Assembly: GCA_020912385.1 (NCBI GenBank)
Contig: CP087221.1
Coordinates: 372,001-436,000, forward strand
DNA length: 64,000 bases
Origin: Neofusicoccum parvum
Lineage: Eukaryota; Ascomycota; Dothideomycetes; Botryosphaeriales; Botryosphaeriaceae
Direction: 5' to 3'
Positions 1 to 64,000 of the stretch are shown one piece after another. A model generated the notes under the pieces. It ran no database searches, was not told the DNA's origin, and saw only the letters and a list, made by a program, of their open reading frames with translations. The translations under genes and the position numbers were made by a program. The first letter of the stretch is position 1; every line of letters begins with the position of its first letter.

Positions 1-1475
1 TTCAGCTCAGACTGGATCTCGAGAGAGCTGGACGTCTCGTGGCTCCAATCGTTGAGGAAGACGTGGCCGACATCGATGTCGTAGTTTGCCGTTGCCGGAC
101 CGTTGATCTTGATTCCTGCAGCAAGTGGTCTGAGAAACGTGCTTGAGGGGCTAAAGGGCTTGTGAACTCACCACCAAAAACACCCTCCCATGCTTGCAGG
201 GCGAAGTGAGAGTGATACCTGTTTGCCTTCAGCATTTTGCAGATCCAGACTGTGTGAATGTGCCTACCAAGTTGTTCCATATGCTTCCGCGCGCCAAGTG
301 TAGGTGTAGTTCTCCCCTGGAGCGGTAGGGCACTGCGTGATAGAAACAACTCCATCGTTCTGATTCGTATAGTTTTGACGAATACCGTGGAAGTGTATGC
401 TGGTACCGTTCTGGTTCGACGTCAAGCTGTTCGTGACGTGCACGACGACAGTGTCACCCCAGTCAGCCTCAATGGTTGGCCCAGGAATGCTACCGTTGAC
501 GGTCATTGCCGTCCTTTCTATGCCATCAGGGGCAACAGTGACTTCGATAAGATCAAACCAGTACTCTCGCTTGACCCCAGTGTCAGGAACGATATTGTAG
601 TAGTCGTCGTTGATCGAGTAGTCGCACCAGGCGGTCCTTGAAGCCGCGGTATTTCCTGCACAGGGGGTGCCAGTCGCAGTCGTGGTCGTTGAGGATGCAG
701 ATTGAGTGAGTGAAGAGCCAGACGATGAGGCCCAGCTGACAGAGGCTGTGCTGGAAGATGCCGTGCTGGACGAGGCCGCGCTGGACGAGACCGAGCTGGA
801 CGAAGCCGAAATGGTTGAGGTGGCAGAGCTGACCGAAGTCGAGATTGAAGAAGTGAGGGTCGGCATGGATGTGGCAGATGAAGAGGTCAACAAAGATGAG
901 GAGCTCGTAGAGGACACGCTCTTTGCTAAGGAGGAGGAAATTGGTGAGGAACTGGTTCCGGGGGTAGAGCTGGAGGTAGAAACCCTCGACGAAGAAGGAG
1001 AGGGAGAAGCTGTACTTGATGAAGTACGAGTAACAGTGGACAATGTCGAGGACTTTCCGGTAGTCGTTGTAGTCTTCTTAAAAGTGGAACCGGTTGACTT
1101 TGTCTTCGGCTGCTGTACAGTCTGCGTAGTAGGGGGGTGTCCGCTTGATTTGACCACGAGATATGTCGTCGAGGCATGAGGCGTAGTAGCCAAGCTGTAT
1201 GCCGTACCAGCAATGGTAATGGCGGGCCCACCAACAAAGAGCGTTTTGTGGTTGTAAACGTATGTCCCCTTGGAGGCCGTGATGACGCTACCAGCGACCG
1301 TGATGGAGGGCGAAGGGGCAGAAGTGACGGCCATGTTGTGCACCGCAGCTCCTCCTCCTCGGCCAGAGTCTCCGTGTCCTGCTTGGCCTGGAGCTCCAGG
1401 TTGCCCGAAACTCCCCGGCTGATGCCCTCCCCCAGAAAACTGGAGGGCATGGAGCATATTCGGCAACCAGACCAT
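1..1475 (-). CDS. Laccase (multicopper oxidase) with long Ser/Thr-rich N-terminal extension, 3' end outside the window
   Basis: Secreted copper oxidase that oxidises phenolics with O2. Exons read: 268-1475, 172-218 and 1-115; introns 219-267 and 116-171 have GT-AG ends and preserve the frame. The catalytic part starts about 270 residues in with the ascomycete laccase N-terminus (CAGNTAASRTAWCDYSI, then PDTGVKREYWF). It contains the first copper motif HFHGI and, split by intron 1, the second motif WYHSHF. The 270 residues before it are extremely Ser/Thr-rich and contain a block resembling ascomycete surface-protein repeats (SITVAGS, FVGGPAITIAGT). No classical signal peptide is visible after the ATG at 1475; an earlier in-frame codon at 1523 is GTG, so a missed upstream exon is possible. 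The C-terminal copper motifs lie beyond base 1. Family call is sure; the start is not. Confidence 0.85.
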
Positions 1476-2474
1476 AATGAAGGTTTGAATTCTAAATGAA
1501 AAAAAATTTAAAGGGGAAAACACGACAATGAGTGCTTCAGGAACGAGTCCCCAGAACGAATTGCGGAAAGAAATTTCTGAAAGAATGACAAAATCGAAGT
1601 GAGTGGTGATGGGCAGTCCGCAATGGATACCTGCTACTCTTTTAAGTTGGCTTCATTCTGGGTGTCAAGTGCCCAGGAGACTGCTGTCTTCATGGCTGAC
1701 GTAGCCCCGATACAGACGAAGGTCGGAATACTACCCCGAAGGCTGAGAACGGCTCCATTCTAGACTCGGAAAACGCACACTAAGGCCATCGTGAAGGAGG
1801 TAGGAGCCGCGAAATAACGACTTCTGCACGCTAGCGTTCTCCAGAGCCTCCCATCAGAGTTTCCGGGATACGAAGCCAATTCGTTCGGCTCATACAAGAG
1901 CGGTGATAGTTCAGGAACGCGCGGCTTCAGCTGCCGTCGGAAAGCGCCGTGTGGACAGTCAAGACGCGGCTCTGGCGCGAGAGAACGGACGCCGGTACAC
2001 CTGAGTGGTGGGCTCGGGTCTCTTGTCCACTCGTTCTGCAGCTTCTCCCGCAGGTGTATTGAGACCTGTGGGTCTGCAGATCACCCGGAGCAGGCACCAG
2101 GTTTCACTCCACATCGTAAACTGCATACCTTGCGGCGGGCGGCTGGGCCGTCAGGGGTGGTGAGGAACGGGGAGTTCTCAACGTTTCATGGAGCAGCATT
2201 CCGCCGGGCAGCAGCATCATTGCTGTGGAGGCCGCGTAAGTAGTCAGTTGGAGGCTTGAGATGAAGTGGGCGAGGCGCTGGCCTAGGCAAATTAGCACCC
2301 ATTTTTAGCTCCAAGTCCACGCAATTGTGGAGGATCTTCGGATCCTCGATAAGCGAGGCGGGTGCTCCCCTTCCCTTCCGCGCTCGCCTCGGACTTAACA
2401 GGCTTCCCTTATAATCGTCTGTCCGCTCGTTTCGATCTGCCTCCAGTCCCTCGTTTGCACCTGTTATAACCATC
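1476..2474. other. Divergent intergenic region
   Basis: One kilobase between the laccase start (minus) and the small secreted protein (plus). It presumably holds both promoters. No coding homology, RNA gene or repeat was recognised. Confidence 0.5.
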
Positions 2475-3086
2475 ATGAAGACATTCACTCTTTGCGCCTT
2501 GCTGCCGCTCGTATCTGCATCCTCCCAAGTCCCGCGTGCCGAGAGCAGCTCCGACAGTCTTTACGGCTATGGCGTTGGCATCGGCGGGCTGCCTTTCATC
2601 TACGCTGACGGTCTGTTGTCCCATGGAGTCCTACCGAGGTATCTAAATTGACGGGTTTAGGCGTCGCATGCCTGGGAGATGCGCCATCCAATGCTTCCGT
2701 GGCCACCAATGTCTCCGGTGGGGTCCCCTGTGCAGCAGCCGATCAGAAGGGGAGCTGAACATTCCACAGTGGCATTTAACTCCGGTGTCCTCGCAGTTAC
2801 CCCCACGAACACCACGTGGTCTGGAAACAAGAATCTCTACATCAACATGGCGGCTGGTGCCTATGATTCCGCCAAGATTGCTTCCTCGGTCGACGGGTAT
2901 GCCGACACTGGCTTCATGTTCTACGGCAGGATCTTGTTTCACACCGGGTCATCTGGAATGAAGTCTCTTTTTTACGCCACTCCCATTGACAGTCAGAACA
3001 AGACTTACGTGCTCAAGTGGAACTCGGACAGTGCCGACGATGGAGTCAGCACCCCCGTTGCCCTCCGGACTGTGCCGCCCTCTTGA
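2475..3086 (+). CDS. Small conserved secreted protein, function unknown
   Basis: Three exons: 2475-2610, 2661-2717, 2770-3086, giving 169 aa. Intron 1 uses a GTCTGT donor and intron 2 a GTGGGG donor, both weaker than consensus, but the joins restore a continuous family-like reading (YADG|VACLGDAPSNASVATNVS|VAFNSG). The protein has a signal peptide (MKTFTLCALLPLVSA), a motif GYGVGIGGLPFIYADG, a middle TGFMFYGRILFH and a C-terminus ending VALRTVPPS. This architecture matches a small secreted family widespread in Pezizomycotina that I recognise but cannot assign a function. Exon lengths sum to 510 nt. N-glycosylation sequons (NAS, NVS, NTT, NKT) are present. Without the two introns the frame is broken at 2650, so the splice model is needed. 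Confidence 0.72.
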
Positions 3087-3455
3087 GCGTGGAACGTCAT
3101 GGAGGAAGATGTGAATACAGGAGGCTACTCATCTGCTCTCTGCTGGAAACAAGGGCTGCCATATGCCACACTTCGGCTGTTCTTAAATATTTGACCATTT
3201 TATCTTCTCCCTTTATCGGGATATAATATCATTGAGTATGAAGTTCATCAGAGAACAAGCTTAGTGAGCCGCTGCAGGCAGGGCCAACCACTGCTGATAT
3301 TTTATTTAGGAAGACAGTTTCTGAATATGCTCCTCAAACAATGCCAAAGGATAGTCTTGTGTGTGGTGTACAGTATCCGTACCGCATCATGCACTTGATC
3401 AACGATCAAAAGAACTTGAGGTCACGCGAGCAGATGCAGATCTCCTACGAGTATT
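3087..3455. other. Convergent intergenic region
   Basis: AT-richer stretch between two convergent genes; nothing recognised beyond presumptive 3' UTRs. Confidence 0.4.
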
Positions 3456-3808
3456 TTAGCGATGCGCAGTTTCAGGGTTAGAACTGGAAGCACGTACGCC
3501 ACATCCACAGACCGAGCATTGCGGTTCGTTAACCTGGAGGCAGTCGGCGCACGAAGGGCATTCAGAGCACTACAAATCATCAGCTCGTTGTGACTACGGT
3601 CAATACGGCAAGCAAATCAAGGATTGGCATGAGCGCATCCGAGAAGGACAACGTGACAGGTATTTGAAAGGAATGCTTCCTCGTAGACAGCAAGTCACTT
3701 TCGAGGGGCACTTACGGCCATGCACTGACGCTCCTCGAGGCTAATGGCAGCAGCAGACGCCATGCTAATGCCTGCAAGGATAACTGGAAGAATGTTGAAG
3801 AAACGCAT
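3456..3808 (-). CDS. Cys-rich small secreted protein (68 aa)
   Basis: Exon 1 (3716-3808) encodes a clear signal peptide MRFFNILPVILAGISMASA followed by AISLEERQCMA. A GTAAGT donor at 3715 and a TAG acceptor at 3570 remove 146 nt. Exon 2 (3456-3569) reads CSECPSCADCLQ, then CSVCGCG and stops. The acceptor is fixed because the TAG itself would be an in-frame stop. The mature peptide is about 48 residues with eight cysteines, most in CxxC or CxC spacing, typical of small secreted effector-like or metal-binding proteins. A TATA-like TATATTTA lies about 65 bp upstream of the ATG. The intron is longer than usual here and the product has no family I can name, so the second exon is an inference from Cys content and frame. 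Confidence 0.55.
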
Positions 3809-4768
3809 GTTGGAGAGTGTTTGGAGCTGAAGTGTCTCGATGGAGGCTGCTGAGAAATGGGAGGATGGGAGGTAAATATATGGACACGAGCCACTGCTGC
3901 TTTCAAATGCTGACATTAAACACAGAGTCCCACATCATGCTTCGTTGCTCAATGTTACCTGACTATTCGGGCAAGCGAAAACATCTGCTGTACAAAATAA
4001 ACAACGTTGAGGCCACCTCTGGCCTATAGCAGTAGCGTTAATCTCCAATCCGTCGTAGGTCGGTAGCTTCGATCGTCCGATATGACCCCACAAAGGCTCT
4101 ACTGCATGAACTGCTCAGTGCGATACGAGGACGGCTAACGGACATCTTGGCAATGAAGCTAGGCGATCCTTTCCTTGGGCTCCAGGAAACAGGCCGGTCG
4201 CTTCGTAACCTGAAACTCAGACCTTCCTCTTCCCCACGCCTCCCCCACAATTCATGCCGGAAACGTTGCAGCATCTCAAGATATGTGACGTCACAAGGAT
4301 ATCGGCATCGAATGGGAAGAATTCGCAGCGGCGGAGTTGCGGATACAAGTCCGAAAATGTGGTGTTATTCTCCATACCATTCCAGACGTGGCACGCCAGC
4401 TGCACCGTCCTTCCGCTTTCTGATTAGGTCTTGTCAAGTGTGGTCGTCTTGAATGGCGTTGCAACGGAAAGGCAACAGAAACGAGCGTTGCGCTGAAGAA
4501 TCTCTCCTAGGAATCTTCACCGCGCCTCTCACCACACTTTCGCGTCTTGAGCATCGCTCGGGATCTCCACGTCAAGCATTTCAGCAACTAATTGCATTAC
4601 GAGCTACCTATTCAACATCCGTATCATTGTCCACCACAAGCCTCATTGTCTCTATGCTCTCCACATTAAGATTACTCCATACATCAAGAAAAAAATGCCT
4701 ACTTGTTATTAAAATTCCATAAAGCAAGACACCCGACTAGTCTCCACATTACCATCTGCAAAAACAGA
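3809..4768. other. Intergenic region
   Basis: Contains several short open frames in both directions, none with a signal peptide, a family motif or convincing splice sites. It includes the presumptive promoter of the Cys-rich protein and the 3' flank of the wall protein. Confidence 0.4.
3873..3880 (-). promoter_or_regulatory. TATA-like box of the Cys-rich mini-protein
   Basis: TATATTTA on the minus strand about 65 bp upstream of the ATG at 3808. Position and sequence suit a core promoter; no further evidence. Confidence 0.3.
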
Positions 4769-7700
4769 TCAAAGCACCAACACTCCCACGACACCCGCAA
4801 CTACAGCTCCCAAGCCCGTCGCCAACTTGCTTGCCGCACCCGTATACATCGGCGATCCGGCTGTCGTACCACTTGGCTTGTTGCCATACGACGACGACGA
4901 CAAAGACGGCTTTCCGATGGGCGTGTGCACCGGGATAGTGCCGTTCATGGTTGCGTTGTAGCTGGGCAGCATCGTAGACGCCGGGATGGGCGTGACCATG
5001 ACGGTCGAGATGTATACGGCCGGGGTAGAGGAGGAAGAGGGATACGCGTAGCCGCCCTCGACTCCCGAAGACGCGGGAAAGACGGTGGCGGTAGTGTACT
5101 TGGTGGAGGTTCCACCAACCACGGTGTAAGTGGTCATCTCGTACGGAGAGCCAGCAGGAGCAGAGACGGATGCGGAAGGCGCGTAGTGACCTGGAGCGCT
5201 GTTTGCCGGTGCGGATGGGTAAGCGCTCGGGGCACTTGGAGCGGGATATCCTGGCGCTCCACCTGCCGGGGCGGACGGGTAGGAACCGGACCCGCTAGGA
5301 ATCATGCTGCCAACTGGCACGGACGGAACGGGGTAGCCAGGCGCACCGCCTGCGGGAGCGGACGGCCCGGGTACAGCAGTCTGCTCAACGGGGCAGACTG
5401 TCGTGTATAGGGCGACGGTCTGGGTCACCATGGTCTCAGTCTTCGAACGCTCCGGGCAGTTGGGGACCGTGTCAGGGCACTTAGTGACGGTGAAGACCTG
5501 AGTAGAGTAGACCGTCGAGGTAGTCATGACGGAAGCTGACGCAGCCGAGGTCATCGCCGGTCCGGACTGAGCCATGGGAACGCTCGTAGTATACACAGCG
5601 TAAGTAGTGGTCATGATAGAGGTAGTCATCGACTTTGCAGGGCAGTTGGAGACGGTCTCGGGGCATTTGGTGACGGTGACGATTTCCGTGGTGTAAACAG
5701 TAGATGGGCCGTGAGTCACAGAGGCGGCGCCAGTCTGACCATTGACTCCTGAGCTCGCAGCTGGAGTAGTGGCTCCAGGAGAACCGCCGGCCGGGGCAGA
5801 GACAGCAGGCATGCCATGAGAATCGCCGCCGCTGGGGATGGGCATAGGATGTCCGGGAGCAGGAGTATCCTCAGGGCTGTACACAGGCGTGTGCTCGGGA
5901 GTTTGGGCAGGCGCATTTCCAGGAGCATGCTCCGGAATGTGGTCTGGGGTCTGCATCGGAGGCATTTGCATAGGAGGAGTCTCAATAGCCGGAGGCGTCT
6001 GCATTGGTGGCGTTTGGGCAGGATGGCCTTCACCGCCGTTCGGAGGCATTTGCATGGGAGGAGTCTGGACAACCGGAGGAGTCTGCATAGGAGGAGTCTC
6101 AACAGCTGGGGGCGTTTGGACTGGCGTCATCTGCATGGGAGGGGTCTCGATGGCTGGAGGTGTCTGCACTGCCGGCGTCTGAGCCGGATGGTCTTCGCCA
6201 CCATTGTGAGGCTGATCATCACCAGTGGGTGGGGTTTGATCACCGTTGCCTGTGGGAGGAACCTCTGCACCGCCGTTTGCCGGAGGAGTTTGATCGCTGC
6301 CGGTAGCCGGAGGCTGATTTCCGCCAGCTGAAGGGGTGTTATCCTTGTCGCCACCAGATGACGGAGCATTGTCCGCAGGCGTGTTGTCATTGCCAGATGA
6401 GGGGGTGTTTTCCGAAGGAGTATTGTCACCACCAGCCGAAGGAGTATTGCTGTCACCGGACGAAGGAGTATTGTCACCACCAGTTGTAGGAGTATTATCC
6501 GAAGGGGTGCTGTCCACAGGAGTATTATCGCCACCAGATGAGGGTGTGTTGTCCGAGGGAGTGTTGCCAGAAGGCGTGTTGTCCGAGGGAGTATTGTCAG
6601 AAGGCGTGTTGTCAGAAGGCGTGTTGTCCGAGGGAGTGTTATCCGAGGGAGTGTTATCCGAGGGAGTATTGTCCGAGGGAGTGTTGTCCGAGGGATTGTT
6701 GTCCGAGGGCGTGTTGCCAGACGGCGTGTTGTCAGAGGGCGTGTTGCCAGACGGCGTGTTGTCAGAAGGCGTGTTGTCAGACGGCGTGTTGTCAGAAGGC
6801 GTGTTGTCCGAGGGAGTGTTGTCCGAGGGCGTGTTGCCAGACGGCGTGTTGTCAGACGGCGTGTTGTCAGAAGGCGTGTTGTCCGAGGGAGTGTTGTCCG
6901 AGGGAGTGTTGTCCGAGGGCGTGTTGCCAGACGGCGTGTTGTCAGACGGCGTGTTGTCAGAAGGCGTGTTGTCCGAGGGAGTGTTGTCCGAGGGCGTGTT
7001 GCCAGACGGCGTGTTGTCTGAAGGAGTGTTGTCACCACCGGACGAGGGAGTATTGTCAGAAGGAGTGTTGTCTGAAGGAGTGTTGTCTGAAGGAGTGTTG
7101 TCTGAAGGAGTGTTGTCTGAAGGAGTGTTGTCTGAAGGAGTGTTGTCTGAAGGAGTGTTGTCTGAAGGAGTGTTGTCTGAGGGAGTATTATCACCACCGG
7201 ATGAGGGAGTGTTGTTAGAAGGAGTGTTGTCGCCACCGGACGAGGGAGTGTTATCAGAAGGCGTGTTGTCGGAAGGCGTATTGTCGGAAGGCGTGTTGTT
7301 AGAAGGTGTATTGTCAGCAGGGGTGTTGCCACCAGATGAAGGTGTGTTGTCGGTAGGAGTGCTGTCGCCACCAGAAGGAGTCTGGCCAGTGGAAATCGTG
7401 CCTGTGCAGGTCACAGGGTTGGAAGAGCCCGCAAGACCACAGTTGTCCTTGTAGCAACCGCAAGCATTTTGGTAAGAGCTGAAAAGATCCAGCTTGGCGT
7501 CGACACAGACACTCAAGCCCTGATTCTGCTTACTCTTGATGCAAGCCGTAGCCTCGAGGTTGATAAGAGCGAAGTTGGCGCAGCGACATTGCGGGCTATC
7601 GCTCACACACAGCTTAGCAACGGCCTCGAGCCAGCAGTCTTTGCCACATCCATCTTCAGGGGCCTTAGGAGCAGTGCAGGTCGATGACGGAGCATCGCAG

Positions 7701-8975
7701 AAAGTCGTACCGATGGATGGAGGGAATGTGAATCCACCGATCCCGATGCTGCCAGTGATTTCACCACTTCCGGTGATTCCACCAGTGCTTCCACCGTTGC
7801 CAGTGATTCCACCAGTGATTTCACCAGTGACTCCACCAGTGACTCCACCATTGCCAGTGATTTCCCCGGTGCTTCCGCCGGTGTTTCCGCCAGTGCTCCC
7901 GCCAGTGCTCCCGCCAGTGCTCCCGCCAGTGCTGCCGCCAGTGCTTCCGCCAGTGCTGCCGCCGGTGCTGCCGCCGGTGCTGCCACCAGTGCTTCCACCA
8001 TTTCCAGTGTCTCCGCCAGTACTGGCGCAGTTGCCAGACTTCTGGGCGCTCTCGATGCAGGCGCAAGACTCATCCAAGGTGCTGCCGAAGAGGTTGAGGT
8101 CAACGTCAACGCAAACGTTGAGAGGAACGAGGTCCACGCAAGCGTCGACCTGGGCCTTCAGGAAAACCGAGTTCTGGCAACGGCATTCAGGAGTGTCGTT
8201 GATGCAGACCTCAGCGAGAGCCTTGAGGAAGCACTGGTCGCGGCAGCCGCCGGGAGAGGCGGGGGCCTTGCAGGTGGCGCCGCAGGTAGTGATAGTAGCA
8301 GGAGCGCTCGTAGTGCTTCCACCGTTTCCAGTAACTCCACCAGTGATGCCACCTGTGATTCCACCAGTGACTCCGCCGTTTCCAGTGACTCCGCCGTTTC
8401 CAGTGACTCCGCCGTTTCCAGTGACTCCACCGTTTCCAGTGACTCCACCGTTTCCAGTGACTCCACCATTTCCAGTGACTCCACCATTTCCTGGGGGTGT
8501 GTTGCTCGAAGAACCCGGGGTGGTTGATCTCGGAGTGTTCCGTGGGCCGCAAACGTGGTCGGAGCTGCTCTTTGATGTGCCAATGGTACTCTTGAGCGAG
8601 CACTGCTTGGTGCTACGGCACCACGAGACGCCAACGCAGTTGTCATGGTCTTCGCAGACGTCCATGCAGGCATCGAAGGTGTCCTTGGAACATGCGGTAC
8701 CATCAATCTGCCCATAGGTTGTCAGCATAGATAAAAGAAGCGACTCAAGTAAGCGAACTCACGTCCTTCCCCCCGTCGTAGTACGAGTTGCATTGGACCT
8801 GGAACTTTGAGCCCTTCTTGCAGGTGTAGGAAGCGCGGTCGTGGCTTGGACAAGAGACGGTAGTCCCAAAGGAAATGGATGATCTGGCGCCGCCGCTGAA
8901 GTGTGGCCAGGTGGGTGTGGCCATGCTGCTCGTGATCAGCGCGGCGGCAGCCAGAGTCTTGAGAAGCGGTGCCAT
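4769..8975 (-). CDS. Giant GPI-anchored cell-wall protein: PAN-like domain, two CFEM-like domains, tandem repeats
   Basis: Two exons (8763-8975; 4769-8707) around a 55-nt intron with a CTGAC branch site, 1383 aa. Order: signal peptide; a PAN/apple-like Cys module (about residues 40-125, with VSCP, CMDVCEDHDNCVGVSWC); GNGGVT repeats; CFEM-like domain 1 (CRDQCFLKALAEVCINDTPECRC); GGST repeats; CFEM-like domain 2 (CGKDCWLEAVAKLCVSDSPQCRC); about 300 residues of NTPSD pentapeptides; Pro-rich QTPP repeats; two copies of a module with VTVTKCP; and a hydrophobic GPI-type C-terminus (LATGLGAVVAGVVGVLVL). Both Cys domains fit the CFEM pattern Cx3Cx8C-xxD-CxC. CFEM proteins act in haem or iron uptake or as surface sensors and effectors; the repeat stalk suggests an adhesin-like wall protein. 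Function is inferred from architecture. Confidence 0.88.
6399..7345 (-). repeat. 15-bp minisatellite encoding NTPSD pentapeptides
   Basis: Imperfect 15-bp units encode NTPSD, NTPSG or NTPAD, occasionally interrupted by SSGGD. Three sub-blocks with identical internal variants recur near 6690, 6830 and 6930, pointing to duplication of higher-order units of about 100-120 bp. Period is a multiple of three, so unit gain or loss keeps the frame. Confidence 0.9.
7868..8003 (-). repeat. 12-bp repeat encoding GGST
   Basis: About ten tandem GGST/GGNT units inside the wall-protein gene, separating the first CFEM-like domain from the GEIT-rich linker. Confidence 0.8.
8323..8495 (-). repeat. 18-bp repeat encoding GNGGVT
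   Basis: Seven near-identical GNGGVT hexapeptides followed by GGIT/GGVT variants between the PAN-like module and the first CFEM-like domain. Confidence 0.8.
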
Positions 8976-11674
8976 GTTGATTGTTGACTAGAGATTAGTA
9001 TATATAAAGATAGAATTAATGTCAGGTATATGACAACAAGGATCAGAAAGAGTGAGAACAGACGGCTGCCTGTCAAGGAAAGGACGCGAACCGCAGTCCG
9101 CCAGAAAGAGGGTGGGAAAGACACAAAGCACAAACGAGAGGAGAGGACCGAAGTCGATGGTGCAGGACAAAAACTGCAGAGACGATGGGAGTATTTAGAC
9201 CATAACGGGCCAGGAAGCGATGGACCAGAAAGGGGGCATATTTTGCCGGCGAAGCAGGAGTAGTGGATGGTCTACCAGGACACTAATGGTTGCAAACGCC
9301 ACTGGGAGCAACTGGACCACGATGCGGTCAGTTAGCACTGCCACGAGGAAATCCTCCAGCACTTGCAAGGCTGAAGTCGAGGAGCCAGACGCGGCGGGGG
9401 GCTGCTATTTCCGGGCGATTGGACGGTGCAGCAGAGGCATATTCCCCTTTTGGAAAGACACGAGGGGCATCTGAGCGAGCGTTGCCTGTTCCTGTCATGC
9501 TGTGGCGACACGCCAAGTGCCGGAAGTGAGTCCAGGCCAAAGAAGCGTGCTAATTCGGAGTGTTCTCCTCCCCATTCCAGATGCGCGAGGATCGTCAATC
9601 TCGCTTGGCATTCTGCTTTGGGCTAGGCTGCTCTTCTCCGCAAAGCGGCTGCGTGCAGTCCGCCGCCTGACGCTGCGGCGCTTTCCATCTCAGGGGTGGC
9701 GGCTGCCACAATTTCCATGCTCGTGGCCCGTCAGCCGTGCTAGCCAAGTAGCCTGCAGCCGTTGCGCGTGGTTGCCCTCCCCACATCACCACCCGGGCAC
9801 CTCCGCAGCGGCCAGGGGGCCTTCTGCTGCTCGAGCTGGACGGGCCACAAATGGGGAAACTCGATCGCCGCGTCCCACATCGAACAGAGAAGCTCCGCCC
9901 GCAACCAGCCACTCAGTCGGAGTTCCATCATTAACCCCGCATTAGCTCAGCGGCACGCTGCGCCCTACTGCCTTCGCTTGCCGGTGCACATTAGCATGTG
10001 GCCGAGGCTTTGCCTACCGTCGTCTCATGGTCTTCACAATCCTCCTGAGGCCCGCCTGCTTCGGCCAGACTCATCACACCACGTCCGCCGCCACACGGCT
10101 AGAGGCGCTGGTCAAATGATCTGCAAGCTCCACGGCGTGGCTCGAGGTGTGCCCGGCCGCGGTCGTCCAATTTGCCAAACTCCGATGGCTTCAACTAGAT
10201 CCAAACTCAAAAACTCTTCTTAATCAGACCGGAAGCCATGCCATGAGAATGGCCGATCAAGTGCTGCGGTCAGCCTGGGCTAAGTAAGTACTTGGGCGGA
10301 TGAAACCGCCGTTGTGGTGCCACCGCCGAAAGCCGATTGGCGTGACCGGGAATCGGCTCACCCATCTTACATGCATCAACACCTTGCCAAGTATCGCAAC
10401 AAAGACGAGCTCAGCTGGGCCGAGATCACGAGCGACAGCCGCTGCGGCGAAGCCTGGGAGCCGGGCGACGATGCAGGCGGCGATGCGAACGGCGATGCGG
10501 GTAGCGATGCGAACAGCGATCGAAGATGCATGAAAGCAGGTCTTCGATTGACTCACGGGATGCAGACAGCTTCCCTGGAAACGGGGACGCCTGAACGGGA
10601 AACGAAACGTGGTGGTGAGGGGAGCAGAAACAGATGGAAGCGCAGGGGCGCAGGGCGGCGGGACACAGTTGGACCTTGAAACGGCGCGGTTCCAGCTCAC
10701 ACCGTATTGGACTGCAATCCGTCGGCGGCAAGGTGGTGAAGGTCGGTGACGTCTGCCGCGCACACGCGGTCAGTGATCTCTGGCCGGAGCCGCGATGCGG
10801 TCTGCGCCGGACGTGCGAGCGACAAGGCCGCGGAGAGGCCGGGCGGTGCGCCCCGCAGGTATGGCGAAGGCTTGTCCAGGCTTATCGGTGGGGTGCTGCA
10901 ACGCACGCGGACGGCGGTTGGGCAGGCGGTTTGCAGATGGCGCTCTGCGCAAAGTCAGATGAGGCGGACTGCCTGGAGCCCGGCTGTCCACGCGCCCAAC
11001 GCACACGCCTCCAGGGTCTGCGATCGACACCGGGCGGCTGCAGGCGGTGTAGGGGCCTTGCGGCTGTCGCGATTGACAAAAATACGCCCGCTGGGCGCAC
11101 GCGGGCGCGAGGCAGCAGGAGCAGCGCGGCACGGCGAGCGCGTGTTGGTGCTGGCTGCGCCGCGCCCCGGGGCCAGGCGGCATTGGCACGGCGGCGGCGA
11201 GCGTGGGGGAGGGTGCGAGGGTGCGAGGGTGTGAGGCCCCGGAGCCGCGTCGTTGCGCAACCCCGGCAGACGCGCGCGACGCGACTGGGGCTGTCCGTCG
11301 CGCGCTCCTACGTCACTTGTCTTGAAACGCTCGTCTGTTCTCCACGACCAAACCCGGGGAAGCCCAGGGTCCCGACGACTGAATCATCGCATATTGCTTT
11401 CGCCGCCCGCCGCTCGTAATGGACCGCGCCCCGACAGCTCACGGCGCGCCGCCCCAAGGCCCACCTGTTGCCTCACTCGCCCTCCGCACGCCATCCGCAT
11501 CCTAGCTCGGATCGCAGCTCTGACCTGATGCTGCACTCAATCTGTCATCTGGCCCTTGCGCTGCGCCCCACCCGACGGTATTGATTTGCACCAAGATAAC
11601 GCTATAAGCCCGCCCGCCTCGCTGCGTCTTCTGCTGCTGCACCGCACCGCGAGCCTCTCTGCCCACGCCCAACC
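8976..11674. other. Long GC-rich intergenic region
   Basis: 2.7 kb between the wall-protein start (minus) and the MFS gene (plus). Many overlapping open frames occur on both strands because of high GC, but none shows a family motif, signal peptide or coherent splice model. A short imperfect 12-bp array of GCGATGCGAACG type lies near 10470-10530, and GGGTGCGA repeats near 11210-11232. Both promoters must lie here. Confidence 0.45.
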
Positions 11675-14259
11675 ATGGTCCGCTGGCTGCCAACGCGGCC
11701 GAAGGCCCAGGATGCCTCCGCCCACACCTCCTCCGACGAGCTGGGCGACGACAAGCCGAAGCCCGTGAAATGGAGCATGGGCATTCTGAACGACACAGAG
11801 ACCGACGAAGTGCCAGGTGCGTCTTCCCCGCCGCCTCTCCGCGCCCGCGTTGCTAACCGCCCCAGGCTCTGTCCTGCTCCTGTCCAGAGTCAATCAGCGA
11901 AACGAGCCGCTCGGTCTCCGCAACGCCCCGGCCAGGACCTCCTCGTCCTCTCTGCCGTCGCCCTACCCTCCCTCCCTCAAGAGTGTCGCCTCCTCGCGCC
12001 AGGAGAAGAAGCGGACTCCGGATGGCAAAATCATCCTCGACCCCCAGCCTGACGAGTCGCACAACGATCCTTTGAATTGGCGGCCCCTGCGCCGAGACGC
12101 CGCTCTGCTGTCTCTGGGCTTCTACTGCATGTTGGGCGGAGGTATGACTCCCATTCTGGCTGCTGGCTTCAACAATGTCGCCGCGACCTATGGAACCTCG
12201 CTCGAGAGCGTCTCCCTTACGACCGGTCTGTACATGCTGGGCCTGGGTCTTGGAAGCGTTGTGGCCTCCCCCACTGCAATTCTGTATGGCAAGAGGCCTG
12301 TCTATCTCGCGGCCTCTATTCTCTTTGTTCTGACGTCAGTCTGGTGCGCTCTGTCGCCCAGCTACGTGTCCCTTCTGATTGCCCGCATCGTTCAAGGCAT
12401 GTCCGTCTCCCCAGTCGAATGTCTTCCCTCCGCTACTATTGCGGAAATCTTCTTCTTGCACGAACGCGCCTACCGCTTGGGCGTGTACACACTCCTGCTG
12501 CTGAGCGGCAAGAACCTGGTGCCCCTCGTCAGCGCTGCTGTCATCGAATCATTGGGTTGGAGATGGGTATTCTGGTGAGTTTTTGTTGCGGACCTACGAC
12601 ACGCAGCGCTGATTGCGTGTTAGGATTGTCGCCATGGTGGTCGGAGCGGCCGGCCTACTACTATTCTTCTGCTGCCCCGAGACATTCTGGGATAGGACTC
12701 CTCGCCCTCGCCGCAAATCTCGCAGATCCAGGGCCGCCTCTCCCGTGGGTCGGTCTCATAAGAACCTTGGCGACTTTTTCCACCACGGAAAGTCTCCCAG
12801 ACCGTCTCATCCAGATCTGAGAGGCGTCAATGAGAAGCTCAGCCAGTCTGAGAACCTGACACTCAACATCCCCGAGACTCCAGGATCGATCGCACACAGA
12901 CGGCGCCAAAACCCCAATGCACACGTTGGATTCGCCGAGAGTGATCCCAGGGAAGAGGCCGAGAAGGAAAAGGTGGCCGGAGATGCAGGAGCAGACGCTC
13001 CCGAGATTCAGGTCGTCCCTGCACCAGCCTCTGTTCATCATGACGACTCTTGGAAAGTCGAGCCTAAGGGCGGTGCGCCAAAGACTCCTCACCTGCACAA
13101 CGTCAATTCCCCGTACTATTCGGAGAAAGCAGAAAACCAGGCTCAAGACTACTTCAGCCCTAATGCTGCCGATGCAGAGGTGCAGACAGATGGTCCTGCT
13201 CCTGTGCGCTCCGCAATGAAGTCTCCTCATCAGTCTGCCCCGCACAGTCCTGCCGTGCCTCGTCACGCCCACTTGTCACCAGCCATCTCTGAGAAGCCCT
13301 CACTTGCGCATCTTGACGCTGATCTTGAGGCTGCTTCCGGAACATCGACTCCTGCCCCACCCACCTGCCACTACACCGATCGCTTCCGGCAGGCTCCAAA
13401 GAAAACGTATCTCCAGACTCTCGTACCCTATTCTGGTCGTCTGTCTCAGGACAACTGGTTCCGTGTCATGGCGCGCCCTTTTATCCTCTTTGCATACCCA
13501 GCTGTGCTGTGGAGCACGGTCGTCTACTCGCTTTCCATCGGCTGGTTGATTGTCCTTTCCGAATCCGTCTCCGCCATCTACCGAGACCGCGATTCTTACA
13601 ACTTCACTGCACTTCAGTGCGGCCTGGTCTATATCAGCCCTTTTATTGGTGGTGTGCTGGGTACGGCTGTTGCAGGAAAGGTCAGTGACCTCATCGTACG
13701 ATGGATGTCTAGGCGCAACGATGGCGTTTACGAGCCTGAGTTCCGCCTCGTCATGGCAGCTCCAGTGGCCATCTGCACAACCATCGGCCTCATGGGCTTC
13801 GGATGGAGTGCTGAGGAAAGAGACGCTTGGATCGGTAAGAAGTCATCGCAGAGCCTTGTTCTGAAGGGAGACTAATAATGTGACAGTTCCGACCTTCTTT
13901 TTCGGTGTTATCAGCTTCGGATGCTCTCTCGGCAGCACGACTTCTATTACTTTCTGCGTGGACTCATACCGTCAGTACGCTGGTGAAGCGTTGGTTACGC
14001 TCAATTTCTCTAAAAGTATGTGCTTCACGACCCTGGAGAAGTTCCCTCGTACTTATACATGCCTCCCACAGACGTATTCCACGGCTTTGTCTTTTCTCTA
14101 TTCTTCACCCATTGGCTCGAACATGACGGTGCCAAAAAAGTCTACCTCGCTGTCGGCGGTATCCAACTTGCCTGTCTATTGGCCACCATCCCTATGTACA
14201 TCTACGGGAAGAGAGCACGCATGTGGACTGTTAGGAAGAACATGATGGAGAAGCTCTAG
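11675..14259 (+). CDS. MFS transporter, DHA1-like, with long central cytoplasmic loop
   Basis: Five exons (11675-11816, 11866-12574, 12624-13834, 13887-14015, 14072-14259) summing to 792 aa, each intron 49-56 nt with GT-AG ends. The motif DPLNW precedes TM1, as in fungal drug:H+ antiporter 1 members. TMs 1-6 run from about FYCMLGGGMTPILAAGF to VVGAAGLLLFFCC. RIVQGMSVSPVECL corresponds to the conserved TM4 region and YGKRPVYL to the loop 2-3 motif. About 250 residues of Pro/Ser/charged sequence then separate the halves, before TMs 7-12 (starting FILFAYPAVLWSTVVYSLSI) and a basic C-terminus. Likely a plasma-membrane efflux or solute transporter; substrate cannot be told. The loop is long for the family. 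Confidence 0.9.
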
Positions 14260-15108
14260 CCCCAGAACACTAAACTCTCCTGGGCTATTTACCCTGTAGA
14301 GAGGGTATAGGCTTCTGGGCTTGACTTGCAAGAGTTTTTCATGATTTTATGAGGCATGACTCGGCGTCTCGCTCTGAGATGCTCTTCGGCGCAATATGGC
14401 TTTATTGCATTTGGAAGGCGTTTTATTCTATATCGGTATGCCCTCTCTATACGAGGGCAAGCGAACAGGCTGGTGGTTGATAGTATTCATTATTGTTCTG
14501 ATATCCCAGGGTTGTTACTCTACTGTTGGAAATTCACTTTTGGTAGCCAACGTGGATCACGTTCCGTATGCTCGAGGCTAAGTGTGTATGATGATTAATT
14601 ACTCGATCCACAGCCCGCGATCCACGCACTTGCCTAATATTGTTCTCTACTTAGGATCCCGTTCCGTGATAACTTTACATTATCTGATATGAGCCCAACT
14701 ATCATTCTCTTCGCGTCCCTAACGCCTCCGCCTGTAACTTTAAAAGAGCTTTTACTTGGCTAGGCGGAGATATTTATCCCACTAACAGCTTGCGCTGAAG
14801 GCGCTAAAGGTACAGTGGTCCGACCCCTAAAGTTTCTATCAGTGCCGTGCCGTGTGCGAAAATAGGGATGTAGTAAAGCGATTGTACTGCATAGTTTTGA
14901 GCAATCCCAGTCATGTTCGATTGAATCCTGTTGATACCCGTAGCTTGCTTGCCAGTCCAGGTTCAAATGCGTTTCTTTTGTATATGAAAGCTTGTTTCTA
15001 CTTAAGGTATCCTTTTAGATACATGCGTGAAGCCAGGAAAGGGATTTCTCGCACATCTAGTTTATCAAGCTCAGCTAGAACATTCCGACCAATAGGATTT
15101 CATGGCTT
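14260..15108. other. Intergenic region, AT-richer
   Basis: 3' flank of the transporter. No gene, RNA or repeat recognised up to the LINE target-site duplication. Confidence 0.4.
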
Positions 15109-15124
15109 TCTATTACACGTAGGC
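15109..15124 (+). repeat. Target-site duplication, left copy
   Basis: TCTATTACACGTAGGC, repeated exactly at 16238-16253 on the other side of the LINE fragment. Confidence 0.85.
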
Positions 15125-16029
15125 CCCCAGAAGGGACCCCAGGAGCAAGAAAGACAGCAGCCAAACCCCTGGAAAAAATCCAAAGCCAGTGCCTGCGTGC
15201 CATCTCTGGAGCATACAAGTCAACACCCACCCAAACACTAGAGCATGAGACTGGGATTGCCCCCCTCTCACTCCACTTGGATGAGCTTACACTGGCACAT
15301 ACAATCAGAAGCAAAAAGGGACCGGTAGCCACAATAGTTGAGAACACATGCAGGGACATCAAGATGATTGCTAGGGCCATACTGAATGCCAAGGGAGCTT
15401 CTGGCCCATCTAGGAGAACACTACTAGAGAGAAAACTGGACTCCCTCCTCAGCAGCTGCCCCCCTGCAAGTCAAAAATTCCCAGAGCAAACCAGGCTTCG
15501 TACGGCAATCAGAGAGCTATGGAAGGAGAGGTGGACAAAGCAAACTAGACAGGAGAGGAGAAATAAGCCAGTGGCCCAGGGCGCATCCTGGAATCCAAAA
15601 ATCAGGCAGCTCCACAGTGAACTCACCAAACCACAAAGCACTCTCCTCACCCTGCTACGCACTGAATACATTGGCCTTGAAGACTTTCTCTCCAGGCGCA
15701 AGGTACCAGGCCACCCCAGCCCAGCCTGCCCATGTGGCTGGCACAGACAAACACCAAAGCACATCCTCCTGTTCTGCCCACACTTCCAAGAAGGCAGAGC
15801 ACAGATGCTACAACTAGCAGAAACCACAGACTACCACACCCTTCTGTCAACAAAGAAAGGGGTCCAAGCAGCAACAAAGTGGTTTCTACACCTAGGGCTG
15901 CTAAACCAATTTAGTCTGGCAAGAGAGATGGACCAGGAGGCCAAGGAGGTCCACCAGGAGAACTACCAGGAGAACCAGGATCTTGACCAGGAGGACCAGC
16001 ACCAGGACATGGGAGAAAGAGAGAGCTAA
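15124..16029 (+). pseudogene. LINE ORF2 C-terminal fragment
   Basis: Open for about 300 codons without a start codon. It reads PEGTPGARKTA, LEHETGIAPLSLHLDELTLAHT, then LEDFLSRRKVPGHPSPACPCGWHRQTPKHILLFCPHF, the Cys/His motif at the C-terminus of Tad/I-clade LINE polymerases, and ends in a Gln/Glu/Asp-rich tail. Nearly collinear with the copy at 59.8-61.1 kb. Lacks endonuclease and RT core, so it is a dead-on-arrival copy. Confidence 0.88.
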
Positions 16030-16237
16030 GGTTAACACCTAGCTAATATAAGGCTGCTATAGTAGCTTCTACCGGTAAGCAGGAAAAACGGAATATGAAG
16101 GGGCAACCAACCCAAGAAGAAAGGAGGGGTTTTTCACCTGGAAGACCAGGTTTTCCCTCTCATGTAAAATATCGCAGATAGCCTACCCCGCATGGACCCG
16201 AAAGGGAGCTATATCGGGAAGAAAATGAATTTATCTA
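15125..16237 (+). mobile_element. 5'-truncated Tad-like LINE retrotransposon (copy 1)
   Basis: A 1.1-kb insertion between perfect 16-bp direct repeats. It contains the C-terminal part of a LINE ORF2, about 200 bp of 3' UTR, and ends in a TATC/TCTA simple tail, the usual signature of target-primed reverse transcription. The 3' UTR and tail are closely similar to those of the copy at 59601-61136, notably the block with GGACCCGAAAGGGAGCTAT. Truncation occurred inside the region following the reverse-transcriptase core. No RIP-like decay is seen. Confidence 0.88.
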
Positions 16238-16253
16238 TCTATTACACGTAGGC
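16238..16253 (+). repeat. Target-site duplication, right copy
   Basis: Exact second copy of the 16-bp duplication flanking LINE copy 1; its first bases overlap the simple-repeat tail. Confidence 0.85.
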
Positions 16254-18677
16254 ATCAGACTTAGGATAGGAGCCTAGTAATCTCACTTCCGTCACCGCCA
16301 CAAGATTGTAATTTACCCGACATGCTTACTAAAGCAACGACATTCTAAGATCGGCACTCTAGCTTGTTTAGTTGAGAATATCTATTATTCTACTAACAGT
16401 CCCGGTCCCTAAAGGAAAAGAGACGCGCAAGCATTTTTCGGAAACAACAAGGACCAGTTTTGCTATCCAGTGATCATTGCGCCCTTTCGGTGTATGGATT
16501 CATAGATAACGAGGAGACCACTCAACGATTGAAATACGCTGATATATACACACCCTTTACAAGTCCAGGCTCGCATTGAACAATTATCATAACCAAGGTG
16601 AGTCGGAGAAACGTCTAAGCCAGCTAAACGAGTAACTATCTTGAAGGAGGTGCGCGAGAAGGCAAGCACATAAAGCATGTTGGCATTCAGCTTCTTTGAG
16701 ACCGTACTTACGGGGTTATACTAATAGACTACAGACCTCCTTGAATCCATATGTATATTGGCTATCTAATAATGGCAGCATAGAAAGTTTAACATTATAA
16801 TCGAGCTTTGGTACTGACAAAACTGCTCCTCGATTACAGCTCGCCGCTCACCAATAAAACAGCAGACTCAAAAGAAGATATACATATAGACGCGACCAAA
16901 CTTCGTATTTACTAATTCGAACTCGGGTCACGTCATTATGCTTAGAGAAAGCCTTGTGCAAAAAGCTTGCCCAGGCAACGACTACCAGATGTGGTGATCA
17001 AAAACTATACATTACGATTTGGACACATGAACTACGAATTTCTCTCAAGAAAAGCATTCACTAAACTAATATAGTGGAGATTCCGCTGTCAGAGGGCCCT
17101 CCCGATGTTTTGATTTGCATCACTTCTCACCAACGCCTACTTCACCTTCCTCCACTCCGTGTTCCGACATGCAACACGCGAAGACTTCCAGCTGACCTTT
17201 TGAGTTTCGATCAATGCTTCAGCAACTGATGAATTCACGCGCTATCGTTGCTATGTTGCTGCCGCCATGTCTAAGTGGCCTCTCTAGTTTAGCGAGAATT
17301 AGATAGCTCAAAAGGAAATGAGATTTCATGTAGTCAAACGCGTCCCTGGGACCGGTCCGCCGCCAAAATAGTCCGCGGCAACGTCGAGCGGCTCAAAACG
17401 CGATCTCTCGGTCCCAAACACATACGAATAAATTCGGTCTGCCGCGCATGGGAAATTGCATCCGCGGAGCAGGGGCAGCCGGGCGGTTCTCGCGCCGACA
17501 ACTTCCAACGTCTGAAGACAGCATATGGTTCCTGGCTTGACGCAGAGGCAACATTGTGGCTTTCGCGTCTTTAACTTCCAACGTCGGAATTGCAAGTCTG
17601 GTTGTGGTGTGCACCTGGTTGTGGTGTGCACAGAAGGCGATACTCATTACTCCTTGGGGACGACGAGAGAGACGTGCGCATAGCAAGCTGTACTAATTCA
17701 ATACTGCTGCACTTCGTTCCAAGCCTAGCCAGCTAGAGCGACTGTCGCCGAATTAAAAGTTGATCGTTACTGAAACCCGATTGCAGACGGGAGCTGTGTA
17801 TTTGCATTTGCCTACCTCGCTGCGAGTCGATAACGTATGGGATACAGAACTCACACCCTATTTTTTTTTTACCGAAAGTCAAATGAAACGTTGGGAAGGA
17901 GTAAATGGAAGACCAAGAGACTTGACGAAGAGGAAGCCAAAACTGCTCAAGCCCAGAAGCTCTCAATCCGCCGCTCTTCTCATCTCGAAACACGCCATCA
18001 CGTCCCGCACCAAGTTTAAGAATTATCCATCCATTACCCATTTACTACGTTCCGTATCTGCCTGTCTGACCGCGTACAACCCATCCGTCCATCTCCAGAG
18101 CAAGAAGAAAATAGATGCCGTGTTCACGAGGGGAAATGGGAAAAGAAAGTCCATAATTTCAACGTCCAGAACCTTTGTGGGGGGACTAAGGGAATTGGGA
18201 AATAATATGCTACAATGCCGCCACATGCAAGACCCAAAAGAGAAACATAGAAAGAAACAGAAAAGGGAGTCCAACCAAACCCCATGTCCTTATTAACCCT
18301 GAAAAAAAAGCAGAATTCTCTTACGCTTACTGATGCTGATTACGAACTCGGAAGATGATGGTCGGTCTTGGGTTTGCAGAGTCCGAGGGTATCAAGCAAC
18401 AACAACGAACACCGAATGGAAATGTAGGAGACAAGGAAAATGAAACCTGATTACACAGACTTTGAGGTATAGAGCCTGAGAAGGGATTGCAAAAGAAAAA
18501 GTGGACCGGGGAAATTTTTTCTCGCACGACGCGTATACGCAAACCCCCAAACTTCGCTGCCGCCGCTGCTGCTGCTCGCTCGCTCGCATCATCTGTAGAT
18601 GCCTCTGATCATACGGCAATATGCAAATCACTCACCCCCCCCCCCCGTTCTTCTTCGTCCATATTTACCTCTCTGAG
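16254..18677. other. Long intergenic region
   Basis: 2.4 kb, AT-richer than gene regions. No credible open frame, tRNA or repeat; a poly-C run lies near 18636-18650. May include the 3' UTR of the gene at 18678. Confidence 0.4.
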
Positions 18678-21666
18678 TCAGTAGTTCATCCCTCTGCTAG
18701 CTTGGCTCGCACGACTTGGGCTCGTCCGGCTTCGCTCATCCTCCTCCAAGACGTCACTCAACCTTGTTGGGTGGTGATGCCGCATACCAGCCCATTCGCC
18801 ATAACCCGCACCGCTGTAATCCGGAACACCCGAGCTCGTGCCATAGCCCGGGTCACTCGGACCAGCTGTGCTGGTTCCGCCGGGGCGAGCCATTGACGAC
18901 GAAGGAATACCATAACGCTGCGCCAGTTCCTGTTCGCGCACGATGTCCGAGTGCACATCGTAGTCATCTTCACTACCTTCACCGCTCTGCTGAGAGCGCG
19001 AGCGCGCATGGCCGAAGGTGACGCCTGCGCCTCGGTAGCGTGCGGGAATACGCCGGCCTTGGTTGTCGAGGATAAAGTTGCCGTGTTCGTCGATCAGCCA
19101 GTCGTCGTCGCCACCCATGGAGCTAGTGTCTTCGACAGAAGAGGGAACGTAAGAACGCTCACCGCCTGAGGGGCTCATCACACCGCTAGTCGGCGTGCGT
19201 CCGCCAGGAAGGAAGCTGCCTTCGTGTTGGTAGAAGTGATCGTCTGCCGCTGCGGTTGGGGAGGGCAAGCCAGCTGCAGTGCTGCCTGGGGTATAGGTGT
19301 GCGGTTGAAGCGGCGCTGGTGAGATGGTGGGCGGCATCGCGGCATGGCTTGTAGAGGGGCCTTGAGTATTGTTGGGATGCGAGGGCTGGTAGGTGCCCTG
19401 AGCCAATGACGGCAGGTCAGGCTCGTGATGCAGACGGGATGGCTCGGTGAATGGATCGGTATCCGTGGGTGACTGCGGGTCCTCGTAGCTGTAGCCACCT
19501 TCTATGTTGGTCGGTTGCTGGTGACTTTGATTGCCACCCGGAGCTGCGTGCTGCGAGATGCTTCCATGCCTGCTCATGCCGGGAACCATGGGCACGACCT
19601 GAACGCCACCGACGAGGGTTGGCTGACCTTCGCGCAGCGAGACGACACGTTCGCGCTCTTCCTGCTCGCGACGACCCAGCTCTTCCCATGCCCTCCTAGC
19701 CTCATCCTTAGAGATGCTCAGTTCACGCTGCATCTCCTGGACCATCTTGTTGGCCTTCACGCTCTTTTGCTTCTCGAGGCGCATTTGCTCGAGTGCTTCC
19801 TCCCGTGCTGCACGTTCCACGTCGATAGCCTTCCGCAGCTCGCCAAGAGCCTCTTGCTGGCGCTCCTGCTCGCTTCTCGTCTCATAAAACCAGCGCTGGA
19901 ACTTGCGCTCGGATGAAGCACGTAAACGCTGCAGCTCGACAACGGCGTGGAAGAGATTGGCACCGGCCGCGGAAAGGTCAGTAATCTGGCGGGACATCTG
20001 TTGCGTGAGGGACTGGCCAGCGAGCTCTTCCTGATTCTGCTCGAGACGGCGGATCCAATAAGATGTGAGCCCCTCCCAGTGCGAAGACAGTTGCTCCCAG
20101 CGCTCAAATGCATGTGGGAATGTCGACACAGTAGGGTCCCGGGCCTGACCGTCTCCTGCGACGCGCGACTGGGCCGTAGACGGCCCCGCCGAAGCGCCTG
20201 GACGAGCCTGTGATGCGGTGCCTGAAGTCTGCCTCGCGTGTGTCGACGGCGGCTGGCCCGGGCGGGCTGAAGCCGAGGCTGGGGCAGACTGTGGAGGAGC
20301 TGCGCGCGGCTGTCCCTGGGACAGCGAGGGGCCACGAGAGCGCGCAGCCGCCGCTGGGTCTTGGGGCTGTCCGCGGGCGGGGGACATGACAGGTCCTCCG
20401 CCAACGACCTGGGGACGGTCGCCCGGGCGGGGAGCAGTGGTGTAGGGGGGATATGCGGCCTCGGCAGAGGTCCTGCCGACTGCAGGCTCGGCTCTCCCGT
20501 AGTCCTGGGTCTGGCCAGCAACGCCAGCAGCGGCAGCCCTCCTCTCAGCATTCTTCCTGCGCTGCTCCTCCTGCTGCACGCGTTGTACTTGTTCCTCCCG
20601 CTCTTTCGCTGCCTCAGCCTCGGCTTGCTTGCGTGCTGTCTCGCGCTCGTGGCGCGCCCTCATGATCTGCTGGGGCGTGCGCATAGGCGCCGGGGCTTGC
20701 TGGACTGGCACCGGGCCGGCGGCAGAGCGGGCGCCGCCGTTCGCCGCGCGGCCGTTGCCGCCGAGGAGATCTGACATTTGGGCGTTTTCTTCGGCCAGGT
20801 CGGGCGTGAATAGGTTTGGACCGCGGAGTGCTTCTTCGAGCGCGTACAGGATGGCGGCTTGGGTGCGCCGCGAGATGCGCAGCGCAGGATGGGGGGCGCC
20901 GGGGTCGTCCTCGGTGGCCGAGTTCCTGCGCGAGTTGGCGGCTTCGCGGGCGGACTCCCAGTGCTCCTGGGCGGTGTCTCTGGGCGCGGAGGCGGAGGCA
21001 GCGCGGCCGAGGTCCTGGAGCTCCGGGGTGCGGCGGAGGGTGTGGGGGATGCTTCCGGACGAGCTCGAGGGCCGCGAGAGGGGCTCGTGCTGGCGGTAGT
21101 ACTGGTGGGCCTGCTGCTGGCGTTGCTGGAGGGAGGTCGTGTAGGGTTCGTGACGGTCGTGGGTCTCGTGAGCGGGCGGCGGCAGGCCTGCTTGCGACAC
21201 GCTGGTCGACAGCTGCGCGCTGCTCGCTGGAGACGTCAATTCGGCTGAGGGCCGGCAGCCCTGACGAGAGCTCAGTCGCGGAGCCTGGCTGCTGGGTCGG
21301 CAGGTGCTGGGCGACGGGGCAGGTGCGGATGGGTCGCGGCGTGCAGCTGAGCTTGTCCGGCGAAGAAGCACAAGGAATGCTGGGGCTCCTGGCAGAAGGC
21401 GAGGTCAGTACGGGCGGCGGCGGGCAGCGCTTCGGCGCGCCAGGGCGCAGGCAGGACGGCTTGGGCGCGCGCAATGGCAAGAGGCTGGTGGGTGGTGAAA
21501 ATGGGGAGGTCGGGCCAATGCGACGCGCTGGCGGCTGGCAATGGGTGCACGGTGAAGCGAGCACCAGGCCCAGCAACCGCACGGCGTCATCGCAGGAACG
21601 CCAACGACTTACCGCGGCCAGCAGGATCTGGAACGTCGAGGCGCCGGACTCCGGACGCGCGCGCAT
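18678..21666 (-). CDS. Large coiled-coil, Gln/Pro-rich protein, function unknown
   Basis: The main exon is open from the TGA at 18678 to about 21370. It has a conserved-looking patch (SRRTQAAILYALEEALRGPNLFTPDLAEENAQMSDLL), a Lys/Arg/Glu-rich helix, a long Ala/Gln/Pro-rich linker, then a coiled-coil block beginning FERWEQLSSHWEGLTSYWIRRLEQNQEEL and running about 170 residues, and a Pro/Ser/Gly-rich C-terminus. The furthest upstream in-frame start-like codon (21371) is GTG and the first in-frame ATG is at 20777, so a 5' exon is expected. A good candidate is 21613-21666 (MRARPESGASTFQILLAA) with a consensus GTAAGT donor, joining a CAG acceptor near 21280 or 21257; this join is not proven. No known domain; probably a cytoplasmic scaffold. 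Confidence 0.62.
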
Positions 21667-23074
21667 GCCGCGGCGCTGGGCTCTGCGCAGGCCGGGGCGC
21701 TCGCGGGCGGGGGGCGCAGGTGTTGCGGGTGTTGCGGCGTCGGCGAGCTGGCGGCGGCCGTGGAGCTGGCTGTCGCCGTCACCGCAACGTCTTGGGGTGC
21801 GCAGTTTTCAGGCCGGGCGTGGCGAGGTGCAGGAGGACAAGGAGCTGCGCGAGGAGGGCAATTGGCGCACGCGGATGCTATCGTCGCGCGGTGCGTTTGC
21901 GTGCACCGGTCAGCCTGTACCTCCTCGCCGCGATCCCTGGCGTCTCTCTGCGCCGCTGCGTCGTGGTCAAGCCGGCAGCCAGTGCACGGCGACTCCTCCG
22001 GGCCTGGAGACGGCAGTGCTAGTGGGTCGCGCGGTCCGGGCATTCAGCAGGATACAGAGATTGGGGGCATGTGCGTACAAATTGGTGCCAACGCATCGCG
22101 CCGGAGCGCTCCCTGTCGTCATCTCGAGCCGTGCAGGCATCCCGCCGCCGCGGGCCTGTGGCTGGTGCGAGAGAGCTGCTCGAGTCCAGCGCGCTGTGGC
22201 GACGGCCTGCACGTCACGCATCGCGAGAGCCTGCTGCGAGCGAGATCCAGCGTCTTTAAACACCAGCCAGTCTCCAGCCGACGCCTGCCGCCCGCATCCA
22301 GCGAGTCCCAGCGGCGGGAAGCGTGGCAGGACCGCGTCCGGGAGCCTATCAGGACGCGCCGCAGCCCTTGCGTGCCTGAGCTACTGCTCCCTCGACCTGC
22401 CGCCTCTGTGCCCATCTCACCACCGCCCACCAACGCCAGGGGCGCTGGCAACGCCCCTCGCTGCTGCGGTTGCCTCTGTCTGTCTGTCTGCCTGCTGCAC
22501 GCAGCGAACGCGCGCCGCCCGCCCGCGTGCAACTGCCGCCGGGACGCTGCCTGGAGGAGCCCGCCGCAGCCCTTCCAGAAGCCCGCCCGCACGCCGGCGC
22601 GACTCAGGCGCGCGCCCACACAAACACCACAGCCGTGGTTGCCGGAGCTATCACGGCTCAACCGCTGTCTTGCTCCGGCGCCGGCGCGACTCAGTTTCTT
22701 CGAGAACACCCCGCACGTTCGCTCTCGGGCGTGGACAGCTTCCTAAACACGTCATGGCCGGAGCTCAGTGCAGTGACATCGCTTGGCAGGGGTGGAGCCC
22801 AGCGTCTTCTGCGTCGGCGGTGTGTACAGGCCGCGACTCATGCAGCCATAGTCCGATTGATAATTCTGCCTCCACCGTGCCATGAGCATCACACGGCCGG
22901 CTAAAGAGACTGCCTGAAGGAAACCCGCCGCCAGCACTACTAACTAGATGTCCCTTTTGAAACCCAAACAAGGCAGCAAAGCCTGCATGCCCCGACGCCC
23001 TCGATCGTCAGAAATGCTCCTTCAGAAAAGTGGAAAAGAGGAACTACACCACCGCAGAGTGGAGCAGATGGAAT
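21667..23074. other. GC-rich intergenic region
   Basis: Holds the presumptive promoter of the coiled-coil gene and the 3' flank of SPT16. Long overlapping open frames on both strands are Arg/Ala/Pro-rich and look like GC artefacts. Confidence 0.4.
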
Positions 23075-26000
23075 TTACCGCTTTCTCTTCCTTCCGCCCC
23101 TATCGTCATCCGAGCCTGGGCCAGCGTCCCGATCCTTCTTCTTAGCCTTTTTCTCCAGCTCGTCCCAATCTTCGCCTTCGCTAACCTCGCTGGGCGCCTC
23201 GCTCTCCTCCTCTGACGCATACTCGTCGAAGTCGCTCTCTTCCTCAGACTCAGACTCGCTCTCGGCAAGCTCCGAATCGCTGATCTCAAAGTTGCTTTCT
23301 GCCTCTTCGCTCTCGTCGTCGCCCTCTTCGTCCGACTCGGCCGCGATAAACGACCACCCGCCGTCCACGAAGAACTGGTGCGGGTCCGCCTGCACCGTCT
23401 TCATGATGGTTGCCCAATTCAGGTTGACCGGTCCCTCGGAGAACGGGATCTCGACGCTATCCAGCCAGTCCTTAACCGCATCCAGCGACTCCACCGGAAT
23501 TGTGTTAATGTGGGCCGGCGGCCGCGTGAAGTCCTTGAAGACAACGACCATGTCGAAATTCTTGAGCCCGAACTGAACACGTTCAAGGTGAACAACTTCG
23601 ATCTCGTTCAGCGTGATGACCAAGAACGGCGGCTCCGTGAGCTGCACCAGGCAGTCCGTCGTCGGCTGGATCCACACGCTAGACCGCGACGGGACTCCGT
23701 TGAAGCCGAGCTCGCGGAACGGAATGTCAACGCCGACGTTTTCGTTGCGTCCGGCATCCGCAATCTTCTCGGCGAATGCCTTGAACTCCTTGTCGAGCTG
23801 GGCTCGCCGTCTGCGCTCCTCCTGCTCCGCCTCGAATTCTTCCTCGTCGCCGTAGCGGTGCTTGCGCTTCCGGTTTCCCGTCTCGTCAAACTGCATCTCC
23901 GTAGCCTCTCTGTAGAACTGGACATCCTTGGCCTTCTTCTTGCCAATCATGATCGGGTTCTTCAAGTGCACGTGAATGATGACAACAAGCTCGTGCTGGC
24001 ATGGCTGGAAGAACAAGTGCTTGATGTTGCTGAACAAGACATCGATCTTCTGCCCGTTGCCGTGGTTGTAGCGGAGACCGTTTTGGTGAATCTCGACAGC
24101 ACCAGGAACTCTTTTGCCGTCCAGCGCAGGGCGAACGAAGATCATGTCGATTATGGCAGGCTTGCGATCTGTTCAAAGTTAGCATTTGCATGGGCTGCTT
24201 CCGTGGGCTCTTACTCTTGACGGTGATGAGCTTATCCTGCTCCACGACGTCTTCCATTTGCTTCTTCTCCTGCTCACGGCGCACTGACTCCTTCTTCAGC
24301 TCCGTAATTTGCTTGGCAATCTGCTCCATGCGGTCAACATCCCTCGAACGGAATGTCAAGCTCCGCACAAAGTGAGCAGTCGGGTCCTCGAAGGGTTGAT
24401 CATCCTTCCTGCCCACCCCCTGACCGGGAGACAGGAAGTTGATGCGGAGCGATGTGTAGTCGCCCTCGGGGCTGTTACTGGCGTTCTTGATGGTGTTGAT
24501 ATGGAACGGAACCGGACGGCCCATGATAGGTAGGACAACCGTGAGATTCTTCTCATCCACCAGAACAATGAGATCCTTGACCCTTGGCGGAAATTGATTG
24601 TCGCGCTTGTAAGACTCAAAGCGCTTGAACTTCTTCTCAGCAGTGCCATTGATTGTCCCAGCGCCTGCGCCATAGGTATCCAGACCTTCACGCTGCTTCC
24701 TCGCATGAAGCTCTCTTTGGTGCTCGCGTCGTGCCTCTTCCTTCTCTGCATTCTGGTTGGTTTGACGCTCGTGGCGCAGACGAGACTTGGTGATGTTGGA
24801 CGAGGCCACCGCACCCACGCGGGGGTCTTTCTTCGCCTTAGGCTTAGAGGCCTTCTCTTCCTCCTCATCCTTGAAGAAGAAAGAGCATGACTCCAGATCT
24901 GAAGAAGAGTCTTTCGTGAAGATGACGACGTCACTGGCAGTGACGCGAACAGTGTCAGTGATGATCAGAGAGTACTTCTTGCTCTTGCTGTCCTGAGGCT
25001 CCGAGTTGACCAGGTCGCTGAAGCTGGTGGTGATCTGGAGAGTCATGCCATCCTTCAGGGTGCGCGTGTTCTTGGCGTTTAGCAGAAGCGTTGGATCCTT
25101 GATCTCAATGCCAATGCCACTACCGACGTTCTTTGGGAAGTGCTTGTCTAGATCCGGCTTCTTCGATCTGACTAGCCCAATAGCCTTGCTGTAGACTTCC
25201 TTTGCCTGAACGCCGTCCTTAATGCTGCTGAGCACAGTCTGGTGGACCTGAGAGAGGAGCTTGTAGTTCGATTCCTGCGATTTGTTCGGGTCCACCATGT
25301 ACGTTCTAGCAATCATCGAGGAATAGCTCTGGTAGCGAAGACCTAAGGCTGCCACTATGACACCCGCGTGGAGGTTGTTGGTGTCCGAGTCGGCTGAGAA
25401 TTTGAGGTCGTAATTGCCACCACTTTGCACAACAGGCTGAAAGCTCCAGTCCAAATTCAGGGAGTCAAAGTTGTTGGAAACCTTCAGCTTCTGGAAGAAT
25501 TTGGAGTCGTCCAGCTTGCTGGAAACGCGGTCGGCCAGGGCCTGGTGGGTGATCTTCTTCTCAGCATCGAGGATCTCGGACATCTCGTCGACGAAGTAGT
25601 TGGCAATACCGCTCGAGGCTTTCGACGCGTCGCGAATAGCTCTCTGTCCAGTGTCAGCAGCGCGACCGGCCTCTTCCAGACTTTCCCGAGACACTCACCA
25701 GCTCCTTCTCGTCCTTGACGGACAGCGCGGCATTCGAGAGCGCAAGGGCACAATCCACCTCCTCGACATCCTTGAAGATGTCGCCATAGGCCTTCTTCCA
25801 CTCCTCGACGAAGGGGCCGGCCGACTGATCTTTGGTCAGCACACCGACCTTCTTGCCAGCAGCCTTCATGGCATCCAAGCACTGCTGGAACTGCTTGGCA
25901 TTCTCTTCGGCATCCTTGCCACGGATATGGATCTCGACGGGGACCTTGCCACCCTTCAGAGGCTCAAGGTATGCGGCTGCAGCGCAGTCAGCTTTTCACG

Positions 26001-26361
26001 CTCGCGGCGAGACATTCGAGCCCTTACCCTTCTTCTTTGTAGTGACTATGTGGATGACATCCTGGGTGATGACGAAGAGCGTGGTGGGGAACTCGTAGCC
26101 TAGCAGCCAAAGCTGCAGCACGGATGCAGGTCAGCACGATTGGCAGATATGCAGCAGGCGGGCGGCGGGGGCGGAGCTCACCTGGAAGGCGACGTTCTTC
26201 GGGTAGGCCTGGGCGTCGTTGGCCTTGCCGACCATGATGACGATGGAGCTGGCACCGTTGAAGACGGCATCGCCGGAGCGCTTGTCGGTCTTCCACTGCG
26301 AGATGAAAGACGACAGGCGGTCGTGGAAGACGTTCTTGTCGATGGAAATTTCCTCGGCCAT
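23075..26361 (-). CDS. SPT16: FACT complex subunit Spt16 (histone chaperone)
   Basis: Five exons (26182-26361, 26028-26112, 25699-25976, 24215-25643, 23075-24168) give 1021 aa, close to the usual length of about 1035. Spt16 works with Pob3/SSRP1 to disassemble and reassemble nucleosomes during transcription and replication. Visible domains: N-terminal aminopeptidase-like fold without catalytic function ([16 protein letters not shown] ... [11 protein letters not shown], then [13 protein letters not shown] and [19 protein letters not shown]), dimerisation/middle domain (about residues 550-920, with [23 protein letters not shown] and [10 protein letters not shown]), and the acidic C-terminal tail rich in Ser/Glu/Asp ending in a basic GGRKRKR nuclear signal. 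All introns have GT-AG ends and CTGAC/CTAAC branch sites. Start ATG at 26361; divergent with the carrier gene 417 bp away. Confidence 0.97.
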
Positions 26362-26778
26362 GGTGACGGCAGGCGCGCAGCACGCCTTCGCAAGCGGATT
26401 GCGAGAGGAAGAGCGGCGACGGAGGTGGAGGGTGGAGGTGGACGAGGCGCGGCGCTGGCGACGAGGATGTCGAGAGAGCAGACAGGCTTAGGCCAGGCGA
26501 ACGCGCTTCACGCTCACGCTCGCTCTTGGCGCGACGGGCTGGCGGCTGGTCGCGCGGCTCGGCGCCGGCAAAACCGTGGCCCGAATGACGTTGCGCGCCC
26601 TGGGGCAGGTGCACCTGCCGTCGCGCCCTCCGCGTGCGCGCGCCCGCAACGACGAGCCTCAGCCCTCGCCCGAGTGACCGCCGCACCTGTCCTGCCCGCC
26701 TCTGCCGCGACCACCCTCTTGTCCTGCGCGTCGCCCTCATGTCTTGTCGTCTCCAGCGCTCCGCCGCATCTCCGGACC
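26362..26778. promoter_or_regulatory. Bidirectional promoter region SPT16 / mitochondrial carrier
   Basis: 417 bp between two divergent ATGs, GC-rich; it must hold both promoters. No specific operator recognised. Confidence 0.55.
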
Positions 26779-28148
26779 ATGACCGCCGTCGCTGATGGCC
26801 CGCTCCCGGACTCGACCGACCTGCAGGACCCTTCCGACCGCCGCAAGAAGAGGCACCCCAAGACCAATGCGACCACGGGCGCCTCCGCTGCCGGCATCCG
26901 CGCGCTGTCGGTGCAGTTCATGACCTTCTACTTCCGCGCCCCCATCAAGGCCTTCTTCCGCTCGCGCATAGAGTACGTCTGCCGCTCCAAGCTGTCCGCT
27001 CCCGCTAACACTGCGCAGTTACATGGTATAGCTCCCCGGCCATGCCCTGGCAACCGCCGCTGCTTACTTCCCGTGCCCAGGCCTATGCGAGAGCCATCAA
27101 CCCGCGCGTTCAGGCGAACCTGCCGTGGTCATGGCGCATGACGACTCCCGCTATTCTTGCTCACGCTGTGCGGGAACACGGCTGGAGCTTTATCCCTAAT
27201 CAGGTTCTACCGCCCATGCTGGCAAACGTCACGTAGGAAGACACCCTCCTGGCTCGTATGGAATGGATGCTGAGCGTTTTCAGTGTCGGCGCCGTCTTGT
27301 ATACTGCCTACTTGCAGTCCCTCGGAGCCCTCCACGAGCCGTCCTCGCACTCCGCCAAGAGAGTGTACCCACCCGCTCCTGCCCAGTGCACCTTCGCCGC
27401 TGGCTTTGCAGCCGGAACCATTCAATCTGTTATTGCTGCTCCACTTGACGCCCTCCAGGTCCGCTTCCAGACCAGCGACATGCTTGAGGGCCGCTACAAG
27501 ACCATGTGGCAGTACGGCGCACACAAGCTCCATGAGATTGGCCTGCGCGGCGTCTTTGCCGGCTGGTCGTTGTCTTTCCTGAAAGACTCCTGCGGCTCAG
27601 CCGTCTTTTTCGCCACTTTCGAATACATCAAATCGCAGATGTACTACAATTTTGTCACTGAGTATTATGGGAAGCACACGCCAGTTTTTGAGTGGCATCC
27701 CTGGAAATCCACCATCCAATACCTGGAAGGCGAACGCCCAACCATCAAACCTCACTTCATGATGGAGCCTACCTTTCTCTTGACTGCGGGTATCGCAGCT
27801 TCCATACTACAACAGGCGATCGCACACCCCCTCACCGAGATCCAGAACGTGCACTACAGCCGCCTGGAGTCTATGGACTTTGCCGCCCAGCAGGAGAGGC
27901 GGAAGCGTTCCGTATTCCGCATGTATTACCATGCATACGAAAAGACCTTTGAACAATGCCGCATGCAAGCTCAGCGCATGGGGGGTTGGAGAAGGTGGTT
28001 GTACAAGGATTTTTTAATGAGCACTATTCGTCAGGTCCCCAGTACAAGTGCCGGCTTGATCGTTTTTGAGATCGTCAGAAGGAAGTATGGTCTCGCCACT
28101 AACCCAGCTAGAATAGAGAAAGATGGCTACGATATTCTGTTGGATTGA
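26779..28148 (+). CDS. Mitochondrial carrier family protein, atypical
   Basis: Four exons: 26779-26972, 27019-27025, 27081-27232, 27284-28148, giving 405 aa. Exon 2 is only 7 nt; skipping it would shift the frame, and including it gives FRSRIDYMAYARAINPR. The signature PLDALQVRF (Px[DE]xx[RK]x[RK] class) follows a helix (TFAAGFAAGTIQSVIAA). A later helix ends in a degenerate AHPLTEIQNVHYSR, so the repeats are imperfect. RRKYGLATN near the C-terminus closes the last helix. The N-terminus (RRKKRHPKTNATTGASAAGIRALSVQF) is basic. Likely an inner-membrane or outer-membrane carrier-fold protein; substrate unknown. Divergent to SPT16. Confidence 0.82.
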
Positions 28149-28608
28149 TGTCGTAAAGAGAGGGAACAGACTAGGTGGCTTATTAGAGCGCATTGGGCGG
28201 CGTTATGGATATTCTCAGAGATGTGTCGTTCTGCTTTTGGATATTACAGAGATCACAGCTCACATTCGAAGTGGTAGCATAGAAATCAATCCCTTTTCAC
28301 GAACGTGGTAGCTTGTTCGGTCTTAGCAACGTCATTGTAAGACCAGGGAGACCGTTTACCAGTAATTTTCAGCTCAACATTCGATGTCTAAATCCAACGT
28401 TCATCTAACCATGCAATGTTCGAACATGCTCTCCTCAATCGCTAGGCTCACAAATCGTGAATCAGGGCCTAGTCTCTCAAGTTCCTTACATGTTTATGTT
28501 CTATCTGTTACCCGTCAGTGCCTTCTCGCTTCTCTTCGGTGTGCGCACTGCAGAGTAGCCTAGTAGAAGAGTCTCTGAGCCCAACAAGCTGTTGTTTCCA
28601 GAACTCCT
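28149..28608. other. Convergent intergenic region
   Basis: 460 bp between the carrier and the small membrane protein; nothing recognised. Confidence 0.4.
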
Positions 28609-28951
28609 CTAGTATGCCACTATCGCAATCATTCTAAAGACGACCCCAACTACAGGGCTGCGGGTATAGGACGTCCAAACCATGAGGATAATTGCAATGA
28701 ACAGGAAGAATGATGTGAAGACGGCCAGTCCAAATTTCGCAGTGCCGTGCGCTCCACCGTTGCCGGCCCTTGCGTGAACGGTGGCACCAGCTGCTGCAGC
28801 GCCGCCACCAACTCCTCCGACCGTACCACCTTTGTGCTGGGTGGCATTCGTCTCTGAGATGTAGGTAGCTTCAGCAGCTGTGGAGAAGCACAAGATCAAA
28901 GCTAGGATTGCGGCTGCTGTTGATAATGCCACGAAGTACAGAATTTTCAGC
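28609..28951 (-). CDS. Small membrane protein, 5' exon unresolved
   Basis: Open from an acceptor CAG before 28951 to the TAG at 28609. The protein has an N-terminal hydrophobic helix (LSTAAAILALILCFSTAAEA), a Gly/Ala-rich middle (GGTVGGVGGGAAAAGATV), a second helix (FGLAVFTSFFLFIAIILMVW) and a short tail. No ATG precedes the first helix in frame; a stop lies just upstream of the acceptor, so a first exon is needed. A candidate ATG sits at 29079 but I could not fix its donor. No family recognised. Confidence 0.45.
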
Positions 28952-29122
28952 CTGAGTGGACGAGCTGGTTACGTCAGCCGTGAGTGCGGTCAAAAAAAGA
29001 TGGCAATGATTTGGCCAAGTGGGGGAGATCCAGAGCCGGCACCGTAGAGATTGATTCTTCGTCGTTCATGATTGAAATTTATGCTGTGGCGTCTCTTAAA
29101 CTAAGTCCTGATGGTGACGAAA

Positions 29123-29320
29123 TCAAAGATATTGTCGGCGGGGGCTACCAATGGAAGCGGTGCCGGCAGCCGTGCCATTTACCGAGATCATATCAGTTTC
29201 CGTCGTCAGCCATTCTTCCATCATCGGGTTTGACGCCGAGGGGATAAGCACCTGGTTGAAAGCCATGTTTCCGTGCTGCACCGCAGTCCCATTGGCAGCA
29301 AGCTGGGCCAGTGCAATCGC
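29123..29320 (-). CDS. Possible 3' exon of the neighbouring secreted-protein gene
   Basis: 66 codons read KAIALAQLAANGTAVQHGN, then FNQVLIPSASNPMMEEWLTT and stop, preceded by a pyrimidine-poor AAG acceptor. Composition looks coding (Asn-Gly-Thr sequons, balanced codons), and it follows the 29414-29794 frame on the same strand. Whether it joins that gene or is a separate unit could not be settled. Confidence 0.3.
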   Translation of the reverse strand, partial: AIALAQLAANGTAVQHGNMAFNQVLIPSASNPMMEEWLTTETDMISVNGTAAGTASIGSPRRQYL

Positions 29321-29413
29321 CTTATAGGACGGTGTCGAAATTACACGAACAACATCTCTGTTGCTATGCTCGTATTAGCCAAGACTACCAGCATTTTCCG
29401 GTTCAATATTGCT

Positions 29414-29794
29414 TCATTTGTCGTCACTTCTCTTCCAAAGCGAGTGCCACATAGACGCTCCAGGTACCCTGATGGACTTCCTCGCGTCGTTGGGGATAGC
29501 GAGGTCACTCTCCAGATGCGTAGTTGATGTAGTGGCGGCCGATGAGATAACCGTGTCTGATAGGTCAGTTGGCGCAGGCACTGGAGTGATGCTGAGGATT
29601 GAGGTGGCAACATGGCTCGATATGGTGACCGGATCTATTGAGGAGAGGTGATTCCAATTGGTGATTTGAGGACCCCGGGTGACTGTGAGAACGCCGTTAC
29701 CCCTGCTAGTGGTGGATTCGAGCGGTGAGGCGCCACTCAGCTCACGCTTGAGCAGTACTGAGAACAGAGGTGTAAGATATACGAGGGGTTTCAT
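29414..29794 (-). CDS. Putative secreted Ser/Thr-rich protein (126 aa)
   Basis: ATG at 29794 opens a reading frame beginning MKPLVYLTPLFSVLLKREL, a plausible signal peptide, followed by a Ser/Thr-rich segment and a stop at 29414. KR dipeptides may be Kex2 sites. It may continue through an intron into the exon-like frame at 29123-29320. No family recognised. Confidence 0.42.
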   Translation of the reverse strand: MKPLVYLTPLFSVLLKRELSGASPLESTTSRGNGVLTVTRGPQITNWNHLSSIDPVTISSHVATSILSITPVPAPTDLSDTVISSAATTSTTHLESDLAIPNDARKSIRVPGASMWHSLWKRSDDK

Positions 29795-30357
29795 GATGGA
29801 TGTTTTTTTGTGGAGCTGGTTTGTGGAAAAGAGGTCGTTAGAGCAAGTTGACAATATGGAGCTGGATCTGAGATAGAGTATTCAAAGAAAAGCAGCCGGT
29901 TTGTTTGGAGCTTCAACTTTCGATTTCTGAAAACGTTGAAATGATAACACGTAGGGGGTCATGTGCGTAGATTTGGTCATGGGGCATTACTAACTCAACC
30001 CATGAGCACGTGGTGATATTGGGTAAACAAGCAGCCGTGATTCCATTCGTCGTCGACACTAAAATGTTGCAAGGTACACAAAGCAAAGTAAGAAACGTCA
30101 GAGTAAGAGTAATCTGGCCCGCCAACGAAGCTGAATATTGGTTGTCGTTATGAGGTTCAACCATACGAGTAACGTGCTCGGTCGCGCTTTCAGCATGCGA
30201 GCCGTGCATTCATGAGAGAGCATACAAGCATTGGTGAAAATTTGGCCTTATTGCCAGAAATTGCGCAACAATATGGGAGACTAGCGGAATCTTGGACTGT
30301 TTACAAATGAGCTTGGTTACTTGTTAGATGGGGAGGAGGAAAGCTTCTTGGAAGCAC
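29795..30357. other. Intergenic region
   Basis: Between two minus-strand secreted-protein genes. Just downstream of 30358 a GTAAGT...CTAAC...CAG set could splice out the annotated stop and add five residues before another stop; effect on the protein is trivial. Confidence 0.4.
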
Positions 30358-32265
30358 TTACTTTGTCGTGTTGAACCACTTCATGGACACGGGAGGCGTT
30401 TGCAGTGGAATTGCCGAGGGGACCTCTTCAATTGGGGTCGAAGAGGGATCTGGGGTTGCTATTTCGCTCTCCTGCAAGAACGGCGCTGAAGGAGCATGCA
30501 AGAATGCTGGGCTTGGAACCAGCACCGGGCTTTCCCCAGCCGTTGGACTCTCCGTAACAGGCGCAAATTCAGGTGTCCACTGAGTGGTCAAAGGTAGGTC
30601 AGGTGTCGATGATGGAATCTCAATAAGAACAGGCGGAGACGACTGTGACAGACTAGGTTCTGGACTTAGTGGTCGGGTTTCCCATGGCACAGATTGACTT
30701 GAGGCTTCCGGAAGACGTTCTGCAGTTACCAAGAGGCTCTCCGAAAGAGACTCTGAGGATGTGGCGACCAAGATCATTGAAGACCCAGGGGCCAAGACGG
30801 TTGCTGAAGCAGGCTCAGGAGTCGGCGCAATGCTCTCTGCAAACAACACTGCCGCAGATGGAGTTCCCACGGCGGAAAGGCCATCGTCCTTCGGTGTTGA
30901 TGGCTGGCTCTCGGGCGTCACAACAGTGGCTGATGGCGCTCCCATGACGAGCAGATCGTCATCCATATATATGGTCGACGTACCGCTGTATACGGTTGCT
31001 GTAGATCTATCCTTGAGGGTCGTTGTTTCTCTGCGGTCTGATTAGCCTATCACAAGGTCACGCCGAAGCATCTCTTGCAGGCGAGATGGCAGGAACACTC
31101 ACTCCTCCTCGTTGCCCATTGAGGAAGCCAACTCAACGGTCCTTGTTCTCGTCCTGGTGCTGGTTGACGTAATCGTTGGCAGGGCACCAGGACCACTGTC
31201 CGCCTCTGTAACCGTCGCGAGCACATTCCCTGGCGTTCCCGCTGCCACCGATTCCGTTGCGAACGGACCAATTCTGGGCCCACGGCTAATCGTCTCGGCC
31301 TCGTACGCATAGTTCAGGACCATCTCCGTCGACAAACTCACGATTGTCGCATTCCCCACGAAGACGCCCGACACAGTGCCAACAACGTACTCGCCAGGGC
31401 CCTCGGTCAGAGTGGCAAGGACGTCGACAGCACTGGTGTATGTCGATGTCAACGTCACAGGAATTATAGCCCACGACTCCTCCATGCGAATGCAATCTTC
31501 CATTGTGTCGTTGCCGGGGCGCTGGTGGCACACCTTGACATCCACGTCACTGGGAAGTACGCCCATATCGGCAGCCATGGACTGCCAAGGAGCGAGATAG
31601 TAGGTGGTGCGGAGCTGGACAGACGGGGTGGCTGTGATGGTCGACCTATCTCCATCGCTGGTCACGGTGGAGCGTGGAGTCACCAGCGTGGTGCCAAAGT
31701 CACTCGAGAAGGTTACGTCTTGCGTGCACTCGGAGATGATAACTTTGCTGCCCACGCCTGTGAGTGTTGTCGCGCAGATGGTTGTGGTGTCAGTGTAGTA
31801 CAAAGTGTCGCAGGTAATGGGTGCACTGCCATAGATGGTCGAAGTGTAGTTGAGGAAAGGGTAAGTGGTCTCCCGGGTTATTTCGAAGGCGACAACTGGT
31901 CCTTTGCAGGTCGTAATTCTTGGGATGTATGTTGTCTCGACCTGACTCTGCTGCGTGATTGGCGTGGGCGAGGCCGAAGGAGAGGGGTAGTAATAGGAGT
32001 AGACGGTGGAGAGAGGCGTGCTGCTGATGACAATCGGGCTGGGTGTAGCTTCTTCAACCGCCAATGTCACGATGTTCTCCACAAAACTAGAGGGAATCGA
32101 GGGAAAGACGAGCTGCCGTTTCTCGAGCCCGTGCTCCTTTTTCTCTTGCAGAGCCGGTTTCTGCTGCCTTTGTACGCCGATAGGGTGGTTCCTGAACCTT
32201 ACCGCACCATATGCCGAGCCTGTAAAGAGCGGAAGAGCGCATAGCGCGAAAGAAAGGAAAAGCAT
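30358..32265 (-). CDS. Secreted Ser/Thr/Pro-rich protein, function unknown
   Basis: Exons 31103-32265 and 30358-31030 joined across a 72-nt intron (GTGAGT donor, CGCAG acceptor) give 611 aa in frame. The ATG at 32265 is preferred over a GTG further upstream because it starts a signal peptide (MLFLSFALCALPLFTGSAYG). A Kex2-type site (LEKR) follows at about residue 50. The ectodomain has a Cys-containing region (CDTLYYTDTTTICATT, KVCHQRPGNDTMEDC) with many N-glycosylation sequons, then a long Ser/Thr/Pro-rich tail without a GPI signal or TM. Probably cell-wall-associated or secreted. No named family. Confidence 0.7.
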
Positions 32266-34960
32266 AACGAGAGTATAGGTGTGACTGTGTAGAGAAAAGC
32301 GAGCGACCTGCACAGCCGAGTGCAGGCGCAGTGGCTTGCGCGCCTGAGATCGAGTAATAAGGACAGCAAATGAGGCGAAGTTTCATCGTGGAATTTTTTC
32401 TTGCCACGCTGCGTTCCAGTGCAAAAACATCAACAGCGCAAGGGGGGAATGTACCGAGGGAGGAGGCCATCCCTTGGTTCATCACGGACATCTCTTCATC
32501 ACAGCGAAGAAAAGAAAATAAGAAGTAAGCTTTGTGATAGAGATCAAGAACTGTGTACAATTATTTCAATTGTGCGTCCAAGACCATGCAACTGTCATTA
32601 TCCCTCAGGCAGTCTTCGAGCAAGAAATTAGACTTGATCCAGCGAAAAATCCGCGCACGCGCATGCTGAAACAATGCGCAACAAGTATGTATCTTACATC
32701 TTGGCCAATGTCGTCACCAGTTGAAGCGAGTGGTGTGGAAAACCAGCGGGGCCTCAAGCCGAACTTGTGCGGATTTCTTCGAGCGGCGAAACTGCTTCAC
32801 CAGAGGGGTTGCGGGACAACCCTCTACAAGTCTTCTAGATGCATGAGCATTGTATCGAAGGATAACTTCCTGGACGAACCAAAAACGAAGGTGGATTTTT
32901 CGGCGGTAAATCTCGACGAATATCCACCAAGGCGTTGATTCAGCCATGGGAACGAAGACCTTAATACCATCGAAGTTATGCCAGGAACGCGACCGTGTGT
33001 TAGCGGAAAGGCATCTGGCGTAAACATGGTTCAGCCAAAGGGTCGGAGTAAGCGTCGAAACTCAGCGAGCACTGCACAGCGATAGCGGCCGGGCATCTGA
33101 TCGTGTTTAGAATGGCAAGTAGGCGGGCCTCCGGGAAGGTTGTTAAAGTGCAAGGCCGGCAGAAGCCGGGAGAACAAAAATAGAAGTGGATCGGGAACGG
33201 GGGAGAAAAGGTTGGCGAGAGATAGAACAGATTGACTCGACCGCTGAACCAAGTCAAGATTGCAGCTCGAGTGCGTGCCAGGAGGGCAAGGCAGAAGCAG
33301 GAGAAGCGTGCAAGACAGTGGAGACAGACAGGCAGCCGAAAGCCAAAAGGATGGTGGAGGAAAGGAACGAGATTGTAAGGTTTGCGGAGAATGATTTAAC
33401 CTTCTGCATACCGGGCCGCACTTGCATATGCTCTGCAGGCCGGCGCATTCTTGCAGCAGGCTCCCAGCGCCGGGTCGAGGGGGCAGGGAGCACTGCCGTT
33501 CGCGTCGAGCAGGAGCAGAGCTATGCGGAGCGCACACGAGCAGTACGAGGGCAATCGGCAGTTCGGTGGCTAGCGACTGCAGAAAATTGGAGCACCGGCT
33601 GCAAGAATGCGGTGCAGCCGAGGATTTGTGGCCGCACATGTCGTGTTAGTCATTTGCGGTCGAGGAGTCGGATACGAGACGACGGGATGGGCTGAAGGAG
33701 TCGATGACGATGGGCGGAGGCATCATCACAAGATACGAAAACGAGAGGAAAGAGAGGCGCGGTCCCGAACAGGCAATGGCGATCAGCCGGCTGTGCGGGA
33801 CCCTGATGGGCGAGCAGCGGCTGACAAACGAGACGGCTATCCCCGGAAAGTCTCTCTGGCTCCCATGCCATCAAGCTTCCGCTGCATCCGGCTCGCGCGG
33901 GCGCGCTGCGACGGGAATCCGAGGGCTGACGCGACCGAGACTCTTGGAGGAGCGGCGCGTGACGGACGCGACGCGGTAGCCTTGGGCGCGCCGGCCGGGG
34001 CGATGACGGCGGTGATGAAAGAGGCGCGGCACCGCGACGGGCGGTCCTGGGCGGCTGGTCTGTGTTGCCGTGTGGGCGTGTGCGTGAGGCCGTGGAGGGC
34101 GGCGCGAGACGGGCAGCACCCGCACCAGCAGCAGCTCCAGCTCCAGCGCGCGCGCAGCGCCAGGCCTCCCCACCGCAGCGCGACGCCGGCGCGCCCAGAA
34201 ACGGCCCCATGGCTATGTTTGTCATGAAACGGCGCTGCGCTCCTGCAGCTGCCGCCGCTGCAGGGCAGGCGGGTGTGCGGCCAAAAATAAGCGTGGAGCG
34301 CCAGCCAGAGCCGCGGCCAGGCACCCGTCGCGCGCGCGCTGCTCCGCGAGACGCCCAACACCCGCCAATTTCGCCCCGAGAGGCTGCTCCGCCACTGGAA
34401 CGCTGTCTCCGCGCCGACTCCCAGAAAACAAGCTCGGCGCGCGCCAGCGCCGGCCCCGTGCCCGCAGCAGCCGGTCCCCGCCCCAAGCCCGTGCCTGGCC
34501 GTCTAGCGCCCGAGGGAGCGGTGTTGCACGCCCGCCATGCACAGCTGCGCTGGCTCTTAAGAGTCACCGGCGCCCAAGCCCCAGCCCCAACACACCACGC
34601 AGACTTTTCGTTCGAGAATCGCACCTGTGGGCCCCGAGCTGCGTTGTCCGCCGCGTTGACTTGTCCCTGCCGCCGCCTCCCCACAATTCCTTCCAGAAGC
34701 CGCCCGCGCCCTTGCATGCGCTGCTTGTTTACCGCGACACCCACGGCATTTTTCGGATCGAGACCGCTCATTCGGCCGACTTAAGACCATCGAGCCCGCC
34801 GTCACCGCCGAGCCCACCGGTCAATCCAGCGCCCATATACTGCCCGTCGTGCCACCACCACCAACACCTGCCCGACCTGCCCTGCCGCCGCCGTGGCTCC
34901 CAGCACACCCGCCTCCTCCCTCCTCCCAGCAGGCCGCCGACCTGCACTGCCATAACCACC
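32266..34960. other. Long GC-rich intergenic region
   Basis: 2.7 kb between divergent genes. Numerous Arg/Ala/Gly-rich open frames on both strands look like compositional artefacts. Presumptive promoters for both flanking genes. Confidence 0.4.
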
Positions 34961-35871
34961 ATGCCCGGCACCACATTACTCACCACTCTCCTCCTCCTCG
35001 CCCTCTCCGCCGCCGCGCCCGTGCCCGTGCCCGTGCCCACCGCCCCGGCCCAGCGCACCTCGCAGCAATGCCGCTGCGCCGTCATGCCCGCCACCACGCC
35101 CTTCTTCCCCTCGCTGCGAACCTCGCCCTCGCCCACCTCATCGCAAGACCTCGTCACCGACTCGTGCGCCGCTCTCGGCCCGCAGCTGCAGTCTTGGCGC
35201 GACGCTGCCGTCGACCGCGCCGCTGAGGAAGCTGCCCGCCTCGAGAAGTGGATCCTGGAGCAGGACGAGAAGGTTGCGCGAGCCGGCAGCGATCTGCTCT
35301 GGGGCAAGAGACCCATCCCCACCGCCGCTGCCTTGATGACCGCCAAGACACAACACTCTGACGGCCGGCCCGAAGAGAACAACGCGAAGGCCCGCGGCAG
35401 GATAGTCTGCCGCAGCGTCGAGGTTGCCGACGAGGCCAGCAGCAGCTTCGAAGACGCGCTGTATGCCGACACAACCACTGCTGAGCGCGCAAGGAAAACC
35501 GAGGCCCAGGACTCCTCCAAGGCCAACGGGGACGAAGACTGCGCCGAGAAGAAGAGCCAGAAGCTGTCTTTCCTGGAAGAGATCTTGGACGCATGGCACA
35601 GGCCCGAGAGGCACATGTTCGCCTTGAAGCTGGTCGTGTTCGTGCTTGTCATGCTGTGCATGATCGAGCTCGGCGAGGACGTTTTCATCTGGTAAGTTCT
35701 CTCAACCCCCACGCGTTCTGCACCAAATGCTAACGGCCCCTCTGTAGGTTCCGTAGAAGAAGACAGGCCCACAGAGGCATCAGGCTTTCCGACGACGAGA
35801 AAGCCTGGTACAGACCGGGCCTGGAGCCCATTGCCGAAGTCGAAGAGGAGGATGATACCCAACTGCCATGA
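34961..35871 (+). CDS. Type I membrane protein with signal peptide and basic cytoplasmic tail, function unknown
   Basis: Exons 34961-35691 and 35748-35871 (56-nt intron with GCTAAC branch) give 284 aa. The ATG at 34961 starts a signal peptide (MPGTTLLTTLLLLALSAAAP) followed by a PVPVPVP stretch. The ectodomain is Ala/Glu-rich and helical (WRDAAVDRAAEEAARLEKWILEQ type). A single TM (ALKLVVFVLVMLCMIEL) follows, then a tail starting FRRRRQAHRG and ending acidic. The in-frame upstream extension is Pro-rich and probably untranslated. No family recognised; topology suggests an ER, Golgi or plasma-membrane protein. Confidence 0.7.
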
Positions 35872-37539
35872 GCGCAGGCTGTCGCTTAGATTTGCTTTTT
35901 TGTCTCTGCTTATATTTACTTGGCCTCATCGTTGATTAGCGATCTGTACTGGTTACGTCGAGGACGATCTGCATGATTTGGTTGGTTTTTTTTTTTTTTT
36001 TTTTGGCGAGCGGGAACGGCTTTTGTTTGCATTTACACATGATACCACTGTCGCTACTACGAGCATAGACGCTCTGGGTTAAAGGAAGAGGGAAGAAGGG
36101 AGAAGGAGCACGGACTGGGGGGAAAGAGATGGACATCAACACCAAGCATTTATACCCGCTCGGATTAGACCAATCCTGGAGCCGGAAGTCATTAAACACG
36201 ATTATAATCTCCAAAACACATCCAGCCCTCTTCACTGCGTACTCTATCATTATGGACAGGAGAAAGCCCAATCTGCTGTAAGTATGCCCGTGGCGTGTCA
36301 CGGCGGCGAAACTGTGGGTGCTCCTGGCAAGGCTTCGAAGTGAGGCTGTTTACCCCAAGTTCTGGGAGTCCCCGGACCAGTCAGAGGTAAAGGGTCTGGA
36401 ATCTATAGTGCTGCGCTTGCCCCGCGCCACGTCAAGCCCGCTCAGCCACCAATGCATCGCCAGCCATGGCCGCATGCCCACGGACCCCTTTCGTCTGCAT
36501 TCAGTAACATAGTGAAGCTAATTGTCACGAAGGATTCAGCGCCCACACTCCCGTGTTCCTGACGGTCACGTGAACGCAATGGTAGCAGCCAATGTGTATC
36601 AAATGGCGTAGCAAGCTCTGTGCGCACTGCTTACTGAATTCAGCGTCTGATGAATTGGGTCGAACGTTAGTCGGAGGGCGGAATGCTTCTCATTCCCACC
36701 CGTTCTTAACCTCGAGAAGATTTGCCCACTACCCTTTGCTCAACACTTGCTCCTTGAACATTTCCTCGAAGCGTCGCACCAATGTTCCCACTTGGCTGTC
36801 GCTGCGTCCCGTCCTACTACTAAATTAAGGTTTCAGGCATCCAAACGGCTATTCATGTGGTCGCTTGGGATCAGAATGTGGCCGCTCTTGTCACGGTCAG
36901 CCTCGGCTTGGGCCAGCGCAACAACGGATTGGAGTGGTTCGGTAAACACGCAGTCAGCTGATGAACTTGGCTAGATGAAACACCGTTCCTCATCTCACCA
37001 TCATTCCACCCGAGAGCTCGAGCTACCTCCAAATTGATGCAATCTTTGGTTGGCTGAACAATGCGCATCTTATCTTCTTACCCTCGCTCAAGTTTGTCTC
37101 CCCGGCTTCCTCTCCATCCTAATCACCAATGTGTTTGCCGGGTCCTCGTCGGGCAGAGTGCCATTCGCTTTACCAGGCACCCAATAAGGTCAACCTTCTT
37201 ACAGTCAACCAACCATGCCAGCCTTCAATTCCTATAATTCTACAAAGAAGTGGTTGAGATTTGATGGGACTTGTTACAGACAGACATTGGCTTGTCTGCT
37301 TTCGTAAACCTCAACAAGAAATCAACTTTTATTTCCGACCCGTAGGGGAAGGGCGTGGCCCAGAAAGAAGTCCAATACCAAACGACCCGCAAACACCATT
37401 CCTAGAAACGTTCTATAAGGCCAACAGCCAGAGGTAATACACCTATTTTGCCGTTTCCCAGATGCGGTGCCCATGCATCCCAAGACTCCAGAATTCGCTC
37501 ATGCTACCGAACGCCCAGATGCACGTCATTCCCCTTACT
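35872..37539. other. Convergent intergenic region
   Basis: 1.7 kb with a poly-T run at about 35985-36004; no gene recognised. Several short frames without motifs. Confidence 0.4.
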
Positions 37540-38381
37540 CTACCTTTTCTTCCTAGAATCGTTCGGATCTTTCAGATCCAATTTCGTCTTCAAATCTCCA
37601 GTGCTCTTAACCTGCATCTTCGATTCGGCTTCCTGCTCTTGCTGCTTCCGCAGTTCCTCGGGTAGTATCCTCCTTTCCAGGCTCACTGGCAACACCCTCC
37701 TTCCACCAACTTTCTTGCCTTTTCCCAACTTGTCGTCCCATCGATCGTAATATAACTGCCACTTCAGCCCGTCCACTTCCTCGTCTTCATCCATCTCAAC
37801 CGCGACGAAACCCTCCCAGCCCTCCAGCATGACGCCCTCTTCGTCGTCAGTCCAGTCCCACGGGCCGACCACATGCGCAATGCTCTGGGTGCGGTTGCCG
37901 TGCGTGAGGAACAAATTGTCTTTGTCGACATATATCCAGTTCAGCATCGGTGGGTCGGTCGGGATGGTGGTGACGAGGCCGCGCTCGCGCGGGTCGCGGT
38001 CTTCGTCTGGATATTGTATGTAAAAGCCGGTGAAAGGGTGCGGAGGTGGTACGCCTGGTTTCGGGGAGGCGGGCAGCGCGGTGGCTTCGTCTTTGGGACA
38101 GACCCAGACCTTGAGAGTTGGTTTAGCGAGGGCGTGGGAGACATGTTCGGAGGCTTTCTCACCCTCTCCTTGTGCAGAACAATCATTCCGCCGTCTATTT
38201 CATCCTGTTTGCTGCTCTTTGCACCGCAAAAGACGTCCATGTAAAATTTGACCATGCGCGTCTCGTTCGCCGCTTCCTTGTTTTGCTCCTTTTGGTGGTG
38301 TACGCCCTCAGCGACACCCGTCACCACGGGTATGCCGGTTATGACGCCACCGTAGAACACTCCCAAACCAAGAAAGGCCAT
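37540..38381 (-). CDS. Conserved fungal protein of unknown function (262 aa)
   Basis: Exons 38163-38381 and 37540-38109 around a 53-nt intron (GTGAGA donor, AAG acceptor) give a continuous protein. It starts MAFLGLGVFYGGVITGIPVV, then YMDVFCGAKSSKQDEIDGGMIVLHKER|VWVC, HPFTGFYIQYP, GLVTTIPTDPPMLNWIYVDK, GNRTQSIAHVVGPWDWTDDEEGV and VSLERR. I recognise this as a family conserved across Pezizomycotina without assigned function; the N-terminus is hydrophobic and Gly-rich and may be a membrane anchor. The internal ATG at 38381 is chosen because the family starts there; 5' extension to 38675 is His/Pro-rich and likely untranslated. Confidence 0.82.
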
Positions 38382-39054
38382 TTTCACCTTGTGGTTGCAG
38401 CAGCGCCCGGGTTTCGGTCGGCGGTGCGGGGCGTATGTGCAGCGGTGGACGTGGACGTGGACGTGGACGTGGACGGAGGGTGGGAAATGGGAAGAGGGGC
38501 AAAAGCACTGCCAAAGGGGTGGATGTTTTTCTCGCAGTTCAGCTGCGGGGTCGGGGAGGTGAGCTAGATGGACATCTTGGAAGCCGATGCGGGAGGAGCG
38601 AGTGGGCGTGCACCTGACGTCACTCATTGCAAGGATGATAGCTGTAACGAACGTCTCCACTCGCCGGTCAGCCATGTCTCCGTGGAACTCTCAAATCGTC
38701 GTACACAAAAATCGAAAATGCATTCTGGTATACAAATGCCGCCCGCCAATAAGAGATCAAGAATCGAACAATGAAGAATCTCCCGCCACGAGTCAAATAC
38801 CAACAGTAAAAGGCTTACAAAAGACCGCGCATGCCTTCCTCTTGCTACCATGCACCAATGAACCTTGCCTATCCAGCTCCCTCAACGTCCCCCGATACTA
38901 TGGTTAATAAGGAAATGAAGAGCCGTCAGGCGTACAGGGTCTCGGGAGCTCGGGTCCCAATGATGATTTAAAGACAGAGAAAGGAGATGAGCGCTGTCCG
39001 GCATGTCTAATTGGGAAGTGCAGGTCGCGCTTAATAGTCACTGGCAGCGCGCGC
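38382..39054. other. Intergenic region
   Basis: 673 bp between the start of the conserved fungal gene and the 3' end of SLA2; nothing recognised besides the hexanucleotide repeat. Confidence 0.4.
38445..38474 (+). repeat. GTGGAC hexanucleotide repeat (5 copies)
   Basis: Five perfect GTGGAC units about 65 bp upstream of the ATG of the conserved fungal gene, in its presumptive 5' UTR or promoter. Confidence 0.85.
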
Positions 39055-42000
39055 TTACTCTTCCTGATACGAAAGCTTGCGCATCTCGCCGAGGCGGTGC
39101 CTGGCCGAAGAGAGCGCGTTCTCGAGCTGCAGAATCTCGACCTATTCGTTCACCGTTAGCATCGACATTTGTGCGCACTGCAAAACTTGACATACCTGCT
39201 GCTCCATTTCCCTGACCTTGAACTCGTGGCCTGACAGCTTGCTGTAATCCACAGCCTCATCACCATCACGGTTGCGCTCGTTGATAATATCCTGGACCTG
39301 GCGAACCAGTGCTCGGCACGCCATCGTGACGGCTTTGCTGGCAGCCTCCAGCCGGTCCTGCGTCTTGGACATGAAGCTGGCTTTGACACGCGAGGCCGCC
39401 ACAAGCTGCGCCGTCGAGGCCGCTACGTCGTTGGACGCCACAATCAGCTGCTCTGGACTGTTGCGTCCAGAGATGACACCGTCGGCCGTCTCGATGAGCA
39501 AGTTGGTCGAGTTTGCAACCGCCTTAGCTGCAGAGATGAGACCCTCGGTCCAGCGGTTGTTCTTCTTATAGAATGCCGTCCGCGAAGACGTTCCCTTGCC
39601 TTCACGCACGATCTCCTGCTGAGATTCCGTAGCCGCCTTGATGAGGCGGGCGATGGCGGTCGTAACTTCAATGGCCGCACCGAGGATGGCGTCATGGATC
39701 TTAAGCTCGTACGTCGAGTAGGAGTCGCGCGACCGATCTTTGAGCTTGCTGAGGCGCTCGGAGGCAGCAAGAATGGCATTGGCAGCGTTGGCCATCTCGC
39801 GGTCGACCAGGTCGCCCAGATCACCTTGGTTGGCCGAGATCTTGCTCTTCGGCGCAAAAGCGTCGGCAAGCTTGGACAACTTCTGCAGATTCAGCTGGAC
39901 CTCGCTGTTGCAGTTGAGAACAACATCGGTCTTTTGCAGGTCCTCCATGCCCTCCAAGCGGAAGGACTGCAGCGAGCGGAAGAAGCCGACGGTTGATTCG
40001 GCCGAGTGCCTAGCAGCACCGATGAGCTGGTCGCCCTTCTTCTCATCCGACGCGAACCTTGTCAAACCCTTGGTGTTGCTGAGGACATCAGCAATGGAGC
40101 TGGAGAAGGCATTCACGGTGCGAATGATCTCGGCATGCGTGCTGTTGGGACCATCGGCAATGAAGTTGTTAAATGCTGTAGAGAACTCCATCGCACATGA
40201 AGATGCTTTCTCGATCTGCGACAGGACATAAGCACCAGAAGCACTCTGGTTACCTGCCTGCATCGAGGAGTCTAGCTCGTAAAGAGCGTCGTCGACCCGC
40301 TGCACACCACTCTGGAGGACTGAGTCTATTATGTCGCTGATCTTCCTCAGGTTATCGAGAATGACAGTGTCAAAGACCTCGTCACTAGCGTTGTTGTTTG
40401 CCTGCTGGTTCATCTTGAGTTCGTTGAGTTCCAAGAGCGTCTGGTCCATTCCAGCCTTGAAAATCTCGAGCTCGTCTTCCTTCTCACGAAGTTGGCGTTC
40501 AAGCTCGGAATCTCCGTCACGGAACCTCATCTGCAAGTCTTCAAGTTGGCGGTTCTTGTTTCGCAGTGCTTCCTCGAGGTCGGCAATCTCGCGGTTGTGC
40601 CTGGAAAGCATTGCAGATAGTTCGGAGCCCTTGTTGCGGTCCGATTGGTCGGCTCTGTCCAGGGCGAGGCGTAGCTCACGCTGCAGCTTCTCCACCTCCT
40701 CCTTGTGACCTCCAGAAGTCCTGTCCTTATCGTGCAGGGCGCGGTCACGCTCGCGGATCATATCAGCCAGCTCGAGGTTCTTGGTCTTCAGCTCGCGCTG
40801 GAGTTTCTCACGCTGGTCGATGGCCTCCTGGGCAGAGGCGGCCTTGAGCTGTACCGACTTGAACTTCTGCAGAAGCTCCAAGTGCTCGTGGCGCAGCTGC
40901 GAGTAGAGCTTGGCGAGGGCCTCGTACTTGCTGCGCCAGGTGTTCAGCTGCTCCTGCAGCGCCCGGATCTGGTCGTCCTTGGATTGAGACTGTTGCGCGA
41001 AGTTGGATTGGATGGAGTTTAGCTCCATCTCCAAGGCCTTCACTCGGGCATCATACTGCTGCAGCAGAAGCTGGTCCTGCTGGTACTGGTTGCGAGCCGC
41101 CAGGTTCTCTCTCTCGAGCTCAGCCATGCGTCCCTGGGTCTGCTGGGCGAATTGTTCTCGCGCAAGCTGCTCCTGGGCCAGTCTCGCCTGCTCGGCTGCC
41201 TGTCTCTGCTGCTCCTCGAAGTCCATCTGCGCACGCATCTGCTCCTCCTGTTGGCGGCGCTGAGCCTCCTCCCACTGCTGGGCCAATCGCCTCTGCTCCG
41301 CCTCGTACTCCTCCTGTTGTCTCTTCTGCTCGTTCTTCCAGAATTCGTTGATGGGCTCGGGATCCACAGAGGCAGCGCGTTTCGGAGTGTCTTCATCCTT
41401 CTTCGGCCTCGCGGGCAAGGCGGGGCGGTCCTCATCTTCGGACAGGAGATTGGGCGGGTCTTGGGGAAGCTTAGGCACGGTGATCAGGCTAGTGAGATAT
41501 CTTAGGTTGGAGCACTCGTAGTAGAACTTGACAAGGCGGTAGTGCTGAGCGTCATAACGGCCGCGCAGGGGAGCTAGAGCCTCATCATCGCCGAGAGTAG
41601 TGTGCATGGCGCGCAGCATGCTGGTAATAAACTTGTAGATGCCGTAGCTTTCCTGCACCAGCGGCACCAGGGCGGAGATGCGGCACTCGTTGTTGGAACC
41701 GTTGCGGAAGTGGGAGAAGATGAGCTTTTGGAACGAGTCAATCTGGTCCTGTAGGGTCATTAAGTCGGAGATGGTCTCGTAACCCTCGTTGGGGTCGTTG
41801 ATGGACTTCAAGCTGATGTACTCCTCGTACTCAAAGGTGCCGTTGAACTCGGGGTGCTGACGGTGGAAGGCCAGCTTGGCCATGAGGTAGTAAACGTATT
41901 CGGAGATCAGCGGGGCGTATCCTGCGGGGCGGGGAGGATCAGTACAGGGGGTGGTGGAGCGGGGCGGAGCGGATACCTCTGATACCCTCGCCGCCGGCGA

Positions 42001-42563
42001 CACCGCGCTGCAGGCTCTCCAGGAAGCCAATGTGTGCCTGTGCCTGCTTGAGTACTATGGGGTGGCCCTCCTGGAGCACCTTGTGTATGGTTATGAGGGC
42101 CTTGAAGGTCTGGACCTCGTCGGCCAGGATGGGTTGCCTGTAATTCACGTCAAGCCCGCTCTTGCTGCGAAGCTCGCTAGGGATGACGCACACTTTCATG
42201 CCTGCCCAGAACGAGTCGGAGTTCTTGTGGTCCCATGTGTAGACGATGGCGGCGCGGACGTGCTTCCCTGATCACGGTGAGCAGACGGTCGGGGGCCGGG
42301 CGCGGCGGAGGGGGCCTACGCTTCGGAGCAGTCTCGTCTGTGGGAGCAGTGGTCAGCGAGCAGGCCCTGGACACGATTGGAGGCGGGCGGGCGTGGTTTA
42401 CCTATGCTGGTAGCTTTGCGGATGTTGATGGCAAGCTCCGACTCCTATCCGCTTGTCAGTGTGCTGGACGGGGCGGGTCGCGGGCGGCATGCAATGCAGC
42501 AGCGGATGCGGGCGGGCTCAGACGCACCTGCTTGCCCATGTCGACATTGCGTGAGCCGTACAT
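39055..42563 (-). CDS. SLA2: Sla2/End4 endocytic actin-binding adaptor (Hip1R family)
   Basis: Six exons: 42528-42563, 42402-42444, 42320-42337, 41977-42267, 39196-41921, 39055-39141. They sum to 1066 aa, normal for the family. Sla2 links clathrin coats and PI(4,5)P2 membrane to F-actin at endocytic sites. The N-terminal ANTH domain (about 1-270) starts MYGSRNVDMGKQESELAINIRKATS and continues KHVRAAIVYTWDHKNSDSFWAGMKV and GYAPLISEYVYYL. A Pro-rich linker (PPNLLSEDEDRPALPARP) precedes a coiled coil (about 340-640) rich in Gln/Arg/Glu. The C-terminal I/LWEQ (THATCH) actin-binding module contains MANAANAILAASERLSKL and VRQVQDIINERN and ends SARHRLGEMRKLSYQEE. Four introns fall in the first 200 codons; exon 3 is an 18-nt microexon. 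Confidence 0.96.
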
Positions 42564-43276
42564 GGTGACGGCGGGTGCCTGGCGCTTCCGGGCTCAGGCG
42601 CAGTCGGGAGGTGGTGGGAGGTGGGCTGTTCGCGTGGCCTGTCGCGGCGCGCGGGCAGTTGGTTGAGGAACAGAGCTGGGGCGAGGACGGCGGAGCTTGG
42701 AGGACGGGCGTCGAGGCGCGCGAGGGGGAGTGTCGGTGGTGGGATGCGCTGTCGCAGTAATTGCGATTGCCAGGCTGGCGGTGCTGCACGGTGAAGCTCC
42801 GTTCCCCGTTGGCAGTGGGAGACGAGGCGGCGATCGCGCCAAGCCTCCGCCACGGATGTGCGTCAGCGCCTCCGCTGCCCCAAAGCTCCAGAGCTGCCCA
42901 ATCCCCAAGCCAACCCAAGCCTCCCTGCACGCTTTCGTGGACAATGACGTTGCCTGCGCAGAACCCTCATGCCCTGCGCCCGCTCCCGATTCGCCCACGC
43001 GCTGGCCTGGAAATCTCTCCGTTTGCTGGCACCCTTCGGGATGCTTAGCTGTCGACCTTTTCGGCGCGAACCACACCCGCAGACGTCACGCCCACAGAGC
43101 CCCAGCTCCCAAGGCTTCCGTCATTTGCAATTACGATGACTTGTCGGTGCACGCTCTTCGCCGAGTCACTCACGTCGCATCTTGACCTTGGCGCGGGAAG
43201 CATCGTTTTCTCAAAGCTATATACAAGAAGTCCAAAGGGGTTCCGTCGCCATGCACTCGTTTCTCGTCGCTCTCGC
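42564..43276. other. Intergenic region: SLA2 promoter
   Basis: 713 bp upstream of SLA2 and downstream of the GH5 gene (both minus strand). GC-rich; nothing else recognised. Confidence 0.4.
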
Positions 43277-45078
43277 TCAGACCGTCAGCGTGTAGTTGAC
43301 TGCGTTGCCCGGCACGCGCGGGTAGAACTCAATCGTGAACGTCGTCGTCTTACCCGCGCTGACCACCGCCTTCACCGCGCTGCTGGTGAGGATGATGCTC
43401 GATCCGTCCCAGTTCCACTGGTTGCTGTACGTCGCGCGAGCCTGCTCCAGAGGGCCGAGGTACTGCGTCCAGTCGTCCACCAGGTACGTGCCGTCCGCCG
43501 TCAGCGCCTTGACCGTCGCCGGCTTGCTCAATCCCTTCCACGTGATGGGGATCTTGAAGTCGGATCCCGTGTCGGCTGCCGCCGCCGTCGTGCTGTTGCT
43601 GCCAACTGCTGGCACGTCCCACTGCACAACCTGCACCTCGATATCCGCGCCCGCCGAGAACGAGAGCGTCAGGTTAGCCTTGACGCCCGCCGCCGCATCT
43701 GCAGAGACGTGCTGCGACAGGAACGACTCGGTGAAGGTGACGCTAGACCCGTTGGTCGAGTAATCGCTGCCCTCGGCAAGCGGGTTGCCGCCGACGCTGA
43801 CGCTGGAGAGCGTGTTTCCGTTGAAGAGGAAGGGGAGGCTCTGCGCACTGACCGGCGTGCCTGCCTGATGCCAGATGTACGCCGACGTGAACTGGCTGGT
43901 CGCCTGCGAGTCCTCGGTGCTGTCGGGCAGCGCGTTCGACACGCCCTTGACCGCGTTCAAGTAGATGTCGATGGCGCTCTGGTCGCGCCACGTGTGCGTG
44001 TTGCGGTCCAGGAAGTCGGCGCCGTTGTCCCAGAGGATGGTGGGTGTGTTGTACTTGTTCGCCATCTGGATGATGAAGTCAAAGTACTTCCAGCGCGCCG
44101 CAGATTCGGTAGCCACGGGAGAAGCAGCCCACTCGCCGATGACAAGCGGAACGTCGGTGAAGTTGTTGCGGATGTTGGCAATGTCGCCCTCGACAACGGC
44201 CTTGTCGGCGTCGGAGCCCCAGATGGTCTTGCCCCACGCGCTGAAGATGAAATCGTAGGGTGAGTAGTAGTGGTACTGAATGGCCCACGGGTTACTGAAG
44301 TTCGCACTCGGCGGCTCGAACCACTGGCTTGTCTTGATGCTGTCCTCACCAAGACCAGGGAGGGTGACAACACGCTGGGGGTTGAATCCACCAGCATCGT
44401 TGATGGCCTTAAGCATGATGTTGTTAAGCTTGTTGAGCTCGGCGCCGTGCTCGGCCGTGGTGCCCGGGGGCTCGTTGATGGGCTCAAAGCCAACCAACTC
44501 AGACTTGCACGCCAACTTGGTGCCGATCTGGTACCAGAGCTTGTAGAACTTCTCTTCGATGAGCGTGTAGTTGGCTCCGCTTGCCGAAACATCGGCCCAC
44601 ACCCAGCTGTCGTGATGCACGTTCACGATGGTGTGGAAGCCACGGGCAGTGATCATGTCAACGACGTCTTCGACGCGCTGCAGCCACGCCGGGTCAACAG
44701 TCCAGTCGGGCGACTGCGAGGTAAAGTGGTAGGCCCAGGTGACTTTAAAAAAAAAACAAGTCAGATATCCGCTCAAATGCCTCGAAGAGCCGCCCAGTGC
44801 TTACCTGGCAGGCGGACACCCTTGAAGCCGGCGGCCTTGACATCGTCGAATGTGTCCTCGGTGACCGGGGCATTATTCCAGTCGCCTTCGTCCTCGACGG
44901 CGTCAAGCGTGTTTCCCAGGTTCCAGCCCGGGTTCAGGCCGTCAACGAACTGCTGCGCAGTAATTGCGTTGAAGGTACCATTGCAAGTAGCGGCAGCCAC
45001 GGAGGCCTGCGCCAGAGGCAGAGCAGAGACCGAGCGGGCCAGCTGCGAGAGGCCCGCGGCGTAAAGGAATGACCTCAT
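43277..45078 (-). CDS. GH5 endo-beta-1,4-glucanase, secreted, with C-terminal beta-sandwich region
   Basis: Exons 44805-45078 and 43277-44742 (62-nt intron with T-rich tract and AAG acceptor) give 579 aa. The ATG at 45078 is used because the upstream in-frame codon at 45096 is GTG. Signal peptide MRSFLYAAGLSQLARSVSA precedes the GH5 barrel. Barrel motifs: GWNLGNTLDA, GVRLPVTWAYH, HHDSW, GFEPINEPPG with the acid/base Glu, HYYSPYDF, and VIGEWAASP with the nucleophile Glu, then ILWDNGADF. After about residue 370 the sequence becomes a Thr/Ser/Val-rich region (SVSVGGNPLAEGSDY, VTFTESFLSQH) resembling the CBM_X2/CBM46-type modules found behind many GH5 cellulases. It cleaves internal beta-1,4 glucan bonds. 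No CBM1 is present. Confidence 0.94.
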
Positions 45079-46766
45079 TTTCGGGTGCACGAGCACAGAA
45101 GTCGAATGAAAAAGTGAAAGGGCGCCTCAGAAACCAGATGCTGAAGGCAAAGAACGCAAGCTGCGAAGTCAAGGGGAGACTTGAGACTTGAGGAGACATG
45201 AACAAGTAGCGCAGGGCGTGAGGTTATATCTCAGGGCCATCAGGCCGTACGGCAGCCAAGAGATTCCGCCTGGCCTGGAAGCCGGCGGGCCGCACATCCC
45301 AGAAGGGCGAACACGATCCGCGACGAAAGCGAAGAAGCGTGGTGAGGCTCGTCGAGCACGAATGCCCCTCCTGATCGTCCCCTCTAATCTGGGCCCTGCC
45401 GGAAAAGACGGTGACAGGCCAGGGATGGTTAAGCATAAGAATTGAGTGGAGTGAAATAGATGAAACTGTTCAATACGATCGCTCTCTCCACGCTTTGCTG
45501 GCGGCACTTCTGCGAAGCGAAGGGTCCGTGGCCGGTTGAAACGCCCCGCTTGAAACAGTTGCCATGTCATGCCTCGCCTCGGCTGCGTGCTGGAATACGG
45601 AATGCTCGGAACACATCGTTCGTCGACTGAGATGGGGGAGGGTGGTGCAGGAATCGAGCAAAGTAAATGAAGGCGGCGCGGCAAGTGGACATGCAGGAAC
45701 CGACGGTCCGACGTCCGCGTTGGCGAGCCTCGCTCTGTGCTCGGCATGCCCCTCACCTCTCTCTGGGTATAAGCGCGCGCTCTGTTCCCCAGCTCCAAGC
45801 TCCCTACACCAGCACGGAGATGACTGCACCACCAGCACCGCCCGCTGCTTGCAAGGGGTGAGCGACCAACCCAAAAATCTTCCGCCAATTGCCCACCGCT
45901 GCTGATCGCCCGCCGCCATTGTCACAGACAAACAAGCTCCTGAAACACCAGGGCAAACACGGCAAGGCGCGTGCCTCGGCAACACCCGAACCCCAGAAGC
46001 ACTGAAAACGCCCGCAAAACCACTCGCTCATAGGATCAGCCCTAGGAGACTGTTTACAGTTCCAGGATACTTCCACGATCGTCCGGCCTGATAGATGCTG
46101 ACCGTCCTCCTGCGCAAGAACAGTCGTGCATATCACCATCTACCACAAAAAAAAACAAAGTGGCCATAGAGACTCCCAAAAACACCCAAGGGATCACCGG
46201 CCAGAGTCGGAAAATACAGCACACCGGAGCCACTGGAGAGCACTACTATGACGCTTGATTCGTCTCGCCAACAACGCGCCTCCATCCCGGCTGAAAAGAA
46301 AACGATCCCGGAGACAAGACGTGATTTTACCAATGCCCGATTAAACTAACATACACTGGGCCTGCGCGGGCAAGGCCAAAATAAAAGGTAAGAGGAAGTG
46401 GAAGAATATGAATCAAGATATCCCAGGCCGCTGAGTGTGGCAAAGCAACGAAAATGAAAGAAATCGGAAGGAGGAAACACAAGTAGAAGGGAAATTTTCA
46501 AACGGGATCCGCTGTCCTGAACATGTACTGTTTCCCCCCGAACGCCATACGCCATTTTGTTTTCTTTTCGATTCAAAGTCTGGAAAATCAACTGGTCGTA
46601 GCCAGAGAGGATGCCACTCACAGGCATGATCCGCTCCAACATGTTCGATCAGGTAGGAGTTTCGATGGAAAGCAAAAGAGGAGAGAGCCTGCAGGGATGT
46701 CGGCTAGCGGTCGAAGCGCGATTCGTCGAAGGCCTGCTCACATTGTCGCCGTCATTCGTGCCTTCC
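45079..46766. other. Intergenic region
   Basis: 1.7 kb between the GH5 start and the 3' end of the RRM gene, so it contains the cellulase promoter. Open frames here have no motifs. Confidence 0.4.
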
Positions 46767-48383
46767 TCACTCGGGGCGCGGTCGCTTAGCACCATGAGGG
46801 TTCCAATTGCCGTCGCCACCGCCGCCGCTTTGTTGATTTCCGAAAAATGCCGGGTTGAAGTGCGGTTGTGCGCCGCCGCCGAAGCCGCCTGCGAAAAGCA
46901 TAGATGTGTTAACAATACTGTCGTTGTGTGGATGTCCAGCGCCAGGAACGAAACCGAATCCAGGCTGCCAGTGTAATGACTGGTCCTGTGCTGGACGAAG
47001 GGGGTGATGACTGGGAGATGAATGTGATGAAGAATAATGTTGCCGAGGTCTTTGGTGATGCCACTGCGCTCCGTTGTTCCTTTTCGGTGCGCGCTGCTGC
47101 AACTCCGTGCCTCGCCGGCAATGATGATGATTGTTGGTGCTGGGATGGTGTTGATGTTGCTGGGTTTTGTGCTGATTGCCGAGCTGGCTGAAGATATACT
47201 CACCCTGCATGCCGCCCATGCCCATGTTCATGTTTCCACCCATTCCGCCCATCATGCCTGGATTCATGCCCATACCGCCCATAGCACCCATCGGGCCCAT
47301 GCCGCCCATCATGCCCGCATTCATGCCACCATTCATAGCACCTCTTCCGCGGTTCGCCATGCCGCCACGCATGCCGCCCATCATGCCGCCACGGTTGAAA
47401 TTATTGAAGCCCATGTTGTTCATACCTCCCATAGGCCCGCCGCCAAAGCCACCCATAGGCCCACCGCCGAAGCCGCCCCCAGGTCCCATTGGCCCATTGA
47501 AACCACCGCGGTTGTTGTAGCTCATGCTGTTCATCCCGCCACGGTTGTTAAACCCACCGCGGCCACCACGGAAGCCACCAGAATTGCTGTTGAAGTTGTT
47601 ATTCATACCAGAGCTGCCGCCAAAGCTACCAGACGATGAGCGGTTGTCGTTCCGGTTTCCATCCTTGCGACTTGGAACATCCTTGGGAAGAGTACGGTAG
47701 GGGTTGACGTGCGGTGCATGATACGAGGCCGAATGCTTCTTGGCGTATTGCTGGCCTTGTCCAAAAGACTCAATCGTATGCTTCAATGCGGTGGCAGCCT
47801 GCGGTGATGCCATCTCGACGAAACATTGGCTGGGCGACATCGTCAGTGACTGCAGGCGTGGGAGTCATGATGAGTTATCCAATCAACAACCAACCTACCC
47901 TTTGCTCTTGCCGTTGACCTTGTGCTCGTTGAACGTCACGTCCACCAACTCGTCCTCGCATCCGCTCTGGTTGGTCCACCCTCGAATGTCATCTTCGTTG
48001 GTCCACCAATGAAGGTCGCTAATCAGTAAGGCAGTCGTCGCATTGGCATCCACGGGCCGGTCATCAGCGCCTTCTTTGCGCTTGACGCCTTGCTGGACGG
48101 GAGCTTGCTTAGGTGGTTGCAGCTGGTTGTGAGACGAGCCACCAGTGCTAGAAATCTGCTGGCGGTCATCACCATTGGCGTGGGCGGCATCCTCCTGCTT
48201 GACGGCATTGCTGTTGCCCTCCTGCTTCATGGCGCCATTGGGGTGGGCATTGTCGTCGGCATGTGAGGCGTCGGGCAGGGATTCCGACGGAGCTTCTGTC
48301 TTGACTTCACTGTTATTGTTGAAGGAGTCTTGAGGGGCGTCGTCGCCGTAGATGTCGATGTCGAAATTATCGTCGTCAGCCAT
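46767..48383 (-). CDS. RRM RNA-binding protein, Gly/Met/Arg-rich, CPSF6-like
   Basis: Exon 1 is 47899-48383 and exon 2 starts at 47829 after a 69-nt intron. The RRM spans about residues 110-190: RNP2 ALLISDL, the CPSF6-like WWTNEDDIRGW, and RNP1 KSKGQCFVEM split by the intron. The region after it is Gly/Met/Asn/Arg-rich with RGG and GGMGGM motifs and ends GDGNWNPHGAKRPRP, a conserved tail. Such proteins act in mRNA 3'-end processing or nuclear RNA handling. A GTGAGT donor at 47203 and a TTTTCGCAG acceptor ending at 46889 define a 315-nt intron that is open and a multiple of three: the product is 410 aa if spliced or 515 aa if retained. The acidic N-terminus (DDDNFDIDIYGDD) is typical of the CPSF6 family. 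Confidence 0.87.
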
Positions 48384-49304
48384 GATGAAATTAGAGTGAT
48401 CTTGTAGATACTATTCTGCCTCGAACGGAAGAGAGTCTGCTTGGGTTGCGGGTTGATCAGCAGGGCAAGATGCAGAGGGGTCCAATGTGGCCCGCCGGAA
48501 GCCGCCAAACAAGAAGAGAACAGAAGCAAGCAAAGCGCAGATAGGAGAGGTTGCGATACATGCAGAGTGAAGTCGGCGGTCATACGTACACTTCCCAAAC
48601 GGCTCAGCAGAAACAGATCGAAAACGGCGCTCTCAACAGGAGTGTTTGTGTGACAGACTTGAGGGCTCCGGCCTCCTCAGTGACAGGCTTGGAGCGAGAA
48701 ACAGGAGGTGTGTGATGTGCAGAGACAGGCGTGGAGCGTCACTTGGACCGGTACAGGATGAGAGAGCCCTTTTTCCCCGGAAAGACAGAACCGTGATATC
48801 CTCTTCCTCTCAGCGACAACAGCAGCACGACGCGCGCGGATCACGGCGCTTGTCGCAACCAGCAGAAGCCCTCCTCCGACTGCTTCCCTCTCGCCGGTCG
48901 GTCGCGAGTCGTGATGCGAAGATGGGCGAGGGCGGGGGCGCGCGAGCTGCAGGAGCTGCAGAGCGGGGGTGATACTGCGGGACAGGGTCAGCGAGCAGGC
49001 GCAGGGCGAGGCGGGTTGGGGCAGCGTACGCGGGCGAGAGGATGGAGATGGAGAAGGAGTGCTGGAGCACGGGCGCGGGATCTGAGGTCGAGGTGAGTTG
49101 AGGCTCCTGCTCTCGGGCGGAGGTCGCGGCTTGGCGCGCCAATCGCCGGCCAGGGTGGCGCGCGCGAGCGACAATCTGGCCTCCCGCCTCGAGCCCCAGA
49201 AAGACACGTCCCCAGCCCAGCTCCAACACCACTCCAACGCCCCCGTCCTCGACCGCCCAAGATCGCGCTCGCCCGCTCTCGCTCTCGCACCACCTCGCCT
49301 CGCC
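48384..49304. promoter_or_regulatory. Divergent promoter region RRM gene / SSS1
   Basis: 921 bp separating two divergent ATGs; GC-rich, no specific sites recognised. Long open frames on both strands have no motifs. Confidence 0.45.
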
Positions 49305-49764
49305 ATGTCTGACCAGCTCAAGGACCTCGCCGACGTCCCCAAGGACTTCATCAAGGACGGCACCCAGTTCATCAACAGGTAAGCTGCCCCTTCGCCGCCG
49401 CGATGCAGCTGCGTTCTCGCCCACAGCCCTGCTAACAATTGCCGCTCCAGGTGCACCAAGCGTACGTCTTTTCCCGCTCCTGCCGCTGCTAGCAAGCCAA
49501 GTTTTCCGTGCTCGGAAGACCGCCTGCTTGCACCCCTCGTGCCCTTCCATATTTCCCCACAACTCGCAATCTAACACGTTCACAGCCGACAAGCGCGAAT
49601 TCATCAAGATCTCCCAGGCCGTGGGTGTTGGCTTCGTCGTCATGGGCGCCATTGGCTACATTGTCAAGCTAGGTAAGTTGCCACCACTTTGCCTCCGATC
49701 GAGTTGCGCCAACACCTCTACAGTACACATTCCCGTCAACAACATCCTCGTCGGTGGCTCATGA
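49305..49764 (+). CDS. SSS1: Protein translocation channel subunit Sec61-gamma (Sss1)
   Basis: Four exons: 49305-49378, 49451-49461 (11-nt microexon), 49586-49672, 49724-49764, giving 70 aa, the normal family size. It is the small tail-anchored subunit that clamps the two halves of the Sec61 ER translocon. The sequence starts [19 protein letters not shown], continues [17 protein letters not shown] and has the single [19 protein letters not shown] followed by [13 protein letters not shown], the classic Sec61-gamma signature. Splice junctions all preserve the frame. Confidence 0.97.
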
Positions 49765-50178
49765 TTGCCTCATTCCCCGCGGAACGCGGTATGCTGCTCA
49801 TGTAGCGTCCAAGACAAATAGTTGAAGAGTGGCGCATCATCAGGAAGGAAGGCGACGTGATACCAAATCGCTATGGATGGAGCGATTTCTGTGTAAATTT
49901 TTTTAATGCGCCAGGCTGGCAAGAAAGGCGGAGTTCGGATACCATCAAAATCGAATCTTTACCCCGGCATCGCCTAAGGCTGTGGCAATAGGCTTTCTTG
50001 AATTTGCCAACCAGAATCGCGCCCATATATACCCAGAACAGCGCCGAAAGCGGCCAAACCTGCCATCCAATCCAAGCCAGGGCCCAATATATACACCAAA
50101 ATCAACAATACTCCTGCATCGAGCCTCCAACAAATGCACCGCGAAGCCCAAGCCGCATGCTATGTGTTTCTACTCGGA
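49765..50178. other. Convergent intergenic region
   Basis: 414 bp between SSS1 and the WD40 gene; nothing recognised. Confidence 0.4.
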
Positions 50179-52454
50179 TCAATCGTCGTCGACTCTTCTG
50201 GTCCTCATTCTCCGCGAGAAGATACTTGTTCTTCTGCCTTCGGTGCTTCCGTAAAGCTCGGGATCGTGCTCTAGCTGTGCATTGACGCGCTGGCCCATAG
50301 CCGGCTCCCCTTCATCCTCCTCCATGCCGTCATTCCACGTGTGCACCGTGCACGTGCCGAGAGACGTTCCCCAGCCGTTCCAGGAAGTTGCTGTCGCGTG
50401 ATATTAGTGAGGGAGAAAAAGATTCTGGTGACCAAACTTACCCGCGATGACAGGCGCGTTCGGATGCCAGCTCGCATCACGCACGCACGTCTGCCAGGTG
50501 CCACCGTTGCGCCCGATGAAGTCGTATGTCTCCGCCAGAAGATCGGCGTCGCGAGGCCGCGAGTTCCGGGTCGCCTTTAGCACATCGACCTTGCCAGCCA
50601 GCGTTGCGTCCAAATTCCAGATGTACACAGAGCCGTCATAGCTGCCCGAGTAGACATATCTTGAATCAGTGCTGCCAGGAGGTGAGAAGTGGCAGCGGAT
50701 CAGCGTCTTGAGCACCGAGTGGCCGCGGAAAGTGACCAGCGAGCGGTCATGCGGGTGGGGGCGGTAGTCGCTCTCATCATAAGAGTTGGTTCGGTACTCG
50801 AAGCCCGTCGTGTACTGGTTGATATCGATCTTGTCGGCCTCGCGCGCACTCATCATATTGCGCAGATCCCAAAGTTTCGCCGTCTGGTCCTTACCATTGC
50901 TGAGAACATAGCGGCCGTCGCCTTTGCTGTCGACATATGTCAGGCCTTCAGTGTGGCCCAGAAAGACACCAGCTTCGCGGCCATCACCCATGCTGCGACG
51001 ATCCCACACTTTGAGAGTCGTATCATCGGAACCCGAATAGAGAATGTGCGGTGAGTTTGGATCCCCATAGCACACGGCATTGACATCGTCGTCGTGGCCG
51101 GGAATCCGCAAGATTGACTGGCCTCGTTCAATATCGTAGACGTAGACTGAGCGGTCGCCGGTGCCTGCTACTATCTCGCGTCCGTCGCCCGAAAACCGGA
51201 GAGACCAAATCTGTGAGTTGTTCAGCAGTTGACTCGTTGCTGCTGCCAAACAAGCAACATACGCCAAAGTAAGGATAAGCATGGAAACCGCGTCTCCCTC
51301 GTGTTCCGGTGTTTGAAAAATCCAAAAGATGCGGTTCCGAGTTGTCGCCAGGATCTGTGGGCGCCAGGCACACTATACTTCGAATTGAACTGTACGCAAG
51401 GAACTTGTTGTCCGGGCTCAAGGAGGCATCGGTGATGGTCCACTGGCCATATGGATACTCGACGGTTTTGTAATACTTCCACTTGTAAGGGTTCGACGTG
51501 TCGTACATGCGAACCTTGAAGTCCTGGGCGCACGAGAAGAAGAAATTGCCGTCATTGGAAAACTGGCCGGAGTAACATCGCGCGTCGTAGTGGATAATTG
51601 TGTCGGCTTTGGATGATGGGATGAGTCCCTGACGTGTGTCAGCAGAGAAGGGGGGGCGGCGCTTGAGAGGCAAACCTGGGACATGATGTTGCTGCTGAGT
51701 TTCTGGCGGCCGGCACAGCCCAGTCCCAACTCCCTCCGCATCAAGCGGTAGGCTAGTTTCTTCTTGCGCATGTACGAGTCCTCGGGGCGGTCGTTTGCAC
51801 CAAAAGTACCCGACGCCATCAGCTTCCGGCCCTCATCACTAGGGACCTTCTCAAAAGCCTTGCGACCCCTCCCCCGCCGGCGCCGAGTACCAACGCCGCC
51901 GTAGCCAGTGTTGTCGGTTTCACTGTCGTCATCGTCATCCAAGGGGGCGCGCCTGCCAGAGGTGTGATCGGCGAATATGCGACGAAGGCCGGCATGGCCC
52001 AGCAGCTGCATGATCTGCTCCCGAGTGACTAGGATGAGGTCAGCAAGTCGGCTTCGGCTTCGGAGGCGGTGCATGCGGCTCAAGTACTGTAGATGGAGCG
52101 GCCGTGGGGTCCCACATCGTCGTCGTCATCGTCGACATCTTCATCGTTGCCGGCCTCCTCTATGGGGGTGAATTCGAGCGAAACGTTGCTCAGGCTCTCT
52201 TCGGCATCTGCGATGATGTCTCGTCAGCCACACAATCCGGGCGTGGTGGCGACGAGTGGGCGGGGCGGCGTACCGTGAAAGTCGCCGTCGTCCAGCTCGT
52301 CGTCCATGAGCGACTCGGCTTCCTCGCCCGACTCGGCGGGCACGTAGTCCATGTCGGCGTCGTCGTCATCAGCCAGCCATGCGAGGCGGGACTGGTCGCC
52401 CGCAGGCGGGCTGGTGCTGCTGCGGCCGTTGGGAGCGCGCGGGGGGTCGCTCAT
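50179..52454 (-). CDS. WD40 protein, DCAF11/LEC14B-like (CRL4 substrate receptor candidate)
   Basis: Six exons: 52274-52454, 52137-52207, 51676-52086, 51263-51628, 50442-51210, 50179-50390, summing to 669 aa. The N-terminus is acidic; a basic linker (TRRRRGRGRKAFEKVPSDEG) leads to DSYMRKKKLAYRLMRRELGLG, and then seven-bladed WD repeats follow (SGQFSNDGNFFFSCAQDFKVRMYD, WSLRFSGDGREIVAGTGD, YSGSDDTTLKVWDRR, LSNGKDQTAKLWDLR, YSGSYDGSVYIWNLD). The WDxR motifs after blades (KVWDRR, KLWDLR) fit DDB1-binding DCAF proteins. The short intron 52087-52136 lies in an Asp-rich coding stretch and is needed to reach the next frame; its donor GTCGAC is non-consensus, so that junction is the weakest point. 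Confidence 0.88.
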
Positions 52455-53297
52455 TGTCGGGCTTGGGCGCGGGCGGATGGCTATCTACAGCGGCGGCGGA
52501 GGGAGGCTGGCGGTCTTGTCATGGAGACGGCAAGCAGTGGCAGCATCCAGCGCAGCCGCGGGAGGGTAGGTGGATGATGATGGCACCGAATCGCGCCAAT
52601 CGCCCGTCAATCGGGCCGGCGATAGGTGGCTTTAAAGCCGAACTGCCTCCCTCGGCCAGGCAAGGTCTGCCGCCGCGCTCTCACAAGATCCAGCATGCCG
52701 CAGCTGTGCCACCCAAGCCCGCCGCTAGCTCGATGTCTCCGGCTAGCTCTTGTGGCCCTCGCCATCCAGCCGTCCTCTCCACCAAGTGCTAAGCAATGCT
52801 CTCGCGTGTGCCACCGCCAGCTCTGCTCACGCGGAGTTATCGACGGCTGGCCACGTCTAACCCCGCGTCGCGGGGAATCCGACGACCCGCCGAGTGCGAA
52901 AACTCCGCGGATTATTTGGGAGCATGCGCGAGGAGTTGAATCATTCGTCCGGATGACCCTGGAACGGCATTTGCCTCCCTTTTGCGTCCGGACGAATGCT
53001 TCAACTCTCCACGGCCAAATTTGATCATCTCTTAGAATAGGAGTTTGTGCCTTCATGCCAGCCGCCTGTTGAATGGCCAGCTGGGCGGGCGCCGGCGCAA
53101 TCTGGTCATCATCACACGGACTCAATTATCCTGAGACAACAGACTTCATATTTTATTTTACTCTCTACCAAGCCGATCTAGACTTCCGTTCCAGCGTGAA
53201 CAGAAGCGAAAATATACAGAAACCAAAAGGTAATGTGTACACCGAAGAGAAATCTTGAACCCCCGTCTATCCTCATCTATGACCCATGACCACTGAT
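52455..53297. other. Intergenic region
   Basis: 843 bp containing the WD40 gene promoter and the 3' flank of the GH7 gene; nothing recognised. Confidence 0.4.
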
Positions 53298-55046
53298 CTA
53301 AGCCGAGTAGGTAGAATCGATGTCACCGTAGCGGATGTTGGAGTAGGTGACGGTTGCGTCGGCGTACTCAGACTCGACCTCGTCCGGAACACCGGTGTCG
53401 GTTCCGCAAGGGCCACGCTTGATACCAGGCTTGGTCGCATCGGCGTCAACGGGGTAGGTCGAGTCGAGCCAGAGGGCGTTCGCTGCGTGGTCATCCCAAA
53501 TCGACATGACCAGCGTCATTCCGCGCTCGAAGGACTCGCCCATGCGTGCAATTCCACCCTTGGTCTTGAAGTCGTTGGTGTCCCCGAAAAGAGTCTTCTG
53601 GGCATCACAGAAGTCGTCCGAGATGGAGTTGAACTGGGAGAGGGTGTCGTAATCCGCGAACGAGTTCTCAATGACCTTGCCATCCTGGACGTACTTGCGG
53701 CGGATCTCGACGAGGTCGCCAGTCGAAGTGTTGTCGGAGGTGACTGACAGTTTGTTAGCCAGATACCAGAGCAGGAGCCAAGCCCAAGCTTCGTGGAGCA
53801 TCGGTGGCAAACTTACTGAATTGAGTGATGACGGTGAACTTGGTGGTGGTGTCAATGATGGAGCCGTTCGAGCCGTAGAAGGACTCATTGCCCATACGGT
53901 AGGGGTTGTAGTCACAGCCATCCTTGTCGCAAACGCCGCCGTAGCGGTTGTCGCCGTCACCGCACTCGGTGCCGTTGCACCTGACTTGGCCGATAATCTA
54001 CCAAAAAAGTGTCAGTATAACATCGCCTTTGATAGACTTCACACTTACGTCGGCGGTACAGACGTGAGGAGTCAACGCTGTAGCTTGAGAGTTGGCTTCC
54101 CAAATGTCCATTTCCAAACTCCGCTTGGTCAGCAGTGCGTTCTACATGGTGGTGTTGAGGTGGTGCGTGTGGAGAGGTTGCGGGTGTTGAAAAAAGGGGC
54201 GTAAATCATGGCCGATATTTCGGGAGTATCTCAGCAGAATGCCGGCCACAACATACCCGGTGAACTGGACTGGACTTTATTTTTCAATTGAATAACTTAC
54301 CAGCAGGACCCATACTGTCCGGAGCCGGCGTTGACGTCCGTCTCAGACTTGGTCCAGTTGAGAATGTTGGCCTCGCCGTTGATGAACTTGATGTCGTGCG
54401 GGCACTGGGTGTCGCAGTATCCAGTTCCGTACTTGGCGCCGGCCTTGTTGTTCTCGTACTTGGACAAGCCACCGTCGGCATCCATCTGGAGTGGTGGGTC
54501 AGCATACTGGAGCTTGTGTCAACAGATCCTTGCACGCACCTCGGAGAAGTAGAGCGCGCCGTTCAAGCCGCAGGCAAGTTTGGACACGTCGACGTCGAAA
54601 GTGAACTCCTGGTTCTTGAGCTTGAACTGCTCGTACGTGTCGTCGCTGTCGGGGGCCAGGAGGTAGACGCGGCCGCCGACGTTCTTCTGCGAGCCCTGGG
54701 TTACGAAGCTCATGGTGAGGGCATTGCCGCTGGTGGTGATGCCGTAGGTGCCCTCATAGTCGGCGCCGTCGAGAGCACAGCTCGTCGCGCAGGTCGTCGG
54801 GTCGGAACAGATGGACGTGTCCCACTCCTGGCCAGTGTAGCAGTTGGTGTAGCCCTCGGTCGTGTGCAGCCAGCGCCAGTTGGCGTCAAGGACGATCGAG
54901 GTGGACTGGTCGGCGCAGCCGCCCGCCGTGGTGCACTTCTGCGTGGTGAGCTTCGGGTGCGTCTCGGCGGTCTGCGTGCCGACCTGCTGGGCACGCGAGG
55001 CCGCGGCGAGGAAAGAAAGCGAGGCAAGAAGGGAAGTGTGATGCAT
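53298..55046 (-). CDS. GH7 cellobiohydrolase, catalytic domain only
   Basis: Five exons (54540-55046, 54301-54485, 54049-54118, 53817-53997, 53298-53743) sum to 462 aa. Signal peptide [19 protein letters not shown] is followed by the typical mature start [17 protein letters not shown]7 hallmarks: [39 protein letters not shown], the catalytic EMDIWEAN with nucleophile and acid/base Glu, [19 protein letters not shown], and [17 protein letters not shown]. It releases cellobiose from the reducing ends of cellulose. The protein stops after the catalytic core (GDIDSTYSA): no linker or CBM1. The intron before EMDIWEAN is 182 nt, longer than others, and ends in GGAG. Confidence 0.95.
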
Positions 55047-56942
55047 GATGGGCTAGTGAGCGTCTGTTGTCCGGCAACTGATGAGCAGGAAACCGAGGGG
55101 GTCTGAAGCAGTCTTATACGCGCCGGCAGCCATCGGCCGGCAGCAGCGGGCGTCTACAATGTTTCCCCTTCCGTCGACATTAGATTGAAACAAGATTGTT
55201 TCCAGGAACCCGCTCAGTGCTTCATGCATGCACAACACGCCCGCAGGTGGCTTGTTTGAGAGCCTCGTCCTGACTCTTCCGGTCCCGTCCAGGTACTCGC
55301 TGTGTAGATCCCGCACAGCACGCCTCTCCGGCCAATGGGGTGAGGGTCACGGAGTCGCGGTCCGGAGTAATGAAGCCCAGTCCTGTGATTTCCGGGATGT
55401 TGTCCCTGAGGCTCATGCAGGCGGTGACGCTCCCCGCGATGGACTGACGTAGGACGAGCATGGCTGCCAGTGGCTCATCACCGCCTGACCGCGAGAATGC
55501 GTTAGGGCCATTCCGCTGGGCGTGCCGGGTCCGGGGCCGCTGTTCCAGTCGTGTCCGTTTCATGAGCCAAGCGAGGTGGAGAATCTGGGGAACACGCTGC
55601 AAACTGCAAGCAATCAAGCGCACTGCTGTCAGTCGACATGGGCGGCAAGCCACGGATCGGCTGCTTGGCGGAGGGGCGTTTCTGGGCTGCATAGGGCGGC
55701 GAGTCAAATCTGCCATGGAAAAATAGCTGCCGTTCGCGGCGCAATCTATTCGAGATCTGCAAGGTTGCCGCTCGCGCTTGTGATCCATCGCTATGCAAGA
55801 AAGTAGCTGCCGACGCCTATTCCACAAAGGAAGCGCGGTACTCTAAGGGTGCAGATGTGCACAGAACCGAACAGTGGACTTTGCTGGCGGCAGTGCGCGC
55901 GCGGCCGGATCAAGCGGGAATGCTTCCCGTGCATTCGTCGACGCCGGTCTTGCGGCCGGCGGCGGCGATCGTGGCAACAAAAGAAAGCAGGAGAACAAGT
56001 CGACAGTTCAGGTTCACCGTGTGCGGTGTCTGCCGCGGCTGAGATTGAAGGGATGCTTGACTCACGGCAAAATCGCCAGCACGTAGTAGCTGCGAAACCG
56101 CGGTGCTGGGCCGCATTTGTCCGTCCAGGGGCTTCCCGCGCACCACGAAACAAGGTGGCAGGGCCTGGGACAGAGGAAGTGGATGCGGATGAAGTCGTGT
56201 TTGGTAGGGCCAATCCGGCTAAGCTCGAGTCATCAAACGCCCGGCCTCGGCGGCAACGCTTCACAAAGCTTGCGGAGCAAACGAGCGCCCCCTTCATCAG
56301 CCGCCGAGGCACCAAGGATCGGGTGAGCATCACCTGGCGTCCGTTGTCCCCTGTGGGCCCGGCTTGGCCTACAAAAAGCCCTCTTCCCCACAAAATGCAG
56401 GCGCGTCGGTTCTCTTGGTTTTCTGCGCCGCGTACGGCTCGGTCCGTCGCCGATATGGCTTATCGCCCATAGTCTCCCTTCCGCCACCAACGAGGTTTGG
56501 ACGCAAGGCGGCCCACCGCATGTACAGGAGTCCGGACTTGACGTTGCGGCGACCGGCCCGTCGAGGAGCGCACGGCAGCACCGAGATCCGCGCGGACTGC
56601 GGCCTGTCTGGCGGGCCAGAGTTGCATACGAACTGCACAGGCCCTCCGCCTTTTTGCTAGTTTTTCGAGCGGGTACGACCCATCAGGGGTACTTGGTTGG
56701 AGTTTCTCTGATGCCGCAACGCCGAGCCACCACGCCGTGGCCAAGCAGCACTTCACAAGTTTGGATCACGCACAGGAGCTTCGACTACAGATTCGAACGA
56801 CATCCACACCTTTGGCGCAAGGTGGCCGTGCTGTGGCGGGCATCGTTGCGGTACGGTGTGGGAGACCACCCCGTGCATCCCCAGCCAAAAAGGATGACAC
56901 TGAGAAGAGCAGAGCCCGACACCAATGCAAAAAGAAGGATAT
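55047..56942. other. Upstream region of the GH7 gene
   Basis: 1.9 kb of normal-GC sequence with no credible gene. It contains the cellobiohydrolase promoter. I did not find a clustered set of cellulase-activator sites by eye; a single GGCTAAG lies near 56217. Confidence 0.4.
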
Positions 56943-57105
56943 TGAGAAGAGTGGGACTCGAACCCACGAAGGTTACCCAACTAGTAAACCCTATCTTCGG
57001 GACTCTTTTCAGAAGACCTGAAACTAGCCTGGTAATTGTTAGGTCATGATCGATGGCTGAGTGTTGTAGTGGTCACTTACGCCATAACCGCTCGGCCATC
57101 TTCCC
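56943..57105 (-). tRNA. tRNA-Leu(CAG) with two intervening sequences
   Basis: After removal of two inserts an 81-nt class II cloverleaf appears. Acceptor GGGAAGA pairs with TCTTCTC (one G-T), and A is the discriminator, as in tRNA-Leu. The D arm is GCC/GGC with loop GAGCGGTTAT, then G26. The anticodon stem is CTAGT/ACTAG with loop TTCAGG-T (anticodon CAG, 57018-57020). The variable arm is TTGGGTAACCTTC, and the T arm GTGGG-TTCGAGT-CCCAC has a good B box. Insert one (56987-57016, 30 nt) sits after position 37, the universal site of nuclear tRNA introns, and its CTGAA pairs with the anticodon-loop TTCAG. Insert two (57029-57080) is described separately. The identification rests on base-pairing that closes only when both inserts are removed. 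Confidence 0.85.
57029..57080 (-). other. 52-nt spliceosomal-type intron inside the tRNA-Leu gene
   Basis: Begins GTAAGTG, contains CCTAAC 14 nt before its end and ends ACCAG, the fungal consensus for 5' splice site, branch site and 3' splice site. Length equals that of mRNA introns in this window. It interrupts the tRNA between positions 25 and 26 (or 26 and 27), a site where nuclear tRNA introns do not occur, and it lacks a bulge-helix-bulge. Confidence 0.75.
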
Positions 57106-57559
57106 TTAGTGACGGGGCTCGCTTAAAATCAAACACTATAATATCAATGCTGAAATTCCCTCTACATACTATTAGAGACGTAAATAAAAATATAATTTAA
57201 TCCTAAGTCTAAGACTAAAAACGAGGTACTTTATAAGTATCTACTAAGAGAGTTAAAAGAGATAATTTAATTTTTATTTATATCTCTATAAGTCTAAGAC
57301 TAGAAGAATAAAATACTCTAAAAATACCTACTAAAAGACTTTAAGACCCAGCGGCTAGAAGAGAACTAGGGAGGTTACGCTCCCCCCCCCCCAAAACCCC
57401 TCTTTAAGTCCCTACTAAGTACCCCTAGGCGCGCCTAGTTTCTAGAATCTAGTATAAAACGGTGCCCTTTTCTAAACTCCTTTAGTAAAACTACTAAGTT
57501 CTATCTAAAAGCCCTCTCCTTCTAGAATTTTAGATTTAACTAGCCTAGTCCCACTTAAT

Positions 57560-57710
57560 TTACGCGCTAAAACTTGACTATAATCCCTCTATTCCTAGTA
57601 AATAGGCCTAACCCGCCTAATTCTACTTAAAATTTAACTTCTCTACGCTAAATCTCGACTAAAATCCCTCTAGTCCTAGGAAATAGACCGTTTAGACCCT
57701 AATTACTAGA
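57560..57710 (+). repeat. Minisatellite-like repeats, block 1 (about 83 bp period)
   Basis: Two imperfect units with the core CTCGACTAAAATCCCTCTAG followed by CCTAGGAAATAG and CTACTTAAAATT. The same unit recurs at 59100-59320. Confidence 0.7.
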
Positions 57711-57908
57711 ATTTTCAAATCTCTAAGATGCCCTACTCGCTACTAGGGACCTTATATACTGGGTAATTAAAAAAATAAATAGACTAATACTAGGAATTGT
57801 GCCGCCTACTAGACCTACTAGAGGTCTTTTATAAATATATAGAAAAGGGGAGGCTTAATTTTACCTCGTCTATGCTAGGAACTATAATAAGATAGGTTAA
57901 GTATACTA

Positions 57909-57985
57909 CTAATACTTATTTATTTATTTATATATGTTTAACGTCCGTGTAGAGTCTAGGACTATTATAGACGGGTGTTATAAGA
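57909..57985 (-). repeat. LINE 3'-tail copy (AAATA-rich)
   Basis: TATTTATTTATTT run followed by GTTTAACGTCCGTGTAGAG and GACTATTATAGACGGG, matching 61363-61435 in the same orientation. On the minus strand this is a 3' UTR ending in an A-rich simple tail. Confidence 0.65.
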
Positions 57986-59099
57986 GCACTACTAAGGGGT
58001 TTAGGAGGGGGTTAACGGGCTAGAATAGTGGTTATTTCTTTCTACTATTATAGCTTAGGCTAGATATACTAAACAATTTACTTTTTAAGTGTAAACTAAG
58101 AATGGAAATAGAGAAAAGAAGTATTAGGGTAGTTTAGTAGGAAATTAACAAAGAAAAGGAGGAGAAAAGGGCCCTAATTTTTGCCTATTCTAGGCCGGGC
58201 CTAGCACCTTAGATTACTACTAAAGTGGGGGTTTTATAATTGCGGTATTTAGAGAGTAAATATATATAATTACCCCTACTATTATAGTGGGTGCAGTTGT
58301 ATTTTGACGTATAATGGGGGCCAGCGCAGTAGTTATATCTAGGGGGTCTAGTGTACCTTTTATAAAGGTGCCCAAACCCCTAGCAGCGCTTATATTAGGT
58401 GGTATGTAGGACCGCCTATATCTTCTTAACTTTTAAGCTAATTCCAGCTAGGAAAAGTCTTAACTAACTTGCCCTTTTTTAGTCCACTTGGTTCGTAAAT
58501 ACAACGTAAATAGATCCAGCTTAGTTGGTTATTCAACAAGCGCAAACTCGACCAACCAAACCGACCCCCCCCCCCCCCCGATTTGGCTCAAACTCGCATA
58601 CCGGGTAAAACAGCTACGCTACAACTCGTTCCTCGAACGGCACCGTGTTCTAGTCTACGCGCTGTTAAGCTATCGCAGTTTTCTTTTCCCAACCTCCCTC
58701 TTAATACTCGAGCGACGCGCCCGATTATACGCCAAAACCGGCGCTTAAAATACGCAACCAAGCTAAGGCACCCTCCGCCTATTTTGGGAATAGGTCGCGG
58801 ACCTAGTCCGTAAAAGGAAGGACCTCTTAGACGCCTAGGTTAACCACTAGACACGCCAAGGTTTAGACCTCCTAGAGGCCTACTAGACCTACGAGTAGGA
58901 GTTCCCAGCTATCCCTACCTCCCTACCCCCCCAAGCAACCCCCTAGGTAACAGGCAGTCGATTCCAGGCCCTCGCCGACTCCCCCAACCCCCTACTAGCG
59001 ACCCCTAGGCCCCCTTAGGCTCAGGACCCCTCCTAGGAACCCCCCTAGGAAATAGACCTCGATAGCAACCTCCCTACCCTTATCCCTAGCCTGGTTTAA

Positions 59100-59320
59100 A
59101 TCAATTTGCGCGCTAAATCTCGACTAAGATCCCTCTAGTCCTAGGAAGTAGGCCTAATCCGCCTAGTTCTACTTAAAATTCGATTTCCCCGCACTAAATC
59201 TCGACTAAAATCCCTCTAGTCCCAGGAAATAGGCCTAATAGGCCTAATCCTACTTAAAATTCGACCTAAGCCTCGAATATCCCCCGCCAAAACCTGACTA
59301 AAGTCCCTCTAGTCCTATCT
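59100..59320 (+). repeat. Minisatellite-like repeats, block 2
   Basis: Three tandem imperfect units of 83-93 bp with the core CTCGACTAAAATCCCTCTAG, CCTAGGAAATAGGCC and CTACTTAAAATTCGA, same orientation as the block at 57.56 kb. Confidence 0.72.
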
Positions 59321-59585
59321 AGCTCTCCTATTAAGACAAGAGGAAAATTAACCAAGTAGGCTTAATCTATATGACTTTTTCGAACTAGGCTAAATAGAAA
59401 AAGGCAATTTAGTTAAGAATTTACCTACTAGGTAATACTCTAAAAGCCGAGAAAATATAGGTGGTTCTACGCAACACCTAATATAAGCGTTACTAGAGGT
59501 ACGGTTATCTTAATAAAAGATATACTAGACCCCCTAGATATGTACTCTATGCCGGTCCCCACTACAAAATAAAACACTATTATAC

Positions 59586-59600
59586 ACACTATAATAGTAG
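59586..59600 (+). repeat. Target-site duplication of LINE copy 2, left
   Basis: ACACTATAATAGTAG, repeated exactly at 61137-61151. Confidence 0.85.
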
Positions 59601-61136
59601 ATAGAGATAGATAGATAAATTCATTTCTTCCCGATATAGCTCCCTTACGGGTCCATGCGGGGTTGGCTATCTGTAGTTATTTTACACGAGGGGGAAAACC
59701 TTTTCGCCTGGCAAAAACCCCTCCTCTCGATCTAGGTATGATGTCCAATTCTGGTTCTGTTTTCCCTTCTTACCGGTAGCGGCTGCTGTAGCAGCCCTAC
59801 ATTCACCTACTAGCCCTATCCCTTCAGCCCTTATCCTCGTAGTTGTCCGGGTCCGAGTAGTCCTGGTGGTCCTCCTGGTTCCTCTTCCTGGCTGTCCTCC
59901 TGGATTAATTCCCTGGCCAGGCTAAACTGCTTGAGCAGCCCTAGGCATAAGAACCAGTCTGTTGCTGCTTTGACTCCCTTTTTTGTAGAGAGAAGGGAGT
60001 GGTAGTCTGTAGTTTCCGCCTTTTGGAGCATCTGTGCCCTACCCTGTTGGAAGTGGGGGCAGAAGAGGAGGATGTGCTTTGGGGTTTGCCTATGCCAGCC
60101 GCATGGGCAGGCGGGGCTGGGGTGTCCTGGCACCTTGCGCTTAGAGAGGAAGTCCTCCAGCCCAATATGCTCAGTACGCAGTAGAGTGGCGAGTGTGCTC
60201 TGTGGCTTGGACAGTTCGCTGTGAATTTGTCGAATCTTTGGGTTCCACTGTGTGCTCTGGGCCACTGGCCTGTGCCGCCTTTCCTGGCTAGTGTGCTTTG
60301 TCCATCTCTTCTTCCACTTCTTCCTACATGCTATGCGTAACCTTGTTCGCTCCGGGAGGGTAGGGCAGCTGCTGAGAAGGGAGGTTACCCTTGCTCTGAG
60401 TAGGGTTCTTCGAGCTGGGCCGGCTGGGCCTCTAGCGCCCAGAGTAGCCCGGGCTATCTGTTTGATGCTCTGGCAAGTTTCCTCTACCACTGCTGCTACT
60501 GGGCCATCCCTAGCCCTAATAGTCTGGGCTAGTGTTAGTTCATCCAGGTGGAGTGAGAGCGGGGGGATTCCCGTCTCATGCTCCAAGGTTTGTGTGCTGG
60601 TTGACTTGTACGCCCCTGAGATGGTGCGTAGGCACTGGTTTTGGATCTTCTGCAGTGGCTGGATGGCTGTTTTCCTCCACCCTGGGATCCCCTCCGGGAC
60701 ATGCCACACCCCGCAGCCGTAGGTGAGGACTGGCCTCACCACTGCTGTATAGATATGACGGGCTTTAGTAAATGAGGCTCCCCAGGTGGATGCTGCGAGT
60801 CTAGAGAGGGATGTGCACTGCTTGAGTGCTCTAGCCCTAGTTTCCCTAATGTGAGGTCCCCATCTCAGCTTGTTATCTACATGGACTCCTAGGATCTTGA
60901 CTGTAGGTTCTGGGTGTCCCGCAAATCCCGGGATGCGGATTCCTACTGCCATGTTGAATCTCTTTGACCTCCTCGTGAAGTGAACGAGATGGTACTTGTC
61001 AGGTGAGAAGGTCGACCCGTGGGTAGCTGCCCAGTGCTCGCAGGTTCTATTAGCCTCCTCTAGCGTCCTACAGTTTTGTTCTGTGGATCTACTAAATGTA
61101 AGGATGTTGGTATCGTCTACAAAGCCAAGGGGGAAA
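59601..61136 (-). mobile_element. 5'-truncated Tad-like LINE (copy 2), open and not RIP-degraded
   Basis: A 1.54-kb insertion on the minus strand between perfect 15-bp direct repeats, with 3' UTR and TATC/TCTA tail like copy 1. It is truncated just upstream of the RT active-site motif. Its GC content and open frame contrast with the TA-rich DNA on both sides. Confidence 0.9.
59831..61136 (-). pseudogene. LINE reverse transcriptase C-terminal fragment
   Basis: About 435 codons without a stop. Begins at the polymerase motif FVDDTN (Y/FxDD catalytic box), then LGVHVDNKLRWGPHI, RLAASTWG, YGCGVWHVPEG, LEHETGIPPLSLHLDELTLAQT, and the C-terminal Cys/His motif CPCGWHRQTPKHILLFCPHF. The first 35 bp of the longer open frame (61137-61171) are host flank. 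Lacks the endonuclease and RT N-terminus, so it cannot retrotranspose by itself. Confidence 0.92.
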
Positions 61137-61151
61137 ACACTATAATAGTAG
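61137..61151 (+). repeat. Target-site duplication of LINE copy 2, right
   Basis: Exact second copy of the 15-bp duplication. Confidence 0.85.
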
Positions 61152-61362
61152 GGGTAATTACCTATATTCATTCTCTAAATACGCTAATTATAAAGGCTTA
61201 CACTATAGTAATAACTCTACATATAAGATTAGGCCCCAACATTTTAATTAACCGTATTTCCTACCTTCCCTATATTTAATTTCCTACTAAAGTACCCTAA
61301 TACTCCTCTTCTTATTTTTTTTATTAATTTTCCCACTTAAAAAGCAAGCCGTTAAGTATATC

Positions 61363-61435
61363 TATTTATTTATTTATTTATTTATTTATGTTTAACGTCT
61401 GTGTAGAGTCTAAGACTATTATAGACGGGGCTAGG
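61363..61435 (-). repeat. 3' tail of a RIP-decayed LINE
   Basis: (TATT)n run followed by GTTTAACGTCTGTGTAGAG and GACTATTATAGACGGG. Read on the minus strand it is an A-rich tail placed downstream of the ORF2 relic at 61.6-61.9 kb. Second copy at 57909-57985. Confidence 0.65.
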
Positions 61436-61609
61436 CCCGTTCTATATAGGGGCTAGGTACATTTCAATCTTCTAAAATCAACGGTTCCTTTACCAAGGGG
61501 ATAACTAATAGAAAAGGGAAGTAAAAGGGTTTACGAAGATAAATATAGGAATATATCTAGGAAATACTTAGGAAAGATAGAGGAAAGAGGTAGAAGTACG
61601 TGTTTATAA

Positions 61610-61915
61610 TGTCTTATTAGACGGGTTGTCTAGATACTACTTCTAGGTGGATATCCTTGTTTTCTCAAGGAATTCTAAGGTTTTTAGTATTCCTTAGGGT
61701 CTATCTAATAGGCCTTTTAGTTGGGGTTCTCGACTATTAAGGTAGTCCTTAACTAGTAGCCTTTCAGCTCTATATTTAGGGCACCTAAGTAGGAGGTGTT
61801 TAGGCGTTTGTTTTAAGGTATTAGTACACTTACACTACTCGTTATCTAGTCGATTAAAGCGGTATAAATAGGACTTAAAGTAGCCATGTTCTATCTTTAG
61901 CTAGAAAAACATGAC
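61610..61915 (-). pseudogene. RIP-decayed LINE ORF2 C-terminus
   Basis: Minus-strand reading gives FFQLKIEHGYFKSYLYRFNR, a CKC, then TPKHLLLRCPKYRAERLL and LEFLEKTRIST, the Cys/His end motif of Tad-like LINEs, interrupted by in-frame TAG and TAA. Different family from copies 1 and 2 (HLLLRCPKY instead of HILLFCPHF). Confidence 0.75.
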
Positions 61916-62099
61916 CTCACCAAAAAATCAACCTCAAGCTACGGCAATAGGAGAGGGCCCTAGGAACTCTCCTAGACCTCACGAATCTTATAGCAGCACT
62001 CCTAATAGCTGCAGCAGCGCCGTAGTGGAAGGAGAGGACTAGGAAGGGAGAGGAAACCTCTCCTAGACCACCCCTAATAATCATCCACAACACCTTCCT

Positions 62100-63440
62100 A
62101 AGACTAATAGAGGACCTCAAACCAGTATAGAATATATTAATAGAGCTATTAAGACACTAGATAACCTCAACTAAGCCTTATAGACGCTAGGTAGTAACCT
62201 TCCAGCTCTCTCTCCCCAACTAGAAAATTTTTTCAGGATTGCCAAGACAATCTTCTAGGACTATACTACTACTATCCAAAGGGCTAAGGCCAAGGAACCA
62301 GACCTTAAGGACATTCTAGATGAGATCAGGCAGGTAAAGAAGGCAGTACACCAGCCACTATAGCCTACTATACCTAAATAGTTATAGATTATAGTCCAGT
62401 CCCCCCTAAAAGCCTCTACACCCCCTATTACCACTGAACTCACCCTGTACCTCTCTAAACCAGCCACTAGGGAGGCTGTTGCCCTACTCTCAAACCAGGC
62501 CATTATCTAGACAATCCAGGCGGGCAAGAATCCTACCTATAAGAAGATTCTTACTACAAGAAATCTCCCTAGTAGGGATATTAGAATCTTTATACCTAAT
62601 ATACAAACTAGGGCAGACCTACTCAGAGACTAGGAGTGGACAGCTAGGCTAGGCTAGGAGATCTAACTAAATCAGCAGCTATACTCAGTCCTAGTATATA
62701 ATATCCCCCTTAAGGGAATTAATCCTACTAAGCTATAGGCTACCAGTACCCTCTAGGAGTAGAATAGAATACTACACCCTAACCTACAGATCGCTAAGCT
62801 GGCCTAGCTAAAGAAGAAGTAATCTAAAGGGAAGATATACTTAGTAGTAATCCTTAGTACTACTAACCTAGAGATAGCTAACTAGCTTATTAAAAAAAGA
62901 GTGCTCTATAACTTCTTCCTCTATACTACAGAGTTTTATAGCCCTATATTTACAGTTACCTAGTGCTACAACTACCAGGCCTATAGACACATAGTAAAGC
63001 ACTATAGGAAGAAGCCTAGGTATAGCTAGTATACTAGCAGTTATAATACTAGAGACTATAATAAGAAGGAAACTTAGTATACTAACTATAACTAAAAGTA
63101 TACTATATAGAGTAACTCCTACCCCACCCATAAAGTAAATTAGACTAGGGCTACTCAGGCCCGGCTTATAAACCCAGAAGGATATAGAGAGAGGCCCTAG
63201 GCTACTTAATAGTAGATATAGGAAGACTAGACCCTTATAAAGCCTAGAAAGAGACTAAGAAAAGAGGAGCCTAAGAGAGGTCTAGGAAGACTAAAAGACC
63301 TTAGTAAACCCCCTCTACCTAGTTAGCTAACCTTTACTAGCTTTAGACTACGCAGCTCCTAATATATAGATAGAAAAAACCCTAGAGAAACCACTCCTAC
63401 TACTTAAGATAGCACACCTAACCCTATATAGCCTAATATA
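62100..63440 (+). pseudogene. RIP-decayed LINE ORF1 (gag-like)
   Basis: Plus-strand reading with frequent TAG in place of Gln codons gives REAVALLSNQAII, LPSRDIRIFIPNIQTRADLLRD, LYSVLVYNIPLKGINPTKL and a decayed zinc knuckle (CYNYQAYRHIVKHYRKKPR) in which expected Cys codons have become Tyr. Typical of Tad-clade ORF1. Confidence 0.75.
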
Positions 63441-63489
63441 GTAATAAATAAAACCTAATAATAGAGATAAATACACTCTCTATCCTATA

Positions 63490-64000
63490 GTACAACGTAA
63501 ATAAGAGTAAGGATAAAGTTATACTTCTCCTCTTTAAGGAGCTAGACCTAAAAACCTACTATATCCTAGCTCTCTAGGAACCCTAGAGGAATCTAAAGAT
63601 TAAAACTATAGTAAGACACCTAGCTTACTATATAGTCTTCCCCTAGGAAGGCGAGGCGAGAACCTACTTCCTTATAAGTAAGACTCTAGCTCTAGAATTA
63701 TAGTAGGAAACTATATACTCCCCGGACCTTATTACCCTTACTATTATCACTAAGTCACGTAGCATCTATATATATAACTACTATAACCTAGTACTACTCT
63801 CCTATACTAGTACCTCTCTAGAAACGCTCTCCCTCCTTCTAGAAGCCCTTAGTAGGTAAGGAGAATATATCCTCCTTAGAGACTTTAACCTATATTACTC
63901 TCTCTAGGGAGACATCACCTCTCCTATATACTATAGCCTTATAGACAGCCTAATTAGAATAGCTATAATAGCTAACCTCAATCTTACGCTACCTAGGGGA
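63490..64000 (+). pseudogene. RIP-decayed LINE ORF2 endonuclease domain, runs off the window
   Basis: Follows ORF1 on the same strand. Readable pieces: YNVNKSKDKVILLLF, ILAL.EP.RN, SPDLITLTIITKSRSIYIYNYYN and LLRDFNLYY (the GDFN-type endonuclease motif with Gly lost). Interrupted by many TAG codons. This is the APE-type endonuclease at the ORF2 N-terminus. Confidence 0.72.

Follow-up and report, generated by a model that had tools for sequence, protein, structure and literature searches.

Probable spliceosomal introns in nuclear tRNA genes of Neofusicoccum parvum, including the three tRNA-Leu(CAG) genes found

Background

The introns of nuclear tRNA genes and spliceosomal introns are usually treated as separate subjects, with different enzymes and different polymerases involved. 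Introns of the mRNA type are also present in the U6 snRNA genes of fungi other than Schizosaccharomyces pombe, and were reportedly described in 1993 in the nuclear rRNA genes of ascomycetes, rRNA genes being transcribed by Pol I. The U6 RNA of S. pombe, a Pol III RNA, contains a spliced mRNA-type intron (PMC10484740). Here we describe a tRNA-Leu(CAG) gene of the ascomycete Neofusicoccum parvum with a canonical tRNA intron and, upstream of it, a 52-nt insert. Very likely the gene is functional and the insert a spliceosomal intron of the U2 type; at least ten nuclear tRNA genes of this fungus are interrupted in this way.

Results and discussion

The tRNA-Leu(CAG) gene of the window

The window, a stretch of 64,000 nt corresponding to C16:372001-436000 of a 44-Mb genome in 18 contigs, contains on its minus strand a tRNA-Leu(CAG) gene whose 163 nt run from position 1 through the discriminator base (56943..57105), delimited by sequence reading, BLAST and ARAGORN. 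All parts of the gene lie on the same strand. The 5′ exon, with the 5′ strand of the acceptor stem and the D arm (tRNA positions 1-25, 57081..57105), is followed at 25/26 by the 52-nt putative mRNA-type (spliceosomal) intron (57029..57080), of the form GTAAGT...CTAAC...CCAG, with a predicted 5′ splice site GTAAGT (57075..57080), a branch-point motif CTAAC (57038..57042, 10 nt counted to the intron end) and a predicted 3′ splice site CAG (57029..57031). The middle exon (57017..57028) comprises position 26, the 5′ side of the anticodon stem and the loop through G37, including the anticodon CAG (57018..57020), and is separated by a canonical tRNA intron of 30 nt at 37/38 (56987..57016), containing a CTGAA complementary to TTCAG, from the 3′ exon (56943..56986), which supplies position 38, the 3′ side of the anticodon stem, the long variable region, the T arm and the 3′ strand of the acceptor stem. 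By comparison with the consensus, we take TGGCCGAGCGG (57088..57098) to be the A box and GGTTCGAGTCC (56954..56964) the B box of the internal promoter, and a T5 run resembling a Pol III terminator (56929..56933) has its first T 10 nt past the gene end.

Once the 52 nt are taken out, and only then, the gene offers a complete cloverleaf with its anticodon loop, together with both promoter boxes and a T-run. An earlier note on this DNA had read it as a class II tRNA-Leu(CAG) emerging only after two deletions, and its coordinates and sequence were as described, both for the 30-nt segment as an ordinary 37/38 intron with CTGAA/TTCAG pairing and for the GTAAGT...CTAAC...CAG insert between D arm and anticodon stem, which we place at 25/26. 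In a gene-finder comparison with and without the 52 nt, ARAGORN read the shortened gene as Leu(CAG), its 30-nt intron lying at 37/38, while the deposited gene, with introns allowed, yielded only a tRNA-Gly(ACC) with an 80-nt 'intron'. No tRNA was reported in the window by ARAGORN without introns or by Rfam at its gathering score. At E ≤ 1, the Rfam tRNA model matched the uncut Leu(CAG) copy on contig C5 (34.3 bits, cut-off 29), with a 94-nt skip from the D arm to the 3′ part, and left the copies on C16 and C17 unmatched. The best uncut reading of the window gene by our own cloverleaf parser lacked T33, and little could be learnt from folding the unspliced gene (z -0.85).

An A+T-rich stretch that looks affected by RIP adjoins the gene (window 57150-57500, by eye), with a reverse-transcriptase-like open frame beyond it (59831-61174, by eye). 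Elsewhere in the window, the minus strand of 4769-8758 holds an open frame of 1,329 codons with long SDNTP-type repeat runs, perhaps encoding a cell-surface protein.

The Leu(CAG) gene family

Whole-gene BLAST of the 44-Mb genome returned two further Leu(CAG) copies, on C17 and C5, and the insert was located at the same site (25|26) in 3/3 Leu(CAG) genes found. The C17 and C5 inserts measure 56 and 55 nt, each of the form GTAAGT...CTAACAAC...YAG, and GTAAGT, CTAACAA and the terminal AG are kept in all three inserts. Without their inserts the C5 and C17 genes are identical across 110 nt, while the inserts themselves match in 45/60 aligned columns. Identity of the insert bodies was 66% for C5/C17, 63% for C16/C17 and 56% for C16/C5. 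Shuffled C16/C5 bodies averaged 51%, with the 95th percentile at 59%, so the similarity of the C16 insert body is near or slightly over chance. The acceptor stems of the C16 and C5 genes differ by two-sided changes at 3-70, 4-69 and 7-66 which keep the pairing. Identical exons combined with drifting inserts in which the splice signals are kept form the pattern that would be expected of working tRNAs.

BLAST of the genome with an insert-free query found no intact Leu(CAG) gene, as the matches on C5 and C17 are interrupted where the insert lies and the one on C16 starts after it; Leu(CAA) matched this query at 73%. Three pattern searches of the genome gave corresponding results. The D-arm pattern with at most one mismatch had 34 matches (30/34 loci scanned with the parser, 10 inspected), among which the CAG genes seen were the three only; CTAGTTTCAGG had five matches, the three Leu(CAG) genes and two places which by eye are not tRNAs; and TTCAG with a B box 18-78 nt further on had 23 matches, with an ARAGORN tRNA in 5/23, of which three are the Leu(CAG) genes. 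A Leu D arm followed by GTAWGT was not matched in the viral contigs scanned, and had one match in bacterial and archaeal contigs, in Novosphingobium, which by eye is not a tRNA.

Of the Leu codons counted in two reading frames of the window, CTG is the commonest (34/97 and 15/45). The failure of these searches to find an intact Leu(CAG) gene and the frequent use of CTG speak against the suggestion that this copy is silent and that other, intact genes provide the isoacceptor. A Leu(TAG) gene is present (L035), and since its tRNA might read CUG by wobble, this falls short of proving Leu(CAG) essential. The C16 gene was also considered as a lone pseudogene, which was rejected as all three copies found are interrupted.

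A partial census of interrupted tRNA genes

A cloverleaf parser which permits an intron only at 37/38 was run on the retrieved sequence. Layouts were picked by tRNA features and not by GT-AG, and the ends of inserts were then set with the GT-AG reading, a deletion scan and paralogs in view. The 91 tRNA-like layouts comprised 73 canonical genes, ten genes with an off-site insert, and eight layouts set aside as non-tRNA (four copies of one repeat, L105, L126 and two chance layouts), which places an off-site insert in 10/83 tRNA genes of this partial census. A 37/38 intron is present in 54/73 canonical genes, reaching 71 nt in Gly(GCC), and the intron bodies differ between copies with the same anticodon. 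The scanned sequence contains 117 of the 141 GGTTCGANYCC sites of the genome, with 24 outside; 63/860 candidates of a genome Rfam search were scored; frequent anticodons, GTA, GTT and AAT among them, are absent from the census; and the parser misses genes with other B boxes, such as the tRNA-Met of L014, which ARAGORN finds. The ten interrupted genes are therefore a lower bound, and the fractions are those of the census rather than of the genome.

Next to the three Leu(CAG) genes (25|26; the window copy on C16 and those on C17 and C5), inserts were located in Ala(TGC) at 9|10 (C6:903354-903495), Ala(AGC) at 19|20 (C11:1558724-1558881), His(GTG) at 20|21 (C12:1020355-1020495), Arg(CCT) at 21|22 (L162, C10:1506204-1506332, minus strand), Val(CAC) at 24|25 (C16:1187407-1187565), and Glu(TTC) and Phe(GAA), both at 30|31 (C16:1282322-1282471 and C10:920927-921101, respectively), in tRNA numbering counted by hand from the sequences. 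None is at 37/38, and together they represent seven sites, from position 9 to 31, in eight gene lineages. All are 5′ of the anticodon, with none at positions 38 to 48, where the layout search could see them; insertions in the acceptor or T arm escape it. Contig C16, of 1.3 Mb, holds three of these ten genes (Leu-CAG, Val-CAC and Glu-TTC).

ARAGORN gave the expected isotype and anticodon for 8/10 genes after removal of the insert and for 0/10 before. The remaining two are the Ala genes: Ala(AGC) was called Ala with another intron placement and anticodon, and in Ala(TGC) the small intron was misplaced and the gene called Ser. Both carry a G3:T70 pair, the mark of alanine tRNAs. In Ala(TGC) the insert lies inside the A box and displaces its start, and there is a T6.T67 mismatch. 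The Arg(CCT) insert, located in the D loop, starts with GTAAGT and contains CTAAC, and ends in TTCG without an AG; this copy may have a broken 3′ splice site and perhaps be unspliceable, or its insert may be removed in a non-standard way. Some of the ten may be dying genes, and the phenomenon is independent of Arg(CCT) and Ala(TGC).

In a scan of single deletions of 35-74 nt in nine genes (Phe left out), the top-scoring sets consisted of 5 to 39 tied deletions and included a GT-AG deletion for 7/9 genes, those of C16 Leu and His also holding other GT-AG deletions. The top set of Arg(CCT) included GTAAGT...TTCG and no AG, and that of Ala(AGC) had no GT-AG deletion, its site resting on the uninterrupted paralog.

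About 5 nt past the Ala(AGC) gene of L167 we noted AGCTGGTTCAATTCCGGC, which resembles the T arm of another tRNA. An identical 179-nt sequence with a B-box-like motif occurs at L113, L121, L129 and L151 (twice on C1, and on C2 and C7), and B-box matches come in pairs with a spacing of 4,459 nt on C9, C12 (twice), C16 and C18; like the 179-nt sequence, these are dispersed repeats.

Paralogs with and without insert

For His, Glu, Phe and Ala(AGC) the census also contains genes of the same anticodon that lack an insert, and in three pairs the exons are identical. Alignment of Glu(TTC) L181 with L161 leaves one 58-nt gap, GTACGT...CCAG, with two equal placements; alignment of Ala(AGC) L167 with L077 leaves a 54-nt gap, GTAAGT...CCAG, which can slide by one base; and Phe(GAA) L022 has, by eye, an extra 65 nt relative to L015, CAG|GTAAGC...CAG|A. 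Otherwise only the 37/38 introns differ in all three pairs, which record the precise gain or loss of a GT...AG unit in a tRNA gene.

Splice signals of the inserts

A GTRNG start was present in 10/10 off-site inserts and in 0/54 ordinary 37/38 introns, the 5′ splice sites being GTAAGT in seven cases and GTGAGT, GTACGT and GTAAGC in one each. The end was YAG in 9/10, including all three Leu(CAG) inserts, with the exception of Arg(CCT), which ends in CG. A YTRAY motif was located 9-16 nt from the end in 10/10 inserts, compared with a mean of 0.74 and a maximum of 5/10 for shuffled cores (4,000 trials). None of the 54 ordinary tRNA introns had GT..AG in any of five registers, and the branch motif was present in 1/31 of them.

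With 49-65 nt, the off-site inserts are within the size range of mRNA introns. Candidate mRNA introns which join ORFs were 48-100 nt (searched 42-100), but this set is noisy, with 34 candidates compared to 19, 18 and 18 in three controls, so that about half are expected by chance. GTAAGT starts 4/34 of these candidates, one of the four being the C17 tRNA insert. The Sla2-like gene of the window encodes a protein 95-96% identical to Macrophomina and Diplodia proteins, in keeping with Botryosphaeriaceae. Five of its introns, placed with the help of a homologous protein and read by eye, have 5′ splice sites GTGCGT, GTAAAC, GTAGGC, GTGCGT and GTATCC and branch points CTGAC, CTGAC, GTGAT, TTGAC and CTGAT. 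The statement that the insert has exactly the mRNA-intron consensus of this genome was thus too strong, as the Sla2-like introns are weaker and the tRNA inserts nearer to GTAAGT/CTAAC: GTAAGT is used in 7/10 tRNA inserts (5/8 lineages), more than in the noisy mRNA set (4/34) or the Sla2-like gene (0/5). An RNA with neither a cap nor a Pol II tail may need strong splice sites, though the comparison is no more than suggestive.

The description of the insert as introner-like is unsupported by the single insert tested genome-wide, as BLAST of the Phe insert matched only itself. The remaining inserts were compared within the retrieved sequence only, where those of Ala(TGC) (L145) and Val(CAC) (L180) have an 11-mer in common, GCAATCCGAGT, at offsets 12 and 13, which suggests that the two inserts derive from one source or that one of these different tRNA genes has converted the other. 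The core of the earlier reading, an mRNA-type intron in a tRNA gene, gains support from the three Leu(CAG) genes and seven more tRNA genes, three of them with uninterrupted paralogs, although splicing as such is inferred.

Transcription signals and alternative explanations

Runs of T5-T6 begin 6-10 nt behind the three Leu(CAG) genes, Ala(TGC) and Arg(CCT). The first run of at least four T is at 47 nt for Phe(GAA), and no such run occurs in the 29 nt available downstream of Ala(AGC); for His, Val and Glu the downstream sequence is known for 12-14 nt only. Among canonical genes with at least 40 nt known downstream, 47/52 have such a run within 40 nt. The distance from A to B box is 101-147 nt in the interrupted genes versus 44-121 nt in the 73 canonical genes, and exceeds the canonical maximum of 121 nt in 7/10; TFIIIC tolerates distances in the 101-147 nt range.

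These signals bear on two other readings of the inserts. Spliceosomal splicing is normally tied to Pol II, and the wide spacing of the boxes could weaken Pol III initiation, which would both fit a tRNA excised from a longer Pol II transcript that is spliced like an mRNA. However, T5 runs follow all three Leu(CAG) genes within 6-10 nt and the A and B boxes of the window gene are intact, and as Pol II is not required for splicing of U6 in S. pombe (PMC10484740), we consider the chance of a Pol II origin close to negligible. The widened spacing would also fit the possibility that the interrupted genes are inactive, with introns or other DNA having inserted into genes that are now decaying. The Arg(CCT) insert without a 3′ AG, the split A box and T.T mismatch of Ala(TGC), and the insert-free genes that share the anticodons of His, Glu, Phe and Ala(AGC) are in favour of decay, but it accounts poorly for the Leu(CAG) family, where the three genes found are all interrupted and no intact one was found, the C5 and C17 exons are identical though their insert bodies have diverged, the acceptor stem of C16 is kept by two-sided changes, and the splice signals are kept in divergent inserts. 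Inactivity is thus very unlikely as an explanation of the inserts.

A different proposal leaves the genes active and the spliceosome out, the inserts being ectopic introns of the bulge-helix-bulge (BHB) type cut by the tRNA endonuclease, with GT...AG ends that are incidental. In algae and nucleomorphs tRNA introns can indeed be ectopic and multiple, and their locations in the D-loop and the anticodon stem resemble some of those seen here (PMC3978253). BHB introns have no need, however, of the GTRNG start and the branch motif at mRNA-intron spacing (10/10) or the YAG end (9/10), and GTRNG is found in 0/54 ordinary introns. A central helix with four of four pairs beside the ends was present in 0/10 inserts, in a test of low power, as it was found in 12/54 canonical introns and 9% of shuffles. 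We regard this proposal as extremely unlikely, and continue with the spliceosomal reading.

Proposed processing and its implications

In the proposed pathway, Pol III would transcribe the whole Leu(CAG) gene, as suggested by its A box, B box and T-run, after which the nuclear spliceosome would recognise GUAAGU, CUAAC and YAG and join position 25 to 26. Once the 52 nt are gone the pre-tRNA could fold, and the tRNA splicing endonuclease would then cut the 30-nt intron at 37/38, in line with its position and the CTGAA/TTCAG complementarity. This order, spliceosome before endonuclease, is probably fixed, since the endonuclease is thought to measure from the folded tRNA body, which the 52 nt would disrupt, and in yeasts sits outside the nucleus. 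The endonuclease acts at the mitochondrial surface in both budding and fission yeast (PMC6391926), and if this is also the case here, the nuclear spliceosome must act first.

With seven sites between positions 9 and 31 and eight gene lineages, the inserts probably arose several times. It is likely that in this group of fungi spliceosomal introns have entered tRNA genes repeatedly (at least eight lineages, seven positions, all 5′ of the anticodon) and that at least one isoacceptor, Leu(CAG), depends on the spliceosome and then the endonuclease acting on one Pol III transcript. The cell would then probably need two unrelated splicing machines for one tRNA, a dual function that we infer from sequence with high but incomplete confidence.

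If the inserts are spliced, the spliceosome would routinely handle short, uncapped Pol III transcripts on their way to essential RNAs, and the supply of tRNA would be coupled to spliceosome activity. The three paralog pairs, with identical exons and presence or absence of the insert, offer a clear-cut instance of a spliceosomal intron being gained or lost. Finally, such genes can be overlooked or wrongly named by tRNA gene finders, as illustrated by ARAGORN, which called the three Leu(CAG) genes tRNA-Gly, and isoacceptors that seem 'missing' from fungal genomes may be hidden in this way.

Comparison with known systems

Among the closest systems described is U6 of S. pombe, with which the tRNA inserts would share the presence of a spliceosomal intron in a fungal gene for a non-coding RNA made by Pol III (PMC10484740). 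They differ in that the host is a tRNA and that several different tRNA genes are affected, and the origin proposed for the U6 intron, reverse splicing near the catalytic nucleotides of U6, is not transferable to tRNA inserts. The N. parvum genome was checked for introns in U6, and its three U6-like copies (L108, L109 and L110) are all uninterrupted; the L110 copy has a divergent 3′ part and is perhaps truncated.

Like canonical 37/38 introns, the inserts are located in nuclear pre-tRNAs, and the Leu(CAG) genes carry one of each kind; unlike canonical introns, of which 0/54 have GT..AG, they lie between positions 9 and 31 and have the GTRNG, branch and YAG signals. Off-site positions, including the D-loop and the anticodon stem, are shared with the ectopic BHB introns of archaea, Cyanidioschyzon merolae and the cryptomonad nucleomorph, but these are described as endonuclease substrates with a BHB-type structure, and not as having mRNA splice signals (PMC3978253).

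A search of open-licence literature, at the level of titles and abstract openings, gave no spliceosomal introns in nuclear tRNA genes, and an earlier description in a subscription journal is possible. The rRNA-gene introns of ascomycetes are, as here, mRNA-type introns in a gene for a structural RNA, but their host is a Pol I-transcribed rRNA and not a tRNA. The spliceosomal intron is therefore known as a kind, and it is several nuclear tRNA genes as its host which appear to be new.
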